Of a DNA stretch of 64,000 bases, positions 1-64,000 are shown piece by piece. The translations under genes and the position numbers were made by a program. How positions within the stretch are numbered: the first letter of the stretch is position 1; every line of letters begins with the position of its first letter. Below the pieces are notes generated by a model, which was not told where the DNA came from, did not search any database, and was given only the letters and a program-made list of their open reading frames with translations. The stretch is from Hoeflea sp. (GTDB lineage: Bacteria; Pseudomonadota; Alphaproteobacteria; Rhizobiales; Rhizobiaceae): contig NZ_NVXQ01000023.1 of the NCBI RefSeq assembly GCF_002733955.1, positions 62,001 to 126,000 of the forward strand. The letters are read 5' to 3'.

Positions 1-468
1 GGCGCCAAACACACCGGCATTGCGGAAAATGCCGCCGATATTGTCGTGATTGGAAATGCCGCAGGCCGCCACCAGTAGCGCCTGCTCCGGCAAGTGAGTG
101 AGAAAATCTGAAAACGATGAAGCCGGCACATGGCGCCCGAGCGCCAGAACGCCCCGATGCATGGCAAAGCCGACCGCAGCATCCAGCACCTCGCGCCCGG
201 CAACATGGATCGGACACGCCGGATCGATCCGCTCCAGCAGATCGCCAAGACCGTCGACCCGGTTTTCGAGCAGCAACAGCTTTTCCAGAACGAAGCGCTG
301 CGAGCCTGCCTCGGCATCAAGCAGTGCTTTGAGCACAACCTTGCCTTCGGCGATGAAGCGGTCACCGCGTCCGGCCAGATCCTTGTCGCGCATCGTGGTG
401 AACTCGGCGATGCGCGGGTCCGAGGGGTCGGTGATCCGGATCAGCCGTGCCTGCCGGTCCAGACCCAT
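1..468 (-). CDS. TrmH/SpoU-family RNA methyltransferase, N-terminal part (cut by window edge)
   Basis: Translating the minus strand from the ATG at 468 gives 156 residues running off the left edge. The first ~110 residues look like the substrate-binding N-terminal domain of 2'-O-ribose methyltransferases. Residues 140-150 (NHDNIGGIFRN) are the first conserved motif of the SpoU/TrmH knotted catalytic domain, which uses S-adenosylmethionine to methylate tRNA or rRNA ribose. The SAM-binding knot itself lies outside the window, so the target RNA cannot be inferred. The start lies 2 bp after the stop of the upstream small membrane-protein gene, so the two are probably co-transcribed. Confidence 0.85.
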   Translation of the reverse strand, partial: MGLDRQARLIRITDPSDPRIAEFTTMRDKDLAGRGDRFIAEGKVVLKALLDAEAGSQRFVLEKLLLLENRVDGLGDLLERIDPACPIHVAGREVLDAAVGFAMHRGVLALGRHVPASSFSDFLTHLPEQALLVAACGISNHDNIGGIFRNAGVFGA

Positions 469-470
469 GA

Positions 471-857
471 TCAGCGGTTGATCACGACGATGTCGCTGAC
501 CAAGCGGCCGACCGAAATATCATGAATGATCAGGCGCATGGAGCCATCCGACGCACGCCCGTAAAAGCCGATCCGGTTGCCGTCGAGTGTCACGTTTTCG
601 ACCGTGAAACCGGCTGGCAGCGCGGCGACGCCTTCAATCGGCGCATCGGAGGGCACGCTGGCGGAGGAGGCAGCCACCTGCGCCCCGCTGTCGTCCGCGC
701 GCGTGAATTTATAGACAAGCGCGCCCAGCACCGTCATAAGACCGATGAACATGATGCCGATCGACACGGCCAGCAGCCGTACCATCTTGCGCCGGACTTT
801 TTCCATTTCAGGATCAAGCGGCTTTTCATCGAGATCGTCATCGTTGATTTTCGACAT
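471..857 (-). CDS. small single-pass membrane protein (DUF6476-like)
   Basis: The product is 128 residues, starting at the ATG at 857, which has an AAGGAA ribosome-binding site; an upstream in-frame start would give a longer leader without one. Residues 1-26 are charged and cytoplasmic-like. Residues 27-49 form one hydrophobic helix, followed by a ~75-residue soluble part rich in beta-strand pattern that ends in a conserved-looking segment (MRLIIHDISVGRLVSDIVVINR region). No catalytic motif is visible. From memory it resembles a small alphaproteobacterial family of unknown function (DUF6476), but this is unverified. It is divergent from rluD (29 bp between starts) and precedes the SpoU methyltransferase gene. 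Confidence 0.75.
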   Translation of the reverse strand: MSKINDDDLDEKPLDPEMEKVRRKMVRLLAVSIGIMFIGLMTVLGALVYKFTRADDSGAQVAASSASVPSDAPIEGVAALPAGFTVENVTLDGNRIGFYGRASDGSMRLIIHDISVGRLVSDIVVINR

Positions 858-886
858 TTCTATTCCTTGCCGGGCGGACCCTGATA

Positions 887-1954
887 GTGAAGAACGCGAC
901 ACCGTTTAACGAAGCCGAGACCGATAGGGAAGCCCAAGACGTGGCAGATAGCCCGTTGGACCGGCAAACTCTGGTCGCAGGCGAGGATGCCGAGGGCCGT
1001 CTCGATGCCTGGCTGGCCGCGGAACTGGAACCCGACCTGTCGCGCAGCCGGATCAAGGCGCTGATCGAAGCCGGGGCCGTCACCGTCAACGGCAAGGCGG
1101 CCAAACAGGCCAAGCACAAGATCCATCCCGGCGACCGGGTGGAACTGGACATGCCCGAACCGGAGGATCCTGATCCGGTCGGCGAGGATATTCCGCTCGA
1201 AATCCTTTATGAGGATGACGACCTCATCGTCATCAACAAGCAGGCAGGCCTGGTGGTTCATCCCGGTGCCGGGAACTGGACCGGCACGCTGGTCAACGCC
1301 CTGATTTACCATTGCGGCGACAGCCTGTCGGGCATCGGCGGCGTGCGTCGCCCCGGCATCGTGCATCGGCTCGATCGCGACACCACCGGCGTGATGGTGA
1401 TCGCCAAGAACGATCTCGCCCACCGTCATCTGGCCGAGCAGTTCGCCGACCATGGGCTCACCGGTCCACTCGAGCGCGCCTACCAGGCCATCGTCTGGGG
1501 CAAGCCCCAGGGCCTCAAGGGCACCATCAACGCCAGCCTCGGCCGCGCCCGTGACCGCATCCGCCGTGCAGTCCGCACCGACAATGGCGACGATGTGCGC
1601 CATGCGGTGACCCATTATCTGGTCTGCGAGCGCTATGACGAGAAGCCCGATGGCACCTGCGCCGCTAGCCTGGTTGAATGCCGGCTCGAAACCGGCCGCA
1701 CCCACCAGATCCGCGTCCACATGGCCCATATCGGTCATCCGCTGATCGGAGACCTGGATTATGGCGGCGCCTACCGTACCAAGGCCAACCGTCTGCCCGA
1801 GGAAATACGTGACGTGGTCAATGATTTCCCGCGCCAGGCGCTGCACGCCTTCCTGCTGGTTTTCGAGCACCCCACAAGCGGAGAAACGCTGCGTTTCGAA
1901 GCGCCTTTGCCGGCGGATATGGAAGCCATGCGCGCGGCACTGGCGACCCTGTAG
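887..1954 (+). CDS. rluD: 23S rRNA pseudouridine synthase, RluA/RluD family
   Basis: The 355-residue product isomerises uridine to pseudouridine in large-subunit rRNA. An S4-type RNA-binding domain spans about residues 36-92. The catalytic RsuA/RluA fold follows, with the signature GIVHRLDRDTTG at 157-168, where D163 is the catalytic aspartate. The later ETGRTHQIRVHMAHIGHPLIGD motif region is typical of the family. The start is a GTG at 887. The RluD subclass, which modifies helix 69, is the usual assignment for S4-containing members of this length, although RluC-type activity cannot be excluded. The gene is upstream of rpoH on the same strand, with 163 bp between, so rpoH probably has its own promoter. 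Confidence 0.9.
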   Translation: MKNATPFNEAETDREAQDVADSPLDRQTLVAGEDAEGRLDAWLAAELEPDLSRSRIKALIEAGAVTVNGKAAKQAKHKIHPGDRVELDMPEPEDPDPVGEDIPLEILYEDDDLIVINKQAGLVVHPGAGNWTGTLVNALIYHCGDSLSGIGGVRRPGIVHRLDRDTTGVMVIAKNDLAHRHLAEQFADHGLTGPLERAYQAIVWGKPQGLKGTINASLGRARDRIRRAVRTDNGDDVRHAVTHYLVCERYDEKPDGTCAASLVECRLETGRTHQIRVHMAHIGHPLIGDLDYGGAYRTKANRLPEEIRDVVNDFPRQALHAFLLVFEHPTSGETLRFEAPLPADMEAMRAALATL

Positions 1955-2117
1955 GCCAGTTCTGCAAAGAACTTCACGTGACCGTGATGGCGCCAGCCCC
2001 TTGATCCCGGCTTTTGCCACAATTAAGTGCCACATAGGACAACTCGGATGCGATGTTCGGTCCGGGCCTGCAGGCTTGCCGTTAGGAAGCCGTTTTTCGG
2101 GATAAGGGGGTGCTATC

Positions 2118-3020
2118 ATGGCCCAAGTAAAACTGCCGTCCATTTCTGCCGGCGAGAACGGTCTCAACCGTTACCTCGCCGAAATCCGCAGGTTCCCCAT
2201 GCTGGAACCGCAGGAAGAATACATGCTCGCCAAGCGTTTCCTCGAGCACGAGGACACCAAGGCGGCCCACAAGCTCGTCACCAGCCATCTGCGCCTGGTC
2301 GCCAAGATTGCCATGGGCTATCGCGGCTACGGCCTGCCGATCGGCGAAGTCATTTCCGAAGGCAATGTCGGCTTGATGCAGGCGGTCAAGAAATTCGACC
2401 CCGAGCGCGGCTTCAGGCTCGCCACCTACGCCATGTGGTGGATCAAGGCCTCGATCCAGGAATACATCCTGCGCTCGTGGAGCCTGGTCAAGATGGGCAC
2501 CACTGCCAACCAGAAGCGGCTGTTCTTCAACCTGCGCAAGGTCAAGAGCCGGATCCAGGCCGTCGAGGACGGTGACCTGCGCCCCGACCAGGTGGCCGAG
2601 ATTGCGACCAAGCTCAACGTCTCGGAAGAAGAGGTCATCTCCATGAACCGCCGGCTCTCCGGCGACGCTTCGCTCAACGCGCCGATCCGCGCCAGCGAGG
2701 GCGAATCCGGCCAGTGGCAGGATTGGCTGGTCGACGAGTCCGAGACCCAGGAAGACATGCTGGTCGAGCAGGATCAGCTGGAAACCCGCCGTGCCATGCT
2801 CAAGAGCGCGCTGGACGTGCTCAACGAGCGCGAAAAGCGCATCTTCGAGGCCCGCCGCCTGCGCGACGACCCGATCACGCTGGAGGACCTCTCCGGCGAA
2901 TTCGACATCTCCCGCGAGCGTGTCCGCCAGATCGAGGTCCGCGCTTTCGAAAAGGTCCAGGACGCCGTCCAGAAAGCCGCCGCCGCCCGCGACAAGGCAC
3001 TGGTAACCGTCGAGGAATAA
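2118..3020 (+). CDS. rpoH: RNA polymerase heat-shock sigma factor RpoH (sigma-32)
   Basis: This 300-residue sigma-70-family factor directs RNA polymerase to heat-shock promoters. Region 2 spans about 50-120, including the AMWWIKASIQEYILRSW core of 2.3/2.4. The RpoH-specific box (NQKRLFFNLR, 131-140) identifies it as sigma-32 rather than RpoD. Region 4.2 with DISRERVRQIEVRAFEK lies near 268-285. The ATG at 2118 has an AGGGGG ribosome-binding site. A weak sigma-70-like pair (TTGATC at 2001-2006, TAAGTG at 2024-2029) is visible upstream but is not convincing. A strong terminator follows at 3045-3075. Many Rhizobiales carry two rpoH genes; which paralogue this is cannot be said from the window. 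Confidence 0.97.
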   Translation: MAQVKLPSISAGENGLNRYLAEIRRFPMLEPQEEYMLAKRFLEHEDTKAAHKLVTSHLRLVAKIAMGYRGYGLPIGEVISEGNVGLMQAVKKFDPERGFRLATYAMWWIKASIQEYILRSWSLVKMGTTANQKRLFFNLRKVKSRIQAVEDGDLRPDQVAEIATKLNVSEEEVISMNRRLSGDASLNAPIRASEGESGQWQDWLVDESETQEDMLVEQDQLETRRAMLKSALDVLNEREKRIFEARRLRDDPITLEDLSGEFDISRERVRQIEVRAFEKVQDAVQKAAAARDKALVTVEE

Positions 3021-3044
3021 GCGCTAGGCGCTGACCGCTACAGA

Positions 3045-3075
3045 CCCCGGAAGCGGAGACGCTTTCGGGGTTTTT
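3045..3075 (+). terminator. rho-independent terminator of rpoH
   Basis: An 11-bp stem (3045-3055 with 3060-3070, one G-U pair) closes a GAGA tetraloop and is followed by five T residues. It begins 24 bp after the rpoH stop codon. Confidence 0.92.
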
Positions 3076-3095
3076 GTGTGCCTTCCTCTCACGTT

Positions 3096-3189
3096 CGTCA
3101 TCCTCGGCCTCCGAGCCGAGGATCCATGTGCAAACCGCCAGACGTTTTGGCTTGGCTTTGGATCCTCGGCTCGGAGGCCGAGGATGACG
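3096..3189. repeat. palindromic intergenic repeat element (two inverted copies)
   Basis: A perfect 31-bp inverted repeat pairs 3096-3126 with 3159-3189 around a 32-bp spacer. Each arm is itself palindromic (CCTCGGC...GCCGAGG), so the DNA can form either one long hairpin or two short ones. The unit (cgtcatcctcggcctccgag, continuing to ggatcca) resembles the GTCATCCTCGG-type extragenic palindromes dispersed in rhizobial genomes. Genome copy number cannot be tested here, and no second copy was noticed in this window. Confidence 0.75.
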
Positions 3190-3913
3190 ACGGAGGTATA
3201 TGGCGGCAATACCTGTCTGCCGTTATGCCGGCCCCCGATCCGGTATGACGGAGAGCAGAGACAACGCCCGCCAAACCTCACCCCACGCCAAAACCCCGCG
3301 CGCGAAGAACAATTCGCCGTCGGCTTGAGGCATCTGCTGATCCGGCAGTAATCCGGACCTGTGGGGCGCGGGCGAAAGGCCCGTGGTGGAAGGAAGTGGG
3401 TGGATTGGCGCGTTTCACCCGCGCCCCACCGGTGAGGGAACGGCCGCTTTCCGGGCGCCCGTGGGATCCTTTCCGTGCGATGGCAAACACAGTCCTGGGC
3501 GTTTTGTCCCGTTCGGCTGTACCGCCAGCCGAACCCGCCCTTGCCTGCCCGCTCCCGGTCTCAATACCGTCCAACGTGATCAAGCCTTGTCAGGACCAGC
3601 GTCCTGGCGACGCCGCCGGTGCTGGCGCGGACCAGCGGGCTCCGGTTCCGGCAAGATGCCGGGGTTTCCTCATTCGCCGGACTTCCAGCTCGCAGGTACG
3701 GCCCCCGCAAACCGAAACTCACCGCCTTCCGCCAGCCAGGGCTCCGTTAACCCCGGCCATCCGTCGGCGGCGGAAGGAAGAGCAAGTGTGGCACGGGTGA
3801 AAAGAGTGGGGAAAAAATCGCAAAGTTATTTGGGTCAGGAGATTGCCCGACGTATCGGGATGCCGGACGGGGCACACTACAGCTGGTGGTGTCGCCGGAC
3901 GCGAAGCGGTGGT
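3190..3913. other. gene-poor intergenic region
   Basis: No supportable gene was found. Several open frames cross this stretch on both strands, but their translations are Arg/Pro/Ala-rich and low in recognisable content, as expected for GC-rich noncoding DNA. The only structure I see is a 9-bp inverted repeat, CCTTCCGCC (3725-3733) with GGCGGAAGG (3769-3777), whose role is unknown. The gap from rpoH to the next gene is unusually long for this window. Confidence 0.6.
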
Positions 3914-4336
3914 TCAGGCCAATGCGCCCGTTTCCGGTTGCACAGCGCTTTGCGCCTGTTTCCGGGCGTCAAGCTGTTCCTGCAGGATCGCAACATTGCG
4001 CAGATTGGCCTTGAAACCGACGTCAAAGAGATCGCCGATCACCGGCACCAGGCCAATCACGTAATCGGCGGCGGAATTGGCGACCATGCGGGCAATATGC
4101 CGTTTGCCGATCCCCATCCTGTGACCCCGCCAGATGATCCAGGCGGAGGGCGCCGCCACCAGAGTATCGCCGATGCCCGGGACCAGACCGATGAGCGTGT
4201 CCAGACCGAAACGGATCGACGTGCCCGGCAGGACAAACCGGCTGTCGAGCGTTCTGGCCAGCCGGTTCAGGTGATCGAGCTCGCGCTCGATTTCACTCGG
4301 TGTTTTTTGCTCAAATGTGCGTGCGGTGTCAGACAT
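3914..4336 (-). CDS. DUF4112 membrane-associated protein
   Basis: The 140-residue product matches the DUF4112 family of unknown function. Its hallmark is a duplicated motif, GLVPGIGD at 50-57 and GLVPVIGD at 95-102, each in a hydrophobic, probably membrane-dipping segment. The N-terminal ~35 residues are charged and helical, and the C-terminal ~30 are soluble. I chose the ATG at 4336 because the family usually begins shortly before the LDxLARxLD segment; an in-frame GTG at 4378 has no ribosome-binding site. It is monocistronic and convergent with rpoH. No function can be assigned. Confidence 0.85.
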   Translation of the reverse strand: MSDTARTFEQKTPSEIERELDHLNRLARTLDSRFVLPGTSIRFGLDTLIGLVPGIGDTLVAAPSAWIIWRGHRMGIGKRHIARMVANSAADYVIGLVPVIGDLFDVGFKANLRNVAILQEQLDARKQAQSAVQPETGALA

Positions 4337-4505
4337 GAGACACCAACTGTTTCGCCGCAGGTTTGTTCCGCTTGCCACGGCGCGGGCGGGAAAAACTCAC
4401 AATGCCGTCGCCCTTCCGCACCTGCCTGAGGTTACAGGACGAACATGAAGTGCGCCATCGATTGCGCCGGCACAGGAGACTGGGGGCGGTGACGCCGCCT
4501 CCAGC

Positions 4506-6386
4506 CTAGCCTCCGGCCCGCGCCCAGGCGTCAAGCGCCTGGTTGAACACCTCGGTGCCGCTGGCGCCTTTTTCGAGCGTGATCAGCGCCTGGCGGCCGT
4601 TGGAATAGACCAGCGGGATATCGATCCAGTTGCGCTGGCGCATCAGGTCGATATTGGCCTTGCGGGCCTCATCCAGATCATTCAGCGCCACCATGTAGAA
4701 GTCCTGAGTAATCTTGGCCGGCACCGCGATCAGCGGTGAGCCCTGGTCGGCCTCGGTCTGCTTGAAGGCAATGCGCTGCAGCTGGTCGATCGAGCCGCCG
4801 TCGAAATCCGGCGGCAGGGCAAAGACGATCTCGACGATGTGGCTGGCGGGAAGCGACGGATCGGTGTTGCGCTTGATCGTGATCAGCGCCGCCAGGCCGG
4901 TATCGGGGTTGTTGATCTCGCCACGGATGACCTGCTCGTCCGGCCCCTCGGCGGGTTGCTCGCTGACCAGTGTCCAGACCACGGTGCCTGGCTTGACCTC
5001 GAGCGATTGCTGGCCAAGGCGCTCCTCGTAGAGGATCATCTTCTGCGCCACGCCAAGCGGCTCGGCGGCCGGAGCGGTAGCATCCTCGGACGGAACCGTC
5101 GCATCGGCAGTGGCGGCTTCAGCCGCAGCTTCGTCAGCCGGAGCGGCATCGGTCAGTTCCGCCACCGAGCGGCCTTCGACGGTGTCATCAACCTCGGGTC
5201 CCGGAGCCGGACCTGGATCGGTCTCGGTTCCATCCGGATTGAGCCGCTGGGTGAACTTGCCGCCGTCATCCGATGTCTCCGGATCGGCCAGTGCGGTTTC
5301 GACCGGCGCCGGTTCCTCGGCCGCCTCAGGCGCATCCGGCACGGATTCGGCTGCCGTGTCCGCTTCGGTCTCCGCTGCCGGTTCGATGTCTTCGCTCACG
5401 ACCGGTGTGTCGACCGGCGAGGTGGAGAACATAGCGGTGAGCGTATCCTTGTAGCTCCAGCCGAGAATGGCCACCAGAGCGACAAAACCAGCAATGATGA
5501 CAAGCGCCAGCAAGCCACCCCTGCCGCCCTTCGACGGCGTCGCGCGGCGCATGGGCCTCGCTGCAGCCGGCTCGCGCGGTGCATTATCCAGTCCGAAAAC
5601 CTTGTCATGTGCTTCACCGACCAGATCGCCGGGCTGGGACCCGGCTGCAGGCCTGTCCAGCACGTCGTCGAAGCTCGCGTCGGCGTGAACCGGCTGGTCC
5701 GGTCTCAGCGCAGTGTAGGGCTCCGGCTCGCCGTGGCGCACCGGCTCCAAATAGGGCTCGGGTTCGGCAGGGAAAGCGGGCTCGACATAGGGCTCAGGCT
5801 CCAGGTGGGGCTCTGACTCCAGATAGGGGTCCGGCTCTATCTCGGCCTCTGGCTCCTCATGGGCAGCAGGGTCCTCCGGAAAATCCGTTTCAGCTTCCGC
5901 TGCATAGACCGGCTCTTCATCTGGAAACGAACCCGGTTGCGGTTCCGGATCCGAAAAGACGGCCGGCTCGGACGGTGCCTGCGGCACCGGCGCCGGGGTG
6001 GCGACCGGCCAGGGTTCCGGTTCCGGCTCGGGTTCTGGCTCAGGCTCGGGTGCCGGCTCTGGCTCTGGCTCTGGCTCGGGTTCCGGCTCTGGCTCGGCAA
6101 GCACCGGGCTCTTTTCCACCATCGATTCGAGCTCCGCCATCAGCGCGTCGGTCTCGTCCTCGTCGGCCGGCAGGGCCTCGGCGTGTTCAAGCTCGACTTC
6201 GTCAATGGCGGCGCCTAGCTTGTTGAGCTGGCGTTCGATCACCTCGTCGGACGGCGGCGGATTGATCGCTTCGAGCTGTCGGCGAATGGCGGCGCGCGCC
6301 TTGTCATAGACCTTGCTCCGGTTTTCCGGAGTATTGTCAGGAAGGTTGTCGACCGCCTTCCGGATGACTGCTACAAAATCCGCCAT
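4506..6386 (-). CDS. large Glu/Pro-rich single-pass membrane protein of unknown function
   Basis: The 626-residue protein starts with a ~70-residue helical domain ([26 protein letters not shown] region) that I recognise as conserved beside purA in Rhizobiales, without a known function. Residues 98-125 are almost pure Glu-Pro alternation, and acidic, proline-rich sequence continues to about 230. A single transmembrane helix lies at 291-310, preceded by basic residues. The acidic N-terminal part is therefore probably cytoplasmic and the C-terminal ~315 residues periplasmic. The C-terminal ~190 residues look like a folded domain. The Glu-Pro tract resembles periplasm-spanning or spacer segments such as those in TonB and TolA, but here it precedes the membrane helix. 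It lies 54 bp downstream of purA and is probably co-transcribed. Confidence 0.8.
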
Positions 6387-6440
6387 GACTTACCCTGGTT
6401 TGGTCCCGTAAAGCGCTTCAAATCACGCGTTGGCGCTAAC

Positions 6441-7739
6441 CTAGTCTTCAAACGGGTCAGTCACAAGTATGGTGTCATCCCGCTCAGGACTTGTGGACAA
6501 CAGTGCAACCGGTGCGCCGATCAGTTCTTCGATCCGCCGCACATACTTGATTGCCTGTGCCGGCAGGTCAGCCCAACTCCGCGCGCCCACGGTTGTTCCC
6601 TTCCAGCCTTCAATGGTTTCGTAGATCGGGGTTACGCGGGCCTGCGCGCCCTGGCTGGCCGGCAGGTGATCGATCCGCTGTCCGTCGAGATCATAGCCGA
6701 CGCAGATCTTGAGCTCTTCCAGCCCATCGAGCACGTCGAGCTTGGTCAGCGCGATGCCGGTGATGCCGTTGACCGCCACCGCCTGGCGCACCAGCGCCGC
6801 GTCGAACCAGCCGCAGCGGCGCTTGCGGCCCGTCACGGTGCCGAATTCATGGCCGCGCTCGCCCAGGAACTGGCCGGTCTCGTCGTTGAGCTCGGTCGGG
6901 AACGGCCCCTCGCCCACCCGCGTGGTGTAGGCCTTGGTGATGCCGAGAACGTAGCTCAGCGATCCCGGGCCCATGCCCGAACCGGCGGCAGCCTGGCCGG
7001 AGATCGTGTTCGACGAGGTGACGAACGGATAGGTGCCGTGGTCGACATCGAGCAGCGTGCCCTGCGCGCCCTCGAACAGGATCCGCGCTCCGGCCCGGCG
7101 CTTCTTGTCCAGAAGCAGCCACACGGTCTCGCGGAACGGCAGGATGCGCTCGGCCACGGAAGTCAGTTCCTCGAGAATGGTCTCGACCGAGAATTCCGGC
7201 TGGCCCAGCCCGCGGCGCAGCGCGTTGTGGTGGGTCAGCAAGCGGTCGACCTTGGCCGGCAGCGTGTCGAGATTGGCAAGATCCATCACCCGGATCGCCC
7301 GGCGGCCGACCTTGTCCTCGTAAGCCGGGCCGATGCCGCGGCGGGTGGTGCCGATCTTGGTGCCGGAATTCGACGCCGCGTCTTCACGCAGGGCATCGAG
7401 CTCGCGGTGCAGCGACAGGATCAGCGTGGCGTTGTCGGCGATCCTGAGATTGTCGCCATTGACGACGACACCCTGCTCGGCCAGCCGGTCGATCTCGCTG
7501 ACCAGCGCATGCGGGTCGATGACCACGCCATTGCCGATGACGGCGAGCTTGCCCGGGCGCACGACGCCCGAGGGCAGCAGCGACAGCTTGTAGCTGACGC
7601 CGTCGATGACCAGCGTATGGCCGGCATTGTGCCCGCCCTGGAAGCGCACGACGACATCGGCGCGCTCCGACAGCCAGTCGACAATCTTGCCTTTACCCTC
7701 GTCACCCCATTGCGACCCGACGACAACTACGTTGGCCAT
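6441..7739 (-). CDS. purA: adenylosuccinate synthetase
   Basis: The 432-residue enzyme condenses IMP with aspartate using GTP to form adenylosuccinate, the first committed step to AMP. The N-terminal [11 protein letters not shown] loop (8-18) carries the catalytic Asp13, and GGHNAGH supplies His41. The length equals that of the family. The start is the ATG at 7739, five codons inside the longest frame, with an AAGGGG ribosome-binding site eight bases upstream. The Glu/Pro-rich protein gene follows on the same strand. The 334-bp upstream region shows hairpins but no recognised purine-responsive element. Confidence 0.98.
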
Positions 7740-8073
7740 GACAACCCCTTGCAAAGTGGCCTCACCGATGAGGCCCGGAAAACAAAAACCCGCGCATGCA
7801 TACAGACTTGACCGGGCAAAATCGACCCTAAGACGCCGCGATCAGGTGTTTTTACGTGACAATTTAACACCTAGACGGCAAAGGCCGCACGCGTGACCCG
7901 GACCCGGCCCGGATTTTCCGCGCAAACCCACTGCCGCATGTGCCGATCGCCCTGTCAAACATGCCATACCACGCAGAAATTGCGTATGGCTGGACAAATT
8001 CCCTGTGTTAGGAAGGGTCACCGGACCCGGCCCAGACCGGCCAATCCCATGCGAATGCCTCGAAAGGCCTGCC
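7740..8073. other. divergent intergenic region between purA and a DMT exporter gene
   Basis: The region holds the promoters of two divergent genes. Visible structures are a GGCCTC/GAGGCC hairpin close to the purA start, an AGGTGTT/AACACCT inverted repeat (about 7846-7875), and a compound hairpin at 7964-7989 (CCATA/TATGG outside CGCA/TGCG). None has a T-tract or matches a riboswitch that I know. No gene is supported here. Confidence 0.5.
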
Positions 8074-8952
8074 GTGATCATCCGCGCTTATCTGTTTCTG
8101 GCCATCACCGCCCTGTCCTGGGGCGGCAATGCCGTCGCCGGCAAGATGGCCGTCGGCCATATTTCGCCGATGCTGCTGACCTCGATTCGCTGGGGGCTGG
8201 CCTTTGCCATCCTGCTGACTTTCGCCCTGCCGCAGGTGCGCCGCGACATGAAGCTGATCCGCGCCAACCTGCCCCTGCTGATGGGGTATGGCGCGGTCGG
8301 CTTCACCGCCTTCAACATCCTGCTCTATTCGGCGCTCGAATACACCACGGCAATCAATGTCGCCATCGAGCAGGCCGGCATGCCGATGGTGATCTTTCTC
8401 GCCAACTTCATCCTGTTCCGCATCAAGGCGACCCCGGCGCAGATCCTGGGCTTCCTGCTCACCCTGTCAGGCGTGGCGATCACGGCCTCGAGCGGCAGCC
8501 TCGCCCGGCTGATCGGGCTCGAGCTCAACCAGGGCGACGCGCTGATGCTGCTCGCCGTCGTCTGCTACGGCGGCTACACGGTGGCGCTGCGCTACAAGCC
8601 TCAGCTGCACTGGCAATCGATGATCACGGTGATGGCGGGGGCCGCCTTCCTCACCTCGCTGCCGTTTTCGGCCTTCGAGGTCGCGCGCGAAACCGTGATC
8701 TGGCCCGACACCACCGGCTGGCTGGTCGCAGCCTTTACCGCCGTGTTTCCCTCGCTCGTCGCCCAGGTGCTGTTCATCAAGGGCAACGAAATCATCGGCT
8801 CCAACCGCGCCGGCATCTTCATCAACCTCGTGCCGATCTTCGGCACGCTGCTCTCGGTGATGATCCTCGGCGAGATGCTGCATCTCTATCATGTGGTGGC
8901 GCTGGGGCTGGTGCTGGGCGGCATCTGGCTGTCGGAGCGGGGGAAGAAGTAG
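8074..8952 (+). CDS. EamA/DMT-superfamily metabolite exporter
   Basis: The 292-residue inner-membrane protein has about ten hydrophobic helices in two EamA repeats. It is the drug/metabolite transporter fold used for efflux of amino acids or small metabolites; the substrate is unknown. I chose the GTG at 8074 because AAAGG lies just upstream and the first helix (YLFLAITALSWGGNAVAGK) then follows directly. The longer frame from 8005 adds a non-hydrophobic leader that does not fit the family. It converges on the LysR gene at 8976 with only 23 bp between. Confidence 0.88.
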   Translation: MIIRAYLFLAITALSWGGNAVAGKMAVGHISPMLLTSIRWGLAFAILLTFALPQVRRDMKLIRANLPLLMGYGAVGFTAFNILLYSALEYTTAINVAIEQAGMPMVIFLANFILFRIKATPAQILGFLLTLSGVAITASSGSLARLIGLELNQGDALMLLAVVCYGGYTVALRYKPQLHWQSMITVMAGAAFLTSLPFSAFEVARETVIWPDTTGWLVAAFTAVFPSLVAQVLFIKGNEIIGSNRAGIFINLVPIFGTLLSVMILGEMLHLYHVVALGLVLGGIWLSERGKK

Positions 8953-8975
8953 GGGGCCGGCCAACCAGTGCGGCA

Positions 8976-9887
8976 TCAGGCTTCATCCGGGGCACGCAGT
9001 CCTTCGGCAACACTGCGAATGACATCGGTCACCGGTGGAAGCCGTGCAGGCATTTGCCGCCCGCGGCTGGATATCAGCCACAGATCATGGCTGCGGCTTT
9101 GCGGCAGCGCCACGATCTGCAATTTATCCCGGTCGGGATAGGCGTCCACCCCACTGCGCGGCAACAGCGTATAGCCGATGCCATATGCGACGGGTGCCGG
9201 GATCTGGCTGATCTGGTTGACGAAGGCGCGAACATGCAGCCGATCCGAGCCTTTAAAGGTTTTCGGAAAGTTCAGAGCGAACAGCTCGTCCGCATAGGCG
9301 AAACCATCCGGATGGGCGACGAAGCCGCGTTTGTCGAGATCTTCGAGCGATATGTCCCGGGTGTCCTCGCCGGCGGGAACCAGAAGGCAAAGCTCCTCCA
9401 CCCCCAGCCGTGCGGCCTCGAGCCGCGGCTGATCCGGCCTGTGGCCCACCACTCCGAGATCGAAATGCCGGTCCAGAACGCCGGTGATGATGCGCTCGCG
9501 CGGCGTGGCCTCCAGCCGAACGGTCAATGCAGGCGACGCCTGCATCAAACTCAGCAGTCTCGGATAGAGCAGCATCGCAAAGCTGCCCGAACAGCCAATG
9601 CTGACCTCACCCACATCCGGGGCGTCATGCGCGATCGCCTGAACCAGGCTCTTTTCCTCCCGCCGCCGCGACTGCCCCATTGCAAGCACCGCTTCACCGG
9701 CCGGGGTGAGGCTGAAGCTTTTTCCGTGTTTGGTGATCAGCGCGTGGCCGACCTGCTCCTCAAGTTTGCGCAGGTGTTGGGAGACCCCAGGCTGGGTCAT
9801 CCCGAGCACATCCGCAGCGCGGGTGAAATGCCCTGTTTCACAAAGCGTGGCAAAGGTCTCTAGCCAGCTGGAATTCAGCACGATCAT
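8976..9887 (-). CDS. LysR-family transcriptional regulator (divergent from VOC enzyme)
   Basis: The 303-residue product has the LysR layout. A winged helix-turn-helix occupies residues 5-65 (FTRAADVLGMTQPGVSQHLRKLEEQVG), and a periplasmic-binding-like effector domain covers about 90-300. It is divergent from the VOC-fold gene at 9983. The 95-bp gap contains a perfect 11-bp inverted repeat whose proximal end is only 8 bp from this gene's ATG, the usual arrangement for a LysR protein that represses itself and controls its neighbour. The inducer is unknown. Confidence 0.9.
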   Translation of the reverse strand: MIVLNSSWLETFATLCETGHFTRAADVLGMTQPGVSQHLRKLEEQVGHALITKHGKSFSLTPAGEAVLAMGQSRRREEKSLVQAIAHDAPDVGEVSIGCSGSFAMLLYPRLLSLMQASPALTVRLEATPRERIITGVLDRHFDLGVVGHRPDQPRLEAARLGVEELCLLVPAGEDTRDISLEDLDKRGFVAHPDGFAYADELFALNFPKTFKGSDRLHVRAFVNQISQIPAPVAYGIGYTLLPRSGVDAYPDRDKLQIVALPQSRSHDLWLISSRGRQMPARLPPVTDVIRSVAEGLRAPDEA

Positions 9888-9895
9888 TCCATTTC

Positions 9896-9922
9896 ATTAT
9901 CATTTACACAATAAATGATAAT
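9896..9922. promoter_or_regulatory. probable LysR operator (perfect inverted repeat)
   Basis: ATTATCATTTA (9896-9906) and TAAATGATAAT (9912-9922) form a perfect 11-bp inverted repeat around CACAA. It also contains the T-N11-A layout typical of LysR sites. It lies between the start of the LysR gene at 9887 and the VOC gene at 9983, in locally AT-rich DNA. Confidence 0.7.
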
Positions 9923-9982
9923 TTCACATTTCTGAATGGCAAGTCTAGATTTTCTTCACGCAATCAGATCAAGGAGAGCAAG

Positions 9983-10480
9983 ATGCTGCCGACCCCAAGA
10001 AGTTTTTCCCATATAGGCCTGTCCGTTCCGAACCTCGACGCCGCCGTGAAATTCTACTCAGAAATCCTCGGCTTCTACACGATCATGACCCCGACGGAGG
10101 TCGTTGAAGACGACAGTGAAATCGGCCGTATGTGCACCGATGTCTTCGGCCCTGGCTGGAACAGGCTGCGCATTGCCCATATGGCCACAGCCGACCGGAT
10201 AGGCATCGAGCTGTTTGAATTCGACGGCAACCACGCGCCCTCGGACAATTTGTCTTTCCGCCAGCACGGCACCTTCCACTTTGCCATTCAGGACCCCAAT
10301 CTGGAATCGCTTCTGGAAAAAATCGTCGCAGCGGGCGGCAAACAGCGGATGCCGGTCCGGGAATACTTCCCCGACGACAAGCCCTACCGCATGGTCTATG
10401 TCGAAGACCCCTTCGGCATCGTCTTCGAGCTCTACAGCCACAGCTACGAGTTGACCTATTCGTCCGGCGCCTATGCCTGA
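9983..10480 (+). CDS. VOC-superfamily (glyoxalase/dioxygenase fold) metalloenzyme
   Basis: The 165-residue protein has two beta-alpha-beta-beta-beta modules. The four expected metal ligands of a glyoxalase-type site are all in place: H10 (SHIGLSV), E77 (GIELFEF), H99 (TFHFAI) and E149 (VFELYS). It could be a lactoylglutathione lyase-like isomerase, a fosfomycin-type thiol transferase or an extradiol-like dioxygenase; the sequence does not decide. A ribosome-binding site (AAGGAGAGC) precedes the ATG. Its divergent LysR neighbour suggests induction by its substrate, and a terminator follows at 10511. Confidence 0.85.
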   Translation: MLPTPRSFSHIGLSVPNLDAAVKFYSEILGFYTIMTPTEVVEDDSEIGRMCTDVFGPGWNRLRIAHMATADRIGIELFEFDGNHAPSDNLSFRQHGTFHFAIQDPNLESLLEKIVAAGGKQRMPVREYFPDDKPYRMVYVEDPFGIVFELYSHSYELTYSSGAYA

Positions 10481-10510
10481 CAGGGCTAATCAGCAAGCCA
10501 GCCGAACTTC

Positions 10511-10545
10511 AGAGCCCTCGCTTTCCAGACAAGCGGGGGCTTTGT
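10511..10545 (+). terminator. probable terminator after the VOC gene
   Basis: AGCCCTCGCTT and AAGCGGGGGCT form an 11-bp stem with one T-G pair around a 7-nt loop, followed by TTTGT. The next ~140 bp up to 10684 show no supported gene. Confidence 0.7.
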
Positions 10546-10684
10546 CAGTGCTGTGCGATCGCGCTTGATCGCGAATATGGCTGTCAGCGTGAAGTGGTGC
10601 ATCTCGGAAAATGGGCAAGTTTCCAAACGCAGCAAGCTCAAGTTTGACCCCGCGCAAAGGGCCGTGAAGAAGCACGAGCGAAGC

Positions 10685-11569
10685 TCATCGCAACTGCTCC
10701 AACCAGTCAAGAAAAACCGACAACCGGCGTAAACCCGATACACGGGTTAAATAGAGCGCCGAGATGTCCAGAGGAAGGATATCCAGCTCCCCTTTGAAAA
10801 GCTCGATCACCCGGCCCTCCGCGATGTCCCGGTCAATCATGTAATCGGAAAACCGAGCGATCCCCATACCGCTCAGAACCAGATGCCGAACCGCTTCACC
10901 ATTGGTTGCTACGACTGAGGCGCCAGGTTCGACGGAACGCTTCAGGCCTTTGAACCTCAATTCATTGATATGGGCGGGAGCCGAGAAGATCACCTGTTCA
11001 AGTGACACAAGGTCCTCCGGACTCTCTGGATGCCCGACACGGTCCAGATAGGATGGCGCGGCGACAAGCCGCCATTCCGCCTTGCCCAGCCGGCGCTGCA
11101 GCAAGTCACTGTCAGGCAGAGTCCCGAAGCGGATCACCACGTCCGCTTGAGATTCCATGAGATCCACCACCCGGTCCGTCATATCGATAGTCAGATCAAT
11201 CTCGGGGTAGCGCGCATGAAACTCCGCCAATCGCGGCGCAATCACGTGCAGCACGTAAGGCACCGGAGCATTGATCCGCAATGGCCCCCGCGGCGCTCGA
11301 CTGCCCGTGGCGATATCAGCCAAAACTTCGGTCCGCTCCACGATGTCACGCGCAGCCTTGAGCAAGTCCCGCCCCTCTGGCGTCACCTCTATCCCGCGCG
11401 TAGAGCGCCGCAATATCGTTACCCCGAGTTGCCGCTCCAATCGGGTTACCGTCCGGCTCAAGGTTGAAGGAGCTGCACCGAGCCGGCGGGCTGCTTCGGC
11501 AAAGCCGTTGCTTTCAATCACAGCTATGAACGCTGCAAGGTCTGAAGTTTGCGGCAATTCGTGCGTCAT
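10685..11569 (-). CDS. LysR-family transcriptional regulator (divergent from MFS exporter)
   Basis: The 294-residue regulator starts at the ATG at 11569, where AAAGGG lies ten bases upstream; the longer frame to 11641 lacks a ribosome-binding site. Residues 10-70 form the winged helix-turn-helix (GFAEAARRLGAAPSTLSRTVTRLE), and the remainder is the effector-binding domain. It is divergent from the MFS exporter gene at 11660. LysR regulators paired this way commonly activate or repress their exporter partner, which is the likely role here. The effector is unknown. Confidence 0.9.
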   Translation of the reverse strand: MTHELPQTSDLAAFIAVIESNGFAEAARRLGAAPSTLSRTVTRLERQLGVTILRRSTRGIEVTPEGRDLLKAARDIVERTEVLADIATGSRAPRGPLRINAPVPYVLHVIAPRLAEFHARYPEIDLTIDMTDRVVDLMESQADVVIRFGTLPDSDLLQRRLGKAEWRLVAAPSYLDRVGHPESPEDLVSLEQVIFSAPAHINELRFKGLKRSVEPGASVVATNGEAVRHLVLSGMGIARFSDYMIDRDIAEGRVIELFKGELDILPLDISALYLTRVSGLRRLSVFLDWLEQLR

Positions 11570-11659
11570 ACGCAAAAGCCCTTTCCAGTTCAGCTCATTC
11601 ACGCAACGCATATCCGCTGCCATGTACGGGGTCCAGTCCATTCCCTACAGGAGACACCC

Positions 11660-12838
11660 ATGCCCCTCGCACTTTGGGCGCTGACCATCAGCGCATTCGC
11701 CGTCGGAACGACAGAGTTCGTTATCGTCGGCCTGCTTCCCACCATCGCCGATAGCCTCGGCGTTTCGCTTCCCTCAGCGGGCCTGCTGGTCAGCCTTTAT
11801 GCCTTGGGCGTCACCATCGGCGCGCCAGTCCTGACCGCTCTGACAGGGGGACTGCCACGAAAGACCCTGCTTCTGGGCCTTCTGTTGCTCTTTATCGTTG
11901 GCAACACCTTTGCCGCCTTTGCACCCGGTTATGGAAGCCTTATCGTGGCCCGCTTCATCACCGGTCTGGCCCATGGTGTCTTCTTTGCCATTGCGTCCAC
12001 AATCGCAACCAGCCTGGTAACGCGGGAAAAGGAAAGTTCGGCAATCGCCATGGTCTTCATGGGTCTGACGGTTGCGCTGGTCACCGGCGTGCCGCTCGGC
12101 ACCTGGGTCGGCCAGACTTTCGGGTGGCAATCTACATTTCTCGGTGTCGTCGCCCTTGGCCTTGTCGGCCTTGTGGCCAGCGCCATTCTGGTTCCTTCCA
12201 ACCTGCCACAATCACCTCCCCCCAGCCTGCGCGCTCAGGCAGAGGTTCTGACCTCTCCGCGCTTGTTGCTGGTCTACTTGATCACGGCAGTTGGATATGG
12301 CGGCAATTTCGTTGCCTTTACCTTTCTTGCACCGATGCTGACAGGCGTAACAGGACTCTCGGCTGGTGCAGTCAGCCTCGTGATTTTGCTCTACGGCGCT
12401 TCAGTGGCTGCAGGCAACATTCTGGGTGGCAAGCTTTCCGACCGCGTTGGTCCCGTCCCGGCACTGACACTGATCTTTATCGGGCTCGCGTTAATGCTGA
12501 CAGCGTTTGGCCTGGCACTCTCCTACCCTGTTGCTGCGATCGCCGTCGTCGCACTTTGGGGCGGCTTTGCATTCGCCAATGTCCCGCCGCTACAGACCTA
12601 TGTGGTGCAAATCGCTCGAGAAGTCAGCCCCGCAGCAGTTGACGTGGCCTCCGGCCTGAACATCGGCGCCTTCAATCTCGGTATCGCATTGGGGGCCTGG
12701 TCCGGCGGTTTGGTCGTCGAAAATCTCGGCCTCGCGGCCACGCCGTTTGTCGGTGCGGTAGCCGTCATCGTCGGCATAGGATTGACACGTCTGTCCGGCC
12801 GCATCGGCGGTTCTGCAGGTCTCGCCGCCTCAGCCTAG
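11660..12838 (+). CDS. MFS efflux transporter (AraJ/YdhP-like, DHA1 family)
   Basis: The 392-residue product has about 12 hydrophobic helices. The opening segment (ALTISAFAVGTTEFVIVGLLP) is characteristic of the DHA1 subgroup that includes AraJ, YdhP and chloramphenicol or sugar-efflux carriers. The motif GGKLSDRVG between helices 8 and 9 is the conserved MFS loop. The ATG at 11660 has an ACAGGAG ribosome-binding site, so the longer frame from 11549 is rejected. Expression is probably controlled by the divergent LysR gene. The substrate cannot be predicted. Confidence 0.9.
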   Translation: MPLALWALTISAFAVGTTEFVIVGLLPTIADSLGVSLPSAGLLVSLYALGVTIGAPVLTALTGGLPRKTLLLGLLLLFIVGNTFAAFAPGYGSLIVARFITGLAHGVFFAIASTIATSLVTREKESSAIAMVFMGLTVALVTGVPLGTWVGQTFGWQSTFLGVVALGLVGLVASAILVPSNLPQSPPPSLRAQAEVLTSPRLLLVYLITAVGYGGNFVAFTFLAPMLTGVTGLSAGAVSLVILLYGASVAAGNILGGKLSDRVGPVPALTLIFIGLALMLTAFGLALSYPVAAIAVVALWGGFAFANVPPLQTYVVQIAREVSPAAVDVASGLNIGAFNLGIALGAWSGGLVVENLGLAATPFVGAVAVIVGIGLTRLSGRIGGSAGLAASA

Positions 12839-12891
12839 GGATGAGTGCTCAGCCGGTCTGAAGCATCAATACTTCTGGTATGCCAACCCAA

Positions 12892-12931
12892 GAAAACATG
12901 CCCCCGAAACTGAAAGCCAGGTTCGGGGGCA
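12892..12931 (-). terminator. terminator at the end of serA
   Basis: On the minus strand a 10-bp stem (TGCCCCCGAA with TTCGGGGGCA, 12899-12908 and 12922-12931) is followed by a T-rich stretch (ATGTTTTCTT). It may also serve the convergent MFS gene. Confidence 0.7.
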
Positions 12932-12955
12932 GAGGATTCAGTACAGCGGTCAAGC

Positions 12956-14551
12956 TCAGTCCACGTTGAACACCAGCGGCTTGGCCTGCTTGATGGCTTC
13001 GTGGGCGGTGAGTTTGTCGAGCACGTCCTGGCCGACAACGTCGTCGACATAGAGCAGCGCGATGGCGTCGCCGCTTTGCTTGTCGCGGCCGAGCTGGAAG
13101 TTGGCGATGTTGACGCCGGCGTCGCCGAGCGTCGAGCCCATGAAGCCGATCATGCCGGGCACGTCGGTGTTGGCGATGTAGATCATGTGCTGGCCGACAT
13201 CGGCATCCATGTTGATGCCCTTGATCTGGATGAAGCGCGGCTTGCCATCCGAGAACACGGTGCCGGCAACCGAGCGGGTCTGGCGTTCGGTGGTCACCGT
13301 GAGCTTGATGTAGCCGTCATAGACGCCTGACTTGTCGCGCTTGACTTCCGACAGCACGACGCCCTTTTCCTTGATCATGATCGGAGCCGAGACCATGTTG
13401 ACGTCGGCGACCTGGTTGCGGATCAGCCCGGCGAGCAGCGCAGACGTCAGCGCCTTGGTGTTCATGCCGGCGGTGATGCCGTCATAGAGGATCTCGATTT
13501 CCTTGATCGGGCTTTCGGTGACCTGACCGGCAAAGGAGCCGAGCACATCCGCCAGACGAATGAAGGGCTTGAGGATCGGCGCTTCTTCCGCGGTGATCGA
13601 GGGCATGTTGATGGCGTTGGAGACCGCGCCCTTGACCAGGTAATCCGACATCTGCTCGGCTACCTGCAGCGCCACGTTCTCCTGCGCTTCCGTGGTCGAG
13701 GCGCCAAGATGCGGGGTGCAGACGACGTTGGGCAGGCCAAACAGCGGGCTTTCGGTCGCGGGCTCGACTTCGAACACATCAAAGCCCGCGCCGGCCACAT
13801 GGCCCGACTTGATGGCTTCGGCCAGAGCCGCCTCGTCGACCAGGCCGCCACGGGCGCAGTTGATGATGCGCACGCCCTTTTTGGTCTTGGCCAGCGCTTC
13901 GGCATTCAGGATACCGCGGGTCTTGTCGGTCATCGGCACATGCAGGGTGATGAAATCGGCGCGCGCCAAGAGCTCGTCGAGCTCGACCTTGGTCACGCCC
14001 ATTTCCTCGGCCCGCTCCTTCGACAGGAACGGGTCATAGGCGACCACATGCATGCCGAGCCCGATCGCCTTCTTGCAGACGATGCCGCCGATATTGCCTG
14101 CACCGATGACGCCGAGCGTCTTGCCGGTGATCTCGACACCCATGAATTTCGACTTCTCCCACTTGCCTTCCTGCGTCGATGCGTCGGCTGCGGGCAGCTG
14201 CCGGGCGACGGCGAACATCAGCGCGATGGCGTGTTCGGCGGTGGTGATCGAGTTGCCGAAGGGCGTGTTCATGACGATGATGCCGCGGCGCGAGGCCGCC
14301 GGGATATCGACATTGTCGACGCCGATGCCGGCGCGGCCGATGACCTTGAGATTGGTCGCAGCCGCAATCAACTTTTCCGTCGCCTTGGTGGCCGAGCGGA
14401 TGGCCAGGCCATCATACTGGCCGATGATTTCGAGCAGCTTTTCCTTGTCCTTGCCGAGCTTCGGCATGAAATCGACGTCGACGCCGCGATCGCGAAAAAT
14501 CTGGACGGCGGTTTCCGACAGGGCGTCGGATACGAGTACGCGAGGTGCCAT
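12956..14551 (-). CDS. serA: D-3-phosphoglycerate dehydrogenase
   Basis: The 531-residue enzyme oxidises 3-phosphoglycerate to 3-phosphohydroxypyruvate with NAD+, the first step of serine synthesis. The Rossmann motif GAGNIG is at 150-155. The catalytic set is R234 (NCARGG), E263 (EVEP) and H281 (CTPHLG). An intervening ASB domain and a C-terminal ACT domain (about 455-531) make this the long form, and ACT domains are often the site of serine feedback inhibition. The ATG at 14551 has a GGAGG ribosome-binding site. It lies 86 bp downstream of serC in the same operon. Confidence 0.98.
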   Translation of the reverse strand: MAPRVLVSDALSETAVQIFRDRGVDVDFMPKLGKDKEKLLEIIGQYDGLAIRSATKATEKLIAAATNLKVIGRAGIGVDNVDIPAASRRGIIVMNTPFGNSITTAEHAIALMFAVARQLPAADASTQEGKWEKSKFMGVEITGKTLGVIGAGNIGGIVCKKAIGLGMHVVAYDPFLSKERAEEMGVTKVELDELLARADFITLHVPMTDKTRGILNAEALAKTKKGVRIINCARGGLVDEAALAEAIKSGHVAGAGFDVFEVEPATESPLFGLPNVVCTPHLGASTTEAQENVALQVAEQMSDYLVKGAVSNAINMPSITAEEAPILKPFIRLADVLGSFAGQVTESPIKEIEILYDGITAGMNTKALTSALLAGLIRNQVADVNMVSAPIMIKEKGVVLSEVKRDKSGVYDGYIKLTVTTERQTRSVAGTVFSDGKPRFIQIKGINMDADVGQHMIYIANTDVPGMIGFMGSTLGDAGVNIANFQLGRDKQSGDAIALLYVDDVVGQDVLDKLTAHEAIKQAKPLVFNVD

Positions 14552-14637
14552 GATGGCCTCCATTGCTAAGATCAAATTATGGGAAGTGAGCAGGCTGGCC
14601 GCACCGGATTGGTCCCGGTGCAGCCATCAGGCAAGTC

Positions 14638-15813
<1,176 letters not shown>

Positions 15814-15863
15814 AATGCTATCCTTCCAGATAGTGGCCCCTCGTTGGGGAGGGGTGGCCCACT
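15814..15863 (-). promoter_or_regulatory. structured serC leader (serC-motif-like cis-regulatory RNA)
   Basis: In the minus-strand transcript, AGTGG-CCCCTC pairs with GAGGGG-CCACT across a 6-nt loop (15832-15863), with a 4-nt bulge on the 5' arm. Immediately downstream CTATC pairs with GATAG (15818-15833), putting the GGAAGG ribosome-binding sequence in and beside the loop, five bases before the ATG. The two stems share two nucleotides. The serC RNA motif of alphaproteobacteria is known from comparative genomics to sit directly before serC; I assign this by position and shape, not by covariance search. Confidence 0.65.
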
Positions 15864-15914
15864 GGCGGGATTAGACCCCGGGCTTTTCGAAGTCAAGCCG
15901 CATTATGTGCTGCA

Positions 15915-15945
15915 CAAAAGGAAAAGGGCGGAGATGATCCGCCCT
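15915..15945 (-). terminator. terminator of the 15972 outer-membrane protein gene
   Basis: On the minus strand AGGGCGGA and TCCGCCCT form an 8-bp stem around a 5-nt loop (15925-15945), followed by TTTTCCTTTTG. Confidence 0.85.
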
Positions 15946-15971
15946 GTTCCAGACTTGCGATGGTGCGCGAA

Positions 15972-16925
15972 CTACCAGAGATCGTAGCGCAGGCCGACGC
16001 GGACCTCATGGACATTGATGCCCTTTCGTTGCGAGATGGTGGAGCCGTCAAACTGCGCGTATCGGGCGTTTGGAGCAGAGGTGAACTGGTAACCCATGTC
16101 GAGCGACAGGTTCTTGGTCAGCTGATAGCCAACACCCGCATTCAAGGCGTAGGCAATACTCCACTGATCATCTTCATAGCTCAAAAGGGCGACATCAGCT
16201 GGATCGGTGTAGGAAGCCTGCCCGCTACAGACAAATGTGTTTGTGGTCTGCGACACACCGGCCACGCCCGTCGTTACCTGCGATCCTTCACAACGTGCGT
16301 TCGCGCTTGCGGTTTGCTTGGTATAGGCCACCCCTACCCCGCCGCCCACATAGGGTGTGAAACCGGCGATCGTGCCGAGATCAACATAGCCGTTCAGCAT
16401 ACCCAGATACATCGAATTCTTGATCGTGACCCCGCCGGCGCAATTTACGCTGTCAGCGGAACTTGTCGTGTTGACGGGGACCACGGCGACGCCTGCAACA
16501 TAGTTGGTGGTCGTGATCGTTCGCGTGCCGCCACAGCCACTGGTAAAGACACCGCTTTGGGCGAACGTCTTTTGCCCGAAGGTGCCGAGATTGAAATCCA
16601 TACGGAACAAGTCATTGAGATGATATCCGGCGCCTATGCTTGCCGTCATGTTCGAATAGTCGTTCTGGTTGGTCACCAGGCCAGTTGCCGCGAATGTCGG
16701 CAGGCCCTGAAGCGGATTTGAAGCGCCGACAACCGTGCTGCGGTATTTGGTGTCGACCTGGTACCCCAGGTCACCGCGCAGATACCAGCCCGACCCGACT
16801 TCCACCGTCTTTGTGACCGGCAATTCGCTGCCATAGAGGATCTGGTCCAAATCCGCAGCCTGAGTCGGCGCGACCAATCCGGTCAAAGCCGCAATGCAGG
16901 AGGTGACAGCAATTCGCATAGACAT
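15972..16925 (-). CDS. outer-membrane beta-barrel protein
   Basis: The 317-residue protein has a signal peptide (about 1-24, ending APTQA|ADL). The rest is an alternating beta pattern ending in VHEVRVGLRYDLW, with the terminal aromatic residue typical of BAM-inserted barrels. The GWYLRGDLGYQVDTKY and VGYQLTKNLSLDMGYQF segments match the OmpA-like/opacity porin group of Rhizobiales (Omp25/RopB relatives). The ATG at 16925 has an AAGGGAA ribosome-binding site; a second ATG lies two codons in. Extracellular loops are Cys/Thr/Ser-rich. A neighbouring gene encodes a second barrel of the same type, and a CtrA-type box lies 85 bp upstream. Confidence 0.88.
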   Translation of the reverse strand: MSMRIAVTSCIAALTGLVAPTQAADLDQILYGSELPVTKTVEVGSGWYLRGDLGYQVDTKYRSTVVGASNPLQGLPTFAATGLVTNQNDYSNMTASIGAGYHLNDLFRMDFNLGTFGQKTFAQSGVFTSGCGGTRTITTTNYVAGVAVVPVNTTSSADSVNCAGGVTIKNSMYLGMLNGYVDLGTIAGFTPYVGGGVGVAYTKQTASANARCEGSQVTTGVAGVSQTTNTFVCSGQASYTDPADVALLSYEDDQWSIAYALNAGVGYQLTKNLSLDMGYQFTSAPNARYAQFDGSTISQRKGINVHEVRVGLRYDLW

Positions 16926-17009
16926 GACCGAGTTCCCTTCGATAGATCCGACCTGCCTTCGCCCGATGGCGCACGCAGACCGTGTGAAGGTCACTATGAA
17001 CAGGGCTGG

Positions 17010-17024
17010 TTAAGTCACGGTTAA
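17010..17024 (-). promoter_or_regulatory. CtrA-type binding box upstream of outer-membrane protein gene
   Basis: TTAA-N7-TTAA is exact; read on the minus strand it is TTAACCgtgacTTAACC, a tandem TTAACC pair. It lies 85 bp upstream of the ATG at 16925. A CATAGT sequence 11 bp downstream of the box (16993-16998) could be the -10 element. A further GGTTAA lies just upstream (17034-17037). Confidence 0.65.
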
Positions 17025-17090
17025 TCATGTTCATTAACCGTGTTTTTTATCGCTTCATTTGGAATTTCACGAGCTTGGGCATCTCGCACC

Positions 17091-17124
17091 AAACAAAAAC
17101 CGCCCGGCTGCTGAGCCGGGCGGT
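17091..17124 (-). terminator. terminator of the 17161 outer-membrane protein gene
   Basis: On the minus strand ACCGCCCGGC pairs with GCCGGGCGGT around a 6-nt loop (17099-17124) and is followed by TTTTTGTTT. Confidence 0.93.
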
Positions 17125-17160
17125 CAAGATCTTGGTCAATGCTGTATAAGTGGCCAGGGT

Positions 17161-18009
17161 CTATTTGTAGACCACAGGCATGATCGGGGCAGGCTCGACA
17201 TAGACTTCCTGTTCTGCACAGCCACCGAAACCGTAGCGAAGGCCGCCGCGCACTTCATGCGAGTTGATCGCCTTGTGGTAGCCCTGGTACCCGTTGCTGG
17301 TCAGGCTCTTGAACATGGCGCCGCCGGAGATATGACGATAGCGATAACCGACATCGGCCTTGACGTTGCAGGTTACATCCACCGACGCACCAGCCATCAG
17401 GGCGTAGGTAAAGCGCCAACCGGCCGCACCGCCATGGTTGAACGAAGGGTCGCACAGCGTCGGGTTGGCCGTCGAGCACGAGGTGTTGTTCAGATCATCC
17501 CACTTGACGCGGGTGCCACCAAGACCGCCACCGGCGTAGAAGGTGAAACGGCCCTTCTTGTAGAGATCGACATAGGCATTTGCCAGCAGGCTCAGACCCG
17601 AGACCGATGTGATGTCGGTAGAGGTACAGGCGGTTGCCACACCACAGCTGCCGATGGTCGAGCCGCGGAAGTTTGCCTTGGCGAAATAGTCCAGCGTTAC
17701 GTCGGTCCGCAGCTTGGAATTGATCTGGTAACCGACACCACCGCCGACGCTGTAGGAGTTGCGCAGTGACGCTGTTGCAAAGGGTGCGTAAGTGCCCAGT
17801 CCACCCTGGAAGAAATCGGCGCCCTTCATCTTGTTCCAGGAATATCCGACATCACCGCGGAGATACCAGCCACCAGCGGCGGAGACCGTCTGGACCGGCG
17901 CTTCATACACGGGCGCTTCAACATAAGGGGCGGGCAGCACATCAGCAGCACTTGCTGCACCTGCACCGGCAAGCAGCATGGCCGTACCGGCCAGAAGTAT
18001 CTTTCTCAT
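17161..18009 (-). CDS. outer-membrane beta-barrel protein, second copy
   Basis: The 282-residue protein has a clear signal peptide (MRKILLAGTAMLLAGAGAASA, cleavage near residue 21). The barrel domain has the same GGWYLRGDVGYSWNK and INSHEVRGGLRYGFGG landmarks as its neighbour at 15972, so the two are diverged paralogues. The tail continues for about 20 residues after the last strand (EVYVEPAPIMPVVYK). The ATG at 18009 has a TGGAG ribosome-binding site. Four to five cysteines in the loops could form disulfides. A terminator follows, and an exact CtrA-type box lies 88 bp upstream. Function is probably structural or porin-like; the ligand is unknown. Confidence 0.88.
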   Translation of the reverse strand: MRKILLAGTAMLLAGAGAASAADVLPAPYVEAPVYEAPVQTVSAAGGWYLRGDVGYSWNKMKGADFFQGGLGTYAPFATASLRNSYSVGGGVGYQINSKLRTDVTLDYFAKANFRGSTIGSCGVATACTSTDITSVSGLSLLANAYVDLYKKGRFTFYAGGGLGGTRVKWDDLNNTSCSTANPTLCDPSFNHGGAAGWRFTYALMAGASVDVTCNVKADVGYRYRHISGGAMFKSLTSNGYQGYHKAINSHEVRGGLRYGFGGCAEQEVYVEPAPIMPVVYK

Positions 18010-18096
18010 GACAGACTCCATCGTCGAGACATGCGCTGTCGCCGGCGTTGGTGACAACACGATTGTTGGTTCGGGATGGATAATGAAGCAGAAAAG

Positions 18097-18111
18097 TTAA
18101 AGCGTACTTAA
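18097..18111 (-). promoter_or_regulatory. CtrA-type binding box upstream of second outer-membrane protein gene
   Basis: TTAA-agcgtac-TTAA is an exact TTAA-N7-TTAA site, 88 bp upstream of the ATG at 18009. A CATTAT/TATCC stretch about 14 bp downstream of the box could be the -10. GANTC sequences, the CcrM methylation target of this class, occur nearby (gactc and gaatc around 18128-18138). The rest of the gap to 18343 shows no gene. Confidence 0.65.
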
Positions 18112-18343
18112 CCACGTCTCTTTACCAAGACTCGAGAATCCGAGAGCAACTCAACAGCGAATACTGACGGAGCCAAAGAGTTTTGCGCACCAAAACAGGA
18201 CAATAGAATGTTGCCCACGTTATCGGCGCAAGAATATAATGATACTGGCTAGCTACAGCCTCGATATCTGCAACAACCGGTTGCAGCTATCTCAGACCGC
18301 GAAGCCCGTAGTCAGGACACTCATACCCTTGCGCCCTGGCAAG

Positions 18344-18376
18344 ACAGCCCGGCTCGCAGCCCTGCACCGGGGCTGT
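18344..18376 (-). terminator. weak candidate terminator after glmM
   Basis: ACAGCCC and GGGCTGT arms pair with a one-base bulge around a ~14-nt loop on the minus strand. Only a short, poor T-tract follows, so this could equally be a stabilising 3' hairpin. Confidence 0.4.
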
Positions 18377-18396
18377 GACAAGTGATTGTGGAAATA

Positions 18397-19749
18397 TCAG
18401 GCCGCGTTGCGGACGCCCGAAATCACGCTGATGAGCTGATCGACAACTGTCTCGATCGCGCCTCGGTCATCCCCCTCGGCCATCACCCTGATCAGGGGCT
18501 CTGTCCCGGACGGACGAATAACAAGACGTGCTGAGGGGCCGAGAGTAGCCTCGGCATCGGCAATCGCAGCCTTGACCAGAGCGTCATTCAGCGGATTTCC
18601 ACCGGAATGACGGACATTCTTGAGGATCTGCGGCACGGGCTCAAAACGACGGCAGACCTCCGACACCGGCCGGCCCATTCGCTGCACACAGGCCATCACC
18701 TGAAGCGCTGCAACCAGACCATCTCCTGTGGTGGAGAAATCCGACAACACAATGTGCCCTGATTGCTCGCCACCAACATTGAAGTCATGCTTGCGCATAT
18801 GTTCGACCACATAGCGGTCGCCGACCTTGGTCCGCGTCAAAGACATCTTGTTGCCTTCAAGGAACCGCTCAAGCCCCAGATTGGACATCACGGTCGCCAC
18901 GATGCCGTTACCGCGCAGCAACCCGTCGGCTGCCCAGGATTCCGCGATCAGGGCCATCAACTGGTCGCCATCGATAACCGTACCGGTTTCATCGACGATC
19001 AGCACCCGGTCTGCATCGCCATCCAGTGCAATGCCGATATCGGCGCGAACTTCATGAACTTTGCGGGCCAGCGCGACCGGGTGGGTAGAGCCGCAGTTGA
19101 GATTGATGTTGGTGCCATTCGGCTCCTCGCCAATGGCAATCACGTCGGCACCGAGCTCCCACAACGCCGCCGGCGCCACCTTGTAACCGGCACCATTGGC
19201 GCAATCGATGACAACGCGCATGCCTGACAGGGTGATGTCCTTGGGCAGCGTCCGCTTGGCAAATTCGATGTAGCGGTCATGCACACCATCAACGCGCTTG
19301 GCCCGGCCGATCGAATCGGGACGCGCCAGCTGCAGATGGATGTCCTCGTCCATCAGCTCCTCGATGCGATGCTCGAGATCATCGGAAAGCTTGAAGCCAT
19401 CGGGGCCGAAGAGCTTGATGCCATTGTCCTGATAGGGGTTGTGCGACGCGGAAATCATCACGCCGATATCAGCACGCAGCGACCGTGTAAGCATCGCCAC
19501 CGCCGGGGTCGGGATCGGACCAAGCAGAAACACATCGAGGCCTGCGGCGGTAAAGCCCGCCACCAGCGCGTTTTCGATCATGTAGCCCGAGAGTCGCGTA
19601 TCCTTGCCGATCACGACCCTGTGCCGGTGATCACCACGGCGGAACAGGTTTCCCACTGCGATACCGACGCGCATCGCCAGATCCGGCGTCATCGGCGCCT
19701 TGTTGGCCTGCCCACGAATTCCATCCGTGCCGAAATATCGCCTGCTCAT
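18397..19749 (-). CDS. glmM: phosphoglucosamine mutase
   Basis: The 450-residue enzyme interconverts glucosamine-6-phosphate and glucosamine-1-phosphate, the supply step for UDP-GlcNAc, peptidoglycan and lipid A. The phosphoserine loop ISASHNP places the catalytic Ser at 102, as in E. coli GlmM. The metal-binding DGDADR loop and the C-terminal [12 protein letters not shown] phosphate-binding loop are present. The ATG at 19749 has a GGGGGG ribosome-binding sequence; the longest frame starts at a TTG without one. It is downstream of ftsH on the same strand, as in many proteobacteria. Confidence 0.97.
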
Positions 19750-19850
19750 AAGCCCCCCACGCAATTCCACTCTTTTATTCTTGCTGACGATTGTTCCTAC
19801 ATTATCAGGCAAGAATACAATCAGATTTTGTTACTAACTGTTGCAATACA

Positions 19851-19879
19851 CATAAAACAGCCGCCCTGGCGGCGGCTGT
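19851..19879 (-). terminator. terminator after ftsH
   Basis: On the minus strand ACAGCCGCC and GGCGGCTGT form a 9-bp stem around a 5-nt loop, followed by TTTTAT. It should separate ftsH from glmM at least partly. Confidence 0.8.
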
Positions 19880-19916
19880 CCATTGTTCTGACCGGCATGG
19901 CTGATGCGGCCGATGC

Positions 19917-21854
<1,938 letters not shown>

Positions 21855-21952
21855 ACTCTTCCTCGGGGATCAGGGCCTGCAGCCACCGGCGCATAACCGT
21901 ATTTCGAAAACTCAATCTCTAACATAGGAGCCCTAGGGGGCGTTGCCAAGGC

Positions 21953-23332
21953 TCAGACCGGCGTTTGTCGTTGCACTTTGATCGCAGTTAACGCCGCAAT
22001 ACCGTGGGATTCGCCCCACGGGCACCGCGGTAGCGGCCTGCCTCGCGCCAAACGTGCCAGCGTCTGGGCCAGAGGCAGTTGATCAACAGGTAAAATTCGT
22101 GAACTGCGACCCAACAAAGGCCGGCAGGTGAACCCGCCGATTACGCCGTCATCCCTATGGAACTGGGTGGAGTATTCGCGCTGATTACGGGTAAAACAAG
22201 GCAGAACACCTGCGCTCGCTCCGGAAACATAAAGCGGTGATGCCTTGGACCGGTTGCAGATTTCGAACCGCTTGTCCCAGACGCCGCAATCCCCGGGAGG
22301 CAGCATCAGCCTTGCGACATCCCGGCGCTCCCGCTCAACTGTGAGAAACGCTCCCTGGCGGCGAACCAGCGTTCTCCCCAGGCTCATGACAGAACCGTTT
22401 GCCTTGCCGGAGGTCGACGCCAGGAAGCTCGCAAGCGTCGCTTTGCCGCGCCTGTCAAGCGGACGCGCTGCTCCGCCTTGCCAGTCGATCAGGGCTTCCA
22501 GTGCTGCTGTCACCACGTCCATGCGAGCGGTGGCGTCGAATCGCACCCGCACCGGACCATCGCCCTCGACGCGGCACGCCGCATCGAGCAGTGCTGCCGC
22601 GTCGCTGGCAAGCTGAAATCTCCGCATGGCGATCTGCGCCGGATCCGGGCCCTCCTGTTGCGGGGTGTGGTGCTCGAGTTGCGCGCGAACCCGAACCCTC
22701 TCGAAACGCGTGTCTGTGTTGGAAGGGTCCTCGACCCAGCCTGCGAGACCGCGGCTGCGCAGAAATTCCCTTATGGTCTCGCGGGTGAGCTCCAACAAGG
22801 GGCGCAGTACCCACAGGCGCTCCTCAAACAGCGTGGCCGTCGGAATGCCTGCAAGCCCAGGCGCATCATCGGAGGCACTACGCGCCCGGCGCATCGCCAA
22901 TGTCTCGTACTGATCGTCGCGCGTATGTGCGGTCACCACCGCAGCCAGCCCCAGCCGGGCAGATGCCTGCACCAGCAACCGGTAGCGGGCCGCACGTGCG
23001 GCTGCCTGCAGGCCTGTCACCGGTTGGCCGCTTTGCCACTTGAGCGTCTCGTGCCGTATTCCAAGCCGCCTGCATTGCGCCTTGACCCAGCGCGCCTCGT
23101 CGGCGGCTGCCGGACGCAGCCCGTGATCGACTGTAAGCGCAACCAGTTTGTGCGGTGGTACGATGGCGGCAAGCCCGTAGAGCAAGCCAAGCGAATCCGA
23201 ACCACCGGAGACCGCGATACCGAGTGGTCGGTGGTCAGACAGGTTTGAATAAAAATCAGTGAGGCATTCGAGAAGGTGCTGCGGCTCTTGCGTCAAAGCG
23301 CCGGAAACATCGAGCTTCACGGGGCGCAGCAA
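21953..23332 (-). CDS. tilS: tRNA(Ile)-lysidine synthetase
   Basis: The 459-residue enzyme ligates lysine to C34 of the CAU-anticodon tRNA(Ile), changing its decoding from AUG to AUA. The N-type ATP pyrophosphatase P-loop SGGSDS is at 42-47. VTAHTRDDQYETLAMRRARS is the alphaproteobacterial variant of the conserved HxxDDxxET motif. The start is uncertain: TTG at 23332 lies 4 bp after the cpoB stop, and GTG at 23320 would give MKLDVSGALTQ. Neither has a clear ribosome-binding site, so translation is probably coupled to cpoB. ftsH follows after 98 bp. Confidence 0.93.
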   Translation of the reverse strand: MLRPVKLDVSGALTQEPQHLLECLTDFYSNLSDHRPLGIAVSGGSDSLGLLYGLAAIVPPHKLVALTVDHGLRPAAADEARWVKAQCRRLGIRHETLKWQSGQPVTGLQAAARAARYRLLVQASARLGLAAVVTAHTRDDQYETLAMRRARSASDDAPGLAGIPTATLFEERLWVLRPLLELTRETIREFLRSRGLAGWVEDPSNTDTRFERVRVRAQLEHHTPQQEGPDPAQIAMRRFQLASDAAALLDAACRVEGDGPVRVRFDATARMDVVTAALEALIDWQGGAARPLDRRGKATLASFLASTSGKANGSVMSLGRTLVRRQGAFLTVERERRDVARLMLPPGDCGVWDKRFEICNRSKASPLYVSGASAGVLPCFTRNQREYSTQFHRDDGVIGGFTCRPLLGRSSRILPVDQLPLAQTLARLARGRPLPRCPWGESHGIAALTAIKVQRQTPV

Positions 23333-23336
23333 TCAA

Positions 23337-24239
23337 TCAGCAGCTTGTGCGCTGCTGTTCTTCGCTGACCTTGGCGCGGACTGCAGCCGAGGCGCCGGGG
23401 TAACGGATCAGGACTTCGCGCAAGGTCGCGCAGGCTGTTTCACGGTTGTCGAGCTTGGCCAGCGACATGCCGAGTTTGAGCAACGTGTCAGCGCCCTTGT
23501 CGGCCTGGGGATATTGCTTGTGCGCATCGAGAAAGGTCTTGGCTGATTCCTGGTATCGGCCTTGCGAATATTGAGCTTCGCCGAGCCAGAACATCGCGTC
23601 CGAGGCGCGCGGATCTTCCGGGTTGTTGGCGACATAATCCTGAAACACCTGCTCGGCCAGGGCATAGTCGCCCGCCAGCATGTGGTTGTAGCCGACCTGG
23701 TACAGGTCATCCGGCGAGGACAGGGCAGCAATGTCGCTGCTGCCATCCATCGGCTCGATGATGCCGCCGATGAGATCACCCTTGTCATCGAACCTGATCG
23801 TGCCGAGGTCGGTTTCGGGCGCCCCCGTCCCCTGCCCGGCCTGGTTGGTCGACGCCGTGGTGGACTGCTCGATTCCCGGCTGGGTGACCGACGAACCGGC
23901 ATCGCCACGCTGGTTGCCGGTTTTCTCAAGCTCCTGGAAGCGGAACTCGTTGTCCTGCTGCATCTGCCGCATCTGCTCCTGCATCTGCAGCAGCTGGAAA
24001 CCAAGCTCCTCGATGCGGCCATTGAGCCCGCGGACCTGTTCTTCGAGCTGCCCGATGCGGAACACCGGATCTCCGGTCTGCGCCAGGATCACCGGAGCGC
24101 GGTCTGTCTGTGCGGTTTCAATGCTCGCAGGCGGCACCAGCGAACCCTGCGAAAAACCGGATAGCAACGGCGCCGCACCGGCAGGAATTGCAAGCATGCT
24201 GATCGCCGCCGCAGCGAATAGTCTGGAAAAGGATTTCAT
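23337..24239 (-). CDS. cpoB: Tol-Pal-associated periplasmic TPR protein CpoB (YbgF)
   Basis: The 300-residue protein has a signal peptide (1-22, AIPAGA|AP). A coiled-coil trimerisation segment (about 60-105; QLEEQVRGLNGRIEEL and Gln/Met-rich heptads) leads into a Thr/Gly/Gln-rich linker and C-terminal TPR repeats (about 178-290). In E. coli CpoB coordinates peptidoglycan synthesis with outer-membrane constriction through TolA and PBP1b. The ATG at 24239 has a GAGG ribosome-binding site. It follows the pal terminator, so it probably has its own promoter and heads a cpoB-tilS unit. Confidence 0.93.
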   Translation of the reverse strand: MKSFSRLFAAAAISMLAIPAGAAPLLSGFSQGSLVPPASIETAQTDRAPVILAQTGDPVFRIGQLEEQVRGLNGRIEELGFQLLQMQEQMRQMQQDNEFRFQELEKTGNQRGDAGSSVTQPGIEQSTTASTNQAGQGTGAPETDLGTIRFDDKGDLIGGIIEPMDGSSDIAALSSPDDLYQVGYNHMLAGDYALAEQVFQDYVANNPEDPRASDAMFWLGEAQYSQGRYQESAKTFLDAHKQYPQADKGADTLLKLGMSLAKLDNRETACATLREVLIRYPGASAAVRAKVSEEQQRTSC

Positions 24240-24348
24240 CGGCCTGACCTCATTACACGGGCACCTGCCCTGACATCTGGAATAACGCATGGCGGGACAT
24301 CAAATCAACGCACAAACCGGCCAAACTATGGTGAAACGAACCTGCCAT

Positions 24349-24378
24349 AAAAAAGATGGCGGCCCGAAGACCGCCATC
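24349..24378 (-). terminator. terminator of the tol-pal operon (after pal)
   Basis: On the minus strand GATGGCGG and CCGCCATC form an 8-bp stem around an 8-nt loop, followed by six T residues. It separates pal from cpoB. Confidence 0.9.
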
Positions 24379-24403
24379 CGTCGTTTCAAAATCGCATTTG
24401 GTG

Positions 24404-24910
24404 TCAGCTGCCTGCGCCGCCCAGCACTGTGACCGCACGCCGGTTCTGAGACCAGCAGGAGATGTCGTCACAAACCGCGACCGGACGCTCCTTGCCGAAG
24501 GAAATGGTGCGGATACGGTTGGCCGCCACGCCGCGGGTGGCGAGATACTGACGGGTTGCTGCCGCACGGCGTGCACCCAGCGCAAGGTTGTATTCGCGCG
24601 TGCCGCGTTCGTCGGCATGGCCTTCGACGGTGATCTGATAGTTCGGATACTGGTTGAGCCACTGCGCCTGACGGTCAAGCGTTGCGGCCGCGTCGGCCCG
24701 CACAACCGACGAATCCGTGTCGAAGAAGATCCGGTCGCCAACATTGACGGTGAAGTCCTGCTGCGTGCCAGGCGCCGCATTGCCGGCGAGGCCCAGATCT
24801 GCGGCGTTGTTGGGAAGGTTGTTTTTCTTCGAGGCGCAGCCTGTCAGCACGAGCGCTGCGAAAAGCGCGATCATAGCCGGGTTGCGGGCAAATTCTTGCA
24901 TGCGGCGCAT
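24404..24910 (-). CDS. pal: peptidoglycan-associated lipoprotein Pal
   Basis: The 168-residue outer-membrane lipoprotein anchors the outer membrane to peptidoglycan and is moved to division sites by Tol. The lipobox ends at C25 (LVLTGC). The OmpA-like domain shows the diaminopimelate-binding motif TVEGHADERGTREYNLALGARRA, with the conserved Asp and Arg. The ATG at 24910 has an AAGGAG ribosome-binding site; the long upstream frame is not coding. It is the last gene of tolQ-tolR-tolA-tolB-pal, 166 bp after tolB. GGTTAA repeats in that gap may belong to a pal-specific promoter. Confidence 0.97.
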   Translation of the reverse strand: MRRMQEFARNPAMIALFAALVLTGCASKKNNLPNNAADLGLAGNAAPGTQQDFTVNVGDRIFFDTDSSVVRADAAATLDRQAQWLNQYPNYQITVEGHADERGTREYNLALGARRAAATRQYLATRGVAANRIRTISFGKERPVAVCDDISCWSQNRRAVTVLGGAGS

Positions 24911-25076
24911 GGCCGGACTCCTTGGGATTGTTTGGTTGACCATTTGTAACCGGTCGCGGTTAATCGGCATTGAAGAAAGACGGTTAATTTTCGCGGTATT
25001 TTTCAATTCCTGGCCGCGTTTGGACGCAGAATGCGGCGCAAACACGGCAGAATTCTGCCTTTTTGACGTTGTGCCG

Positions 25077-26393
25077 CTATTCCAGCAGCGGTGACCATGC
25101 CGGGTCAGAGGCATAGCCAGGGGTTGCAACCAGCTGCTCGTTATAACCCGTGAGGTCGATCGAATAGATCTGCGGGCCACCTGAACCGGCCGGCTGCCGG
25201 AAGAACATCAGCACCCGGCCATTGGGCGCCCAGGTCGGCCCCTCGTTGTGAAACCCGGTGGTGAGGATGCGCTCGCCCGACCCGTCGGTCTTCATCACCC
25301 CGATCGAGAACTTGCCGCCCGACTGCTTGGTAAACGCGATCAGGTCGCCACGCGGAGACCAGACCGGGGTCGAGTAGGAACCGTCCCCGAATGAGACACG
25401 GCGTTGGTTCGAGCCATCCGCACCCATGATGTAAAGCTGCTGACGTCCACCCCGATCGCTTTCAAAAACGATCTGGCTGCCGTCTGGCGAGTAGGAGGGC
25501 GACGTGTCGATGGCGGCGGTGTTGGTCAGCCGCGTGGTCTGACGCGAGCGCAGGTCCATCGTGTAGATATTGGCGTTGCCATCCTGCTGAAGGCTCATGA
25601 TCACCTTCTGCCCGTCCGGCGAGAACCGCGGCGAGAAGGTCATGCCTGGAAAGTTGCCCACCAGTTCGCGCTGGCCGGTTTCAAGCTGCAGCAGGTAGAC
25701 CCGCGGCTGGCCGCCCTCGAACGACATGTAGGTGATTTCCTGGCGGCTGGGCGAAAACCGTGGCGTCAGCACGATGTCGTTGGCATTGGTCAGCATCCGC
25801 AGGTTGGCGCCGTCCTGGTCCATGATCGCCAGCTGCTTCTTGCGGTCGGTCTTGGGTCCGCTTTCGGACACAAACACAACACGGCTGTCAAAATAGCCCT
25901 TCTCGCCGGTCAACCGCTCATAGATGGAATCGGCGATGATATGAGCAACCCGGCGCCAGTTTTCAGGCCGGGTGAAGAACTGCTCGCCCGACAATTGCTG
26001 ATTGGCAAACGTGTCCCAGAGCCGGAATTCGGCCCGCAGACGGCCGTCGGCTTCGCGCGCCAGCCGACCTGTCACCAGCGCCTGGGCATTGATCACCCGC
26101 CAGTCCTGGAACCGCGGCGCGGCATCCGGATTTGAGATCTTCTCGATGAACGCAGCCTTGTCGATCGGCGCAAACAGGCCCGACCGCTTGAGATCGGCAG
26201 CAACCACCGCGGCGATCTGCGCACCCAGCTCATCGTTGGAGATGAAATCGGTAATGGCGATCGGCAACGGCTCGACATTGGCGCGGTTGATGTCGATCTC
26301 GACCACGGCGCGCGCCGGCGTCGATGCCAGCATCACAAGTGCACCAAGCAATGCCAGTGGCAGGAAAAGAGTGGGTTTGATCATTTTCATCAT
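25077..26393 (-). CDS. tolB: Tol-Pal translocation protein TolB
   Basis: The 438-residue periplasmic protein has a signal peptide (about 1-29, ending STPARA). An N-terminal alpha/beta domain follows, then a six-bladed WD40-like propeller built from repeats such as [27 protein letters not shown] and [13 protein letters not shown]. TolB binds Pal and the N-terminus controls TolA contact, recycling Pal during division. It lies 15 bp after tolA in the operon. Two or three Met codons near the start leave a small uncertainty. Confidence 0.97.
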
Positions 26394-26408
26394 GCAGCCT
26401 TTCAGCGC

Positions 26409-27482
26409 TTAGAACATCTGGCTCGGATCGAAATTGACGATCACATCCGACCATGAATCATATTTCTCTTTCGGCAACTGGTAGGGCTGCGCCCTCAGCA
26501 CAGCACGCCGGGCGCTGCCTGACAACGTGCTGCGCGTCCCTGCCGAGCCACCTGAAGCCGTCACATCAGGCTCGCCAATGATATTGCCGGCAGGATCGAG
26601 GCGCATCTTGACCGTCACCCGCACGTCTCCGCCATCGGCCATGCCCGGAATGATATTCCAGTATTTCTGGATCTGGCCGCGCAAGGCATCCATCTCGCTC
26701 TGGCTGAGCGTGTTGCCGCGGGTGGTCCGGGCGCCACCCAGCGAGGCGGTTTCCGTCGTCCGCCGGGCACCGCCGCCGGCAGCATCCTGCTTGTTCAGCA
26801 GTGCAGCAACCTGGTCGGCGTTGAAATCGCTCTCCTTGGTGGAAGGCTTTTCCTGGGCTTCAGGCTTGGCCACGGTCTTTTGCGGTTCCGGCCGTGTCTG
26901 CGGCACCGGGCCGGCACTCGGCAGGGATGCAAACTGCGGTTCGGCGGGCGCAGCCTCGGTGATGGCTTCGGCCACCGGATCGGGCGTCGGCTCGGCCGGC
27001 AGCGCGGCAACTTCGACCGGGGCTGGCTTCGGCTCTGCCGGTTTCTCCGCGGCCGGCTTGGGCGCAGGTTCCGGCTCTGGCTTCGGCTCTGGGACCTTGA
27101 CCGGTTCCGGCTTCGGTGTTTCCGGCACAGGTTCAGGCTTGGGCGCAGGTTTTTCTTCCGGCTTTGGCGGCGCCTCGGACACCACTTCCTTCGGGCTCGG
27201 CGTCGCCGCCTGGCTGGTTGTCAGATCGACCGAATTGTCACCGGCATTCTGCGCGTCGGGCACGGGCTCCGGGCGCGAGGTGGGCGTCGGCGCCGCTTTC
27301 TCGGAGATTGGCGCAGTTTTCTCGCCCTGCTGGATCTGGGTGATCTCCTCGACCGGCACGATGCTGACCGGGAAGGATTCCACATCCTCGACTTCAAGCG
27401 TACGCGGCGCAGTGAAGGACGACAGCGCGACCCCCAGCACCAGCGCGTGCAAAACCGTTGATGTCGCCAGACTTCCCTTCAT
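26409..27482 (-). CDS. tolA: Tol-Pal system protein TolA
   Basis: The 357-residue protein has one N-terminal membrane helix (about 5-25). A periplasm-spanning region of Pro/Lys/Glu/Ala (about 60-200) replaces the Ala/Lys-rich helix of the enteric form, and a C-terminal globular domain (about 255-357) includes LSQSEMDALRGQIQKYWNI and VTVKMRLDPAGNI. TolA couples TolQ-TolR force to TolB and Pal in the outer membrane. The Pro-rich spacer is usual in alphaproteobacteria and explains the weak alignment with E. coli TolA. It lies 10 bp after tolR. Confidence 0.94.
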   Translation of the reverse strand: MKGSLATSTVLHALVLGVALSSFTAPRTLEVEDVESFPVSIVPVEEITQIQQGEKTAPISEKAAPTPTSRPEPVPDAQNAGDNSVDLTTSQAATPSPKEVVSEAPPKPEEKPAPKPEPVPETPKPEPVKVPEPKPEPEPAPKPAAEKPAEPKPAPVEVAALPAEPTPDPVAEAITEAAPAEPQFASLPSAGPVPQTRPEPQKTVAKPEAQEKPSTKESDFNADQVAALLNKQDAAGGGARRTTETASLGGARTTRGNTLSQSEMDALRGQIQKYWNIIPGMADGGDVRVTVKMRLDPAGNIIGEPDVTASGGSAGTRSTLSGSARRAVLRAQPYQLPKEKYDSWSDVIVNFDPSQMF

Positions 27483-27492
27483 CAGCGCGCCG

Positions 27493-27945
27493 TCAACTAT
27501 CCTGTTCCTGAAGCGTCACCAGGCCGAGATTCTTGAACCCGGCCGCAGAAATACGCGCCATCACCTTCATGACCGTGCCGTAATCAGCATTGGTGTCACC
27601 ACGCACATAGATCCGTTCATTGTAGCCGGTGGTCGAAATCGCCTCGAGCTTGGCCACCACTTCGTCGACCGCGATCTCGGTTTCCTGCAGGAACACCTGC
27701 CCCGACGAATTGACCGAAACCGTAATCGGCTGGGTCTCGGAATTGAGCGCCTTGGCCTCGGTTTCCGGCAGATCGATCGGCACGCCAACCGTCAATAGCG
27801 GGGCCGCGACCATGAAGATGATCAGCAGCACAAGCATCACGTCGACGAACGGCGTGACGTTGATTTCGCTCAGCAGCTGCTTGCGGCCACCGCGCCGTCC
27901 CCGGCGCGAGCCGCCGCCTCGGCCACCCTGTACGGACATGCCCAT
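27493..27945 (-). CDS. tolR: Tol-Pal proton-channel subunit TolR
   Basis: The 150-residue ExbD/TolR-family protein has a basic Gly/Arg-rich N-terminus. One membrane helix follows (about 32-53), with the proton-carrying Asp35 in TPFVDVMLVLLIIFM, and then a periplasmic domain. With TolQ it converts proton flow into movement of TolA. It begins 9 bp after tolQ. The Arg/Gly-rich leader (residues 7-21) is longer than in enterics. Confidence 0.96.
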   Translation of the reverse strand: MGMSVQGGRGGGSRRGRRGGRKQLLSEINVTPFVDVMLVLLIIFMVAAPLLTVGVPIDLPETEAKALNSETQPITVSVNSSGQVFLQETEIAVDEVVAKLEAISTTGYNERIYVRGDTNADYGTVMKVMARISAAGFKNLGLVTLQEQDS

Positions 27946-27954
27946 ACCGGCCCC

Positions 27955-28671
27955 CTATTCCGCGGCCTGACGAGCATTGGAGCGCTCGTCGATCTGGCGC
28001 GACAGGATGCCGGAGAACTCGTCGGCAAAGCCTTCCATCCGGGCCGACAGCTTGCCTGCATCAGACGAAAACTTGTTGTAGGCGATAACCGCGGGGATAG
28101 CGGCCAGCAGGCCGATGGCAGTGGCGAGCAGTGCCTCGGCGATACCCGGCGCGACCACGGCCAGATTGGTCGATTTCGACCCGGCGATTGCCTGGAACGA
28201 GGTCATGATGCCGACCACGGTCCCGAACAGACCGATAAACGGCGCCGCCGATCCGATCGTCGCCAGCGAGCTCAACCGTGCTTCCAGCCCGTCGGCTTCG
28301 CGCGCCAGGCTCACATCCATGGCCTTGTCGATGCGCATCTGCAGGCCGATCGGCGACTTGGCGCCGCGCTCGAAGGATTTCTTCCATTCCCGCATCGCCG
28401 AGACAAAGATCGCGCTCATGCCGGATGTCTTCTTGTCCGACAGGGTCCGGTACAATTCCTCAAGCGACTGTCCGGACCAAAACACCTGCTCGAACTGGTC
28501 GAGCTGGCGCCGGAACTTGCCGAACGAGATCCATTTGTCAGCGACGATGGCCCAGGTCCAGATCGATGCGCCGATCAGGCCAAGCATCACGATCTTGACG
28601 ACAAAACCTGCCTCCATGAAGAGTGACCACAGTGTCACGTCGCTGGTTGCTGCAAGTCCAACCTGTTCCAT
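27955..28671 (-). CDS. tolQ: Tol-Pal proton-channel subunit TolQ
   Basis: The 238-residue MotA/TolQ/ExbB-family protein has three membrane helices (about 20-42, 138-160 and 170-195) and the conserved FIGLFGTVVGIMTSFQAI segment. It forms the pentameric stator around TolR. The ATG at 28671 has a GAGGG ribosome-binding site, and its leader carries a CGCCCGG/CCGGGCG hairpin about 30 bp upstream. It heads the tolQRAB-pal operon. A near-consensus CtrA site lies 188 bp upstream. Confidence 0.97.
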   Translation of the reverse strand: MEQVGLAATSDVTLWSLFMEAGFVVKIVMLGLIGASIWTWAIVADKWISFGKFRRQLDQFEQVFWSGQSLEELYRTLSDKKTSGMSAIFVSAMREWKKSFERGAKSPIGLQMRIDKAMDVSLAREADGLEARLSSLATIGSAAPFIGLFGTVVGIMTSFQAIAGSKSTNLAVVAPGIAEALLATAIGLLAAIPAVIAYNKFSSDAGKLSARMEGFADEFSGILSRQIDERSNARQAAE

Positions 28672-28858
28672 TCAATAAACCCTCGAATCCAAACGCCCGG
28701 CTTTATTACCGGGCGGCCAAGACGTCACTTTTGCCGGGAGACCAGAAGTGCGCGATTGCCGCCTTTTCACTTGCTAAGTCTTCTCACGGTCAATTTTGGT
28801 CAAAGGATGGCGCAAACACCCGCACAATCCTAATGGTTTCGGTAATAATTCATTATGG

Positions 28859-28873
28859 TTAAGGCTTGGTTAG
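28859..28873 (-). promoter_or_regulatory. near-consensus CtrA-type site upstream of tolQ
   Basis: TTAA-ggcttgg-TTAG differs by one base from TTAA-N7-TTAA; on the minus strand it reads CTAACCaagccTTAACC. It lies 188 bp upstream of tolQ and 45 bp from the end of the methionine aminopeptidase gene. AT-rich sequence (TAATAATTCATTAT) lies between it and tolQ and may hold a promoter. Confidence 0.4.
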
Positions 28874-28917
28874 GATTCCTGGCCAGTTCCCCCCGGGCTG
28901 CGTGCCCGCGCCGCTGT

Positions 28918-29670
28918 TCAGTCCGGATGGGTGAGAATGATCGGCCCGTTGCGGCTGGCGACAACCGTATGTTCGAACTGCACCGTCAGCGCACGCGGGT
29001 GCGAGTAAAGGGTCCAGGCTCCGTCATCCGCGTCATCGGCGAAGGTTGCGCCGAACGACAGGAACGGCTCGATCGTGAACACCTGCCCGTCCTGCATCAG
29101 CCGTTTCTCGCGGCGGTCCGGCCAGGTCGCGATCTCCTCGGGCTCGTCGTGCAGTGACAACCCGACCCCGTGACTGGCAAGGTTGCGGATCAGCGTATAG
29201 CCGTTCTTCTTGGCGAACTTGCCCACAGACTCCCCGATGGCCGCAAAGCGGGCACCGCTTTTAACCTGCGTCAGACCTGCCGTCAGCGCCCGTTTGCCGT
29301 CACGCAGCAAGCGCGTGGTCTTCTGCGCCACCGGCGCAAGCCCGAAGGACGCACCGGTATCTCCGAAGTAACCATCCTTGAGCGCCGACACATCGATGTT
29401 GATCAGATCACCGGCTGCGATGACCCGGTCACCCGGAACGCCATGGGCGACTTCCTCGTTGATCGAGATGCAGGTGGCCCCGGGGAACTCGTAGCAGAAT
29501 TCCGGCGCCGACTGCGCCCCGTGAGCCTCCAGATGCCGCCGCCCGATCCCGTCGAGTTCACGGGTTGTCATGCCCGGTTCCATCGCCTTGGCCATGACCT
29601 GTATCGTGTTAGCGCAGATCTTCCCGATGTGCTTGAGCTTTTCCAGCTCGTCTTCCGAATTGATCACCAT
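28918..29670 (-). CDS. map: methionine aminopeptidase, type I
   Basis: The 250-residue enzyme removes the initiator methionine from nascent proteins. All five metal ligands are present: D93 and D104 (NIDVSALKDGYFGDTG), H167 (LASHGVG), E201 (FTIEPF) and E233 (QFEHT), plus the substrate-binding His76 (EEVAHGVPG). The frame stays open through the whole upstream ybgC gene, but the ATG at 29670 has an AAGGACGG ribosome-binding site and gives the normal family length. It lies between ybgC and tolQ, an unusual neighbour for this operon. It may be a second map copy in the genome. Confidence 0.94.
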   Translation of the reverse strand: MVINSEDELEKLKHIGKICANTIQVMAKAMEPGMTTRELDGIGRRHLEAHGAQSAPEFCYEFPGATCISINEEVAHGVPGDRVIAAGDLINIDVSALKDGYFGDTGASFGLAPVAQKTTRLLRDGKRALTAGLTQVKSGARFAAIGESVGKFAKKNGYTLIRNLASHGVGLSLHDEPEEIATWPDRREKRLMQDGQVFTIEPFLSFGATFADDADDGAWTLYSHPRALTVQFEHTVVASRNGPIILTHPD

Positions 29671-29693
29671 GGCGACCGTCCTTTCCTTCAATG

Positions 29694-30140
29694 TCAGGCA
29701 GCGCCACCTGTAAACCGCGCAAGCAGGGCATCGGGCAATCGTCGCGCCCGGCCCAGACCGTTGACCACAGCCACGGTCACCGCGGCAGCGGCCAGCACGT
29801 CGTCCCCGCGAAAAATGGTCTGCTCCAGCATCATCCGGGCGCCGCGCACTTCGCCGGGCTTGGTGATGATGGTCAGCACATCGTCCATTCGCGCCGGAGA
29901 CTTGAAATCGATCTCCATCCGCCGCACCACGAAGGCGACCGCATCGGCAGGATCGCTTTGGCCATGCAGCGCGCCTTGCGACACGCCCAGCAGACGGATG
30001 TAATCCGTCCGGCCGCGCTCGAAAAAATGCAGGTAGCGGGCATGGTAGACGAAACCGGAGAAATCCGTGTCCTCGTAATAGACCCGCTGGTTCAGCACAT
30101 GGCCGCCGTCCTGTAGCTGTCCCGAAAGGGAATTCTCCAT
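29694..30140 (-). CDS. ybgC: Tol-Pal-associated acyl-CoA thioesterase YbgC
   Basis: The 148-residue hotdog-fold thioesterase has the 4-hydroxybenzoyl-CoA thioesterase signature YYEDTDFSGFVYHARYLHFFE, with catalytic Asp26. YbgC proteins act on acyl-CoA or acyl-ACP in the cytoplasm and are typically the first gene of tol-pal operons. Here the methionine aminopeptidase gene (23 bp downstream) separates it from tolQ. The N-terminal ~10 residues are not conserved, so a start a few codons in is possible. Confidence 0.93.
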   Translation of the reverse strand: MENSLSGQLQDGGHVLNQRVYYEDTDFSGFVYHARYLHFFERGRTDYIRLLGVSQGALHGQSDPADAVAFVVRRMEIDFKSPARMDDVLTIITKPGEVRGARMMLEQTIFRGDDVLAAAAVTVAVVNGLGRARRLPDALLARFTGGAA

Positions 30141-30195
30141 GCTTCTCCACCTACGTGAAATTCCGCCTCATTTATCCACAGCATCAACGTGGCGT

Positions 30196-30224
30196 TTGAG
30201 ACAATCGTGTTTCTGTCATAAAAC
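30196..30224 (+). promoter_or_regulatory. sigma-70-type promoter candidate for sqdB
   Basis: TTGAGA (30196-30201) and TAAAAC (30219-30224) are spaced by 17 bp, 45 bp before the sqdB ATG. A GGAG ribosome-binding site follows. Confidence 0.45.
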
Positions 30225-30268
30225 CGATCTATCAGGATTAAAACCATGCAGGCACAGGAGAATCACGG

Positions 30269-31489
30269 ATGAAGATTGCAATCATGGGCGGCGACGGCTT
30301 CGTCGGCTGGCCAACATCACTGCATCTGTCCAATGCCGGGCATGAAATCCACATCATCGACAATCTGTCGCGGCGCTGGATCGACACCGAACTCGGAGTA
30401 CAGTCGCTCACCCCGATGGATTCGATCCAGGAGCGCACTCGCATCTGGCATGCCGAAACCGGCCGCAAGATCCATTTCCACCTCATCGACATGGCGCGTG
30501 ATTATGACGTGCTGAAGAACTGGCTGGCCGAAGAGCGCCCCGACGCGATCGTGCATTTCGCCGAGCAGCGCGCAGCGCCCTATTCGATGAAGACCGACCG
30601 GCACAAGAATTACACCGTCAACAACAACGTCAACGCCACCCACAACCTGCTCAACGCCATGGTGGAGCTGGGGCTCGACGCGCATCTGGTGCATCTGGGC
30701 ACCATGGGCGTCTATGGCTATTCGACGGTCGGCGCCGCCATTCCCGAGGGTTATCTGCCGGTCGGCATCGAGACCATGGACGGCGAGACGGCGCAGCAGG
30801 ATATTCTCTATCCGGCCAATCCCGGCTCGATCTACCACATGACCAAGTGCCTCGATCAGCTGATCTTCCAGTTCTACGCCAAGAACGACAATCTGCGCAT
30901 CACCGACCTGCACCAGGGCATCGTCTGGGGTACTCACACCGACCAGACCCGCCGGCACGAGCAGCTGGTCAACCGTTTCGATTACGACGGCGACTACGGC
31001 ACCGTGCTCAACCGCTTCCTGATCCAGGCCGCGATCGGCTATCCGCTGACCGTGCACGGCACCGGCGGCCAGACCCGCGCCTTCATCCACATCCAGGATT
31101 CGGTGCGCTGCATCGAGATCGCACTTGAGAACCCGCCGGCCCGCGGCGACAAGGTCGAGATCTTCAACCAGATGACCGAAACCCACCGGGTCCGCGATCT
31201 GGCCAAGATGATCTCCACGATGACCGGCGCCGAGATCGCCTGGCTGCCCAACCCGCGCAAGGAAGCGGCCGAGAACGATCTCGTCGTCCGCAACGAGAAG
31301 TTTCTTGGCCTCGGTCTCGAGCCGACCACGCTGAAGGAAGGGCTGCTGGAAGAGGTTGTCGACGTGGCGAAGAAATACGCCTACCGCGTCGATCGTTCGC
31401 GCGTACCCGCAGTATCGGCCTGGACCAAGGACATCGCCACCTCGATCAACCGCGACCCGGAAGGCAAGGCGCTCAAATCCGTGTCATGA
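30269..31489 (+). CDS. sqdB: UDP-sulfoquinovose synthase
   Basis: The 406-residue SDR-family enzyme makes UDP-sulfoquinovose from UDP-glucose and sulfite, the head-group donor for the sulfolipid SQDG. The NAD-binding GGDGFVGWP is at 7-15. The active site matches the plant SQD1 pattern: T145 (TMGVYGYS), Y189 and K193 (YHMTK). The length and the RRWIDTELG and HQGIVWGTHTDQT segments are diagnostic. It heads a tightly coupled operon, and the next gene overlaps its stop by 4 bp. SQDG lets cells replace phospholipids when phosphate is scarce; no Pho box was identified here. Confidence 0.97.
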   Translation: MKIAIMGGDGFVGWPTSLHLSNAGHEIHIIDNLSRRWIDTELGVQSLTPMDSIQERTRIWHAETGRKIHFHLIDMARDYDVLKNWLAEERPDAIVHFAEQRAAPYSMKTDRHKNYTVNNNVNATHNLLNAMVELGLDAHLVHLGTMGVYGYSTVGAAIPEGYLPVGIETMDGETAQQDILYPANPGSIYHMTKCLDQLIFQFYAKNDNLRITDLHQGIVWGTHTDQTRRHEQLVNRFDYDGDYGTVLNRFLIQAAIGYPLTVHGTGGQTRAFIHIQDSVRCIEIALENPPARGDKVEIFNQMTETHRVRDLAKMISTMTGAEIAWLPNPRKEAAENDLVVRNEKFLGLGLEPTTLKEGLLEEVVDVAKKYAYRVDRSRVPAVSAWTKDIATSINRDPEGKALKSVS

Positions 31490-32358
31490 GCACAGCGAGC
31501 TCTCTGCCCTCGGGCCTCATTGCCAGCAAATCGGCAGCCAGCCATCGCGCCTATGTCACTCTTGTCACCAATGCGGACTACGCCATGGGCGCGACGGCTT
31601 TGGCCCGGTCGATCCTGCTCAGTGGGACCAAAGCCGATATCGCGGTGCTGCATACCGGCGGTGTTGACGCTGCGGCACTCAAACCGCTGTCGGATCTCGG
31701 CTGCCGGTTGATCGAGACCGAGCTGCTCGACACATCCGAAGCCTTCAACGAGCGCCATGCCCGTGGCAAGCTGCACGCCAATGCGCCCTTCACCAAGGGC
31801 CGCAAGCCGGCCTTTCACTCGCCGCTCGACAATTTCTGCAAACTGAGGCTCTGGCAGCTGACAGACTACGAGTCTTGCGTTTTCATCGACGCGGATGCGC
31901 TGGTGCTGCGCAACATCGACAAGCTGTTCGACTATCCCGAATTCTCCGCAGCACCCAATGTCTATGAGACGCTAAAGGATTTTCACCGGCTCAATTCCGG
32001 CGTCTTCACCGCCCGGCCCTCGGCGGAAACCTTCACCGCGATGCTCAAGGTACTGGACCGGCCCGACGCCTTCTGGCGCAGGACGGACCAGACATTTCTG
32101 GAAACCTTCTTCCCCGACTGGCACGGCCTGCCGGTCTTCATGAACATGCTGCAATATGTCTGGTTCAACCTGCCGGATCTGTGGGACTGGAAGCAGATCG
32201 GCGTGTTGCACTACCAGTATGAAAAGCCCTGGGAAGAAGGTCACCCGCGGGCTGCAGAACTTAAACCCCTGATCGACCTGTGGCATGCCTACCTCGAAGG
32301 GACATCGATTCCGGACATTTCATCGCTGCCCAACCCATCGGGATCACACGCGGAATGA
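31486..32358 (+). CDS. sqdD: SqdD-like family 8 glycosyltransferase of sulfolipid synthesis
   Basis: The 290-residue protein resembles glycogenin-type GT8 glycosyltransferases. VTLVTNADYAMGATALARSI forms the nucleotide-binding strand, and the DxD metal motif is D135-A-D137 (CVFIDADALVLRNID). In Rhodobacter sphaeroides and Sinorhizobium meliloti, sqdD follows sqdB and is required for transfer of sulfoquinovose. The 4-bp overlap with sqdB (ATGA) and the 4-bp overlap with the next gene support translational coupling. No membrane helix is visible, so it probably acts at the membrane surface. Confidence 0.88.
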   Translation: MSTASSLPSGLIASKSAASHRAYVTLVTNADYAMGATALARSILLSGTKADIAVLHTGGVDAAALKPLSDLGCRLIETELLDTSEAFNERHARGKLHANAPFTKGRKPAFHSPLDNFCKLRLWQLTDYESCVFIDADALVLRNIDKLFDYPEFSAAPNVYETLKDFHRLNSGVFTARPSAETFTAMLKVLDRPDAFWRRTDQTFLETFFPDWHGLPVFMNMLQYVWFNLPDLWDWKQIGVLHYQYEKPWEEGHPRAAELKPLIDLWHAYLEGTSIPDISSLPNPSGSHAE

Positions 32359-33239
32359 AAGCCCTGGTCACCGGCGGCACCGGCCTGGTCGGGCGCTACG
32401 TCGTCGAGACGCTGATCGATGCAGGTTATGAGGTGGTTGTCTCCGGACGGACGAAACCGGCAGAGGGCCTGTTCTCTCAGCCTGTCGAATTCCGACCCGC
32501 GCAGCTTGATCCCAACTGGAAACCGGGCGCGCTGTTTGCCGGCATCAACGTCTGCATTCATGCCGCCTTCGAGCACCTGCCCGGACGCTATCGTGGCGGC
32601 GAAGGCGATGATCCCGACGGCTTCCGGCGCTCCAATCTCGAAGGCACTCTCTCGCTTTTCGAAGCAGCCCGATCAGCCGGGGTCCAGCGTGTGGTCTTTC
32701 TGTCAAGCCGCGCAGTCTATGACGGTGTGCCGCCCGGCAATCCCCTGACCGAAGACCTCACGTTGCAGCCAACCTCGCTCTACGGCGAACTCAAGCTTGC
32801 AGGCGAGCAAGCGCTTGCGGCGATGAACGCACCGGATTTCATCACATCAAGCCTGCGCCTGACCGGGGTCTATGGCGAATTGCGCCCGAACAAGTGGGAC
32901 ACGCTGTTTGCCAACTATCTGGCGGGCCGCCCGGTACCGGTGCGCGCAGGTTCCGAAGTCCATGGCCGCGATGTCGGCCAGGCCGTGCGGCTGATGCTGG
33001 ATACCGAGCCGGACCATATCGGTGGCCAGGCATTCAATGTGTCTGATCTGGTTGCCGATACGCGCGACCTGCTCGAGGCGCTGCATCAGAACAATCCAGG
33101 CTCTCCGCCGCTCCCGCTTGCGGCAGACAAGTCTGGCGTGGCCGAAATGGATACGAGCAAGATCAGGTGGCTTGGCTGGATGCCGGGAGGCTGGCCATTG
33201 CTGAGAAAAAGCACAGCAGCACTCAGCCCAACTCAATGA
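32355..33239 (+). CDS. sqdC: NAD(P)-dependent SDR epimerase/reductase, probable SqdC
   Basis: The 294-residue extended short-chain dehydrogenase has the nucleotide-binding TGGTGLVG (6-13) and a catalytic S117/S118, Y143, K147 set (FLSSRA, YGELK). The ATG at 32355 overlaps the sqdD stop. In R. sphaeroides the third gene of sqdBDC is a reductase-like protein whose mutant accumulates a sulfoquinovosyl-dihydroxyacetone lipid. The position and fold here fit that role, although the assignment rests on synteny. It overlaps the convergent metallophosphoesterase gene by 17 bp. Confidence 0.65.
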   Translation: MKALVTGGTGLVGRYVVETLIDAGYEVVVSGRTKPAEGLFSQPVEFRPAQLDPNWKPGALFAGINVCIHAAFEHLPGRYRGGEGDDPDGFRRSNLEGTLSLFEAARSAGVQRVVFLSSRAVYDGVPPGNPLTEDLTLQPTSLYGELKLAGEQALAAMNAPDFITSSLRLTGVYGELRPNKWDTLFANYLAGRPVPVRAGSEVHGRDVGQAVRLMLDTEPDHIGGQAFNVSDLVADTRDLLEALHQNNPGSPPLPLAADKSGVAEMDTSKIRWLGWMPGGWPLLRKSTAALSPTQ

Positions 33240-34122
33240 GCACGATTTCCGGCCAGGCGCCGACCCGTACCGGAAGTATTGAACAACCCAGGCCCTTGGA
33301 CACGATCATCTCGCGATTGTCCTCACGGTAGTGGCCGAGTGGATAGCGTCGCGACCCCGCCGACGCCGCTGCCGGCCGCCAACCGAGTATGTTGACCTGG
33401 CCGCCATGCGTGTGACCACACAGCGTGAGGCTTACCCGGTCCGGCACGCGGGGGAAAATATCCGGTTCATGCGCCATGAGCAGAACAGGGGCGTCGTCAG
33501 ACACCTGCGCCAGCGTCCCGTGCAGATCATCGATGCCGACAACAGACGATCGTCCATAGCCCGACCCCGGCAGCAGCGCCAGCTGATCGCCAAGACCTGC
33601 AATCCAGAACGGGCATCCATCCTTCTCGAGCCGAACCGACTCGTTGACATAAGTCGCAATTCCCGCGTTTCGCAGCGCACCGGCCGCGATGTTTTCCGAC
33701 CGCGGATTTTTCTGGAAAGCGAGGTCCTCCCAATAGTCGTGATTGCCGAGAATGGCATGGACACCGAGGGGTGCCTGTAAAGATGCCAGCGCCTGAGACC
33801 AGTCTGCAGAACTGACATAATCACTCACCAGCCGCGTTCCCGCCGCATAATCCCCCAGCAGAAGGATGATGTCAGCATCGAGCGAATTGGCCTTCGCACA
33901 AATCGACTTGATACGTGACAGGTTCATCCATGGGTCGCAGGCGTGGAAGTCCGCAAGTGCGCAGATCCGAAGTTTCAGCCCGTCTGTCCAGCCAGGCGGC
34001 TTGAGCGCGTACCGCGTCACGCGAGGTCTGGCGAGCACTTCCACAAATGGATAGGCAGCGAGACCGGCCAGACCTACTGCTCCGACGAGCATTGTCTTGA
34101 GAAAGGTCCGGCGCGTGAGCAT
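33223..34122 (-). CDS. Tat-exported or membrane-anchored metallophosphoesterase
   Basis: The 299-residue calcineurin-like phosphoesterase has an N-terminal LTRRTFLKTMLVGAVGLAGL segment that looks like a twin-arginine signal. Metal-binding motifs follow in order: ADFHACDP (a variant of DxH), LLGDYAAG (GD), LGNHDYW (GNHD), and CGHTHGGQ (GHTH). This group (YkuE/YaeI-like) hydrolyses phosphodiesters such as lipid head-group intermediates outside the cytoplasm. Its ATG directly abuts the ruvB stop codon, so it is translated from the ruv mRNA or coupled to it. The substrate is unknown. Confidence 0.87.
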   Translation of the reverse strand: MLTRRTFLKTMLVGAVGLAGLAAYPFVEVLARPRVTRYALKPPGWTDGLKLRICALADFHACDPWMNLSRIKSICAKANSLDADIILLLGDYAAGTRLVSDYVSSADWSQALASLQAPLGVHAILGNHDYWEDLAFQKNPRSENIAAGALRNAGIATYVNESVRLEKDGCPFWIAGLGDQLALLPGSGYGRSSVVGIDDLHGTLAQVSDDAPVLLMAHEPDIFPRVPDRVSLTLCGHTHGGQVNILGWRPAAASAGSRRYPLGHYREDNREMIVSKGLGCSILPVRVGAWPEIVLIELG

Positions 34123-35160
34123 TCAGTCTTCTTCAAACAGGCTGGCCTGCGTCGCCGCAAGATCCTTGGGCGGATTGAGACCCATGTGGTCCCAGGCGCG
34201 CGCGGTCAGCACCCGGCCGCGCGGTGTGCGCTGGAGGAAGCCCTGCTGGATCAGATAGGGCTCGATGATGTCCTCGATAGCGTCACGCGGTTCCGACAGG
34301 CCGGCGGCGATGGTTTCGATCCCCACCGGTCCGCCGCCGAAATTGCGCACGATCATGTCGAGATAGCGCCGGTCGAGCTGATCGAGCCCGATGCTGTCAA
34401 CCGAGAGACGGGTCAGCGCCTCATCGGCGATCTGCCGGGTCACCGCCTCGGCCTTGGCCACTTCCGCGAAATCCCGCACCCGCCGCAGCAGGCGCCCGGC
34501 GATGCGTGGGGTACCCCGGGCACGGCGGGCGATTTCAAGCGCGCCGTCATCGGTCATGCCGAGCCCCATGATCCGCGCCCCGCGGCGCACGATCAGTTCA
34601 AGCTCTTCGACGGTGTAGAACTGCAACCGCACCGGAATGCCGAACCGGTCCCTCAAAGGCGTTGTCAGCAGGCCAAGACGCGTTGTGGCCGCGACCAGCG
34701 TGAACCGCGACAGGTCGATCTTCACCGAGCGCGCCGCCGGTCCCTCGCCGATGATCAGGTCGAGCTGAAAATCCTCCATCGCCGGATAGAGAATTTCCTC
34801 CACCGCCGGGTTGAGCCGGTGGATCTCGTCGATAAACAAGACATCGCGATCTTCCAGATTGGTCAGAAGGGCGGCCAGATCTCCCGCCTTGGCAATCACG
34901 GGTCCGGAGGTGGAGCGGAAATTGACGCCCAGCTCCTTGGCCATGATCTGCGCCAGCGTGGTTTTGCCAAGGCCGGGAGGACCGACAAACAGCACATGAT
35001 CGAGCGCCTCGGCCCGGCCCTTCGCCGCCTCGATGAACACCTTGAGATTGGCCCGCGCCTCCGCCTGGCCGGTGAAATCGTCCAGCGTTTGCGGCCGCAA
35101 CGTCGTATCGACGTCCTCTCCGCGCTTGTCAGGGGAAATCAGACGGTCCTCGTCACTCAT
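34123..35160 (-). CDS. ruvB: Holliday junction branch-migration helicase RuvB
   Basis: The 345-residue AAA+ motor forms hexameric rings that drive branch migration with RuvA. Walker A GPPGLGKT is at 60-67, Walker B FIDEIH at 109-114 and sensor 1 AATTR is present. The RuvB-specific C-terminal winged helix ([38 protein letters not shown]) follows. Its ATG overlaps the stop of the upstream PIN-toxin gene by 4 bp, so ruvB translation is probably coupled to that accessory gene rather than to ruvA. Confidence 0.98.
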
Positions 35161-35567
35161 ATGAGCAGCTCCATGCCCGCAACAGAATTGGCGGCCTTGC
35201 GGTCAAACGTCATTGTCTTTTCACATCCATTGGCGCGGTTGATATCGGCGATGATCACATCGGAGAAGCCGGGGTGCGAAGACATAAACCATTGCCCCCA
35301 GTTCTCCATACGCAAAGTTTCGGGAACCCTGATTTCGACGGTGTCGAGCAGACCTGCCACCTGTTGCCGCGCCACCGGCGGATCCACCTTGTAGGCCCGT
35401 TCCAGCACCCATACCGTCTCGGCAATCACCATCGGGTTGACGAACAGCGGCGCGGCAGCACTGCTGGCCTTGACCAGCGAAACGGCCGCATCGAACTGGA
35501 CTGGATCATCACGCGTGAGAAGCCGAACGATGATGTTGGTATCAATCCCGATCACGAGACCGCTCAA
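35157..35567 (-). CDS. vapC: PIN-domain ribonuclease toxin (VapC family)
   Basis: The 136-residue protein has the PIN fold with four acidic metal ligands: D9 (IGIDTN), E50 ([10 protein letters not shown]), D103 ([10 protein letters not shown]) and D122 (MTFDRKAA). VapC toxins are Mg-dependent endoribonucleases cutting tRNA or rRNA. The annotated start is TTG at 35567; a GTG at 35555 is an alternative. Either overlaps the antitoxin gene, whose stop is at 35542. The 3' end overlaps ruvB by 4 bp. All catalytic residues are intact, so it should be active. Confidence 0.92.
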
Positions 35568-35808
35568 ATCGCTCTAACACAGCTTCGTCGAGCGCTTCGT
35601 TCATGGTCTCGACCGAAACCGGTTTGCGCTCCGGCGCATGCAGCACGCCGGCGAAATCCAGCGCGCTGCGGTTTTTCGGCACGAGCACCACTTTCCCGTC
35701 GACGAACTCATATCCGAGACGATCCCCGGCGCCTACCTTGAGAAACTCGCGCACTTCCTGTGGGATTGTGGTCTGGCCCTTGGTCGTCAATTTAGATTCG
35801 ATTCCCAT
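35542..35808 (-). CDS. vapB: AbrB/MazE-type antitoxin of the PIN toxin
   Basis: The 88-residue protein has an N-terminal SpoVT/AbrB swapped-hairpin DNA-binding domain (ESKLTTKGQTTIPQEVREFLKVGAGDRL) and a C-terminal acidic tail that would wrap the toxin ([24 protein letters not shown]). I prefer the ATG at 35808, which begins the conserved part. A TTG six codons upstream (35826) is an alternative, and GTAAGGAA lies just before both. It is the first gene of the pair and should repress its own promoter through the palindrome at 35826-35856. Confidence 0.88.
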   Translation of the reverse strand: MGIESKLTTKGQTTIPQEVREFLKVGAGDRLGYEFVDGKVVLVPKNRSALDFAGVLHAPERKPVSVETMNEALDEAVLERFERSRDRD

Positions 35809-35825
35809 TTCCTTACCTGCAATCA

Positions 35826-35869
35826 AATTCCTTACATTACACTATAGTAAGGAATTGCGCCTGACACAA
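35826..35869 (-). promoter_or_regulatory. promoter and palindromic operator of the toxin-antitoxin pair
   Basis: On the minus strand TTGTGT (35869-35864) and TATAGT (35846-35841) are spaced by exactly 17 bp, a near-ideal sigma-70 promoter. A perfect 10-bp inverted repeat, AATTCCTTAC (35826-35835) with GTAAGGAATT (35847-35856), flanks the -10. A third half-site lies just downstream (35808-35816). This is the usual design for antitoxin autoregulation, and it lies between ruvA and ruvB. Confidence 0.75.
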
Positions 35870-35877
35870 GGAATTGC

Positions 35878-36495
35878 CTACTTGGCAAGTTCCTTCAGCC
35901 CAAGCCGGATCAGCTTGGCCGAGTCGGGATTGTCGCCGGCAGTCTTCATCGCGGCAGCCACTGCATTGGCCGCCTGATCACGCGAATAGCCGAGATTGGA
36001 CAAGGCCGAGACGGCATCGGCCACCGGGGCAGACGCCACGCCTTCGCCGAGCTCCTGTTTCAGCCCCATCGCCTCGCCGGCATCACCGCCCAGCGCCGGG
36101 ACCTTGTTCTTGAGCTCGGCCACGATCCGTTGCGCCACTTTCGGCCCGATGCCAGGGGCGCGGGCCACCGTCGCCTTGTCCTGCAGCGCAATGGCATTGG
36201 CGAGTTCGGAAGCCGTCAGCGTCGACAGCACCGCCAGCGCCACCTTGGCGCCCACACCCTGCACGCTTTGCAGAAGCCGGAACCACTCCCGTTCCAGCGC
36301 TGATTCAAATCCGAACAGCTTGAGCTGATCCTCACGCACATAGGTCTCGATGAACAGCACCGCCGCTTCACCGACCGATCCGAGACGCGACAGCGTTCGC
36401 ATCGAACAGAACGCCACGTAGCAGACCCCGTGCACATCGATCAGGGCATAGTCTTCGCCGATTTCCTCGAGAGTGCCCTTGAGCTTGCCAATCAT
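35878..36495 (-). CDS. ruvA: Holliday junction recognition protein RuvA
   Basis: The 205-residue protein binds four-way junctions as a tetramer. Domain I (OB fold) begins [21 protein letters not shown]. Two helix-hairpin-helix motifs lie near 70-125 ([14 protein letters not shown] and [17 protein letters not shown]). The C-terminal domain III, which contacts RuvB, covers about 160-205. The ATG at 36495 has a GAGGAG ribosome-binding site. It follows ruvC by 10 bp. Its stop lies 9 bp upstream of the toxin-antitoxin promoter. Confidence 0.97.
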
Positions 36496-36505
36496 CGAAC
36501 ACTCC

Positions 36506-37012
36506 TCATTCCGCCGCCATCCGCCATTCCGGCGATGTTCTGTGATGCGCATGACAGATGGCAATCGCCAGTGCATCCGCCGCGTGGTCGCTGTCAAAGG
36601 TGGCTTTCGGGATCAGCATCTTGACCATCATCACGATCTGCTTCTTGTCGCCATGCCCGACACCGATCACCGCCTTCTTGACCGCGTTCGGCGCATACTC
36701 GCCGACCCGCAGCCCGGCCCGCGCCGGCGCCAGCATGGCAATGCCGCGGGCCTGACCCAGCTTCAGCGTCGCCGTGGCGTCCTTGTTGACGAAGGTGTTT
36801 TCCACCGCCGCCTCAAACGGCTGGAACTGGTGAAGAATGCTTTCCAGCCCGTCATAAAGCTGGTTCAGCCGCGAGGCGAGATCGAGCTTGTTGTCGGATT
36901 TCACGGTTCCCGAAGCGACAAAACGCAACGAGTTGCCAAGACTGTCGATGACACCCCAGCCGGTGTTTCTCAGCCCGGGATCAATCCCGATGATACGAAT
37001 CGCTTCCGCCAT
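36506..37012 (-). CDS. ruvC: Holliday junction resolvase RuvC
   Basis: The 168-residue endonuclease resolves junctions moved by RuvAB. The RNase H-like active site is complete: D11 ([13 protein letters not shown]), E71 ([11 protein letters not shown]), and H143 and D146 ([11 protein letters not shown]). It is the first gene of the ruvC-ruvA cluster and is divergent from a luciferase-like oxidoreductase gene across 147 bp that must hold both promoters. Confidence 0.97.
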
Positions 37013-37159
37013 GCAAAAATCCTATCCCGATGCGCCGGACCATTCCATCAAAATGTGAACAAAACAAAAACAAACCGCAGCCACGGCAAACTGTCTTTGG
37101 CATTCCTCCGCTGGCTTCCTACATGGAGGTCAAACACGTTCCGACCCGAAAGAATATCC

Positions 37160-38146
37160 ATGACAGCGTTTTCCATTCTCGATCTCTGCCCCATCGTCGA
37201 GGGCGGCACCACAAGCGACGCGCTTTCCTCGACCCGGCTGATGGCCAAGCAGGCCGAAGATGCCGGTTTCACCCGCTTCTGGCTGGCCGAACATCACGGC
37301 ATGAAGGGCATTGCAAGTGCCGCCACCTCGCTGGTCATCGCCGAAGCCGGCCACGCAACCAGCACCATCCGCATCGGCTCGGGCGGCATCATGCTGCCCA
37401 ACCATTCGCCGCTGGTGATTGCCGAACAGTTCGGCACGCTGGAGGCCCTGTTTCCGGGCCGCGTTGACCTCGGTCTCGGCCGGGCGCCCGGCACCGACAT
37501 GAACACCGCCCGGGCGCTGCGCCGCAATCTCGAAGCCGGAGCCAACAGCTTCCCCGATGATATTGTCGAACTGCAGCATTGGCTCGGCGAACCCGACGAT
37601 CGCATGCTGATCGCCGTTCCCGGTGCAGGCTCCCATGTGCCGCTCTGGATCCTCGGCTCCAGCATCTACAGCGCCCATCTGGCCGCAGGACTGGGGCTGC
37701 CATACGCTTTTGCCTCGCATTTTGCGCCGGACATGTTGCTTGAAGCGCTCGACATATACCGCAGCAAGTTCACACCTTCAGCCCAGCTTGACGCACCGTA
37801 TGTCATGGCCGCGACCATGGGCGTGATGGCCGATACGGACGCAGAGGCGAACTACCTGTTCACCACCTTGCAGCAGACCTTCGTCAACATGCGCCGCAAT
37901 GCGCGCGGCAAGATGCCAAGGCCGATCGACTCCATGGACGGCTACTGGAACGAGATGGAAAAGATCGCCGTCGAACACACTCTGCGCTATGCAATCGTCG
38001 GCAGCCCCGACACCGCGAAGCAGACAATGCAGGATTTCATCAAAGCCACGCAAGCCGACGAGATCATAATCTCGATGCCGATCCACTCCATCGACGCGCG
38101 GCTGAAATCCGTTGAGCTGTTCGGCAAACTGCGAGCCGCACTGTAA
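37160..38146 (+). CDS. LLM-class flavin-dependent oxidoreductase (luciferase-like)
   Basis: The 328-residue protein has the bacterial-luciferase-like TIM barrel. Landmarks include [18 protein letters not shown] at the start, [18 protein letters not shown] (40-57 region) and [14 protein letters not shown]. These define the MsnO8/YhbW-type subgroup, which uses reduced FMN or F420; the substrate is unknown. I chose the ATG at 37160, where the conserved domain begins; the frame is open to 36473 but overlaps ruvC and encodes nothing recognisable. The ribosome-binding site is weak (GAAAGAA). Confidence 0.9.
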
Positions 38147-38149
38147 GGC

Positions 38150-38182
38150 AAAAAAAGCCGCCGGTCAGAAGGCCGGCGGCTT
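38150..38182 (-). terminator. terminator of yebC (possibly bidirectional)
   Basis: AAGCCGCCGG and CCGGCGGCTT form a 10-bp stem around an 8-nt loop. On the minus strand it is followed by seven T residues, so it ends yebC; it may also stop the convergent oxidoreductase transcript. Confidence 0.93.
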
Positions 38183-38205
38183 GCAATCTTCGGCGACGGG
38201 AACGA

Positions 38206-38952
38206 TCAGGCGGAAAGCTTGGCCATGATCTCGTCGGAAACTTCGAAGTTGGCGTAGACGTTCTGCACGTCGTCGTCGTCATCCAGCGTCGCGATCAACT
38301 TGAGCACGGAGACCGCCTTGTCCTCGTCCACCGGAGCCGTGGTCTGTGGCTTCCACACGGCCTTGACGGAATTGGCTTCACCCAGCGCCTCTTCGAGTGC
38401 GGTGGAGACTTCGCCGATATCCTCGAACGCGCAAATGATGGTGTGTTCTTCCTCGCCGCTGGTCACATCCTCTGCGCCGGCCATGATGGCGGCTTCCATG
38501 ATCGCATCGGCATCACCGGCTTCCAGCGGATAGATGATCTCGCCAACGCGCGAGAACATGAAGCCCACCGATCCGGTTTCGCCCAGAGCGCCGCCGGATT
38601 TGGTAAACGCCGCGCGCACGCTCGAGGCGGTGCGGTTGCGGTTGTCGGTCAGCGCCTCGACGATGACGGCCACGCCGCCCGGGCCGTAGCCCTCGTAACG
38701 TACTTCCTCATAGGCTTCGCTGTCGCCGCCCGTCGCCTTGTTGATGGCGCGCTGGATGTTGTCCTTCGGCATCGACTGCGACTTGGCGTTCTGGATCGCC
38801 AGACGCAGCCGCGGGTTCATCGCGGGATCGGGTGCGCCCATCTTGGCAGCAACGGTGATTTCGCGCCCGAGCTTGGAGAACATCTTGGAACGGACGGCAT
38901 CCTGCCGTCCCTTGCGGTGCATGATGTTTTTAAATTGTGAGTGGCCGGCCAT
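38206..38952 (-). CDS. yebC: YebC/TACO1-family protein
   Basis: The 248-residue protein begins [32 protein letters not shown], the family hallmark, and keeps the [16 protein letters not shown] and [22 protein letters not shown] segments. Family members were annotated as transcriptional regulators; recent work links them to translation of difficult peptide stretches, such as polyproline, on the ribosome. In many proteobacteria yebC sits just upstream of ruvC. Here the luciferase-like gene intervenes on the other strand. Confidence 0.95.
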
Positions 38953-39032
38953 AACGCCCCTGATCTTTGCTCTGGATTCTGGATTGCCGCGTTATAAGGT
39001 CCTAACCCCGTTTCGTCCAGAAGGTTCAGACC

Positions 39033-39503
39033 ATGCAAAAAGCCTCGGTGCCTACCTTGCCGCTGACCGGTGGCTGCCAGTGCGGCCGGATCCGCTATCG
39101 TGTGCATTCAAGGCCGCTGGTCTTCTACCTCTGCCACTGCAGCGAGTGCCAGCGTCACACCTCTTCGGCGTTTGGGGAGAGCCTGCGCTTCAGGCGCGAG
39201 GATCTCGATGTCGACCCGGGGCTGGTCAGCATGAGCCGCATGAGCGAATCCGGCAAGCTGCGTCAGGGCTGGTTCTGCCCTGATTGCGGTGTCCGCATCT
39301 GGCATGGCACCGAGGGCTCGGCGGAGATCAACATCAAGGCCGGCACGCTTGATGACACCTCCTGGCTGGTCCCCGCCGGACACATCTGGTGCAGCTCGAA
39401 ACAACCATTCATGCACATCGCTGACGACGAGCTGGCCTACGACGCCCAGCCAGCAGACAATTATGAAGCCCTGAGGCTGCGCTGGCAGACCATGACTGGC
39501 TGA
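39033..39503 (+). CDS. GFA/CENP-V family zinc protein
   Basis: The 156-residue protein has the Mss4-like fold of the glutathione-dependent formaldehyde-activating (Gfa) family. Zinc-binding cysteines occur as C15-x-C17, C34-x-C36-x2-C39 and C82-x2-C85 (GGCQCGRIRY, CHCSECQRHT, FCPDCGVRIW). Few members have proven Gfa activity, so a role with glutathione adducts is only a possibility. It is divergent from yebC with about 80 bp between starts. It stands alone, with no formaldehyde dehydrogenase nearby. Confidence 0.9.
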   Translation: MQKASVPTLPLTGGCQCGRIRYRVHSRPLVFYLCHCSECQRHTSSAFGESLRFRREDLDVDPGLVSMSRMSESGKLRQGWFCPDCGVRIWHGTEGSAEINIKAGTLDDTSWLVPAGHIWCSSKQPFMHIADDELAYDAQPADNYEALRLRWQTMTG

Positions 39504-39604
39504 GCGGGGCTAAAAACCAGCCCTCCCGGATCAATGGCCCTTTACGTTGCGTCAGGGTGCTCTACACTTACTGGCGAGAGAGACTGTTTCACGGAGCCGC
39601 CAGC

Positions 39605-40438
39605 ATGCACCGTTTGAGCACCTTCGTCCTTGGGTTTTCACTGCTTGCCTTCGCACCGCTCGCGAAAGCCCAGGAAACCATACGGCCATTCAGTCAATGC
39701 CTTGCGGTGGCTCAAACGCTTCCCGGCGCCACCTACGCCAATCTCACCCCCGCCGAGCTTGATTTTCAGGTCGACCGCGTTGCCGCGGGGTCGGGCGAGG
39801 TCGAGATCATGTTCGCCGGTCATTCGACCTATGTCATCACCACGCCGGCGGGCATTTCCATCGCCACCGATTTCAACGGCTGGGCAGGCCGGGTTGGCGT
39901 TCCCGACATCGTCACCATGAACAAGGCTCATTCCTCCCATTTCACGCTGTCTCCCGACGAGCGCATCGGCGAGGTACTGCGGGGCTGGAATTTTGATGGA
40001 ACGCCTGCCGACCACGACGTTGTGGTCGAGGATGTCTATGTCCGCAACGTCACCACCGACATCCGCAATTTCGGCGCCATGGAACCCGACGGCAACTCGA
40101 TCTTCATTTTCGAGGTGGCGGATCTCTGCATCGGCCATCTCGGCCATTTGCACCACCCGCTGGAAGATCGCCATTTCGCCCAGATCGGCAGGCTCGACAT
40201 CGTCATGGTCCCGGTTGATGGCGGCCTGACGCTCAGCCACGGGGCGATGACCGGGATTGCCCAGCGCCTGCAATCCTCTATCCTGCTGCCGATGCACCGT
40301 CGTGGTGCACCTCTGTCGAGCTTCATCGAGATGATGGGCGACAAGTTCGCGACCGACTTTGTCAATGATGACAGCTTCACCATCTCTGCCCGGACATTGC
40401 CGCGCCGCCCGACCATTCTGGTTCTGAAGGGAATTTGA
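39605..40438 (+). CDS. secreted metallo-beta-lactamase-fold hydrolase (UlaG-like)
   Basis: The 277-residue protein has a signal peptide (MHRLSTFVLGFSLLAFAPLAKAQ, cleavage near 22). The MBL fold follows, with GHSTYVITTPAGISIATDFNGW, MNKAHSSHF and IGHLGHLHH as candidate metal-binding segments. This resembles the UlaG/RomA-like hydrolases rather than class B lactamases, because the canonical HxHxDH is replaced. The ATG at 39605 has an ACGGAG ribosome-binding site; the longer frame is not signal-peptide-like. The next gene starts 2 bp after its stop, so the two form an exported pair. Confidence 0.85.
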   Translation: MHRLSTFVLGFSLLAFAPLAKAQETIRPFSQCLAVAQTLPGATYANLTPAELDFQVDRVAAGSGEVEIMFAGHSTYVITTPAGISIATDFNGWAGRVGVPDIVTMNKAHSSHFTLSPDERIGEVLRGWNFDGTPADHDVVVEDVYVRNVTTDIRNFGAMEPDGNSIFIFEVADLCIGHLGHLHHPLEDRHFAQIGRLDIVMVPVDGGLTLSHGAMTGIAQRLQSSILLPMHRRGAPLSSFIEMMGDKFATDFVNDDSFTISARTLPRRPTILVLKGI

Positions 40439-40440
40439 GC

Positions 40441-41019
40441 ATGCGCCGGAGATCCCTGCTGGCCAGCATGACCTCAATTGCCGCATGTTTCGCAATCCCC
40501 TCCCCGCTGCAGGCCAGCACCGATGCTCAGCGGGAGCGATTGTTCGAAGCCTTGAAGACAGCCAGGACCGAGCGCGAAGGGCGTCTCGCCGAAAACGCGA
40601 TCTGGAACTGGTGGCTCGATCAGGCCCCGACGATCGAGGTTCGCGAGGCCATCGACTATGGCATGAAACGGCGCGAGGCCTATGATTTCGAGGCAGCCGA
40701 AGCAGCCTTCGACAAGGCGGTCGAACAGGCACCAGATTACGCCGAAGGCTGGAACCAGCGCGCCTTCGTCCGCTTCCTGCGCGACAATATCGACGGATCG
40801 CTGTCAGATCTTGAAAAGGCGGTCGAGCTCGATCCGGATCATTTCGCCGCCTGGTCGGGCATGTATCACGTGCTCATCCGCATGGGCCGGCCCGAAGTGG
40901 CGGTCTCGGCCCTGAGCCGCGCCGTCACCATTCATCCCTGGCTCAAGGAGCGCGGCATGCTGCCTCCCGACCCCGATGCCAAGCGACCGCTGATCAAGGG
41001 CAAGCAGGAGGACTTGTAG
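40441..41019 (+). CDS. exported TPR-repeat protein
   Basis: The 192-residue protein has an N-terminal MRRRSLLASMTSIAACFAIP segment that resembles a Sec or weak Tat signal (cleavage near 25). About three TPR-like repeats follow (REAYDFEAAEAAFDKAVEQAPDYAEGW, DNIDGSLSDLEKAVELDPDHFAAW, GRPEVAVSALSRAVTIHP). TPRs mediate protein contacts in the periplasm. The ATG at 40441 is preferred over the overlapping TTG at 40435. The close link to the secreted MBL hydrolase suggests that the two act together, but the partner and process are unknown. Confidence 0.82.
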   Translation: MRRRSLLASMTSIAACFAIPSPLQASTDAQRERLFEALKTARTEREGRLAENAIWNWWLDQAPTIEVREAIDYGMKRREAYDFEAAEAAFDKAVEQAPDYAEGWNQRAFVRFLRDNIDGSLSDLEKAVELDPDHFAAWSGMYHVLIRMGRPEVAVSALSRAVTIHPWLKERGMLPPDPDAKRPLIKGKQEDL

Positions 41020-41026
41020 GAGGACC

Positions 41027-41851
41027 TCAGCTCCAGAAGTCGGGCATCGTCTCGGCGAGCCGCGGCCCGATGCGCAAGGGTGCGATTTTTTCTGCCAGTC
41101 CGGTGCGGTCTGAAATCTCGACGGCAACGCCACAGATGGTGGCAGGCCCCGAGGCCACTTCAAACCGGCCCTTCGGGATCTTGGAGACGAACCGGCTGAC
41201 CGGCTCCTCCTTGTCCATGCCGATCGAGGAATCGTAATCGCCGCACATGCCGGCATCCGACAGATAGGCCGTGCCGCCATTCAGGATCTGCGCATCCGCC
41301 GTCGGCACGTGGGTGTGGGTTCCCACAACGAAGCTCGCCCTTCCATCGACAAAATGCGCAAAACACAGCTTCTCGCTGGTGGCTTCGGCATGGAAGTCGA
41401 ACACCACCGCATCCGCCTGCTCGCCGAGCGGACAGGCTTCGAGGATCGATTCGCCGGCCGCAAACGGATCATCGAGATCGGGGTGCATGAACACCCGACC
41501 CATGACGTTGGCAACAAGCACCCGGGCGCCGTTGCGGGCAATATAGAGATTGGAGCCGCGCCCCGGCGTTCCGGACGGATAGTTTGCCGGCCTGAGGAAA
41601 CGGTCCTGTCGATCAGCATAGACCAGAGCCTCGCGCTGGTCCCAGACATGGTTACCGGTGGTCACCACATCGGCGCCGGCATTGAGCGTTTCGAGAAAGA
41701 TTTCCTCGGTGATGCCGAAACCACCGGCGGCGTTCTCACCATTGACGATGACGAAATCCAGCTTGAAATCGCGGATCAGGCCGGGAAGGCGGTTCCAGAC
41801 CGCGGTGCGGCCGGATCGTCCGACCAGATCTCCAAGAAATAACAGGCGCAT
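41027..41851 (-). CDS. ymdB: YmdB-family metallophosphoesterase
   Basis: The 274-residue protein belongs to the TIGR00282/YmdB family of cytoplasmic metallophosphodiesterases; Bacillus YmdB hydrolyses 2',3'- and 3',5'-cAMP. Motifs in order are MRLLFLGDLVGRSGR (metal Asp8), VNGENAAGGFGI, TTGNHVWDQ, FDFHAEATSEK and VGTHTHVPTAD. It lies 7 bp after the 5-formyl-THF cyclo-ligase gene on the same strand, a pairing common in Rhizobiales. Confidence 0.93.
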   Translation of the reverse strand: MRLLFLGDLVGRSGRTAVWNRLPGLIRDFKLDFVIVNGENAAGGFGITEEIFLETLNAGADVVTTGNHVWDQREALVYADRQDRFLRPANYPSGTPGRGSNLYIARNGARVLVANVMGRVFMHPDLDDPFAAGESILEACPLGEQADAVVFDFHAEATSEKLCFAHFVDGRASFVVGTHTHVPTADAQILNGGTAYLSDAGMCGDYDSSIGMDKEEPVSRFVSKIPKGRFEVASGPATICGVAVEISDRTGLAEKIAPLRIGPRLAETMPDFWS

Positions 41852-41858
41852 TGGCTCT

Positions 41859-42431
41859 CTATAAGGATTGCGAAAGCGAGCGCAAGCCTCGCTCTGTCAG
41901 GATCATGTCGAGAGGCACATCGTGCGCTTCCGCCGGCAGCCTGTCGACCTCCTGAATTGCAAAGGCGGTCCCGATCAATACCGGCGTCCGACCCTTCGCG
42001 CGAAGCTTGGCAATCGCCCGGTCGTAATGACCGGCTCCGTATCCCAGCCGGTTGCCTTCGGCGTCAAACGACGACAGCGGCATCATGAGCACGTCTGGAT
42101 CAAGCAGCTCGGCGTCTGCGCCCGGCCCCGATGTGCCGAACCCGGTGCTGACAATCTCGGCACCGCGGACAAAGTCACGGAAGACGATGGTCTCGCGGTC
42201 AAGCACGACCGGCAGGCAAAGTCGTGCGCCGCGCTCACGGAAGCGCGCAAGCATCGGCCGCAGGTCGGGTTCGGACCGGATCGGCAGATAGCCGGCGATC
42301 ACCGTGCCGGGATCAAATTGCAGCTGTTCGGCAGCCTCGGCCATGGCAAGGCTCATCTCGATACGGGCTCCCGGGTCCAGCGCATCCCGACGGGCCAGAA
42401 CCGCAGCACGAATGCTCGCCTTGCTATCCAT
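41859..42431 (-). CDS. 5-formyltetrahydrofolate cyclo-ligase
   Basis: The 190-residue enzyme converts 5-formyl-THF to 5,10-methenyl-THF with ATP, salvaging a folate storage form. The opening MDSKASIRAAVLARRDAL gives the basic ATP-binding start, and GNRLGYGAGHYDRAIAKLRAKG is the catalytic/nucleotide loop signature. In proteobacteria this gene (ygfA/fau) normally follows zapA and 6S RNA directly. Here about 2.6 kb containing a lysin gene and a tiny HTH gene separate them. Confidence 0.95.
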   Translation of the reverse strand: MDSKASIRAAVLARRDALDPGARIEMSLAMAEAAEQLQFDPGTVIAGYLPIRSEPDLRPMLARFRERGARLCLPVVLDRETIVFRDFVRGAEIVSTGFGTSGPGADAELLDPDVLMMPLSSFDAEGNRLGYGAGHYDRAIAKLRAKGRTPVLIGTAFAIQEVDRLPAEAHDVPLDMILTERGLRSLSQSL

Positions 42432-42629
42432 TTTGCTCTCCGGCCCGATCTTCTCTGTCTGCCGGGTTAAGCGGTCATCTGAAAAACATCAAGCCAACAA
42501 TCTACTCAAGCCAGGGACGCGGCCGTCGTCCCGTTTCGGCACAGCTGCCTGTCAGACACTGTTTACGACAACTTTGACAATCGGTTGCGGCAGACCGCTG
42601 CTTTCGCCTATCACCGCCCAATTCTCGAC

Positions 42630-42644
42630 GCCTTGTCACAAGGC
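42630..42644. promoter_or_regulatory. small palindrome upstream of the mini LuxR-HTH gene
   Basis: GCCTTGT-C-ACAAGGC is a perfect 7-bp inverted repeat, 39 bp before the ATG at 42683. Tandem TATAGT sequences (42659-42664, 42668-42673) lie between it and the gene and could be -10 elements. It may be an operator. Confidence 0.4.
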
Positions 42645-42682
42645 ATCTGCATGATTTTTATAGTAAATATAGTACGAGCGTT

Positions 42683-42892
42683 ATGACGATGAAGACGGAG
42701 CGATTGACTCATCCGGAGAGAGCTTGCCTGCAATCAGTGGCAAGAGGTCAGCCCCTCAGCAATCTGGAAAACAGCGGTGAAAAACAACAGAAAACCGGCA
42801 AGGACCATCTTGCCTCGGCCCGCAAAAAGCTGCTGGCAAGCACAACGATAGAAGCCGTCGCCCGCGCCATGAAAATGGGCCTGATCGAATAG
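42683..42892 (+). CDS. stand-alone LuxR-type helix-turn-helix mini-protein
   Basis: The 69-residue product aligns by eye with the C-terminal GerE/LuxR DNA-binding domain: LTHPERACLQSVARGQPL for the first helices and HLASARKKLLASTTIEAVARAMKMGLIE for the recognition and last helices. No receiver or ligand-binding domain is present. The middle (SNLENSGEKQQKTGK) departs from the usual EIA..L.IS..TV pattern, so it could be a decayed fragment or a divergent small regulator. The start may also be the ATG at 42689. No Shine-Dalgarno sequence is obvious. It is convergent with the modular lysin gene. Confidence 0.6.
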   Translation: MTMKTERLTHPERACLQSVARGQPLSNLENSGEKQQKTGKDHLASARKKLLASTTIEAVARAMKMGLIE

Positions 42893-43000
42893 TCAGCGAG
42901 GTGAGCGGCCGGACAGACGATGGTGACCACGAGCTCGCCTGAATTCATCCTGGCTCTGCATTCGCCTGTACCAGCTGAAAGCCCGGATCTGTCAGGGCTT

Positions 43001-44683
43001 CTACCTCGCGCCAATCATCCCCATGAGCCGAATAGCCTTGTCGAGTTTCCCGAACATCCCCCACCCCGTAATCAGGGAAAACAGGGTCAGCAGAGTTTCC
43101 GAATTCTGTCCGACGAAATCGACAATATCGCCGGAGACCCCAAGTTTCGGCAGGAACGCGGTGAGCAGCAGCCCGGCAATACCGGTCACTGATTTCTTCC
43201 CATTCAGAACCCTTCCGAGTGTCTCGCCAAGGGCGGCATTGATCGGCGTCAAGGGAGGTTTGCCATCCGGCCCCTTGGAGATCGTGGTGGCCGCATCATA
43301 GACCGGTGTTTCAACGCCGATTTTTTCCCGCGCAACACCAGTCAGAAGGCTAAGCAAAGTGCCCACCGGTGAACGCGGTGCCTTTGCTTCAGCATCGGAC
43401 CGCACGGTTTCGGTAAGCAACCTGATCAACGCCTCCCGGGACCCGGGGTCTTGCGAGGCAACAAGTTTCTCGATGTGCAGTTCGAGGTCGGATTGTTTAT
43501 CTGTCACAGACATCTTGATCGCCGGAGGAGCGCCCGCTCCCTGTTGCAGTGTGTTGACGAACTCTCTCAATGCGGCCATGCGGTTCATCCAGCCCTTGCC
43601 AAACACCGGGAAGGTGTCGAGCTGACGCAGGTAGTCCTCCTGCCGATCCATGAAAGCTTCCGCCAGAATGGAGGGGTCCGCTCCCCTTATCGCGCTCATG
43701 GTCATGCGGCCCAGGACCCCGTCGACCACCAGCGGCTTGCCGTCAACCAGAAGGCCGAGGCTGTTGAAGGCCTCTTGCACAAATTCGACTGCGCGCTTGC
43801 GCCCCGACAACACCGAACAATTGTAGATCACCATCGCCATGCGCTCCGGCATCTCACCGCAGCGGCTGGCGCTGTAATAATTTGCACGAAAGATATTGTC
43901 GGCTTCGGTTCTGCTGAGGTTTCGGACATCTTCCACGGTAACCTCGGTCCCGCGCCACTCGGCCAATGTGCCGATCGTGATTCCCATATTGGTCGCGCCA
44001 CCCGGGTCATCCGGATGATCGACAAAACCTCCCTCCCAGCGTTCGATGAACGCGTGAAGCTTCTGAAACCGTGGATCCGTCGACGCCTTGTCTTCCGGCC
44101 CTGACCCATCGCTGCCGTCCAGGCCTTCCATCTCGGCAATGACATCGGGCGCAAGTGGCGGCCGCTCGGCGACATTGTGCGGTTTGACCGGGGCAGAAGC
44201 ACTACCCGACCAATTGTCGATCAGGTTGCCCAGATACTCGGCCCAGGCCTCATCACCACCTTCCGGGTAGTGGCCTTTGCGCAGCTCCCTGGCCGAAACA
44301 CCTTTCAACTGGATGTGGGGCTTTTCAATCAGGGCTCCGGCCTTGTTGTAGAGCGGCGTCATGCCGTTCTCCAACGCCAGCTCATGCATTCTGGTCCAGT
44401 AGGCCGCTTCAGCCCCGCGATCATCCCATGACCATTCCCCATTGATCTTGAGAACAAAATCGACCGCCAGGCCGTACTGGTGGATCGACCCCCAGGGTCC
44501 TACCCATGTCACCTTTGGTCGCTTCGCCTGCAGCTTTGCCTGGCGTTCCGGGGTTCTGAACGCTTCGAAGATCTCGAACGGTATCTTTTCCTTATGCAGT
44601 TGATCCCTGATCGCAGTGACCTTGTCGCGTATTGCCGGATGTAAAACCGAAACATCATCGCTGCGTGCCGTTGTATTCGCCAT
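43001..44683 (-). CDS. modular peptidoglycan hydrolase: M15 peptidase + GH108 muramidase + PG-binding + hydrophobic tail
   Basis: The 560-residue protein fuses several cell-wall modules. Residues ~10-145 are an M15-type L-Ala-D-Glu/D-Ala peptidase with zinc ligands H69, D76 (IHQYGLAVDF) and H123 (KPHIQL). Residues ~205-290 form a GH108 N-acetylmuramidase with catalytic E217 in ERWEGGFVDHPDDPGGATNMGIT. Residues ~290-380 match the PG_binding_3 module. The tail has hydrophobic helices (about 505-550). There is no signal peptide. The domains are typical of phage endolysins, and no other phage gene is nearby. The ATG at 44683 has an AAAGGGG ribosome-binding site. Confidence 0.88.
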   Translation of the reverse strand: MANTTARSDDVSVLHPAIRDKVTAIRDQLHKEKIPFEIFEAFRTPERQAKLQAKRPKVTWVGPWGSIHQYGLAVDFVLKINGEWSWDDRGAEAAYWTRMHELALENGMTPLYNKAGALIEKPHIQLKGVSARELRKGHYPEGGDEAWAEYLGNLIDNWSGSASAPVKPHNVAERPPLAPDVIAEMEGLDGSDGSGPEDKASTDPRFQKLHAFIERWEGGFVDHPDDPGGATNMGITIGTLAEWRGTEVTVEDVRNLSRTEADNIFRANYYSASRCGEMPERMAMVIYNCSVLSGRKRAVEFVQEAFNSLGLLVDGKPLVVDGVLGRMTMSAIRGADPSILAEAFMDRQEDYLRQLDTFPVFGKGWMNRMAALREFVNTLQQGAGAPPAIKMSVTDKQSDLELHIEKLVASQDPGSREALIRLLTETVRSDAEAKAPRSPVGTLLSLLTGVAREKIGVETPVYDAATTISKGPDGKPPLTPINAALGETLGRVLNGKKSVTGIAGLLLTAFLPKLGVSGDIVDFVGQNSETLLTLFSLITGWGMFGKLDKAIRLMGMIGAR

Positions 44684-45017
44684 TTTCAAGCCCCTTTAAA
44701 GAAGGTATGAATGCTTCAACCTTGAAACAAATAATGACCCCTGTTTTGCAGAGGTGCTTTTGGCCAGCCAACTGAATAGTAGAGATACTATATATCATAA
44801 AATGGGATGTGGGGACACTTGCAGCGAGCGACCGACTGCAGCGCATGGATCCCATCCGCCTCGACAAACTAGCGGGGACGACGGCTACAGCGAGCTGGTG
44901 TGCTAAACGGCATGCCCCGACCTGACGGCACAGGCGCGTCTCGCTCAAACACAGACTGCCGGCCGCTGCGACAGGCAGCGGGGCGGGTGACCCGATTTGA
45001 GGATCAATTTGAGGAAA
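44684..45017. other. intergenic region between 6S RNA and the lysin gene
   Basis: The lysin-proximal part is AT-rich and holds TAGTAGAGATACTA (a TAGTA/TACTA palindrome near 44778-44791) and TATATC/TATAGT-like -10 sequences. A CCGCTGC/GCAGCGG hairpin lies at 44963-44981, downstream of the 6S RNA 3' end, but without a clear T-tract. No gene is supported. Confidence 0.5.
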
Positions 45018-45019
45018 GA

Positions 45020-45177
45020 GTGCGATCCACGGCAACCGATGGATGTATTGATCCTGGGAACCTACAACGTAGGTGGGCGCCATATGTCCGGACCCACGGG
45101 TCCGGTCAGGGACAGCTCCCTTTGGATCAATTAAGGCCCCAGGGTTCGAGATCCTGTCGAGAGGCGCAGATCGCATC
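45020..45177 (-). ncRNA. ssrS: 6S RNA
   Basis: The minus-strand RNA folds into a long interrupted rod typical of 6S RNA, which mimics an open promoter and binds sigma-70 RNA polymerase. Outer pairing is GCGATC (5', 45169-45174) with GATCGC (3', 45022-45027). The inner closing stem is CCTGGG with CCCAGG. The distal arm contains GGACC-CGTG-GGTCC. GGCGCCCACCTAC-GTT-GTAGGTTC is the conserved 3' side of rhizobial 6S RNA as I remember it. It lies directly downstream of zapA, the conserved zapA-ssrS order. Ends are estimated to within about 10 nt. Confidence 0.8.
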
Positions 45178-45367
45178 CCTCATATAGGTCATCCCGGCTC
45201 CAACTCCAATGAGCAAATTGGAAATCATCGCCTTGATCCGCTCAATGGATCGGGACCGTCAAAAGACCGGTCTTCGCGCCCCCGATCAGCGCCCTGCGGC
45301 AGGCAAAGCAGATCTGAACAAAGCACTCTTGCGGTCTCGCACCGAAAGGAGACCCTGGCCCGGCCGA

Positions 45368-45730
45368 TCAGCTCCGTCCGGAGAGCTTGCCGGCGATCTG
45401 CTCGATCTTGTCGGTCACCTCCGACAGGGCCTCGGCCAGGTCATGATCGGTCTTGTCGACCTTGCTCAGCGCAGTGTCGCGGGTCTTTTTCAGGGTCTCG
45501 ACTTCGGCTTCCAGACCGCGCATGCGGCGCTGCAGCTCGTGCAGCTCGTCCATCACCATGATGCCGGCCATGACCGTGATCCTGAGGTCGCCAATCTCGC
45601 CGAACTGGCCCTTGAGATGACCGACGTAACGGTCGAACCGCCCGGCAAGCTCGCTCAGATGCTCTTCCTGGCCCTCTTCGCAGGCCATCCGATAGGTCTT
45701 TGAGTCAATGGTAACCGTTACCTGGGCCAT
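45368..45730 (-). CDS. zapA: cell division protein ZapA
   Basis: The 120-residue protein promotes FtsZ protofilament bundling at the division ring. The N-terminal beta domain (VTVTIDSKTYRMACEEGQEEHLSELAGRFD) is followed by a coiled coil (about 65-118) that mediates tetramerisation. It lies downstream of a DUF4164 coiled-coil gene and upstream of the 6S RNA, all on the minus strand. This matches the conserved zapA-ssrS arrangement. Confidence 0.95.
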   Translation of the reverse strand: MAQVTVTIDSKTYRMACEEGQEEHLSELAGRFDRYVGHLKGQFGEIGDLRITVMAGIMVMDELHELQRRMRGLEAEVETLKKTRDTALSKVDKTDHDLAEALSEVTDKIEQIAGKLSGRS

Positions 45731-45794
45731 TCAACACGTCCTGTTTTGCACGACCCCGGATGATCGAAGGCAAATGCGATTGATACTGACAGTC

Positions 45795-46067
45795 TCAGCG
45801 GTCGAGAACCGCCCTTATGGTTTCCATGGCCGTCACCAGCCTGCGGGAGACCTCCCGGTTGGCTTCTTCCAGGCGGTTGGCCCGGTCCTGCGACTGGTCG
45901 AGCTCGAGCGCCATGCGTGAGCGATCTTCAATCATTCGGCTGAGTTCAGCCGTCGCTTCGGTCGAACTGCGGCTCGTCTCGACCTGACGATCGACTTCGT
46001 TGTCGAGCTGGGTCAAAGCTTTTTTCAGCGCCTCAAGTGCGGATTGTGCTGTTTTTTCAACCGGCAT
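45795..46067 (-). CDS. DUF4164 small coiled-coil protein
   Basis: The 90-residue product is almost entirely heptad-patterned helix (ALEALKKALTQLDNEVDRQVE and MIEDRSRMALELDQSQDRANRLEEANREVSRRL) and matches DUF4164, a family restricted to Rhizobiales and encoded next to zapA. The ATG at 46067 has an AGGGAAG ribosome-binding site. A function in the divisome alongside ZapA is suggested by the neighbourhood only. It is divergent from tkt. Confidence 0.85.
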   Translation of the reverse strand: MPVEKTAQSALEALKKALTQLDNEVDRQVETSRSSTEATAELSRMIEDRSRMALELDQSQDRANRLEEANREVSRRLVTAMETIRAVLDR

Positions 46068-46217
46068 CGTCAGCTTCCCTGGATCTGAACTACAAGCCGA
46101 ATCGCTTGAATTCCGGATACTTGTGAGCGCGACTTTACGCATTAGCCGAACCGGGCGTCAACAAAACCGGATTTGCATCCCCAGACGTTTGCAGCCAAGC
46201 CATTTCCAAGGCATTTG

Positions 46218-46245
46218 TTGACTCCCGCCTAGCAACTGCTATGTG
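46218..46245 (+). promoter_or_regulatory. promoter candidate for tkt
   Basis: TTGACT (46218-46223) and TATGTG (46240-46245) are separated by 16 bp, 68 bp before the tkt ATG. Confidence 0.4.
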
Positions 46246-46312
46246 TGCGCGGCCTTCGATCCGGACTATATCCAGACCGGACCTGACATGAACGCGACCA
46301 GGCGGAACCATC

Positions 46313-48304
46313 ATGATTTCACGCGAAAAACACGACCGGATGGCAAATGCAATCCGGTTTCTGTCCATTGATGCTGTAGAGAAAGCCAAATCCGGGCATC
46401 CCGGCCTGCCAATGGGCGCAGCCGATATCGCCACGGTGCTGTTTTCGCGCTATCTGAGCTTCGATCCCAAGAAGCCGGACTGGCCCGATCGCGACCGCTT
46501 CGTGCTGTCCGCCGGCCACGGCTCGATGCTGATCTATTCGCTGCTCTATCTGCTCGGATATGACGACATCTCGCTCGACGACATCAAGAACTTCCGTCAG
46601 CTGGGCTCCCCCACTGCCGGTCACCCCGAATACGGCCACGCCGCAGGCATCGAGACCACCACTGGTCCGCTCGGCCAGGGCATCGGCAACGCCGTCGGCA
46701 TGGCCATCGCCGAGCGCAAGCTGGCCCAGGAATTCGGCTCCGACCTGGTCGAGCACTACACCTATGCGCTGGCAGGCGACGGCTGCCTGATGGAAGGCAT
46801 CAGCCAGGAAGCGATCTCGCTTGCTGGCCATCTCAAGCTCAACAAGCTGATCGTGTTCTGGGACAACAACTCGATCTCCATCGATGGTCCTGTATCGCTC
46901 ACCGATTCGACCGACCAGCTGGCCCGCTTCGCAGCCTCCGGCTGGAACACGCTCGACATCGACGGTCACGACCCCGACGCCATCGCCCAGGCCATCGAGA
47001 CGGCACAGAACTCCGACCGTCCGACCCTGATCGCCGCAAAGACCGTGATCGGCTTTGGTGCGCCCAACAAGGCCGGAACCAGCGGCGCCCACGGCTCACC
47101 GCTCGGCGACAAGGAAATCGCAGGCACCCGCAAGGCACTCGGCTGGGACGAGGAACCCTTCGTCGTGCCGTCCGACATTCTCGACGCCTGGCGCCTCGCG
47201 GGTCTGCGCTCGGTCAAGGACCGCAAGGCCTGGGAATCCCGTCTGGCCGAGACCGACAACGAGATCCGCATGACCTTCGAGCGCCGGATGAGCGGCCAGC
47301 TGCCGGGTGAACTCGAGCCGGCCATCACCGCCTACAAGAAGAAGCTGGCCGATGACCAGCCGACTGTTGCCACCCGCAAGGCCTCGGAAATGGCGCTCGA
47401 AGTCATCAATGGCGTCGTGCCGGAAACGCTTGGCGGCTCAGCCGACCTGACCGGGTCGAACAACACCCGCACCAGCCAGACCAAGGCAATCACGCCGGAC
47501 GATTTTTCCGGCCGCTACATCCATTACGGCATCCGTGAGCACGGCATGGCGGCAATGATGAACGGCATCGCGTTGCATGGCGGCCTGATCCCCTATTCCG
47601 GCGGCTTCCTGATTTTCTCGGATTACTGCCGTCCTTCGATCCGTCTTGCAGCCCTGATGGGCATCCGCGTCATTCATGTCCTGACCCATGATTCCATTGG
47701 TCTGGGTGAAGACGGACCGACCCACCAGCCGGTGGAACAGATGGCCGCGCTGCGCGCCATTCCCAATCTTCTGATGTTCCGGCCGGCCGACACGGTGGAA
47801 ACGGCGGAATGCTGGCAGATCGCGCTCGAACAGGGCAAGCGTCCGAGCGGCATCGCCCTGACACGTCAGAACCTGCCGACGGTTCGCACCGATTTCACCG
47901 AGGAAAATCTCTGCAGCTACGGCGCCTATGATCTGGTTTCGGCAAGCGATGCCGAGGTCACGATCTTTGCCTCCGGCTCGGAAATCGAGATTGCCCTTGA
48001 AGCGCGCGGGATGCTTGAGGCGAATGGTCACAGCACCCGTGTGGTCTCCGTGCCCAGCTTCGAGCTGTTCGAAGAACAAAGCGCGGAGTATAAAAAGGCC
48101 ATCATCGGAGATTCCAGGGTCAAGATCGCCATTGAGGCGGGCATCCGCCAGGGATGGGATCGCTTCATCGGCGCTGACGGCCTGTTCATCGGCATGACCG
48201 GGTTTGGCGCGTCCGGACCTTACAAGGAACTCTACGAGCACTTCGGAATTACTGCCAAGGCTGCGGTCGAAGCGGCCGAAGCCAGCTTACATGACGAAGC
48301 CTGA
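46313..48304 (+). CDS. tkt: transketolase
   Basis: The 663-residue thiamine-diphosphate enzyme moves two-carbon units between sugar phosphates in the pentose phosphate pathway. The TPP/metal motif is [35 protein letters not shown]. The substrate-binding HGSPLGD and the catalytic glutamate region [20 protein letters not shown] are present. It heads a tkt-gap-(antiporter)-pgk-fba block of central carbon genes. The gap gene follows after 47 bp. Confidence 0.97.
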
Positions 48305-48351
48305 TCTCTGGCAGAGACAGGCGCAATCGGACCCAGGACGGAGGGAATAGC

Positions 48352-49362
48352 ATGAAGACCAGGATTGCCATTAACGGATTTGGCCGCATCGGCCGCAATG
48401 TTGTGCGCGCCATTTACGAATCCGGTCGCACCGACATCGACATCGTTGCCATCAACGATCTCGGTCCGGTCGAGACCAACGCCCATCTGTTGCGTTGGGA
48501 CTCGGTGCACGGCAAGTTCCCGAAGACCGTTGAAGTCGACGGCGACACGATCCGCATCGAAGGCGGCGATTCCTTCAAGGTATTCGCCGAACGCGACCCG
48601 AAGAACCTGCCCTGGGCCGATCTCGGCATCGACATCGTGATGGAATGCACCGGCATCTTCACCGCGCGCGACAAGGCTGCCATTCACCTGGAAGCCGGCG
48701 CCAAGCGGGTTCTCGTGTCGGCACCTTCGGCCGGTGCGGACAAGACCATCGTTTATGGCGTCAACACCGATGTGCTGACCAAGGATGACCTGGTGGTCTC
48801 CAACGCATCGTGCACCACCAACTGCCTGGCCCCCGTCGCCTATGTCCTCAACAATGCCATCGGCATTGAAAAGGGCATGATGACGACGATCCACTCCTAC
48901 ACCGGTGACCAGCCGACGCTCGACACCATGCACAAGGATCTTTACCGCGCCCGTGCAGCCGCCATGTCGATGATCCCGACCTCGACCGGTGCCGCCAAGG
49001 CTGTCGGCCTGGTCCTGCCCGAACTCAACGGCAAGCTCGACGGCATGTCGATCCGCGTTCCGACCCCGAACGTCTCGGTCGTTGACCTGAAGTTCATTGC
49101 CAAGCGCGAGACTTCGGCTGAAGAGATCAACACGGCCATCCGCGACGCCGCAAACGGCCCGCTGAAGGGCGTCCTCGGCTTCACCGACGAGCCGAACGTG
49201 TCGATCGACTTCAACCACAACCCGCATTCCTCGGTCTTCCACATGGACCAGACCAAGGTCATGGAAGGCACCCTGTGCTCGATCCTGACCTGGTACGACA
49301 ATGAATGGGGCTTCTCCAACCGCATGGGCGACACCGCCGTGGCGATGGCCAAGCTCATCTAG
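48352..49362 (+). CDS. gap: glyceraldehyde-3-phosphate dehydrogenase, type I
   Basis: The 336-residue enzyme has NAD-binding INGFGRIGR (7-15), the nucleophile C154 in [13 protein letters not shown] and the catalytic His in TIHSYTGDQ. Asp36 (INDLG) at the end of the second strand favours NAD+ over NADP+, so it should run glycolytically and possibly both ways. It is co-directional with tkt. A long hairpin follows the stop codon by 53 bp. Confidence 0.97.
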
Positions 49363-49414
49363 TCACCAACCGCCTGCTGGCTTGACCGCTGGCGTGTGAA
49401 AGACTGTGCAATTC

Positions 49415-49450
49415 AGTAACGCCACCGTTCGAAAGAGCGGTGGCGTTACT
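49415..49450 (+). terminator. long GNRA-capped hairpin after gap (terminator without clear T-tract)
   Basis: AGTAACGCCACCG pairs perfectly with CGGTGGCGTTACT, and TTC/GAG extends the stem to 16 bp with a GAAA tetraloop. No T-run follows, so it may be a rho-independent terminator variant, a 3'-end stabiliser or an mRNA processing element. The rest of the gap (49451-49643) shows no gene. Confidence 0.55.
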
Positions 49451-49643
49451 GATTCCGGCGCCGACAATGCACCATGACTGCCTTTGTCTGCCGCGCCGCC
49501 CGTGACGGTCCAATTGTCACCTTGATTTGAGGAAAGTGTCGCTTTGCGGCCTCTCGATCATTGATCCGATTGCAGCCACCTCCCATACTTGCAGCCTGAG
49601 CATTTCGGCTGTTTTTCAGGACGATCCGGACAAGGGACGACGG

Positions 49644-51443
49644 TTGGACACATTCTACCTCGTGATATTGGCTTCAATGTCACTCATTCTCATTGCAGCC
49701 TTCTCCAGCCTGTTGGCGGAGCGCTTTGGCGCCCCCTTGCTGCTGCTCTTTCTGCTCATCGGACTGGTTGCCGGTGTCGACGGCCTAGGCATCGATTTTT
49801 CCAACAATTCCGCCGCCTATATGCTGGGCTCGATCGCGCTCGCCATCATCCTGTTTGATTCCGGCTTCGGCACGTCGCTGCAGTCTTTCAGGCAAGCCGC
49901 TGTCCCGGCGCTGACGCTTGCCACCGTCGGCGTGCTGTTGACCGCAATCCTGTTTGGCGTCGCCGCCCGCTTTCTGCTCGGTTTCACCTGGCTGGAAGGG
50001 TTTCTGCTGGGATCGATTGTCGCCTCCACCGATGCCGCAGCCGTGTTCTTCCTGTTGCGCACCGGTGGCATCAATATTCGCGACAAGGTCCGTTCGACGC
50101 TGGAAGTCGAATCCGGCACCAACGATCCGATGGCGATCTTTCTCACCGTGGCCCTGGTCGGCATCGTGGCCAGTGGCGAGGACCTGGACAGTGCCGGCCT
50201 CGAGCTCTTGCTGCTGTTCGTCAAGCAGATCGGTCTCGGCCTGCTGATGGGCCTTATCGGCGGCGTTCTCATTGTCCTGATCATGCGCCGGGTTCCCGTC
50301 GAGCGCGGCCTCGCCCCGATCTTCGTCCTCGCCCTGGCGCTGCTGGTCTTCGCCTACACCTCTGCCATCGGCGGCAGCGGCTTTCTCGCGGTCTATGTCG
50401 CCGGCATCTATGCCGGCAACAAGAAGATCCAGGCCAAGACGTCGATCAACCGCTTTCAGGAGGGCATGACCTGGCTGGCGCAGATCATCATGTTCCTCGT
50501 GCTGGGCCTGCTGGCAACACCGTCGCAATTCCCGCAGATCGTGCTCCCCGCCGTCGGCCTCGCCATCTTTCTGGTCTTCATTGCCCGACCGCTGGCGGTC
50601 TGGCTTTGCCTGCTGCCCTTCGACCTGACCCAGCGCGAAACCGGCTTTGTCGCCTGGGTCGGCTTGCGTGGTGCAGTCTCGATCCTGCTCGCCATCCTGC
50701 CCATTCTCGGCAATCTCGAAAACGGCCAGCTCTATTTCAACACCACCTTCATCGTGGTGATGGTATCGCTCGCCATCCAGGGCTGGACGGTCAAGCCGAT
50801 GGCCAAGCGGCTCGGTCTGATCATCCCGCCGCAGATCGGAGCCATCGACAAGCTCGAACTCGACCTGCCCGGCACCGCCAATCATGAATTGCTGGCCTAC
50901 CGTGTGGTCGCCGACAGCCCGGTGCTGCGCGGCGAGCGCATTCCGCGCTGGGCACGCCCCTCGCTGGTCATTCGCGACGGCAAGTCGATGCGCTATCAAT
51001 ATGCCGGACGGCTGCGCGAAAACGATCAGGTCTATCTGTTCATCGCGCCCGGATTTTCGCGCCTGCTCGACCGGCTGTTCGCCTCCAAGCTGGCCGTCGG
51101 CGAGAATGACAACGAGTTCTTCGGCACCTTCACCATCGACCCGTCCAGAAGCGGCGAGGAGCTCGACAACGCCTATGGGCCCGGCCTGCTCAGCGAGGCG
51201 GAGAAATCATTGACCATCGCCGAATTGATGGAGCAGCGCCTGGGCGGCAAGCCTGACTATGCAGACCGGGTCAAGATTGGAAGAATCGTGCTGATCGTTC
51301 GTCAGACCGACGAGCATGGCCTCATCAGGATGGTCGGCATATCGCTTGAACCGGTTGCGCCGGCAACGAGGTTGCCGCTGTTCCTCAACCTGCGCGAGAT
51401 CATTCAGATGATCCGCGATTTCACCCGCGCGCGGCGAAAATGA
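49644..51443 (+). CDS. K+/H+ antiporter of the CPA1 NhaP2 type
   Basis: The ~599-residue protein has about 12-13 membrane helices in the first 400 residues, with the Asp-containing core STDAAAVFFLLRTGG and ESGTNDPMAIFLT typical of CPA1 antiporters. Helix 12 is followed by a cytoplasmic TrkA-C-like domain (about 420-490) and a C-terminal CorC-like segment. This layout identifies NhaP2/CvrA, which expels K+ in exchange for H+. I chose the TTG at 49644, preceded by AAGGGA, because the family starts MDTFYLVIL; the frame extends to 49527 without signal. It interrupts the glycolytic gene block. Confidence 0.88.
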   Translation: MDTFYLVILASMSLILIAAFSSLLAERFGAPLLLLFLLIGLVAGVDGLGIDFSNNSAAYMLGSIALAIILFDSGFGTSLQSFRQAAVPALTLATVGVLLTAILFGVAARFLLGFTWLEGFLLGSIVASTDAAAVFFLLRTGGINIRDKVRSTLEVESGTNDPMAIFLTVALVGIVASGEDLDSAGLELLLLFVKQIGLGLLMGLIGGVLIVLIMRRVPVERGLAPIFVLALALLVFAYTSAIGGSGFLAVYVAGIYAGNKKIQAKTSINRFQEGMTWLAQIIMFLVLGLLATPSQFPQIVLPAVGLAIFLVFIARPLAVWLCLLPFDLTQRETGFVAWVGLRGAVSILLAILPILGNLENGQLYFNTTFIVVMVSLAIQGWTVKPMAKRLGLIIPPQIGAIDKLELDLPGTANHELLAYRVVADSPVLRGERIPRWARPSLVIRDGKSMRYQYAGRLRENDQVYLFIAPGFSRLLDRLFASKLAVGENDNEFFGTFTIDPSRSGEELDNAYGPGLLSEAEKSLTIAELMEQRLGGKPDYADRVKIGRIVLIVRQTDEHGLIRMVGISLEPVAPATRLPLFLNLREIIQMIRDFTRARRK

Positions 51444-51556
51444 GTGCTGAAAGCGCCCGCCACCGGTTCCCCTCTTCGCCCCGCCTCGTTACAACAGCGC
51501 TACCATCACCGCGTCGGCAAATCCGCGCGACATCAACTTGACGAACGGAACATCCC

Positions 51557-52753
51557 ATGACCTCTTTCAAGACACTTGATGATCTCACAGACCTTTCCGG
51601 CAAGCGTGTCCTGCTGCGCGTCGATCTGAACGTGCCCGTCAAGGATGGCAAGGTGACCGACACCACCCGCGTCGAGCGTGTAGCCCCCACGATCATGGAA
51701 CTGTCGGGCAAGGGCGCGCGGGTGATCCTGCTCGCGCATTTCGGCCGCCCGAAGGGCCAGGCTGTCCCGTCAATGTCGCTCGACCCGATTGCCGGCATCG
51801 TCGAAAGCGTGCTCGATCACCGCGTTCATTTCGCCGCCGACTGCATTGGCGAAACCGCGCAGAAGGCGGTTGATGCGATGGTCAATGGCGACATTCTGCT
51901 TCTGGAAAACACCCGGTTTCATGCCGGCGAGGAAAAGAATGATCCCGACTTCGCCAAGGCGCTGGCCAGCAACGGCGATATCTTCGTCAATGACGCGTTC
52001 TCGGCTGCGCACCGTGCCCACGCCTCCACCGAGGGGCTGGCGCATCTGCTGCCGGCCTATGCCGGACGCACCATGCAGGCAGAGCTGGTGGCGCTCGAAA
52101 AGGGCCTCGGCAATCCGGCCCGGCCGGTGGTCGCCATTGTCGGCGGAGCCAAGGTCTCGACGAAGATCGACCTGCTCAAGAACCTGGTCAAGAAGGTCGA
52201 TGCGCTGGTGATCGGCGGCGGCATGGCCAACACCTTCCTCGCTGCCCGCGGCATCGATGTCGGCAAATCGCTTTGCGAGCACGATCTGGCCGAAACCGCC
52301 AAAGCAATCGAAGCCGAGGCGCTTGCATCGGGATGCACCATCGTCTTGCCGGTAGACGGTGTCGTAGCGCGCGAATTCAAGGCCGGCGCCGACAACGAGA
52401 CCGTTGCTGTTTCTGCCATCCCTGCCGATGCCATGATGCTCGATGTCGGACCTGAAACCATCGAAGACATCAACGCGTGGATCACCAAGGCCGATACCCT
52501 TGTCTGGAACGGCCCGCTCGGCGCCTTTGAAATCCCGCCCTTTGACGCGGCGACGGTCTCTGCAGCCCAGCACGCCGCCCGGCGCACGGGCGAAGGCCTG
52601 CTGGTCTCCGTGGCCGGCGGCGGAGACACTGTCTCTGCGCTCAATCACGCAGGCGTTGCCGAAGACTTCAGCTACGTGTCCACCGCCGGCGGCGCGTTCC
52701 TGGAGTGGATGGAAGGCAAGCCCCTGCCCGGCGTCGACGTTCTCAAGCGTTAA
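51557..52753 (+). CDS. pgk: phosphoglycerate kinase
   Basis: The 398-residue enzyme transfers phosphate between 1,3-bisphosphoglycerate and ADP. Conserved segments include [16 protein letters not shown], the substrate-binding [19 protein letters not shown] and the nucleotide-binding [15 protein letters not shown]. The length is normal. It lies 113 bp after the antiporter gene and 174 bp before fba on the same strand. Confidence 0.97.
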
Positions 52754-52816
52754 AACCGAGGGCAAATTTCTCTGGTACCGCCCGCCGTTAAGCATGGCTG
52801 AAAAAACACCTGTATT

Positions 52817-52849
52817 TTCAATCGATTGAAAGATTTTCAATCGATTCAA
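52817..52849 (+). promoter_or_regulatory. tandem palindromic operator upstream of fba
   Basis: TTCAATCGATTGAA (52817-52830) is a perfect 14-bp palindrome. TTCAATCGATTCAA (52836-52849) is a second copy with one mismatch, 19 bp centre to centre, on nearly the same DNA face. They lie 79-111 bp before the fba ATG. The TCAATCGATTGA core has the CG-centred look of LacI-family operators; the regulator is unknown. Confidence 0.6.
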
Positions 52850-52927
52850 CCCACCTATTGCCTATTTTCTCCGCCTTGCCGCATCTGTTAAAGCAGCCGG
52901 CAAGACACAGAGAACGGGGATTATGGC

Positions 52928-53821
52928 ATGATGAACGAAACCATGGCGCGACAGATGGCGGACAAGGACGGCTTTATCGCCGCGCTCGACCAGTCCGGCG
53001 GCTCCACGCCCAAGGCGCTGGCCCTTTATGGCGTTGCCGAAGATGCCTATTCCGGCGAAGAGGAAATGTTCGCGGCGATCCACGCCATGCGCACCCGCAT
53101 CATCAAGTCGCCTGCCTTTACCGGCGACAAGGTGATCGGCGCAATCCTGTTCGAGCGCACCATGGACGGTGAAATCGACGGCATCCCCACCGCCGACTAT
53201 CTCTGGGACAAGCGCGGCATCGTCCCCTTCCTGAAAGTCGACAAGGGCTTGCAGGCAGAAGAAAACGGCGTGCAGCTGATGAAGCCGATGGGCGATCTCG
53301 ATGCACTGCTCGAGCGCGCCGTCACCAAGAACATCTTCGGCACCAAGATGCGCTCGGTCATCAATGCCGCCAGCAAGGACGGCATCGAAGCCATCGTCGC
53401 GCAGCAGTTCGAAATCGGCACGCAAATTCTCGGCCATGACCTGATGCCGATTATCGAGCCGGAAGTGAACATCAAGATCGCCGACAAGGCCGACGCGGAA
53501 CAGCTGTTGCTGGATGCAATCAAGCGCCATCTCGAAACCCTTCCTGCCGGAAAACAGGTGATGCTGAAACTGTCACTGCCGACCGTCGCCAATCTCTACA
53601 AGCCGCTGGTTGACGACCCCCGTGTCATGCGCGTCGTTGCCCTGTCGGGCGGCTATTCACGTGATGAGGCCAACCGGCTGCTCGGCGCGAATACCGGTGT
53701 GATCGCATCCTTCTCGCGCGCGCTGACCGAGGGACTGTCTTACGGCCAGAGCGATGCGGATTTCGATGCGACGCTTGCCACGACAATCGACAGCATTTTC
53801 GAGGCCTCGCGCGCAGGCTGA
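52928..53821 (+). CDS. fba: fructose-bisphosphate aldolase, class I
   Basis: The 297-residue enzyme cleaves fructose-1,6-bisphosphate. It is the short bacterial class I (Schiff-base) type: GFIAALDQSGGSTPKALALYG near the start, AILFERTMDGEIDG and YLWDKRGIVPFLKVDKGLQ, with lysines in the latter region and in VMLKLSLPT as Schiff-base candidates. No class II zinc motif is present. The start could also be the ATG of the fifth or sixth codon region. A terminator follows, and a tandem palindrome lies upstream. Confidence 0.93.
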   Translation: MMNETMARQMADKDGFIAALDQSGGSTPKALALYGVAEDAYSGEEEMFAAIHAMRTRIIKSPAFTGDKVIGAILFERTMDGEIDGIPTADYLWDKRGIVPFLKVDKGLQAEENGVQLMKPMGDLDALLERAVTKNIFGTKMRSVINAASKDGIEAIVAQQFEIGTQILGHDLMPIIEPEVNIKIADKADAEQLLLDAIKRHLETLPAGKQVMLKLSLPTVANLYKPLVDDPRVMRVVALSGGYSRDEANRLLGANTGVIASFSRALTEGLSYGQSDADFDATLATTIDSIFEASRAG

Positions 53822-53848
53822 GCAGGATCAAGCTGTTGAAACTGCATC

Positions 53849-53880
53849 AACCCGCCGTGGCACCACGGCGGGTTTCGCTT
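53849..53880 (+). terminator. terminator of fba
   Basis: AACCCGCCGTG and CACGGCGGGTT form an 11-bp stem around a GCAC loop (53849-53874), followed by TCGCTTT. Confidence 0.85.
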
Positions 53881-53939
53881 TATCGTGGGCTGGGTGCACA
53901 CCCCACCCACGACCCGGACACGTAGAGACGATAGCTGCC

Positions 53940-54689
53940 ATGAACAACACACTTGCAGGCCTGATCAGCTGGATGCTGGTGCCGATCGCACTGTTCAAGG
54001 GATTGGGCGTGCGCAGGATCGTGCCGCGCCTGCCGCCGCCCCGGGGCCGGCCAAAGGGCCAGGTCGGAGAAGGCGAACCCGAGGCCCGCTTGCTGGTCAT
54101 CGGCGATTCGTCAGCCGCCGGTGTCGGTGCCGACAGGATTGAAGACACGCTCGGACCCCAGCTCGCCGCACGCATCAACCAGGCCACCGGCAAACCGGTC
54201 GCCTGGCGCAATGCCGGCGCCAATTCGGCCATTGCCGCCCAGGTGCGCGATTTCGTGGTTCCGCATATCGAGGAGCGCGATTTCACCCATGTGATCATCA
54301 CCGTGGGCACCAACGACGCCAAGAACTTCAAGACCCGCTCGGCCTTCAAGAAGGGCTTCGGCGGACTGCTCTATGCCGTCCACGCCCGCTGGCCCGATGC
54401 CGCGGTCTTCTGGTCACCTGTCGTGGCCTTGCCGGATGTGCCCGCGCTGCCATCCTCACTCGGCTACATTCTCGGCCTGCGCGCGCAGATCATCAACGCC
54501 ATGGGTGTCCAGCTGTGCCGCGAGCGCTATGCCACGGCAATCGATCCATTGCCGGTCGAAGGGCCGGAGGGCTTTGCCATTGACGGATTTCACGCCAATG
54601 CGGCCGGTTACCACCACTGGGCCCAGCATGTCGCCCGGTTCATTCCGGACGCAGCACCAGCGCCATCATCATCGAGAAAATCAGAATAA
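53940..54689 (+). CDS. SGNH/GDSL hydrolase with N-terminal membrane anchor
   Basis: The 249-residue protein begins with a hydrophobic helix (about 5-21) and a basic Pro-rich linker. The SGNH domain follows: nucleophile S57 in VIGDSSAAGVG, block II Gly/Asn (RNAGANSA), block III N125 in VGTNDAKN, and a C-terminal DGFHANAAGYHHW carrying the catalytic Asp and His. Such enzymes are esterases or lipases acting on envelope or polysaccharide acyl groups; the substrate is not predictable. The ATG at 53940 is chosen because the anchor starts there. Its last 50 bp overlap a small antisense gene. Confidence 0.88.
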   Translation: MNNTLAGLISWMLVPIALFKGLGVRRIVPRLPPPRGRPKGQVGEGEPEARLLVIGDSSAAGVGADRIEDTLGPQLAARINQATGKPVAWRNAGANSAIAAQVRDFVVPHIEERDFTHVIITVGTNDAKNFKTRSAFKKGFGGLLYAVHARWPDAAVFWSPVVALPDVPALPSSLGYILGLRAQIINAMGVQLCRERYATAIDPLPVEGPEGFAIDGFHANAAGYHHWAQHVARFIPDAAPAPSSSRKSE

Positions 54690-54801
54690 GCGCGATTTTC
54701 CAGACATCGCCGCGTCGTTTCAGCCCGGGAAGACCGAATGGTTTGATCAGATGCAGGACCATGGCCACCAGAACCAGAACGAGCAGTATTTTTGTCGTCA
54801 T
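54640..54801 (-). CDS. 53-residue two-helix membrane mini-protein
   Basis: Direct translation of the minus strand from the ATG at 54801 gives a 53-residue protein. The first hydrophobic helix (KILLVLVLVAMVLHLI) is followed by a basic loop (KPFGLPGLKRRGDVWK) and a second helix (IALILIFSMMMALVL), ending RPE. AAGGCG lies six bases upstream of the ATG as a ribosome-binding site. The Arg/Lys loop predicts a hairpin with both ends outside. It overlaps the 3' end of the convergent SGNH hydrolase gene by 50 bp. I do not recognise a characterised family. Confidence 0.7.
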   Translation of the reverse strand: MTTKILLVLVLVAMVLHLIKPFGLPGLKRRGDVWKIALILIFSMMMALVLRPE

Positions 54802-54929
54802 CCATCACGCCTTTTTTGCCGTTGGCCACATACCTGTCACGATCCTCGTCAATCAGCTAGGCTTAATGAGGCTCGGGCCGTGATTCCCGGCTGCCTCGGC
54901 CCTTGAAACTCCTTACACACCGGTTTCCC

Positions 54930-56168
54930 ATGCGCAGCAACCTCCTCCCCGTCTTGTCATTGCTCTTGGGCACCGCATTCCTGCTCGCAGGCAATGGCCT
55001 TCATGGCCTATTGCTGCCGATGCGCGGCTCGGCCGAAGGCTTTTCCCCGACCTCGCTCGGTCTTCTGGGAACAGCCTGGGCCACGGGCTTCGTGCTCGGC
55101 TGCATTTTCTCACAACGGCTGGTCAGGCGCATCGGCCATGTCCGCGCCTTCTCGGCATTTTCGGCCACCATCGCCATCATCGCGCTGTTGACCGGCTTGC
55201 TGGTCGATCCGATAAGCTGGATCCTGCTGCGCGTCGTCACCGGGTTTTCGCTCGCCGCAGCTTTCATGATCATCGAAAGCTGGCTCAACGAGCGCGCCAC
55301 CAACGAGACCCGCGGTCTCATCTTCTCGCTCTACATGACCGTCACCTATGTTGCCATCGTTGCCGGACAGATGAGCATCGCCGCCGGTGATGTCACCCAA
55401 TCGACCTTCTTCATCATTGCCGGCATTCTTTATTGCCTGGCGCTGCTGCCGACGGCGGTTTCGACGGCTTCCAGCCCTGCGCCGCTGAAGGAGGTCAAGC
55501 TTGACCTCAAGATGATTTACCGCAATTCGCCAGTCTCCTTCGTGGCGATGCTGCTGGTCGGCATTGCCAATGGCGCCTTCGGCACGCTCGCTCCGGTCTT
55601 CGGCGCCGATGTCGGCCTGACCACCTTCACGATTGCGACCATGATGTCGATCACCATCTTCTCCGGCGCCGTCATGCAATTGCCGGCCGGCCGCATGTCC
55701 GACCGCATGGACCGGCGTTATGTTCTTGCGGGGCTGGCCACCATTGCCGGGCTGTCGGGACTGGCCATCACCATCATCAAACCCTCAGGCATCACGGTTC
55801 TCTACGGGCTGATCTCCCTGTATGGCGCGATGTCCTACACGCTCTATTCGATCATCGTCGCCCACGCCAACGACTACGCCGACAGCGACCAGTTCGTCAC
55901 CGTATCCGGCGGCCTTCTGCTTCTCTATGGCATCGGCACGATCATCGGCCCGCTGGTGGGCGGCATCACTATGGGCTACAGCCCCTATCTCCTGTTCGCG
56001 GTCACCGCCATCGCTCACCTGGGCGTCGCGGGCTATGCGTTGATACGATCCCGCATGCGGGCCGCCATTCCCACCGAGGACCGCGAGAACTTCGCCTCCA
56101 TCCCGTCGGCCCGGGCAGCAACACCGGAATCGATCAATCTCGATCCACGCGCCACGCCGGAGAATTGA
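54930..56168 (+). CDS. MFS transporter (YcaD-like)
   Basis: The 412-residue protein has about 12 hydrophobic helices. The opening LSLLLGTAFLLAGNGLHGLLLPMRGSAEGF is typical of the YcaD-type MFS subgroup, and RMSDRMDRRYVL is the loop between helices 8 and 9. The substrate is unknown. I chose the ATG at 54930; a TTG at 54903 is an alternative and neither has a strong ribosome-binding site. The C-terminal ~35 residues are soluble. It is divergent from the small membrane protein gene and is followed by a terminator. Confidence 0.88.
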   Translation: MRSNLLPVLSLLLGTAFLLAGNGLHGLLLPMRGSAEGFSPTSLGLLGTAWATGFVLGCIFSQRLVRRIGHVRAFSAFSATIAIIALLTGLLVDPISWILLRVVTGFSLAAAFMIIESWLNERATNETRGLIFSLYMTVTYVAIVAGQMSIAAGDVTQSTFFIIAGILYCLALLPTAVSTASSPAPLKEVKLDLKMIYRNSPVSFVAMLLVGIANGAFGTLAPVFGADVGLTTFTIATMMSITIFSGAVMQLPAGRMSDRMDRRYVLAGLATIAGLSGLAITIIKPSGITVLYGLISLYGAMSYTLYSIIVAHANDYADSDQFVTVSGGLLLLYGIGTIIGPLVGGITMGYSPYLLFAVTAIAHLGVAGYALIRSRMRAAIPTEDRENFASIPSARAATPESINLDPRATPEN

Positions 56169-56228
56169 CCGCTTTCGCGCTCAACGGCTCCCCCCGTGTG
56201 CGCCACAGGCATCCTGACGGCATGCAAC

Positions 56229-56262
56229 AACGCCCGCCTCCTGTTGGAAGCGGGCGTTTTCG
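56229..56262 (+). terminator. terminator of the MFS gene
   Basis: AACGCCCGC and GCGGGCGTT form a 9-bp stem (with partial pairing further in) followed by TTTTCGT. Confidence 0.8.
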
Positions 56263-56310
56263 TACAGATCAGCAATGTTCCTGCCTCGGCCAGGCAGCAA
56301 CACAGGCCGT

Positions 56311-57291
56311 TCAGCTCATGTCGAGCACGATCTTGCCGATGTGATCACCGTCTTCCATCCGCCGGTGGGCGGCCGATGCCTGGTCCAGCGGGAAGATTGA
56401 ATCCATTACCGGCAGCACCTTGCGCTCGCTCAGCAAAGGCCAGACATGCTGCTGCAGCTCCTGGGCAATCCCGGCCTTGAAGGCAATGTCCCGCGCCCTG
56501 AGCGTCGACCCCGTATGGGTCAACCGCTTCATCATGAGAAGCGAAAAATCGACCTCGGCTTTCTGGCCTCTCAAGAACGCGATCTGGACAATCCGGCCTT
56601 CGACCGCCGCTGCCTTGTAGTTGCGGCTGATGTAATCGCCGCCCACCATGTCGAGGATCAGGTCGACGCCCTTGCCGTCGGTCGCCTCCTTGACCGCTTC
56701 GACAAAATCCGTTTCCCGGTAATTGATCGCCAGATCCGCCCCCAGATCGCGCATGGCCGCGCATTTTTCCTCCGAGCCTGCAGTCGCAAGCACCCGCGCG
56801 CCGAACGCCTTGGCCAGCTGGATCGCGGTGGTGCCGATACCAGACGTTCCGCCATGCACCAGAAATGTCTCTCCGGATTTGAGACCGCCACGCTGGAACA
56901 CATTGTGCCAGACAGTGAAGAACGTCTCGGGGATTGCCGCAGCCTCGGTCATCGTCAGGGAAGCCGGCGCCGGCAGCGCATTGGTCTCGTCGACCGTGCA
57001 GTATTCCGCGTAGCCGCCTCCCGGCACCAGCGCACAGACCTGGTCGCCCGGCTTGAAACCCTGCACATTTGCACCGACCGCTTCGACCTCGCCGGCAATT
57101 TCAAGTCCCGGAATATCCGACGCACCTGGCGGCGGTGGATAGGCCCCCTGCCTTTGAAGGCAATCCGGCCGGTTGACGCCGGCAGCCGCCACCTTGATCA
57201 GCAGCTCGGTGGCGCCTGGAACAGGCTTGTCGCGTGTGGTGGGTGTTAAAACCTCAGGACCGCCGGGCTGACGAATTTCAATACTGCGCAT
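56311..57291 (-). CDS. NAD(P)H quinone oxidoreductase, zinc-free MDR family (PIG3-like)
   Basis: The 326-residue protein belongs to the medium-chain dehydrogenase superfamily. The substrate segment AAAGVNRPDCLQRQGAYPPPPGASDIPGLEIAGEV matches the TP53I3/PIG3-type quinone oxidoreductases, which lack the catalytic zinc. The NADPH-binding GGTSGIGTTAIQLAK is present. It probably reduces quinones or unsaturated carbonyls by one electron or hydride. The ATG at 57291 has a GGAG ribosome-binding site. It is monocistronic. Confidence 0.92.
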   Translation of the reverse strand: MRSIEIRQPGGPEVLTPTTRDKPVPGATELLIKVAAAGVNRPDCLQRQGAYPPPPGASDIPGLEIAGEVEAVGANVQGFKPGDQVCALVPGGGYAEYCTVDETNALPAPASLTMTEAAAIPETFFTVWHNVFQRGGLKSGETFLVHGGTSGIGTTAIQLAKAFGARVLATAGSEEKCAAMRDLGADLAINYRETDFVEAVKEATDGKGVDLILDMVGGDYISRNYKAAAVEGRIVQIAFLRGQKAEVDFSLLMMKRLTHTGSTLRARDIAFKAGIAQELQQHVWPLLSERKVLPVMDSIFPLDQASAAHRRMEDGDHIGKIVLDMS

Positions 57292-57444
57292 CTGATCATT
57301 CTCCTCGTGACGCTTTTCCACAACTTAGGGACAGGCTAGGATTACGGCAATGCCGGTTGACCACTTGCATCATTACGAAACAGCCCGGGCCGCGCTGATT
57401 GGCAGGGCGCGCTGTCAGCACTGTGCTAAAAGGAAAGCAAGACC

Positions 57445-57636
57445 ATGTTTGCAGATGATGATCTCCCCAAACCGAAAAAGCTCCACGAGATCGGTTGTGA
57501 TCTGACGTTCCTTTCTGCTGCCGAGATCGAGGAACGAATCGCCGTGTTGCAGGAAGAGATCGAGCGCCTGGAAGCAGACAAGCTATCCAAGACCACCAGC
57601 CGCACCGCTGCGGAGCAGTTTTTCAAGTCGAAATAA
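57445..57636 (+). CDS. DUF1192 small coiled-coil protein
   Basis: The 63-residue protein matches DUF1192: MFADDDLPKPKKLHEIGCDLTFLSAAEIEERIAVLQEEIERLEADKLSK, a short acidic/basic head and a leucine-heptad helix. The family is found only in alphaproteobacteria and has no known function. AAAGGAAAG precedes the ATG. It lies upstream of rcdA on the same strand, separated by 458 bp that contain two CtrA-type boxes and a terminator. Confidence 0.88.
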   Translation: MFADDDLPKPKKLHEIGCDLTFLSAAEIEERIAVLQEEIERLEADKLSKTTSRTAAEQFFKSK

Positions 57637-57675
57637 AGCAACCAAGGCAAGCACTTACGAAATTAGACTTTGCTG

Positions 57676-57690
57676 TTAAGCTTCAGTTAA
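57676..57690 (+). promoter_or_regulatory. CtrA-type binding box before a candidate small RNA
   Basis: TTAA-gcttcag-TTAA is an exact TTAA-N7-TTAA site. A TTACTAA sequence (57704-57710) lies at the spacing expected for a -10 element when the box covers the -35, which would place a transcription start near 57715. Confidence 0.6.
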
Positions 57691-57714
57691 GCTTTACAAG
57701 TCATTACTAAAGAT

Positions 57715-57810
57715 ATCCAGAATTTCTGGATTTGACAGTCCGGCCCACGGTCAGACTGTTGGACGCCTCCCTGTTAAACTCTTGAGAGCCGCTGATGCGG
57801 CTCTTTTTTT
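57715..57810 (+). ncRNA. candidate small RNA (~95 nt) between the DUF1192 gene and rcdA
   Basis: The interval reads as three stem-loops. First is ATCCAGAA-T-TTCTGGAT (57715-57731), a perfect palindrome at the predicted transcription start. Second is an ACAGTC/GACTGT stem. Third is a strong terminator, AGAGCCGC-TGAT-GCGGCTCT with TTTTTT (57785-57810). The unpaired stretch before the terminator contains GGACGCCTCCCTGTT, whose CCTCCC could pair with Shine-Dalgarno sequences. No open frame of note is present. The alternative is that this is only the 3' UTR and terminator of the DUF1192 gene. Confidence 0.5.
57785..57810 (+). terminator. rho-independent terminator upstream of rcdA
   Basis: An 8-bp perfect stem with a TGAT loop is followed by at least six T residues. 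It ends either the DUF1192 transcript or the candidate small RNA, and isolates rcdA from upstream transcription. Confidence 0.93.
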
Positions 57811-57968
57811 GAGCTGGCTCCTGTCCGGACGCGGGCCCTGTGCTATATCTTGTTCACGCAAGTGCCCTTGGAGGCAGGCGTCAGCGACCTGACTGACCTG
57901 AGTTGTTTTCGCATCCGCAGCCGATCTGTGCAGCGCGCGACACCAGCTGTTTCACCAGGTTTTTGACG

Positions 57969-57983
57969 TTAACCCTTTCTTAA
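57969..57983 (+). promoter_or_regulatory. CtrA-type binding box upstream of rcdA
   Basis: TTAA-ccctttc-TTAA is an exact TTAA-N7-TTAA site, 112 bp before the rcdA ATG. In Caulobacter rcdA belongs to the CtrA regulon, so a CtrA site here is expected biologically. Confidence 0.7.
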
Positions 57984-58094
57984 GAATAGACTTGCCGGAA
58001 CAAGGGCTCCGGTTCATTCTGCCTCCGTTGGCAGAGACACGCGACGCCAGCCAATGCCGCCTACCCAGTATTTTGTAATCAGGAATATCCGGCC

Positions 58095-58613
58095 ATGTCA
58101 GAAACAAGCCTCAACCCGATCAATCTCGCGGACCGCATGGCCAACTCGACCCAGTTCAAGGCACTCTATGCTGAAGGAATGGGGCTGGTTGAGGAAACCG
58201 CGAACTATCTTGATGGTCCGGGCCGGGCTGCATCGAAAGGTCTGCCGCGTCTGGCCGGCGTGCTTTACGCAGCGGAATCGATGCGCCTGACGACCCGCCT
58301 GATGCAGATGGCGTCCTGGTTGCTGCTGCAGCGCGCCGTCAACAACGGCGAAATGAACCGCGATCAGGTTCTCGCCGAGAAGAACAAGGTCCGCCTCGAC
58401 AGCTTCAATTGTGATCGCAGCGCCCAGGGCTGGAATGATCTGCCGGAAGAATTCAAGGACCTCGTCGAACGCTCGCTGCGCATTCAGAACCGCGTGGCGC
58501 TGCTTGATCGCGAGATCTACCGCCCCGAGGAAGCAGCTGCCCTGAAGCCGGACAACGAAAACTCGGTCCAGGCCCAGCAGCATCTGCTGCAGACAGTGTT
58601 CAGCAAGCGCTGA
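58095..58613 (+). CDS. rcdA: regulator of CtrA degradation RcdA (DUF1465)
   Basis: The 172-residue helical protein matches the DUF1465/RcdA family. In Caulobacter RcdA is a ClpXP adaptor that, with CpdR and PopA, delivers the cell-cycle regulator CtrA and other substrates for destruction. Recognisable segments include ALYAEGMGLVEETANYLDGPGR, AESMRLTTRLMQMASWLLLQRAVNNGEM and the C-terminal disordered region after about 145. It is monocistronic, has an exact CtrA-type box upstream and is followed by a strong terminator. This suggests a feedback loop in which CtrA drives its own removal. Confidence 0.92.
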   Translation: MSETSLNPINLADRMANSTQFKALYAEGMGLVEETANYLDGPGRAASKGLPRLAGVLYAAESMRLTTRLMQMASWLLLQRAVNNGEMNRDQVLAEKNKVRLDSFNCDRSAQGWNDLPEEFKDLVERSLRIQNRVALLDREIYRPEEAAALKPDNENSVQAQQHLLQTVFSKR

Positions 58614-58640
58614 CCACCCGTCGCGACATCACCAGATTTG

Positions 58641-58674
58641 AAAAGCCCGCGGAAACAGATCCGCGGGCTTTTTG
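58641..58674 (+). terminator. terminator of rcdA
   Basis: AAAAGCCCGCGGA and TCCGCGGGCTTTT form a 13-bp stem around a 6-nt loop, continuing into a T-rich tail. Confidence 0.93.
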
Positions 58675-58710
58675 TATTGTGGAAGAGGCTGGCGGACAGT
58701 CTGCAGGCAA

Positions 58711-58737
58711 CAAAAAACCCGCCGAAACCGGCGGGTT
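58711..58737 (-). terminator. terminator of rpmE
   Basis: On the minus strand AACCCGCCG and CGGCGGGTT form a 9-bp stem around a 4-nt loop, followed by TTTTTG. Confidence 0.9.
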
Positions 58738-58763
58738 CTGAGTATCGGCGAATGCCGTTGAAG

Positions 58764-58985
58764 TTAAAGGCTGAGGCCTTCGAAGCGCTTCTTGAACTTC
58801 GAAAGACGGCCGCCACGGTCCAGCATCTGCTGGTTGCCGCCGGTCCAGGCCGGATGCGACTTCGGGTCGATTTCGAGGTTCATGGTGTCGCCTTCGGCAC
58901 CCCAGGTGGACTGGGTCATATATTCTGTGCCATCGGTCATGACGACCTTGATCATGTGGTAGTCGGGGTGGATGTTCGACTTCAT
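58764..58985 (-). CDS. rpmE: 50S ribosomal protein L31
   Basis: The 73-residue protein has the L31 signature [29 protein letters not shown] and the [27 protein letters not shown] tail. It contains no cysteine at all, so it is a zinc-free (C-minus) form and cannot use the CxxC zinc site of the classical type. The ATG at 58985 gives the normal length; the frame to 59225 continues upstream without support. It is convergent with rcdA and divergent from the ABC exporter gene. Confidence 0.96.
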
Positions 58986-59199
58986 CTTCTTTGTCCTGCC
59001 TTTGGGAGGCCCTGCGCTGCAAAGCATGCGGCATTTTGGCCAAACACATAAATGAAGCCGGTGTCCTTTGGAACAACGACTTCCCAATTCGATGGCGAGC
59101 CTATACATGAAGGCATGGGCGATAACAAGGGCTGCGGCAGTTTTTGCAGCATCCCAGCGACATTGCCCATGACATCGAATGCGCATACCAGGAGCAGAC

Positions 59200-61008
59200 G
59201 TGGCTGAACCAACCGATACCCCCAAAAGGGCCCGCCCGTCGATACGTCCACTGGCACGTCTATATCCCTATATCCGGCGCTACCCGCACCTGGTGATCGG
59301 CGCGCTGGCCTTCCTCGCGCTCGCGGCCGTCACAACCCTCACCCTGCCCATGGCCGTGCGCCGGATGATCGACAACGGCTTTTCGGCTCAGGATGCCGGT
59401 TTCATCAACACCTATTTCTCCATGCTGGCCGCCATAGCCATCATGCTGGCGCTGGCGTCGGCCTGCCGCTACTATTTCGTCATCACGCTTGGCGAACGCG
59501 TGGTTTCCGATATCCGCCGCGACGTCTTTGACCATGTCACCGAATTGTCCGCCGCTTTCTACGATGCCAACCGCTCGGGCGAGATTGTCTCGCGCCTGAC
59601 CGCCGACACGACGCAGATCAAGTCCACAGTTGGCGCAACCGCCTCGCTTGCCTTGCGAAACACGATCCTGTGCATCGGTGCTGGCGTGATGATGTTCATC
59701 ACCTCCCCGAAGCTGTCGGCGCTGGTTCTCATCGCAATTCCAATCATCGTTTTCCCGATGGTCGGCTTTGGCCGCAAGGTCAGGGCGCGCTCCCGCAAGG
59801 CACAGGACAAGCTGGCTGAAGCCATGACCTTTGCCGGCGAATCCATCGGCGCAACCCGCACGGTGCAGGCCTTCAATTCCGAGGCCAAGGCCCGCGGGCG
59901 TTTCAGCCACGCTGTGGAAGCAGCATTCACTGCCACTCGCCAATCCATTCTCGCCCGCTCGATCCTCACCGGCTTTGCCATCGCAATGGCTTTCGGCTCC
60001 GTGGTCGCCGTGCTCTGGTATGGCGCGCAATCGGTGCTGACCGGCGAACTCACCCCCGGCACGCTGGGCCAGTTTCTGCTCTATTCAGTCTTTGCCGCAG
60101 GCAGCCTCGGCGCGCTGTCAGAGGTCTGGGGCGAGCTGTCCCAGGCTGCCGGCGCCGCCGAACGGCTGAGCGAACTGCTCGACGAAATCCCTCAGATCCG
60201 CGCACCAGCATCTCCCAAGCCACTGCCATCACCGGCGATTGGCGATATCCGCTTCGACAATGTCCACTTTGCCTATCCCGCCCGGCCCGATACTTCCGCG
60301 CTGACCGGCACCAGCTTTCATGTCCGCCCCGGTGAAACCGTGGCCGTCGTCGGAGCATCCGGCGCCGGCAAATCAACCCTGTTCTCGCTGATCCTGCGGT
60401 TTTACGACGCCACCAGCGGCACGGTGTTCGTCGACAATATCGATGTCCGCGAAGCCGACCCCGCCGAGGTGCGCAGCCGCATTGCACTGGTGCCGCAGGA
60501 TGTCACCATCTTTGCAGGCACCGTGGGCGACAACATCGCCTTCGGACGCTCCGGCGCCAGCCAGACCGATATCGAGGCAGCCGCTCAGGCGGCCCAGGCC
60601 CATGATTTCATCATGGCGCTCGACAAGGGCTACGACACGCCGGTCGGTGAGCGTGGCATCACCCTCTCCGGCGGCCAGCGCCAGCGCGTGGCAATTGCAC
60701 GCGCAATTCTCCGCGACGCCCCGATCCTGCTGCTCGACGAAGCCACCTCGGCACTTGATGCGGAGAACGAAACCCTGGTGCAGAAGGCGCTCGAAGGCCT
60801 GATGCTCGATCGCACCACCATCGTCATCGCCCACCGTCTGGCGACCGTGCTGCGCGCCGATCGCATTCTGGTGATGGACAAGGGACGGATTGTCGAGGAA
60901 GGCAGCCACGCCGAGCTGGTCGCCCGCGGCGGGCTCTATGCACGGCTTGCGCGGCTGCAGTTCGAGCACGGCGCCGAAGCGCTCGCCACGGCAACAGCTG
61001 GCCTCTGA
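59200..61008 (+). CDS. ABC exporter half-transporter (fused membrane and ATPase domains)
   Basis: The 602-residue protein has six membrane helices in the first ~310 residues and an ATPase domain after about 340. Walker [10 protein letters not shown], signature LSGGQRQRV, Walker [13 protein letters not shown] and the H-loop AHRL are intact. It belongs to the MsbA/BmrA-type exporters (often annotated as a multidrug or lipid A exporter) and should work as a homodimer. The GTG at 59200 has a GGAG ribosome-binding site six bases upstream; an ATG at 59179 is the alternative. The substrate is unknown. Confidence 0.94.
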
Positions 61009-61161
61009 TCGAAAGCCGGCAAATAATTCACGCGCTGCCTGCTGCATTGTTGTGAAACCCGTCAAATCAGGGTAATTATCTGGCGTTCGTCTGGAAGCCA
61101 CGCGGGGGGCGGGACCTCTGTCCGCGGGTTATAACGGGAACATTCAGAAGGTGTATCCACA

Positions 61162-62073
61162 ATGCGGAATGACGCGGAGTGGCGAACCCTGCTTCTGGCA
61201 GGTGTTTGCTATGCTGTGTGGTTGTTGCTGACGTTCGGGTGGGCTGAGCTGCCGGACATGTTGCGTGTCCTGCTGCTGATCCCCACGATCACACTGCATT
61301 CCTCTCTTCAACATGAATTTTTGCACGGTCATCCATTCAGGAACCAGAATTTAAACGATCTCTTGATCTCACCGCCAATTGGAGTGCTGGTACCTTATCT
61401 GCGCTTCAAATCCTGTCATCTCACCCATCACATCAACGAAAACATCACCGATCCCTATGATGATCCGGAGAGCTACTATCTCGACCGGAACGTCTGGGCA
61501 GCCATCCCGGGCTGGTTGAAACAGCTGCTGGTTGCAAACAACACACTCACGGGCCGCGTCACGCTCGGCCCGGCGCTGGCCACGATTGGTTTTGCCCGCA
61601 GCGAGCTGGCCCGCGTCAGACGCGGTGACCGGGCCATCCTTGCAACATGGCTGCGTCATCTTCTGGCAGTAGCACTGTTGTTCTGGCTGATTGACGCCTA
61701 TGGCAGTCTGAACGCAGGCGCCTATTTCATCGCCGCCTATTTCGGCATGGGATTGCTGATGGTGCGCTCCTTCATCGAGCACCAGGCCGTCGAAAAGGCC
61801 AACCAGCGCTCGGTGATCATCGAAACCAAAGGCCCACTGAGCCTCTTGTTTCTCAACAACAACTTCCACTCGGTGCACCACACCTATCCGTCGCTTGCCT
61901 GGTACCGCATCCCTTCATTCTTCCGGGAGAACCGCGCTCGCTTCCTGCGCATGAATGGCGGCTACCGCTATGAGAGCTACTGGGAGGTGTTCCGGCGCTA
62001 CGCATGGCGGCCGAAGGAGCCGGTGGCCTGGCCGATCGAAGCCACGCGCAAACGGCGCGTCGACGCCTCGTGA
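61162..62073 (+). CDS. membrane fatty acid desaturase
   Basis: The 303-residue protein has four or more hydrophobic helices and the three histidine boxes of membrane di-iron desaturases: HEFLH (51-55), HLTHH (86-90) and HSVHH (about 236-240). These bind the two irons that activate oxygen for double-bond insertion or hydroxylation. The third box lacks the initial QxxHH glutamine of acyl-lipid delta-type enzymes, so the substrate may be another lipid. The ATG has an AAGGTG ribosome-binding site. The next gene overlaps it by 4 bp. Confidence 0.9.
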   Translation: MRNDAEWRTLLLAGVCYAVWLLLTFGWAELPDMLRVLLLIPTITLHSSLQHEFLHGHPFRNQNLNDLLISPPIGVLVPYLRFKSCHLTHHINENITDPYDDPESYYLDRNVWAAIPGWLKQLLVANNTLTGRVTLGPALATIGFARSELARVRRGDRAILATWLRHLLAVALLFWLIDAYGSLNAGAYFIAAYFGMGLLMVRSFIEHQAVEKANQRSVIIETKGPLSLLFLNNNFHSVHHTYPSLAWYRIPSFFRENRARFLRMNGGYRYESYWEVFRRYAWRPKEPVAWPIEATRKRRVDAS

Positions 62074-62888
62074 CGCGACCTCCAACACTCGAAGGCGGCG
62101 CTGCAACAGGCGCCGCCTCGCTGCCGATGTATGACTGGCCGGAGATCCGCGACGCCACCGACAGACTGTGGCAGGCGGTGCGGGAGCAATTGAGGGAACG
62201 GGGAATTGAAGCCCCCGAAGCTCTCGACCGGCGTGCTGATCCCGAAACCCTCTGGAGCAACCCTGCCCTGCTCCTGTCCCAGACCTGCGGCTATCCCTAT
62301 GCCACCATGCTGGCGGACAAGGTGACACTCGTCGGCACCCCGGCGCATGCTGTCATCGGTGCGGAACCCGGCAGATATTTCAGCGTGCTGGTGGCGCGCA
62401 AAATCGGAGCACCGCGGCACCTGGCTGACCTGTCAGGCAAGCGTTTCGCCTACAACATGCAGCACTCGCAGTCCGGGTTTGCAGCCCCGGTCCGATTGCT
62501 TGCTGCAGCAGGTCTGGCGCCCGAGCCTGCACCGCTCGAAACCGGCGCCCACCGCGCCTCGATCCTCGCCGTTGCGGCGGGCAAGGCAGACTGGGCCGCG
62601 ATCGATGCGGTGACATGGGAACTGGCCAAGCGTCATGAGCCGGCGACACGGGAACTGACGGTCTTTGCCAGGACGCCGGAAACGCCAGCCTTGCCTTTGA
62701 TCACCGGTCTTCGACATGCCGGCCAGGCGGATATCATCGCAGATGCATTCGAGGCCGCGATCGCAGGTCTGGATCAGCAGACCCGCGATGCCGTTTTGAT
62801 AACCGGATTGAGACGGTCCAGACCCCATGATTATGCACCGCTGGCGGCACCGCTTCCGGTCATCGAAGTGTTCCCGAACCTCGCCTGA
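62070..62888 (+). CDS. PhnD-like phosphate/phosphonate-type substrate-binding protein, apparently cytoplasmic
   Basis: The 272-residue product has the PhnD/SsuA periplasmic-binding fold: ASLPMYDWPEIRDATDRLWQAVREQL at the start, QTCGYPYATML and ARKIGAPRHLADLSGKRFAYNMQHSQSGF. Remarkably, it has no signal peptide and no ABC permease or ATPase gene beside it. The GTG at 62070 overlaps the desaturase stop (GTGA), implying translational coupling. Orphan PhnD-like proteins without a signal may act as cytoplasmic sensors or enzymes; the ligand is unknown. Confidence 0.85.
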   Translation: MTRPPTLEGGAATGAASLPMYDWPEIRDATDRLWQAVREQLRERGIEAPEALDRRADPETLWSNPALLLSQTCGYPYATMLADKVTLVGTPAHAVIGAEPGRYFSVLVARKIGAPRHLADLSGKRFAYNMQHSQSGFAAPVRLLAAAGLAPEPAPLETGAHRASILAVAAGKADWAAIDAVTWELAKRHEPATRELTVFARTPETPALPLITGLRHAGQADIIADAFEAAIAGLDQQTRDAVLITGLRRSRPHDYAPLAAPLPVIEVFPNLA

Positions 62889-62912
62889 CACCGCAGCTCT
62901 TGTTCCTTGTTA

Positions 62913-63944
62913 TCAGCGCTCGGTCAGCTTGAGCTCGATACGGCGGTTGGTTGCGCGGTCTTCGTCGGTATCGCCTTCCGCAATCGGCTGAAACTCACCG
63001 AAGCCCGCCGCCACCAGCCGGTTGGCCGGCACACCTTCATCGACCAGGTATTTGACCACCGATGTGGCGCGGGCGCTCGAAAGTTCCCAGTTGTCGGCAT
63101 AGCGGCCATTGCCCGACAGCGGCACATTGTCGGTGTGGCCATCCACGCGCAGCACCCAGTTGATTTCATCGGGAATTTCGCGCGCCAGCTCGATGATCGC
63201 GGCAGCAAGCTTGGACATCTGCTCCTTGCCCGCCGGATTGAGTTCATTGCCACCTGACGGGAACAAAACCTCCGACTGGAACACGAAACGGTCGCCCACC
63301 ACCCGCACGTCCTCACGGCTCGCCAGGATCTCGCGCAAGCGGCCAAAGAAATCCGAACGATACCGGTTCAACTCCTGCACCCGCTGCGCCAGCGCCACAT
63401 TGAGCCGCCGTCCAAGATCAGCGATCTTGGCCTGGGTCTCGCGGTCCTTGCTCTCGGAAACATCGAGCGCATCCTCGAGCGCGGCAAGCTGGGTTCTCAG
63501 AGCTGAAATCTGCTGGTTCAGCAAATCGACTTGATTGAGCGCCCGCTGCGAGACCTGTTTCTCCGCATCAAGCGTTTCCGTCAGCTGGCCGATTCTGGCT
63601 TCCGCAGCACTGCTGGCTCCGGATCCGCTGGCGAGCAGTTCCTGCAATCGCGAACGGTCCGTTTCCGACTCGGCCAGCGATGCCTGCAGATTGGCCAGAG
63701 TATCCTCAAGATCCTGGTTGCCCGAACGCTCAAGCGCCAAGAGCTGGGTCAGCTCGTTGATCTGGCTGTTGAGACGGTTGAGCACCTGATCCCGGCCCGA
63801 GATTTCGCGCGACAGGAAGAACTGCGCCAGCACAAACACCGTGAGCAGGAACATGATCGCCAGAAGCAGGGTCGACAGGGCGTCGACAAAACCCGGCCAG
63901 TAATCGACCGTGCGCTCCCGCCGCCGGTTGCGTGCCAGCGCCAT
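62913..63944 (-). CDS. MotB/OmpA-like peptidoglycan-binding stator protein
   Basis: The 343-residue protein has one N-terminal membrane helix (about 22-43) with an aspartate at its start (D21 in YWPGFVDALSTLLLAIMFL) placed like the proton-binding Asp of MotB. A long coiled coil (about 50-185) and a C-terminal OmpA domain with the peptidoglycan-binding motif RVDGHTDNVPLSGNGRYADNWELSSARA follow. It is paired with an upstream MotA/ExbB-like gene, so the two probably form a proton-driven complex. No flagellar genes are nearby; in Rhizobiales this pair is a conserved non-flagellar module. Confidence 0.9.
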   Translation of the reverse strand: MALARNRRRERTVDYWPGFVDALSTLLLAIMFLLTVFVLAQFFLSREISGRDQVLNRLNSQINELTQLLALERSGNQDLEDTLANLQASLAESETDRSRLQELLASGSGASSAAEARIGQLTETLDAEKQVSQRALNQVDLLNQQISALRTQLAALEDALDVSESKDRETQAKIADLGRRLNVALAQRVQELNRYRSDFFGRLREILASREDVRVVGDRFVFQSEVLFPSGGNELNPAGKEQMSKLAAAIIELAREIPDEINWVLRVDGHTDNVPLSGNGRYADNWELSSARATSVVKYLVDEGVPANRLVAAGFGEFQPIAEGDTDEDRATNRRIELKLTER

Positions 63945-63947
63945 GGC

Positions 63948-64000
63948 CTACTTGCCCTCGATCTTGTCGGCAAGCTTGTCGAGCGTCTCGCGCAGTCGGC
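63948..64000 (-). CDS. C-terminal end of a MotA/TolQ/ExbB-type channel gene (cut by window edge)
   Basis: The minus strand encodes the last 17 residues of a protein, ending RETLDKLADKIEGK and TAG at 63950-63948. The stop lies 3 bp before the ATG of the MotB/OmpA-like gene. That partner is normally preceded by a MotA/ExbB-like channel subunit, so the fragment is assigned mainly by position. Nothing more of it is in the window. Confidence 0.5.
   Translation of the reverse strand, partial: RLRETLDKLADKIEGK

Follow-up and report, generated by a model that had tools for sequence, protein, structure and literature searches.

A small RNA (sRNA) of the BjrC1505/SmelC671 family lies between the genes for a DUF1192 protein and RcdA in the 64,000 nucleotides of Hoeflea sp. 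DNA that we analyzed (hereafter the window). This sRNA is an ordinary, well-conserved member of a known, sparsely studied family, and the unexpected, testable part is its conserved CtrA box: over much of the order a CtrA-like box precedes the sRNA start, which suggests, as far as sequence comparison reaches, a cell-cycle-timed regulator. The sRNA family was known already, whereas the predicted CtrA link of its promoter is new.

All elements of the locus are on the + strand. The DUF1192 gene (57445-57636; PF06698, 73.3 bits) is followed by an exact TTAA-N7-TTAA box (TTAAGCTTCAGTTAA, 57676-57690), a predicted CtrA site spanning roughly -38 to -24 with respect to the presumed sRNA start, and then, 12 nt past the box, by the -10-like element ATTACT (57703-57708), which overlaps TTACTAA (57704-57710). 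The sRNA, located with RF02356 and with our own model R1, extends over about 97 nt (57714-57810, its 5' end being deduced) and consists of hairpin 1 (57715-57731), hairpin 2 (57734-57760), the anti-Shine-Dalgarno-like CCTCCC (57766-57771) within CCTCCCTG (57766-57773), which is the presumed mRNA-pairing region, and an intrinsic terminator (57784-57810; stem 57784-57805, T-run to 57810). A second exact TTAA-N7-TTAA box (57969-57983) stands before rcdA (DUF1465; 58095-58613; PF07323, 193.5 bits), whose product shares 95% identity with RcdA of Hoeflea alexandrii and 91% with those of two Hoeflea MAGs. The sequence-only reading from which we started had named the box, TTACTAA, the hairpins, CCTCCC and the terminator, and each is where it had been placed; the Pfam matches to DUF1192 and DUF1465 (RcdA) confirm the position beside rcdA as well. 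Elsewhere in the window, a serC leader (RF00517, 15813-15864, minus strand, 72.9 bits) lies directly before the minus-strand gene 14638-15813.

With cmscan, the full-length RF02356 (BjrC1505) model (positions 1-140) matched 57669-57810 at 64.2 bits against a cut-off of 50, and no other Rfam family exceeded its cut-off at the sRNA locus. This match and the covarying hairpins described below uphold the earlier reading of the interval as an sRNA gene, but the sRNA is not new, as it is already named RF02356 and SmelC671/sm84. In the Rfam alignment the window box occupies positions 8-22 of the model, with the RNA presumed to start at position 46, and the model's 5' pairs, located in the promoter part, are for the most part non-standard in the window sequence. 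This suggests that the first ~45 positions of RF02356 are promoter DNA, box included. Three Sinorhizobium/Shinella members score 27.2-31.7 bits, under the RF02356 cut-off of 50, and the suggestion is that they do so because the model holds promoter DNA. R1, an RNA-only model made from the 70 RNA parts of our alignment A2 with the promoter excluded, gives the same three members 57.7-59.5 bits, two of the three being in its training set. It scores 76.4 bits at 57714-57810 of the window, also a training sequence, and 51.6-59.8 bits at five loci outside the training set (L202, L210, L240, L241 and L242); the Sphingomonas locus L162 gave no R1 match.

At E <=0.001, RF02356 has matches in 166 of the 199 order genomes (139 above the cut-off) and in 25 of 240 genomes sampled over the class, own order included (12 above the cut-off), and it was found in 0 of 14 control genomes in the order survey and in the class survey. 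R1 has matches in 69 of 289 genomes of the class. Some genomes hold extra family copies, possibly paralogues or decaying copies: L138 and L139 are second copies in G334 and G263, the former without the box and the latter with one mismatch in it, and G001 and G210 also have more than one match.

By gene order, motif and length, we infer that SmelC671/sm84 of S. meliloti (ReC71 of R. etli) is the counterpart of the window sRNA and that BjrC1505 and SmelC671 are one family. Our comparison used S. meliloti strains other than 1021, and the identity with the 1021 transcript 2986421-2986520 is therefore presumed. According to PMC2573895, SmelC671 is sm84 and lies between the co-oriented SMc03988 and SMc03989. 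The window gene order around the sRNA is that around this interval, compared via S. meliloti Ak57, in which DUF1192, DUF1465 and rpmE follow each other as in the window. Ahead of DUF1465, Ak57 has the box TTAACCGCAAATTAA, followed by hairpins, UUUUUCUCCCUGUUUUACC and a terminator, and its sRNA scores 27.2 bits with RF02356, below the cut-off, and 57.7 bits with R1, of which it is a training row. The predicted S. meliloti RNA has 100 nt, as has the published one. The motif CUCCCUGU, described between the variable hairpins and the terminator in PMC3927594, is at 57767-57774 in the window. In both species a 6S RNA is encoded on the opposite strand 12-14 kb upstream, in common order and orientation: that of the window (RF00013, 45020-45175, minus strand, 79.8 bits) is 12.5 kb from the sRNA (45175 to 57714), and the distance is 12.8 kb in Ak57 and 14.2 kb in 1021 by coordinates published in PMC2873474. 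The two RNAs differ in the sequence of hairpin 2 and in that Hoeflea has GACGCCUCCCUGUUAAAC where S. meliloti has UUUUUCUCCCUGUUUUACC. Expression of SmelC671/sm84 is reported from Northern blot, where it has about 80 nt, from microarrays (PMC2573895) and from RNA-seq (PMC2573895, PMC2873474). Record CP090106.1 (L158/L390), a 3.7-Mb S. meliloti "plasmid pSymB" that carries ctrA, rcdA, tkt, gap and rpmE, looks like a mislabelled chromosome.

The RNA folds better than expected by composition: 57709-57812 gave a z-score of -4.78, and 0 of 200 shuffles were as good. Alignment A2 comprises 70 sequences hand-picked from 88 stretches; the 18 omitted were seven from the order, among them L148 with its incorrect 3' end, seven from the class and four named loci, a choice that may flatter the pairing figures. 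In its structure 91.0% of cells pair, vs 32.3-47.5% when the structure is slid, changes on both sides occur in 18 of 20 pairs, and 0 of 500 shuffles of A2 reach any of the five measures used. Hairpin 1 has both-side changes in 6/6 counted pairs and 95.9% of its cells paired; hairpin 2 has such changes in 7/7 counted pairs, with 74.1% (outer) and 84.7% (inner) of cells paired, and takes another register in ten Rhizobium/Sinorhizobium-type rows. In the terminator stem 99.0% of cells are paired. RNAalifold recovered hairpin 1 and the terminator on A2 and did not recover hairpin 2. On these comparative data the sRNA hairpins are real: the compensatory changes for which the sequence-only reading had proposed to search the stems are many, and the motif that it had asked to see elsewhere is kept far outside the strain. 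An extra small hairpin presenting CCUCCC (UUGAC...GUUAA) was rejected, for although 93.9% of its cells pair, it shows 0 both-side changes and shuffles equal it.

In the C-rich motif, TCC is invariant in 70/70 A2 sequences, and a CTCCCTG-type motif is present at 80 of the 82 named loci examined, so the proposed anti-Shine-Dalgarno-like motif stands, CUCCCUG being widely conserved. The claim that CCTCCC is single-stranded held in part. It is unpaired in the centroid fold of 57709-57812, but in the fold of 57714-57810 the letters C-U-C-C-C-U-G-U have unpaired values of 0.29, 0.91, 0.89, 0.88, 0.28, 0.24, 0.20 and 0.21; pairing between GACAG and CUGUU makes the motif partly paired here. The first five letters of the motif lie in a loop in two other Hoeflea sequences (unpaired 0.93-1.0), and all eight letters are unpaired in S. 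meliloti (0.97-1.0). The median of the mean unpaired value of the motif is 0.97 at 80 named loci (over 0.7 in 48) and 0.68 at 154 unnamed loci (over 0.7 in 55).

Exact TTAA-N7-TTAA boxes occur four times in the window, against a mean of 0.01 in 100 shuffles. In the 4.86-Mb genome overall there are 36, or roughly one every 135 kb, beside 29 matches to the reversed control pattern; genome-wide, the exact box is rare rather than strongly enriched. Two of the window boxes (17010-17024 and 18097-18111) are just upstream of the minus-strand genes 15972-16994 and 17161-18060, respectively, whose products we take to resemble outer-membrane beta-barrel proteins.

We examined the conservation of the sRNA box in sets of loci chosen in different ways, with expected counts from shuffles that serve as guides, not probabilities, the related sequences being non-independent. 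The first set, 80 named loci, was picked by the RcdA protein only, thus avoiding the box-bearing Rfam model; L224 (contig edge), L161 (Methylobacterium) and L162 (Sphingomonas) had been excluded in advance, and the lack of CTCCCTG removed L202 and L210, both found by R1. A box with at most one mismatch stands upstream of the RNA at 77 of these 80 loci (8.8 expected), and an exact one at 58 (0.6 expected). From the start of the box to CTCCCTG there are 90-98 nt at 75 of these 77 loci with a box, a near-fixed spacing, and the half-site letters are kept in 70-77 of the 77 rows, vs 26-48 for the commonest letter at the first six spacer positions. The second set was the best 30 loci for R1, 3 of them from the window's order and at least 5 of the genomes having given an R1 training sequence; here a box with no more than one mismatch is seen at 24 loci (2.9 expected) and an exact one at 10 (0.2 expected), and in 20 of the 24 it starts 38-43 nt before the RNA. 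Counts in the two Rfam-selected sets are biased because the model that found the loci contains the box: it is present with at most one mismatch at 123 of 132 order loci (13.7 expected), exactly at 53 (1.0 expected), and at 22 of the 23 class loci with the motif, L022 and L024 lacking the latter. ATTACT at the same offset (at most one mismatch) is common, not universal: among loci with a box, it is seen at 40 of the 77 named ones and at 29 of the 123 from the order. The TTAA-N7-TTAA box, noticed originally in one sequence, is thus a conserved promoter element (77/80 and 24/30 loci in the first two sets).

Starting from the family membership, the covarying hairpins and the box conserved at near-fixed spacing, all of which are observed, we infer CtrA binding and activation, cell-cycle timing and mRNA pairing. 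The sRNA of ~97 nt would be transcribed from its own promoter, the -35 region of which is overlapped by the CtrA box. From this site, roughly -38 to -24 relative to the presumed start, phosphorylated CtrA would help RNA polymerase and probably activate the sRNA, whose level would then go up before division, while CtrA is active. Predicted to form two hairpins and an intrinsic terminator, the transcript would offer CUCCCUG, which most likely pairs with purine-rich GGGAG-type ribosome-binding sites of a set of mRNAs and would lower their translation. To this whole explanation, a CtrA-activated, cell-cycle-timed sRNA pairing with ribosome-binding sites of mRNAs, we assign a probability of roughly 0.6. 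Weighing against it are two genomes with exact boxes and a best CtrA match of only 37%, and box-less genomes with CtrA, which are considered below. Further points against it are the second exact box before rcdA as another possible source of the ChIP signal, the low genome-wide enrichment of exact boxes (36 vs 29), the sigma70-type promoter assigned to sm84, the partial pairing of the motif in the window fold and the negative target tests on the ctrA, gcrA and carD leaders.

The box might also serve the opposite purpose, with CtrA repressing the sRNA and the RNA peaking when CtrA is low. A box at about -38 to -24 could block the polymerase, and Valverde et al. assigned sm84 a sigma70-type promoter by prediction (PMC2573895). 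However, ATTACT is far from the consensus and is found at the expected offset in part of the loci, as for an activated promoter, and the table of the review PMC7143759 gives no sigma-factor motif for SmelC671. We consider repression unlikely, albeit the strongest of the alternatives.

Slightly less probable again is that the upstream box belongs to rcdA, CtrA driving a long leader in which the hairpins and terminator act as an attenuator. An RcdA gene does lie downstream of the RNA on the same strand at 122 of 132 order loci (10 of 25 class loci), and agrobacterial rcdA is described in PMC10469942 as having multiple start sites, with its CtrA site lying farther upstream than that of Caulobacter; one of these start sites might be that of the sRNA. 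Yet at 82/82 named loci an exact box lies no more than 190 nt from the start of rcdA itself, the distance between the RNA and the RcdA frame varies widely between loci, and S. meliloti sm84 was detected as a short RNA (PMC2573895). Moreover, RNA and box persist where no adjacent RcdA is seen, at 9/10 order and 12/13 class loci with the motif, although these loci are Rfam-selected and thus biased, and for two from the class the sequence stops within 165 nt after the RNA. The published S. meliloti data touch the same point: in the ChIP-seq results given in PMC4433202, CtrA was at the rcdA promoter region, and rcdA expression was unchanged on CtrA depletion. The CtrA-bound site near S. meliloti rcdA may serve the sRNA, explaining a ChIP signal without an effect on rcdA; a second exact box stands before rcdA, about 174 nt from the sRNA box in S. 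meliloti, and the published text therefore does not show to which of the two the signal belongs. In the start-site study that assigned rcdA a CtrA motif, the search covered the upstream regions of protein-coding genes only (PMC3616915).

A regulator other than CtrA could read the conserved box, which we consider improbable. Two genomes with exact boxes, G210 and G113, have best CtrA matches of just 37%. Against this, TTAA-N7-TTAA is the published CtrA motif, that of S. meliloti being given as TAA-N7-TTAAC in PMC3616915, and CtrA was found at E <1e-60 in all 28 order genomes or records searched. Moreover, of the six genomes without the box among the best 30 R1 loci, five carry the RNA together with the more divergent CtrAs, 61-70% identical to the query: G162, G456 and G033, which belong to one genus, and G138 and G013. 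The sixth, G440, has a box with two mismatches and a CtrA 85% identical to the query, which speaks against the CtrA link. Last, it is very improbable that the RNA lacks its own promoter and is cut from the 3' end of the DUF1192 transcript, for while DUF1192 is upstream on the same strand at 93 of 132 order loci (15 of 25 class loci) and the terminator scan of the window shows no + strand terminator between the DUF1192 stop and the RNA, a promoter-like block is conserved between the two and DUF1192 is unrecognised at 39 of the 132 order loci that carry the RNA.

In the open-access main texts searched, we met no paper joining this sRNA to CtrA. PMC3927594 and PMC2873474 name SmelC671, and CtrA is absent from their main text; PMC7143759 names both SmelC671 and CtrA, and the passages covered do not join them.

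Potential targets were sought in 11 genomes or records with the pattern AACAGGGAG-N3-13-ATG, AACAGGGAG being the complement of the motif. The pattern gave 3-14 rows per genome, 85 in total, and among the 30 rows inspected, four genes recurred in two different genomes; we take these to resemble carD, tatA, an msrP-type reductase and a 3-hydroxyisobutyrate dehydrogenase. AACAGGGAG sits just before carD-like genes, e.g. at L275, L273 and L277. A carD search gave a match in 29 of 30 genomes or records, and AACAGGGAG was found in the carD leaders of 5/9 Rhizobiaceae, the S. meliloti leader not among them, and of 0/20 others (start not found in two of the 20), which rules out carD as a family-wide target; before carD, AACAGGGAG is possibly merely a shared ribosome-binding site. 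By duplex energies, the motif region was no more complementary than expected to the leaders of carD (mean z-score -0.11; 25 of 29 with start and sRNA locus), ctrA (-0.02; 28/28) or gcrA (0.07; 20 of 28 with start found), in what is a weak, energy-only test.

Two other rhizobial sRNAs, EcpR1 (SmelC291) and GspR (SmelC775), act on cell-cycle regulators, but they have other loci and motifs and are stress- or stationary phase-induced, as described in PMC4414408 and PMC5928217. EcpR1, which the sequence-only reading had raised as a possible relative, lies downstream of divK-pleD and has the loop motif UCCGCCGCAUCU (PMC4414408). This motif is absent from 57669-57810, where the neighbours are DUF1192 and DUF1465 and only RF02356 passes its Rfam cut-off. 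Locus, motif and Rfam thus rule out an identity with EcpR1 or GspR, and kinship with EcpR1 found no support. A possible functional parallel is Caulobacter CcnA, described in PMC8959179 as an ncRNA whose loop is C-rich and whose promoter has a predicted CtrA site. CcnA differs in lying at the replication origin and in pairing CCCC with GGGG in the ctrA and gcrA leaders; the window sRNA has another locus and CUCCCUG, lacks any run of CCCC in 57714-57810, and showed no excess complementarity to the leaders of ctrA or gcrA in the weak, energy-only test. By analogy, the two RNAs possibly work alike.

In summary, we give about even odds to a broader reading in which this is an ancestral CtrA-activated sRNA, the rhizobial functional counterpart of CcnA and a post-transcriptional arm of the CtrA circuit, which would account for the ChIP signal near rcdA. 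Most of the order's sampled genomes keep the RNA, as do parts of the class, and it sits at the locus of the CtrA-degradation adaptor. If CtrA does drive the sRNA, the puzzling CtrA ChIP signal would have a possible explanation, and a long-catalogued sRNA would become a cell-cycle sRNA in 166 of the 199 sampled genomes of the order.
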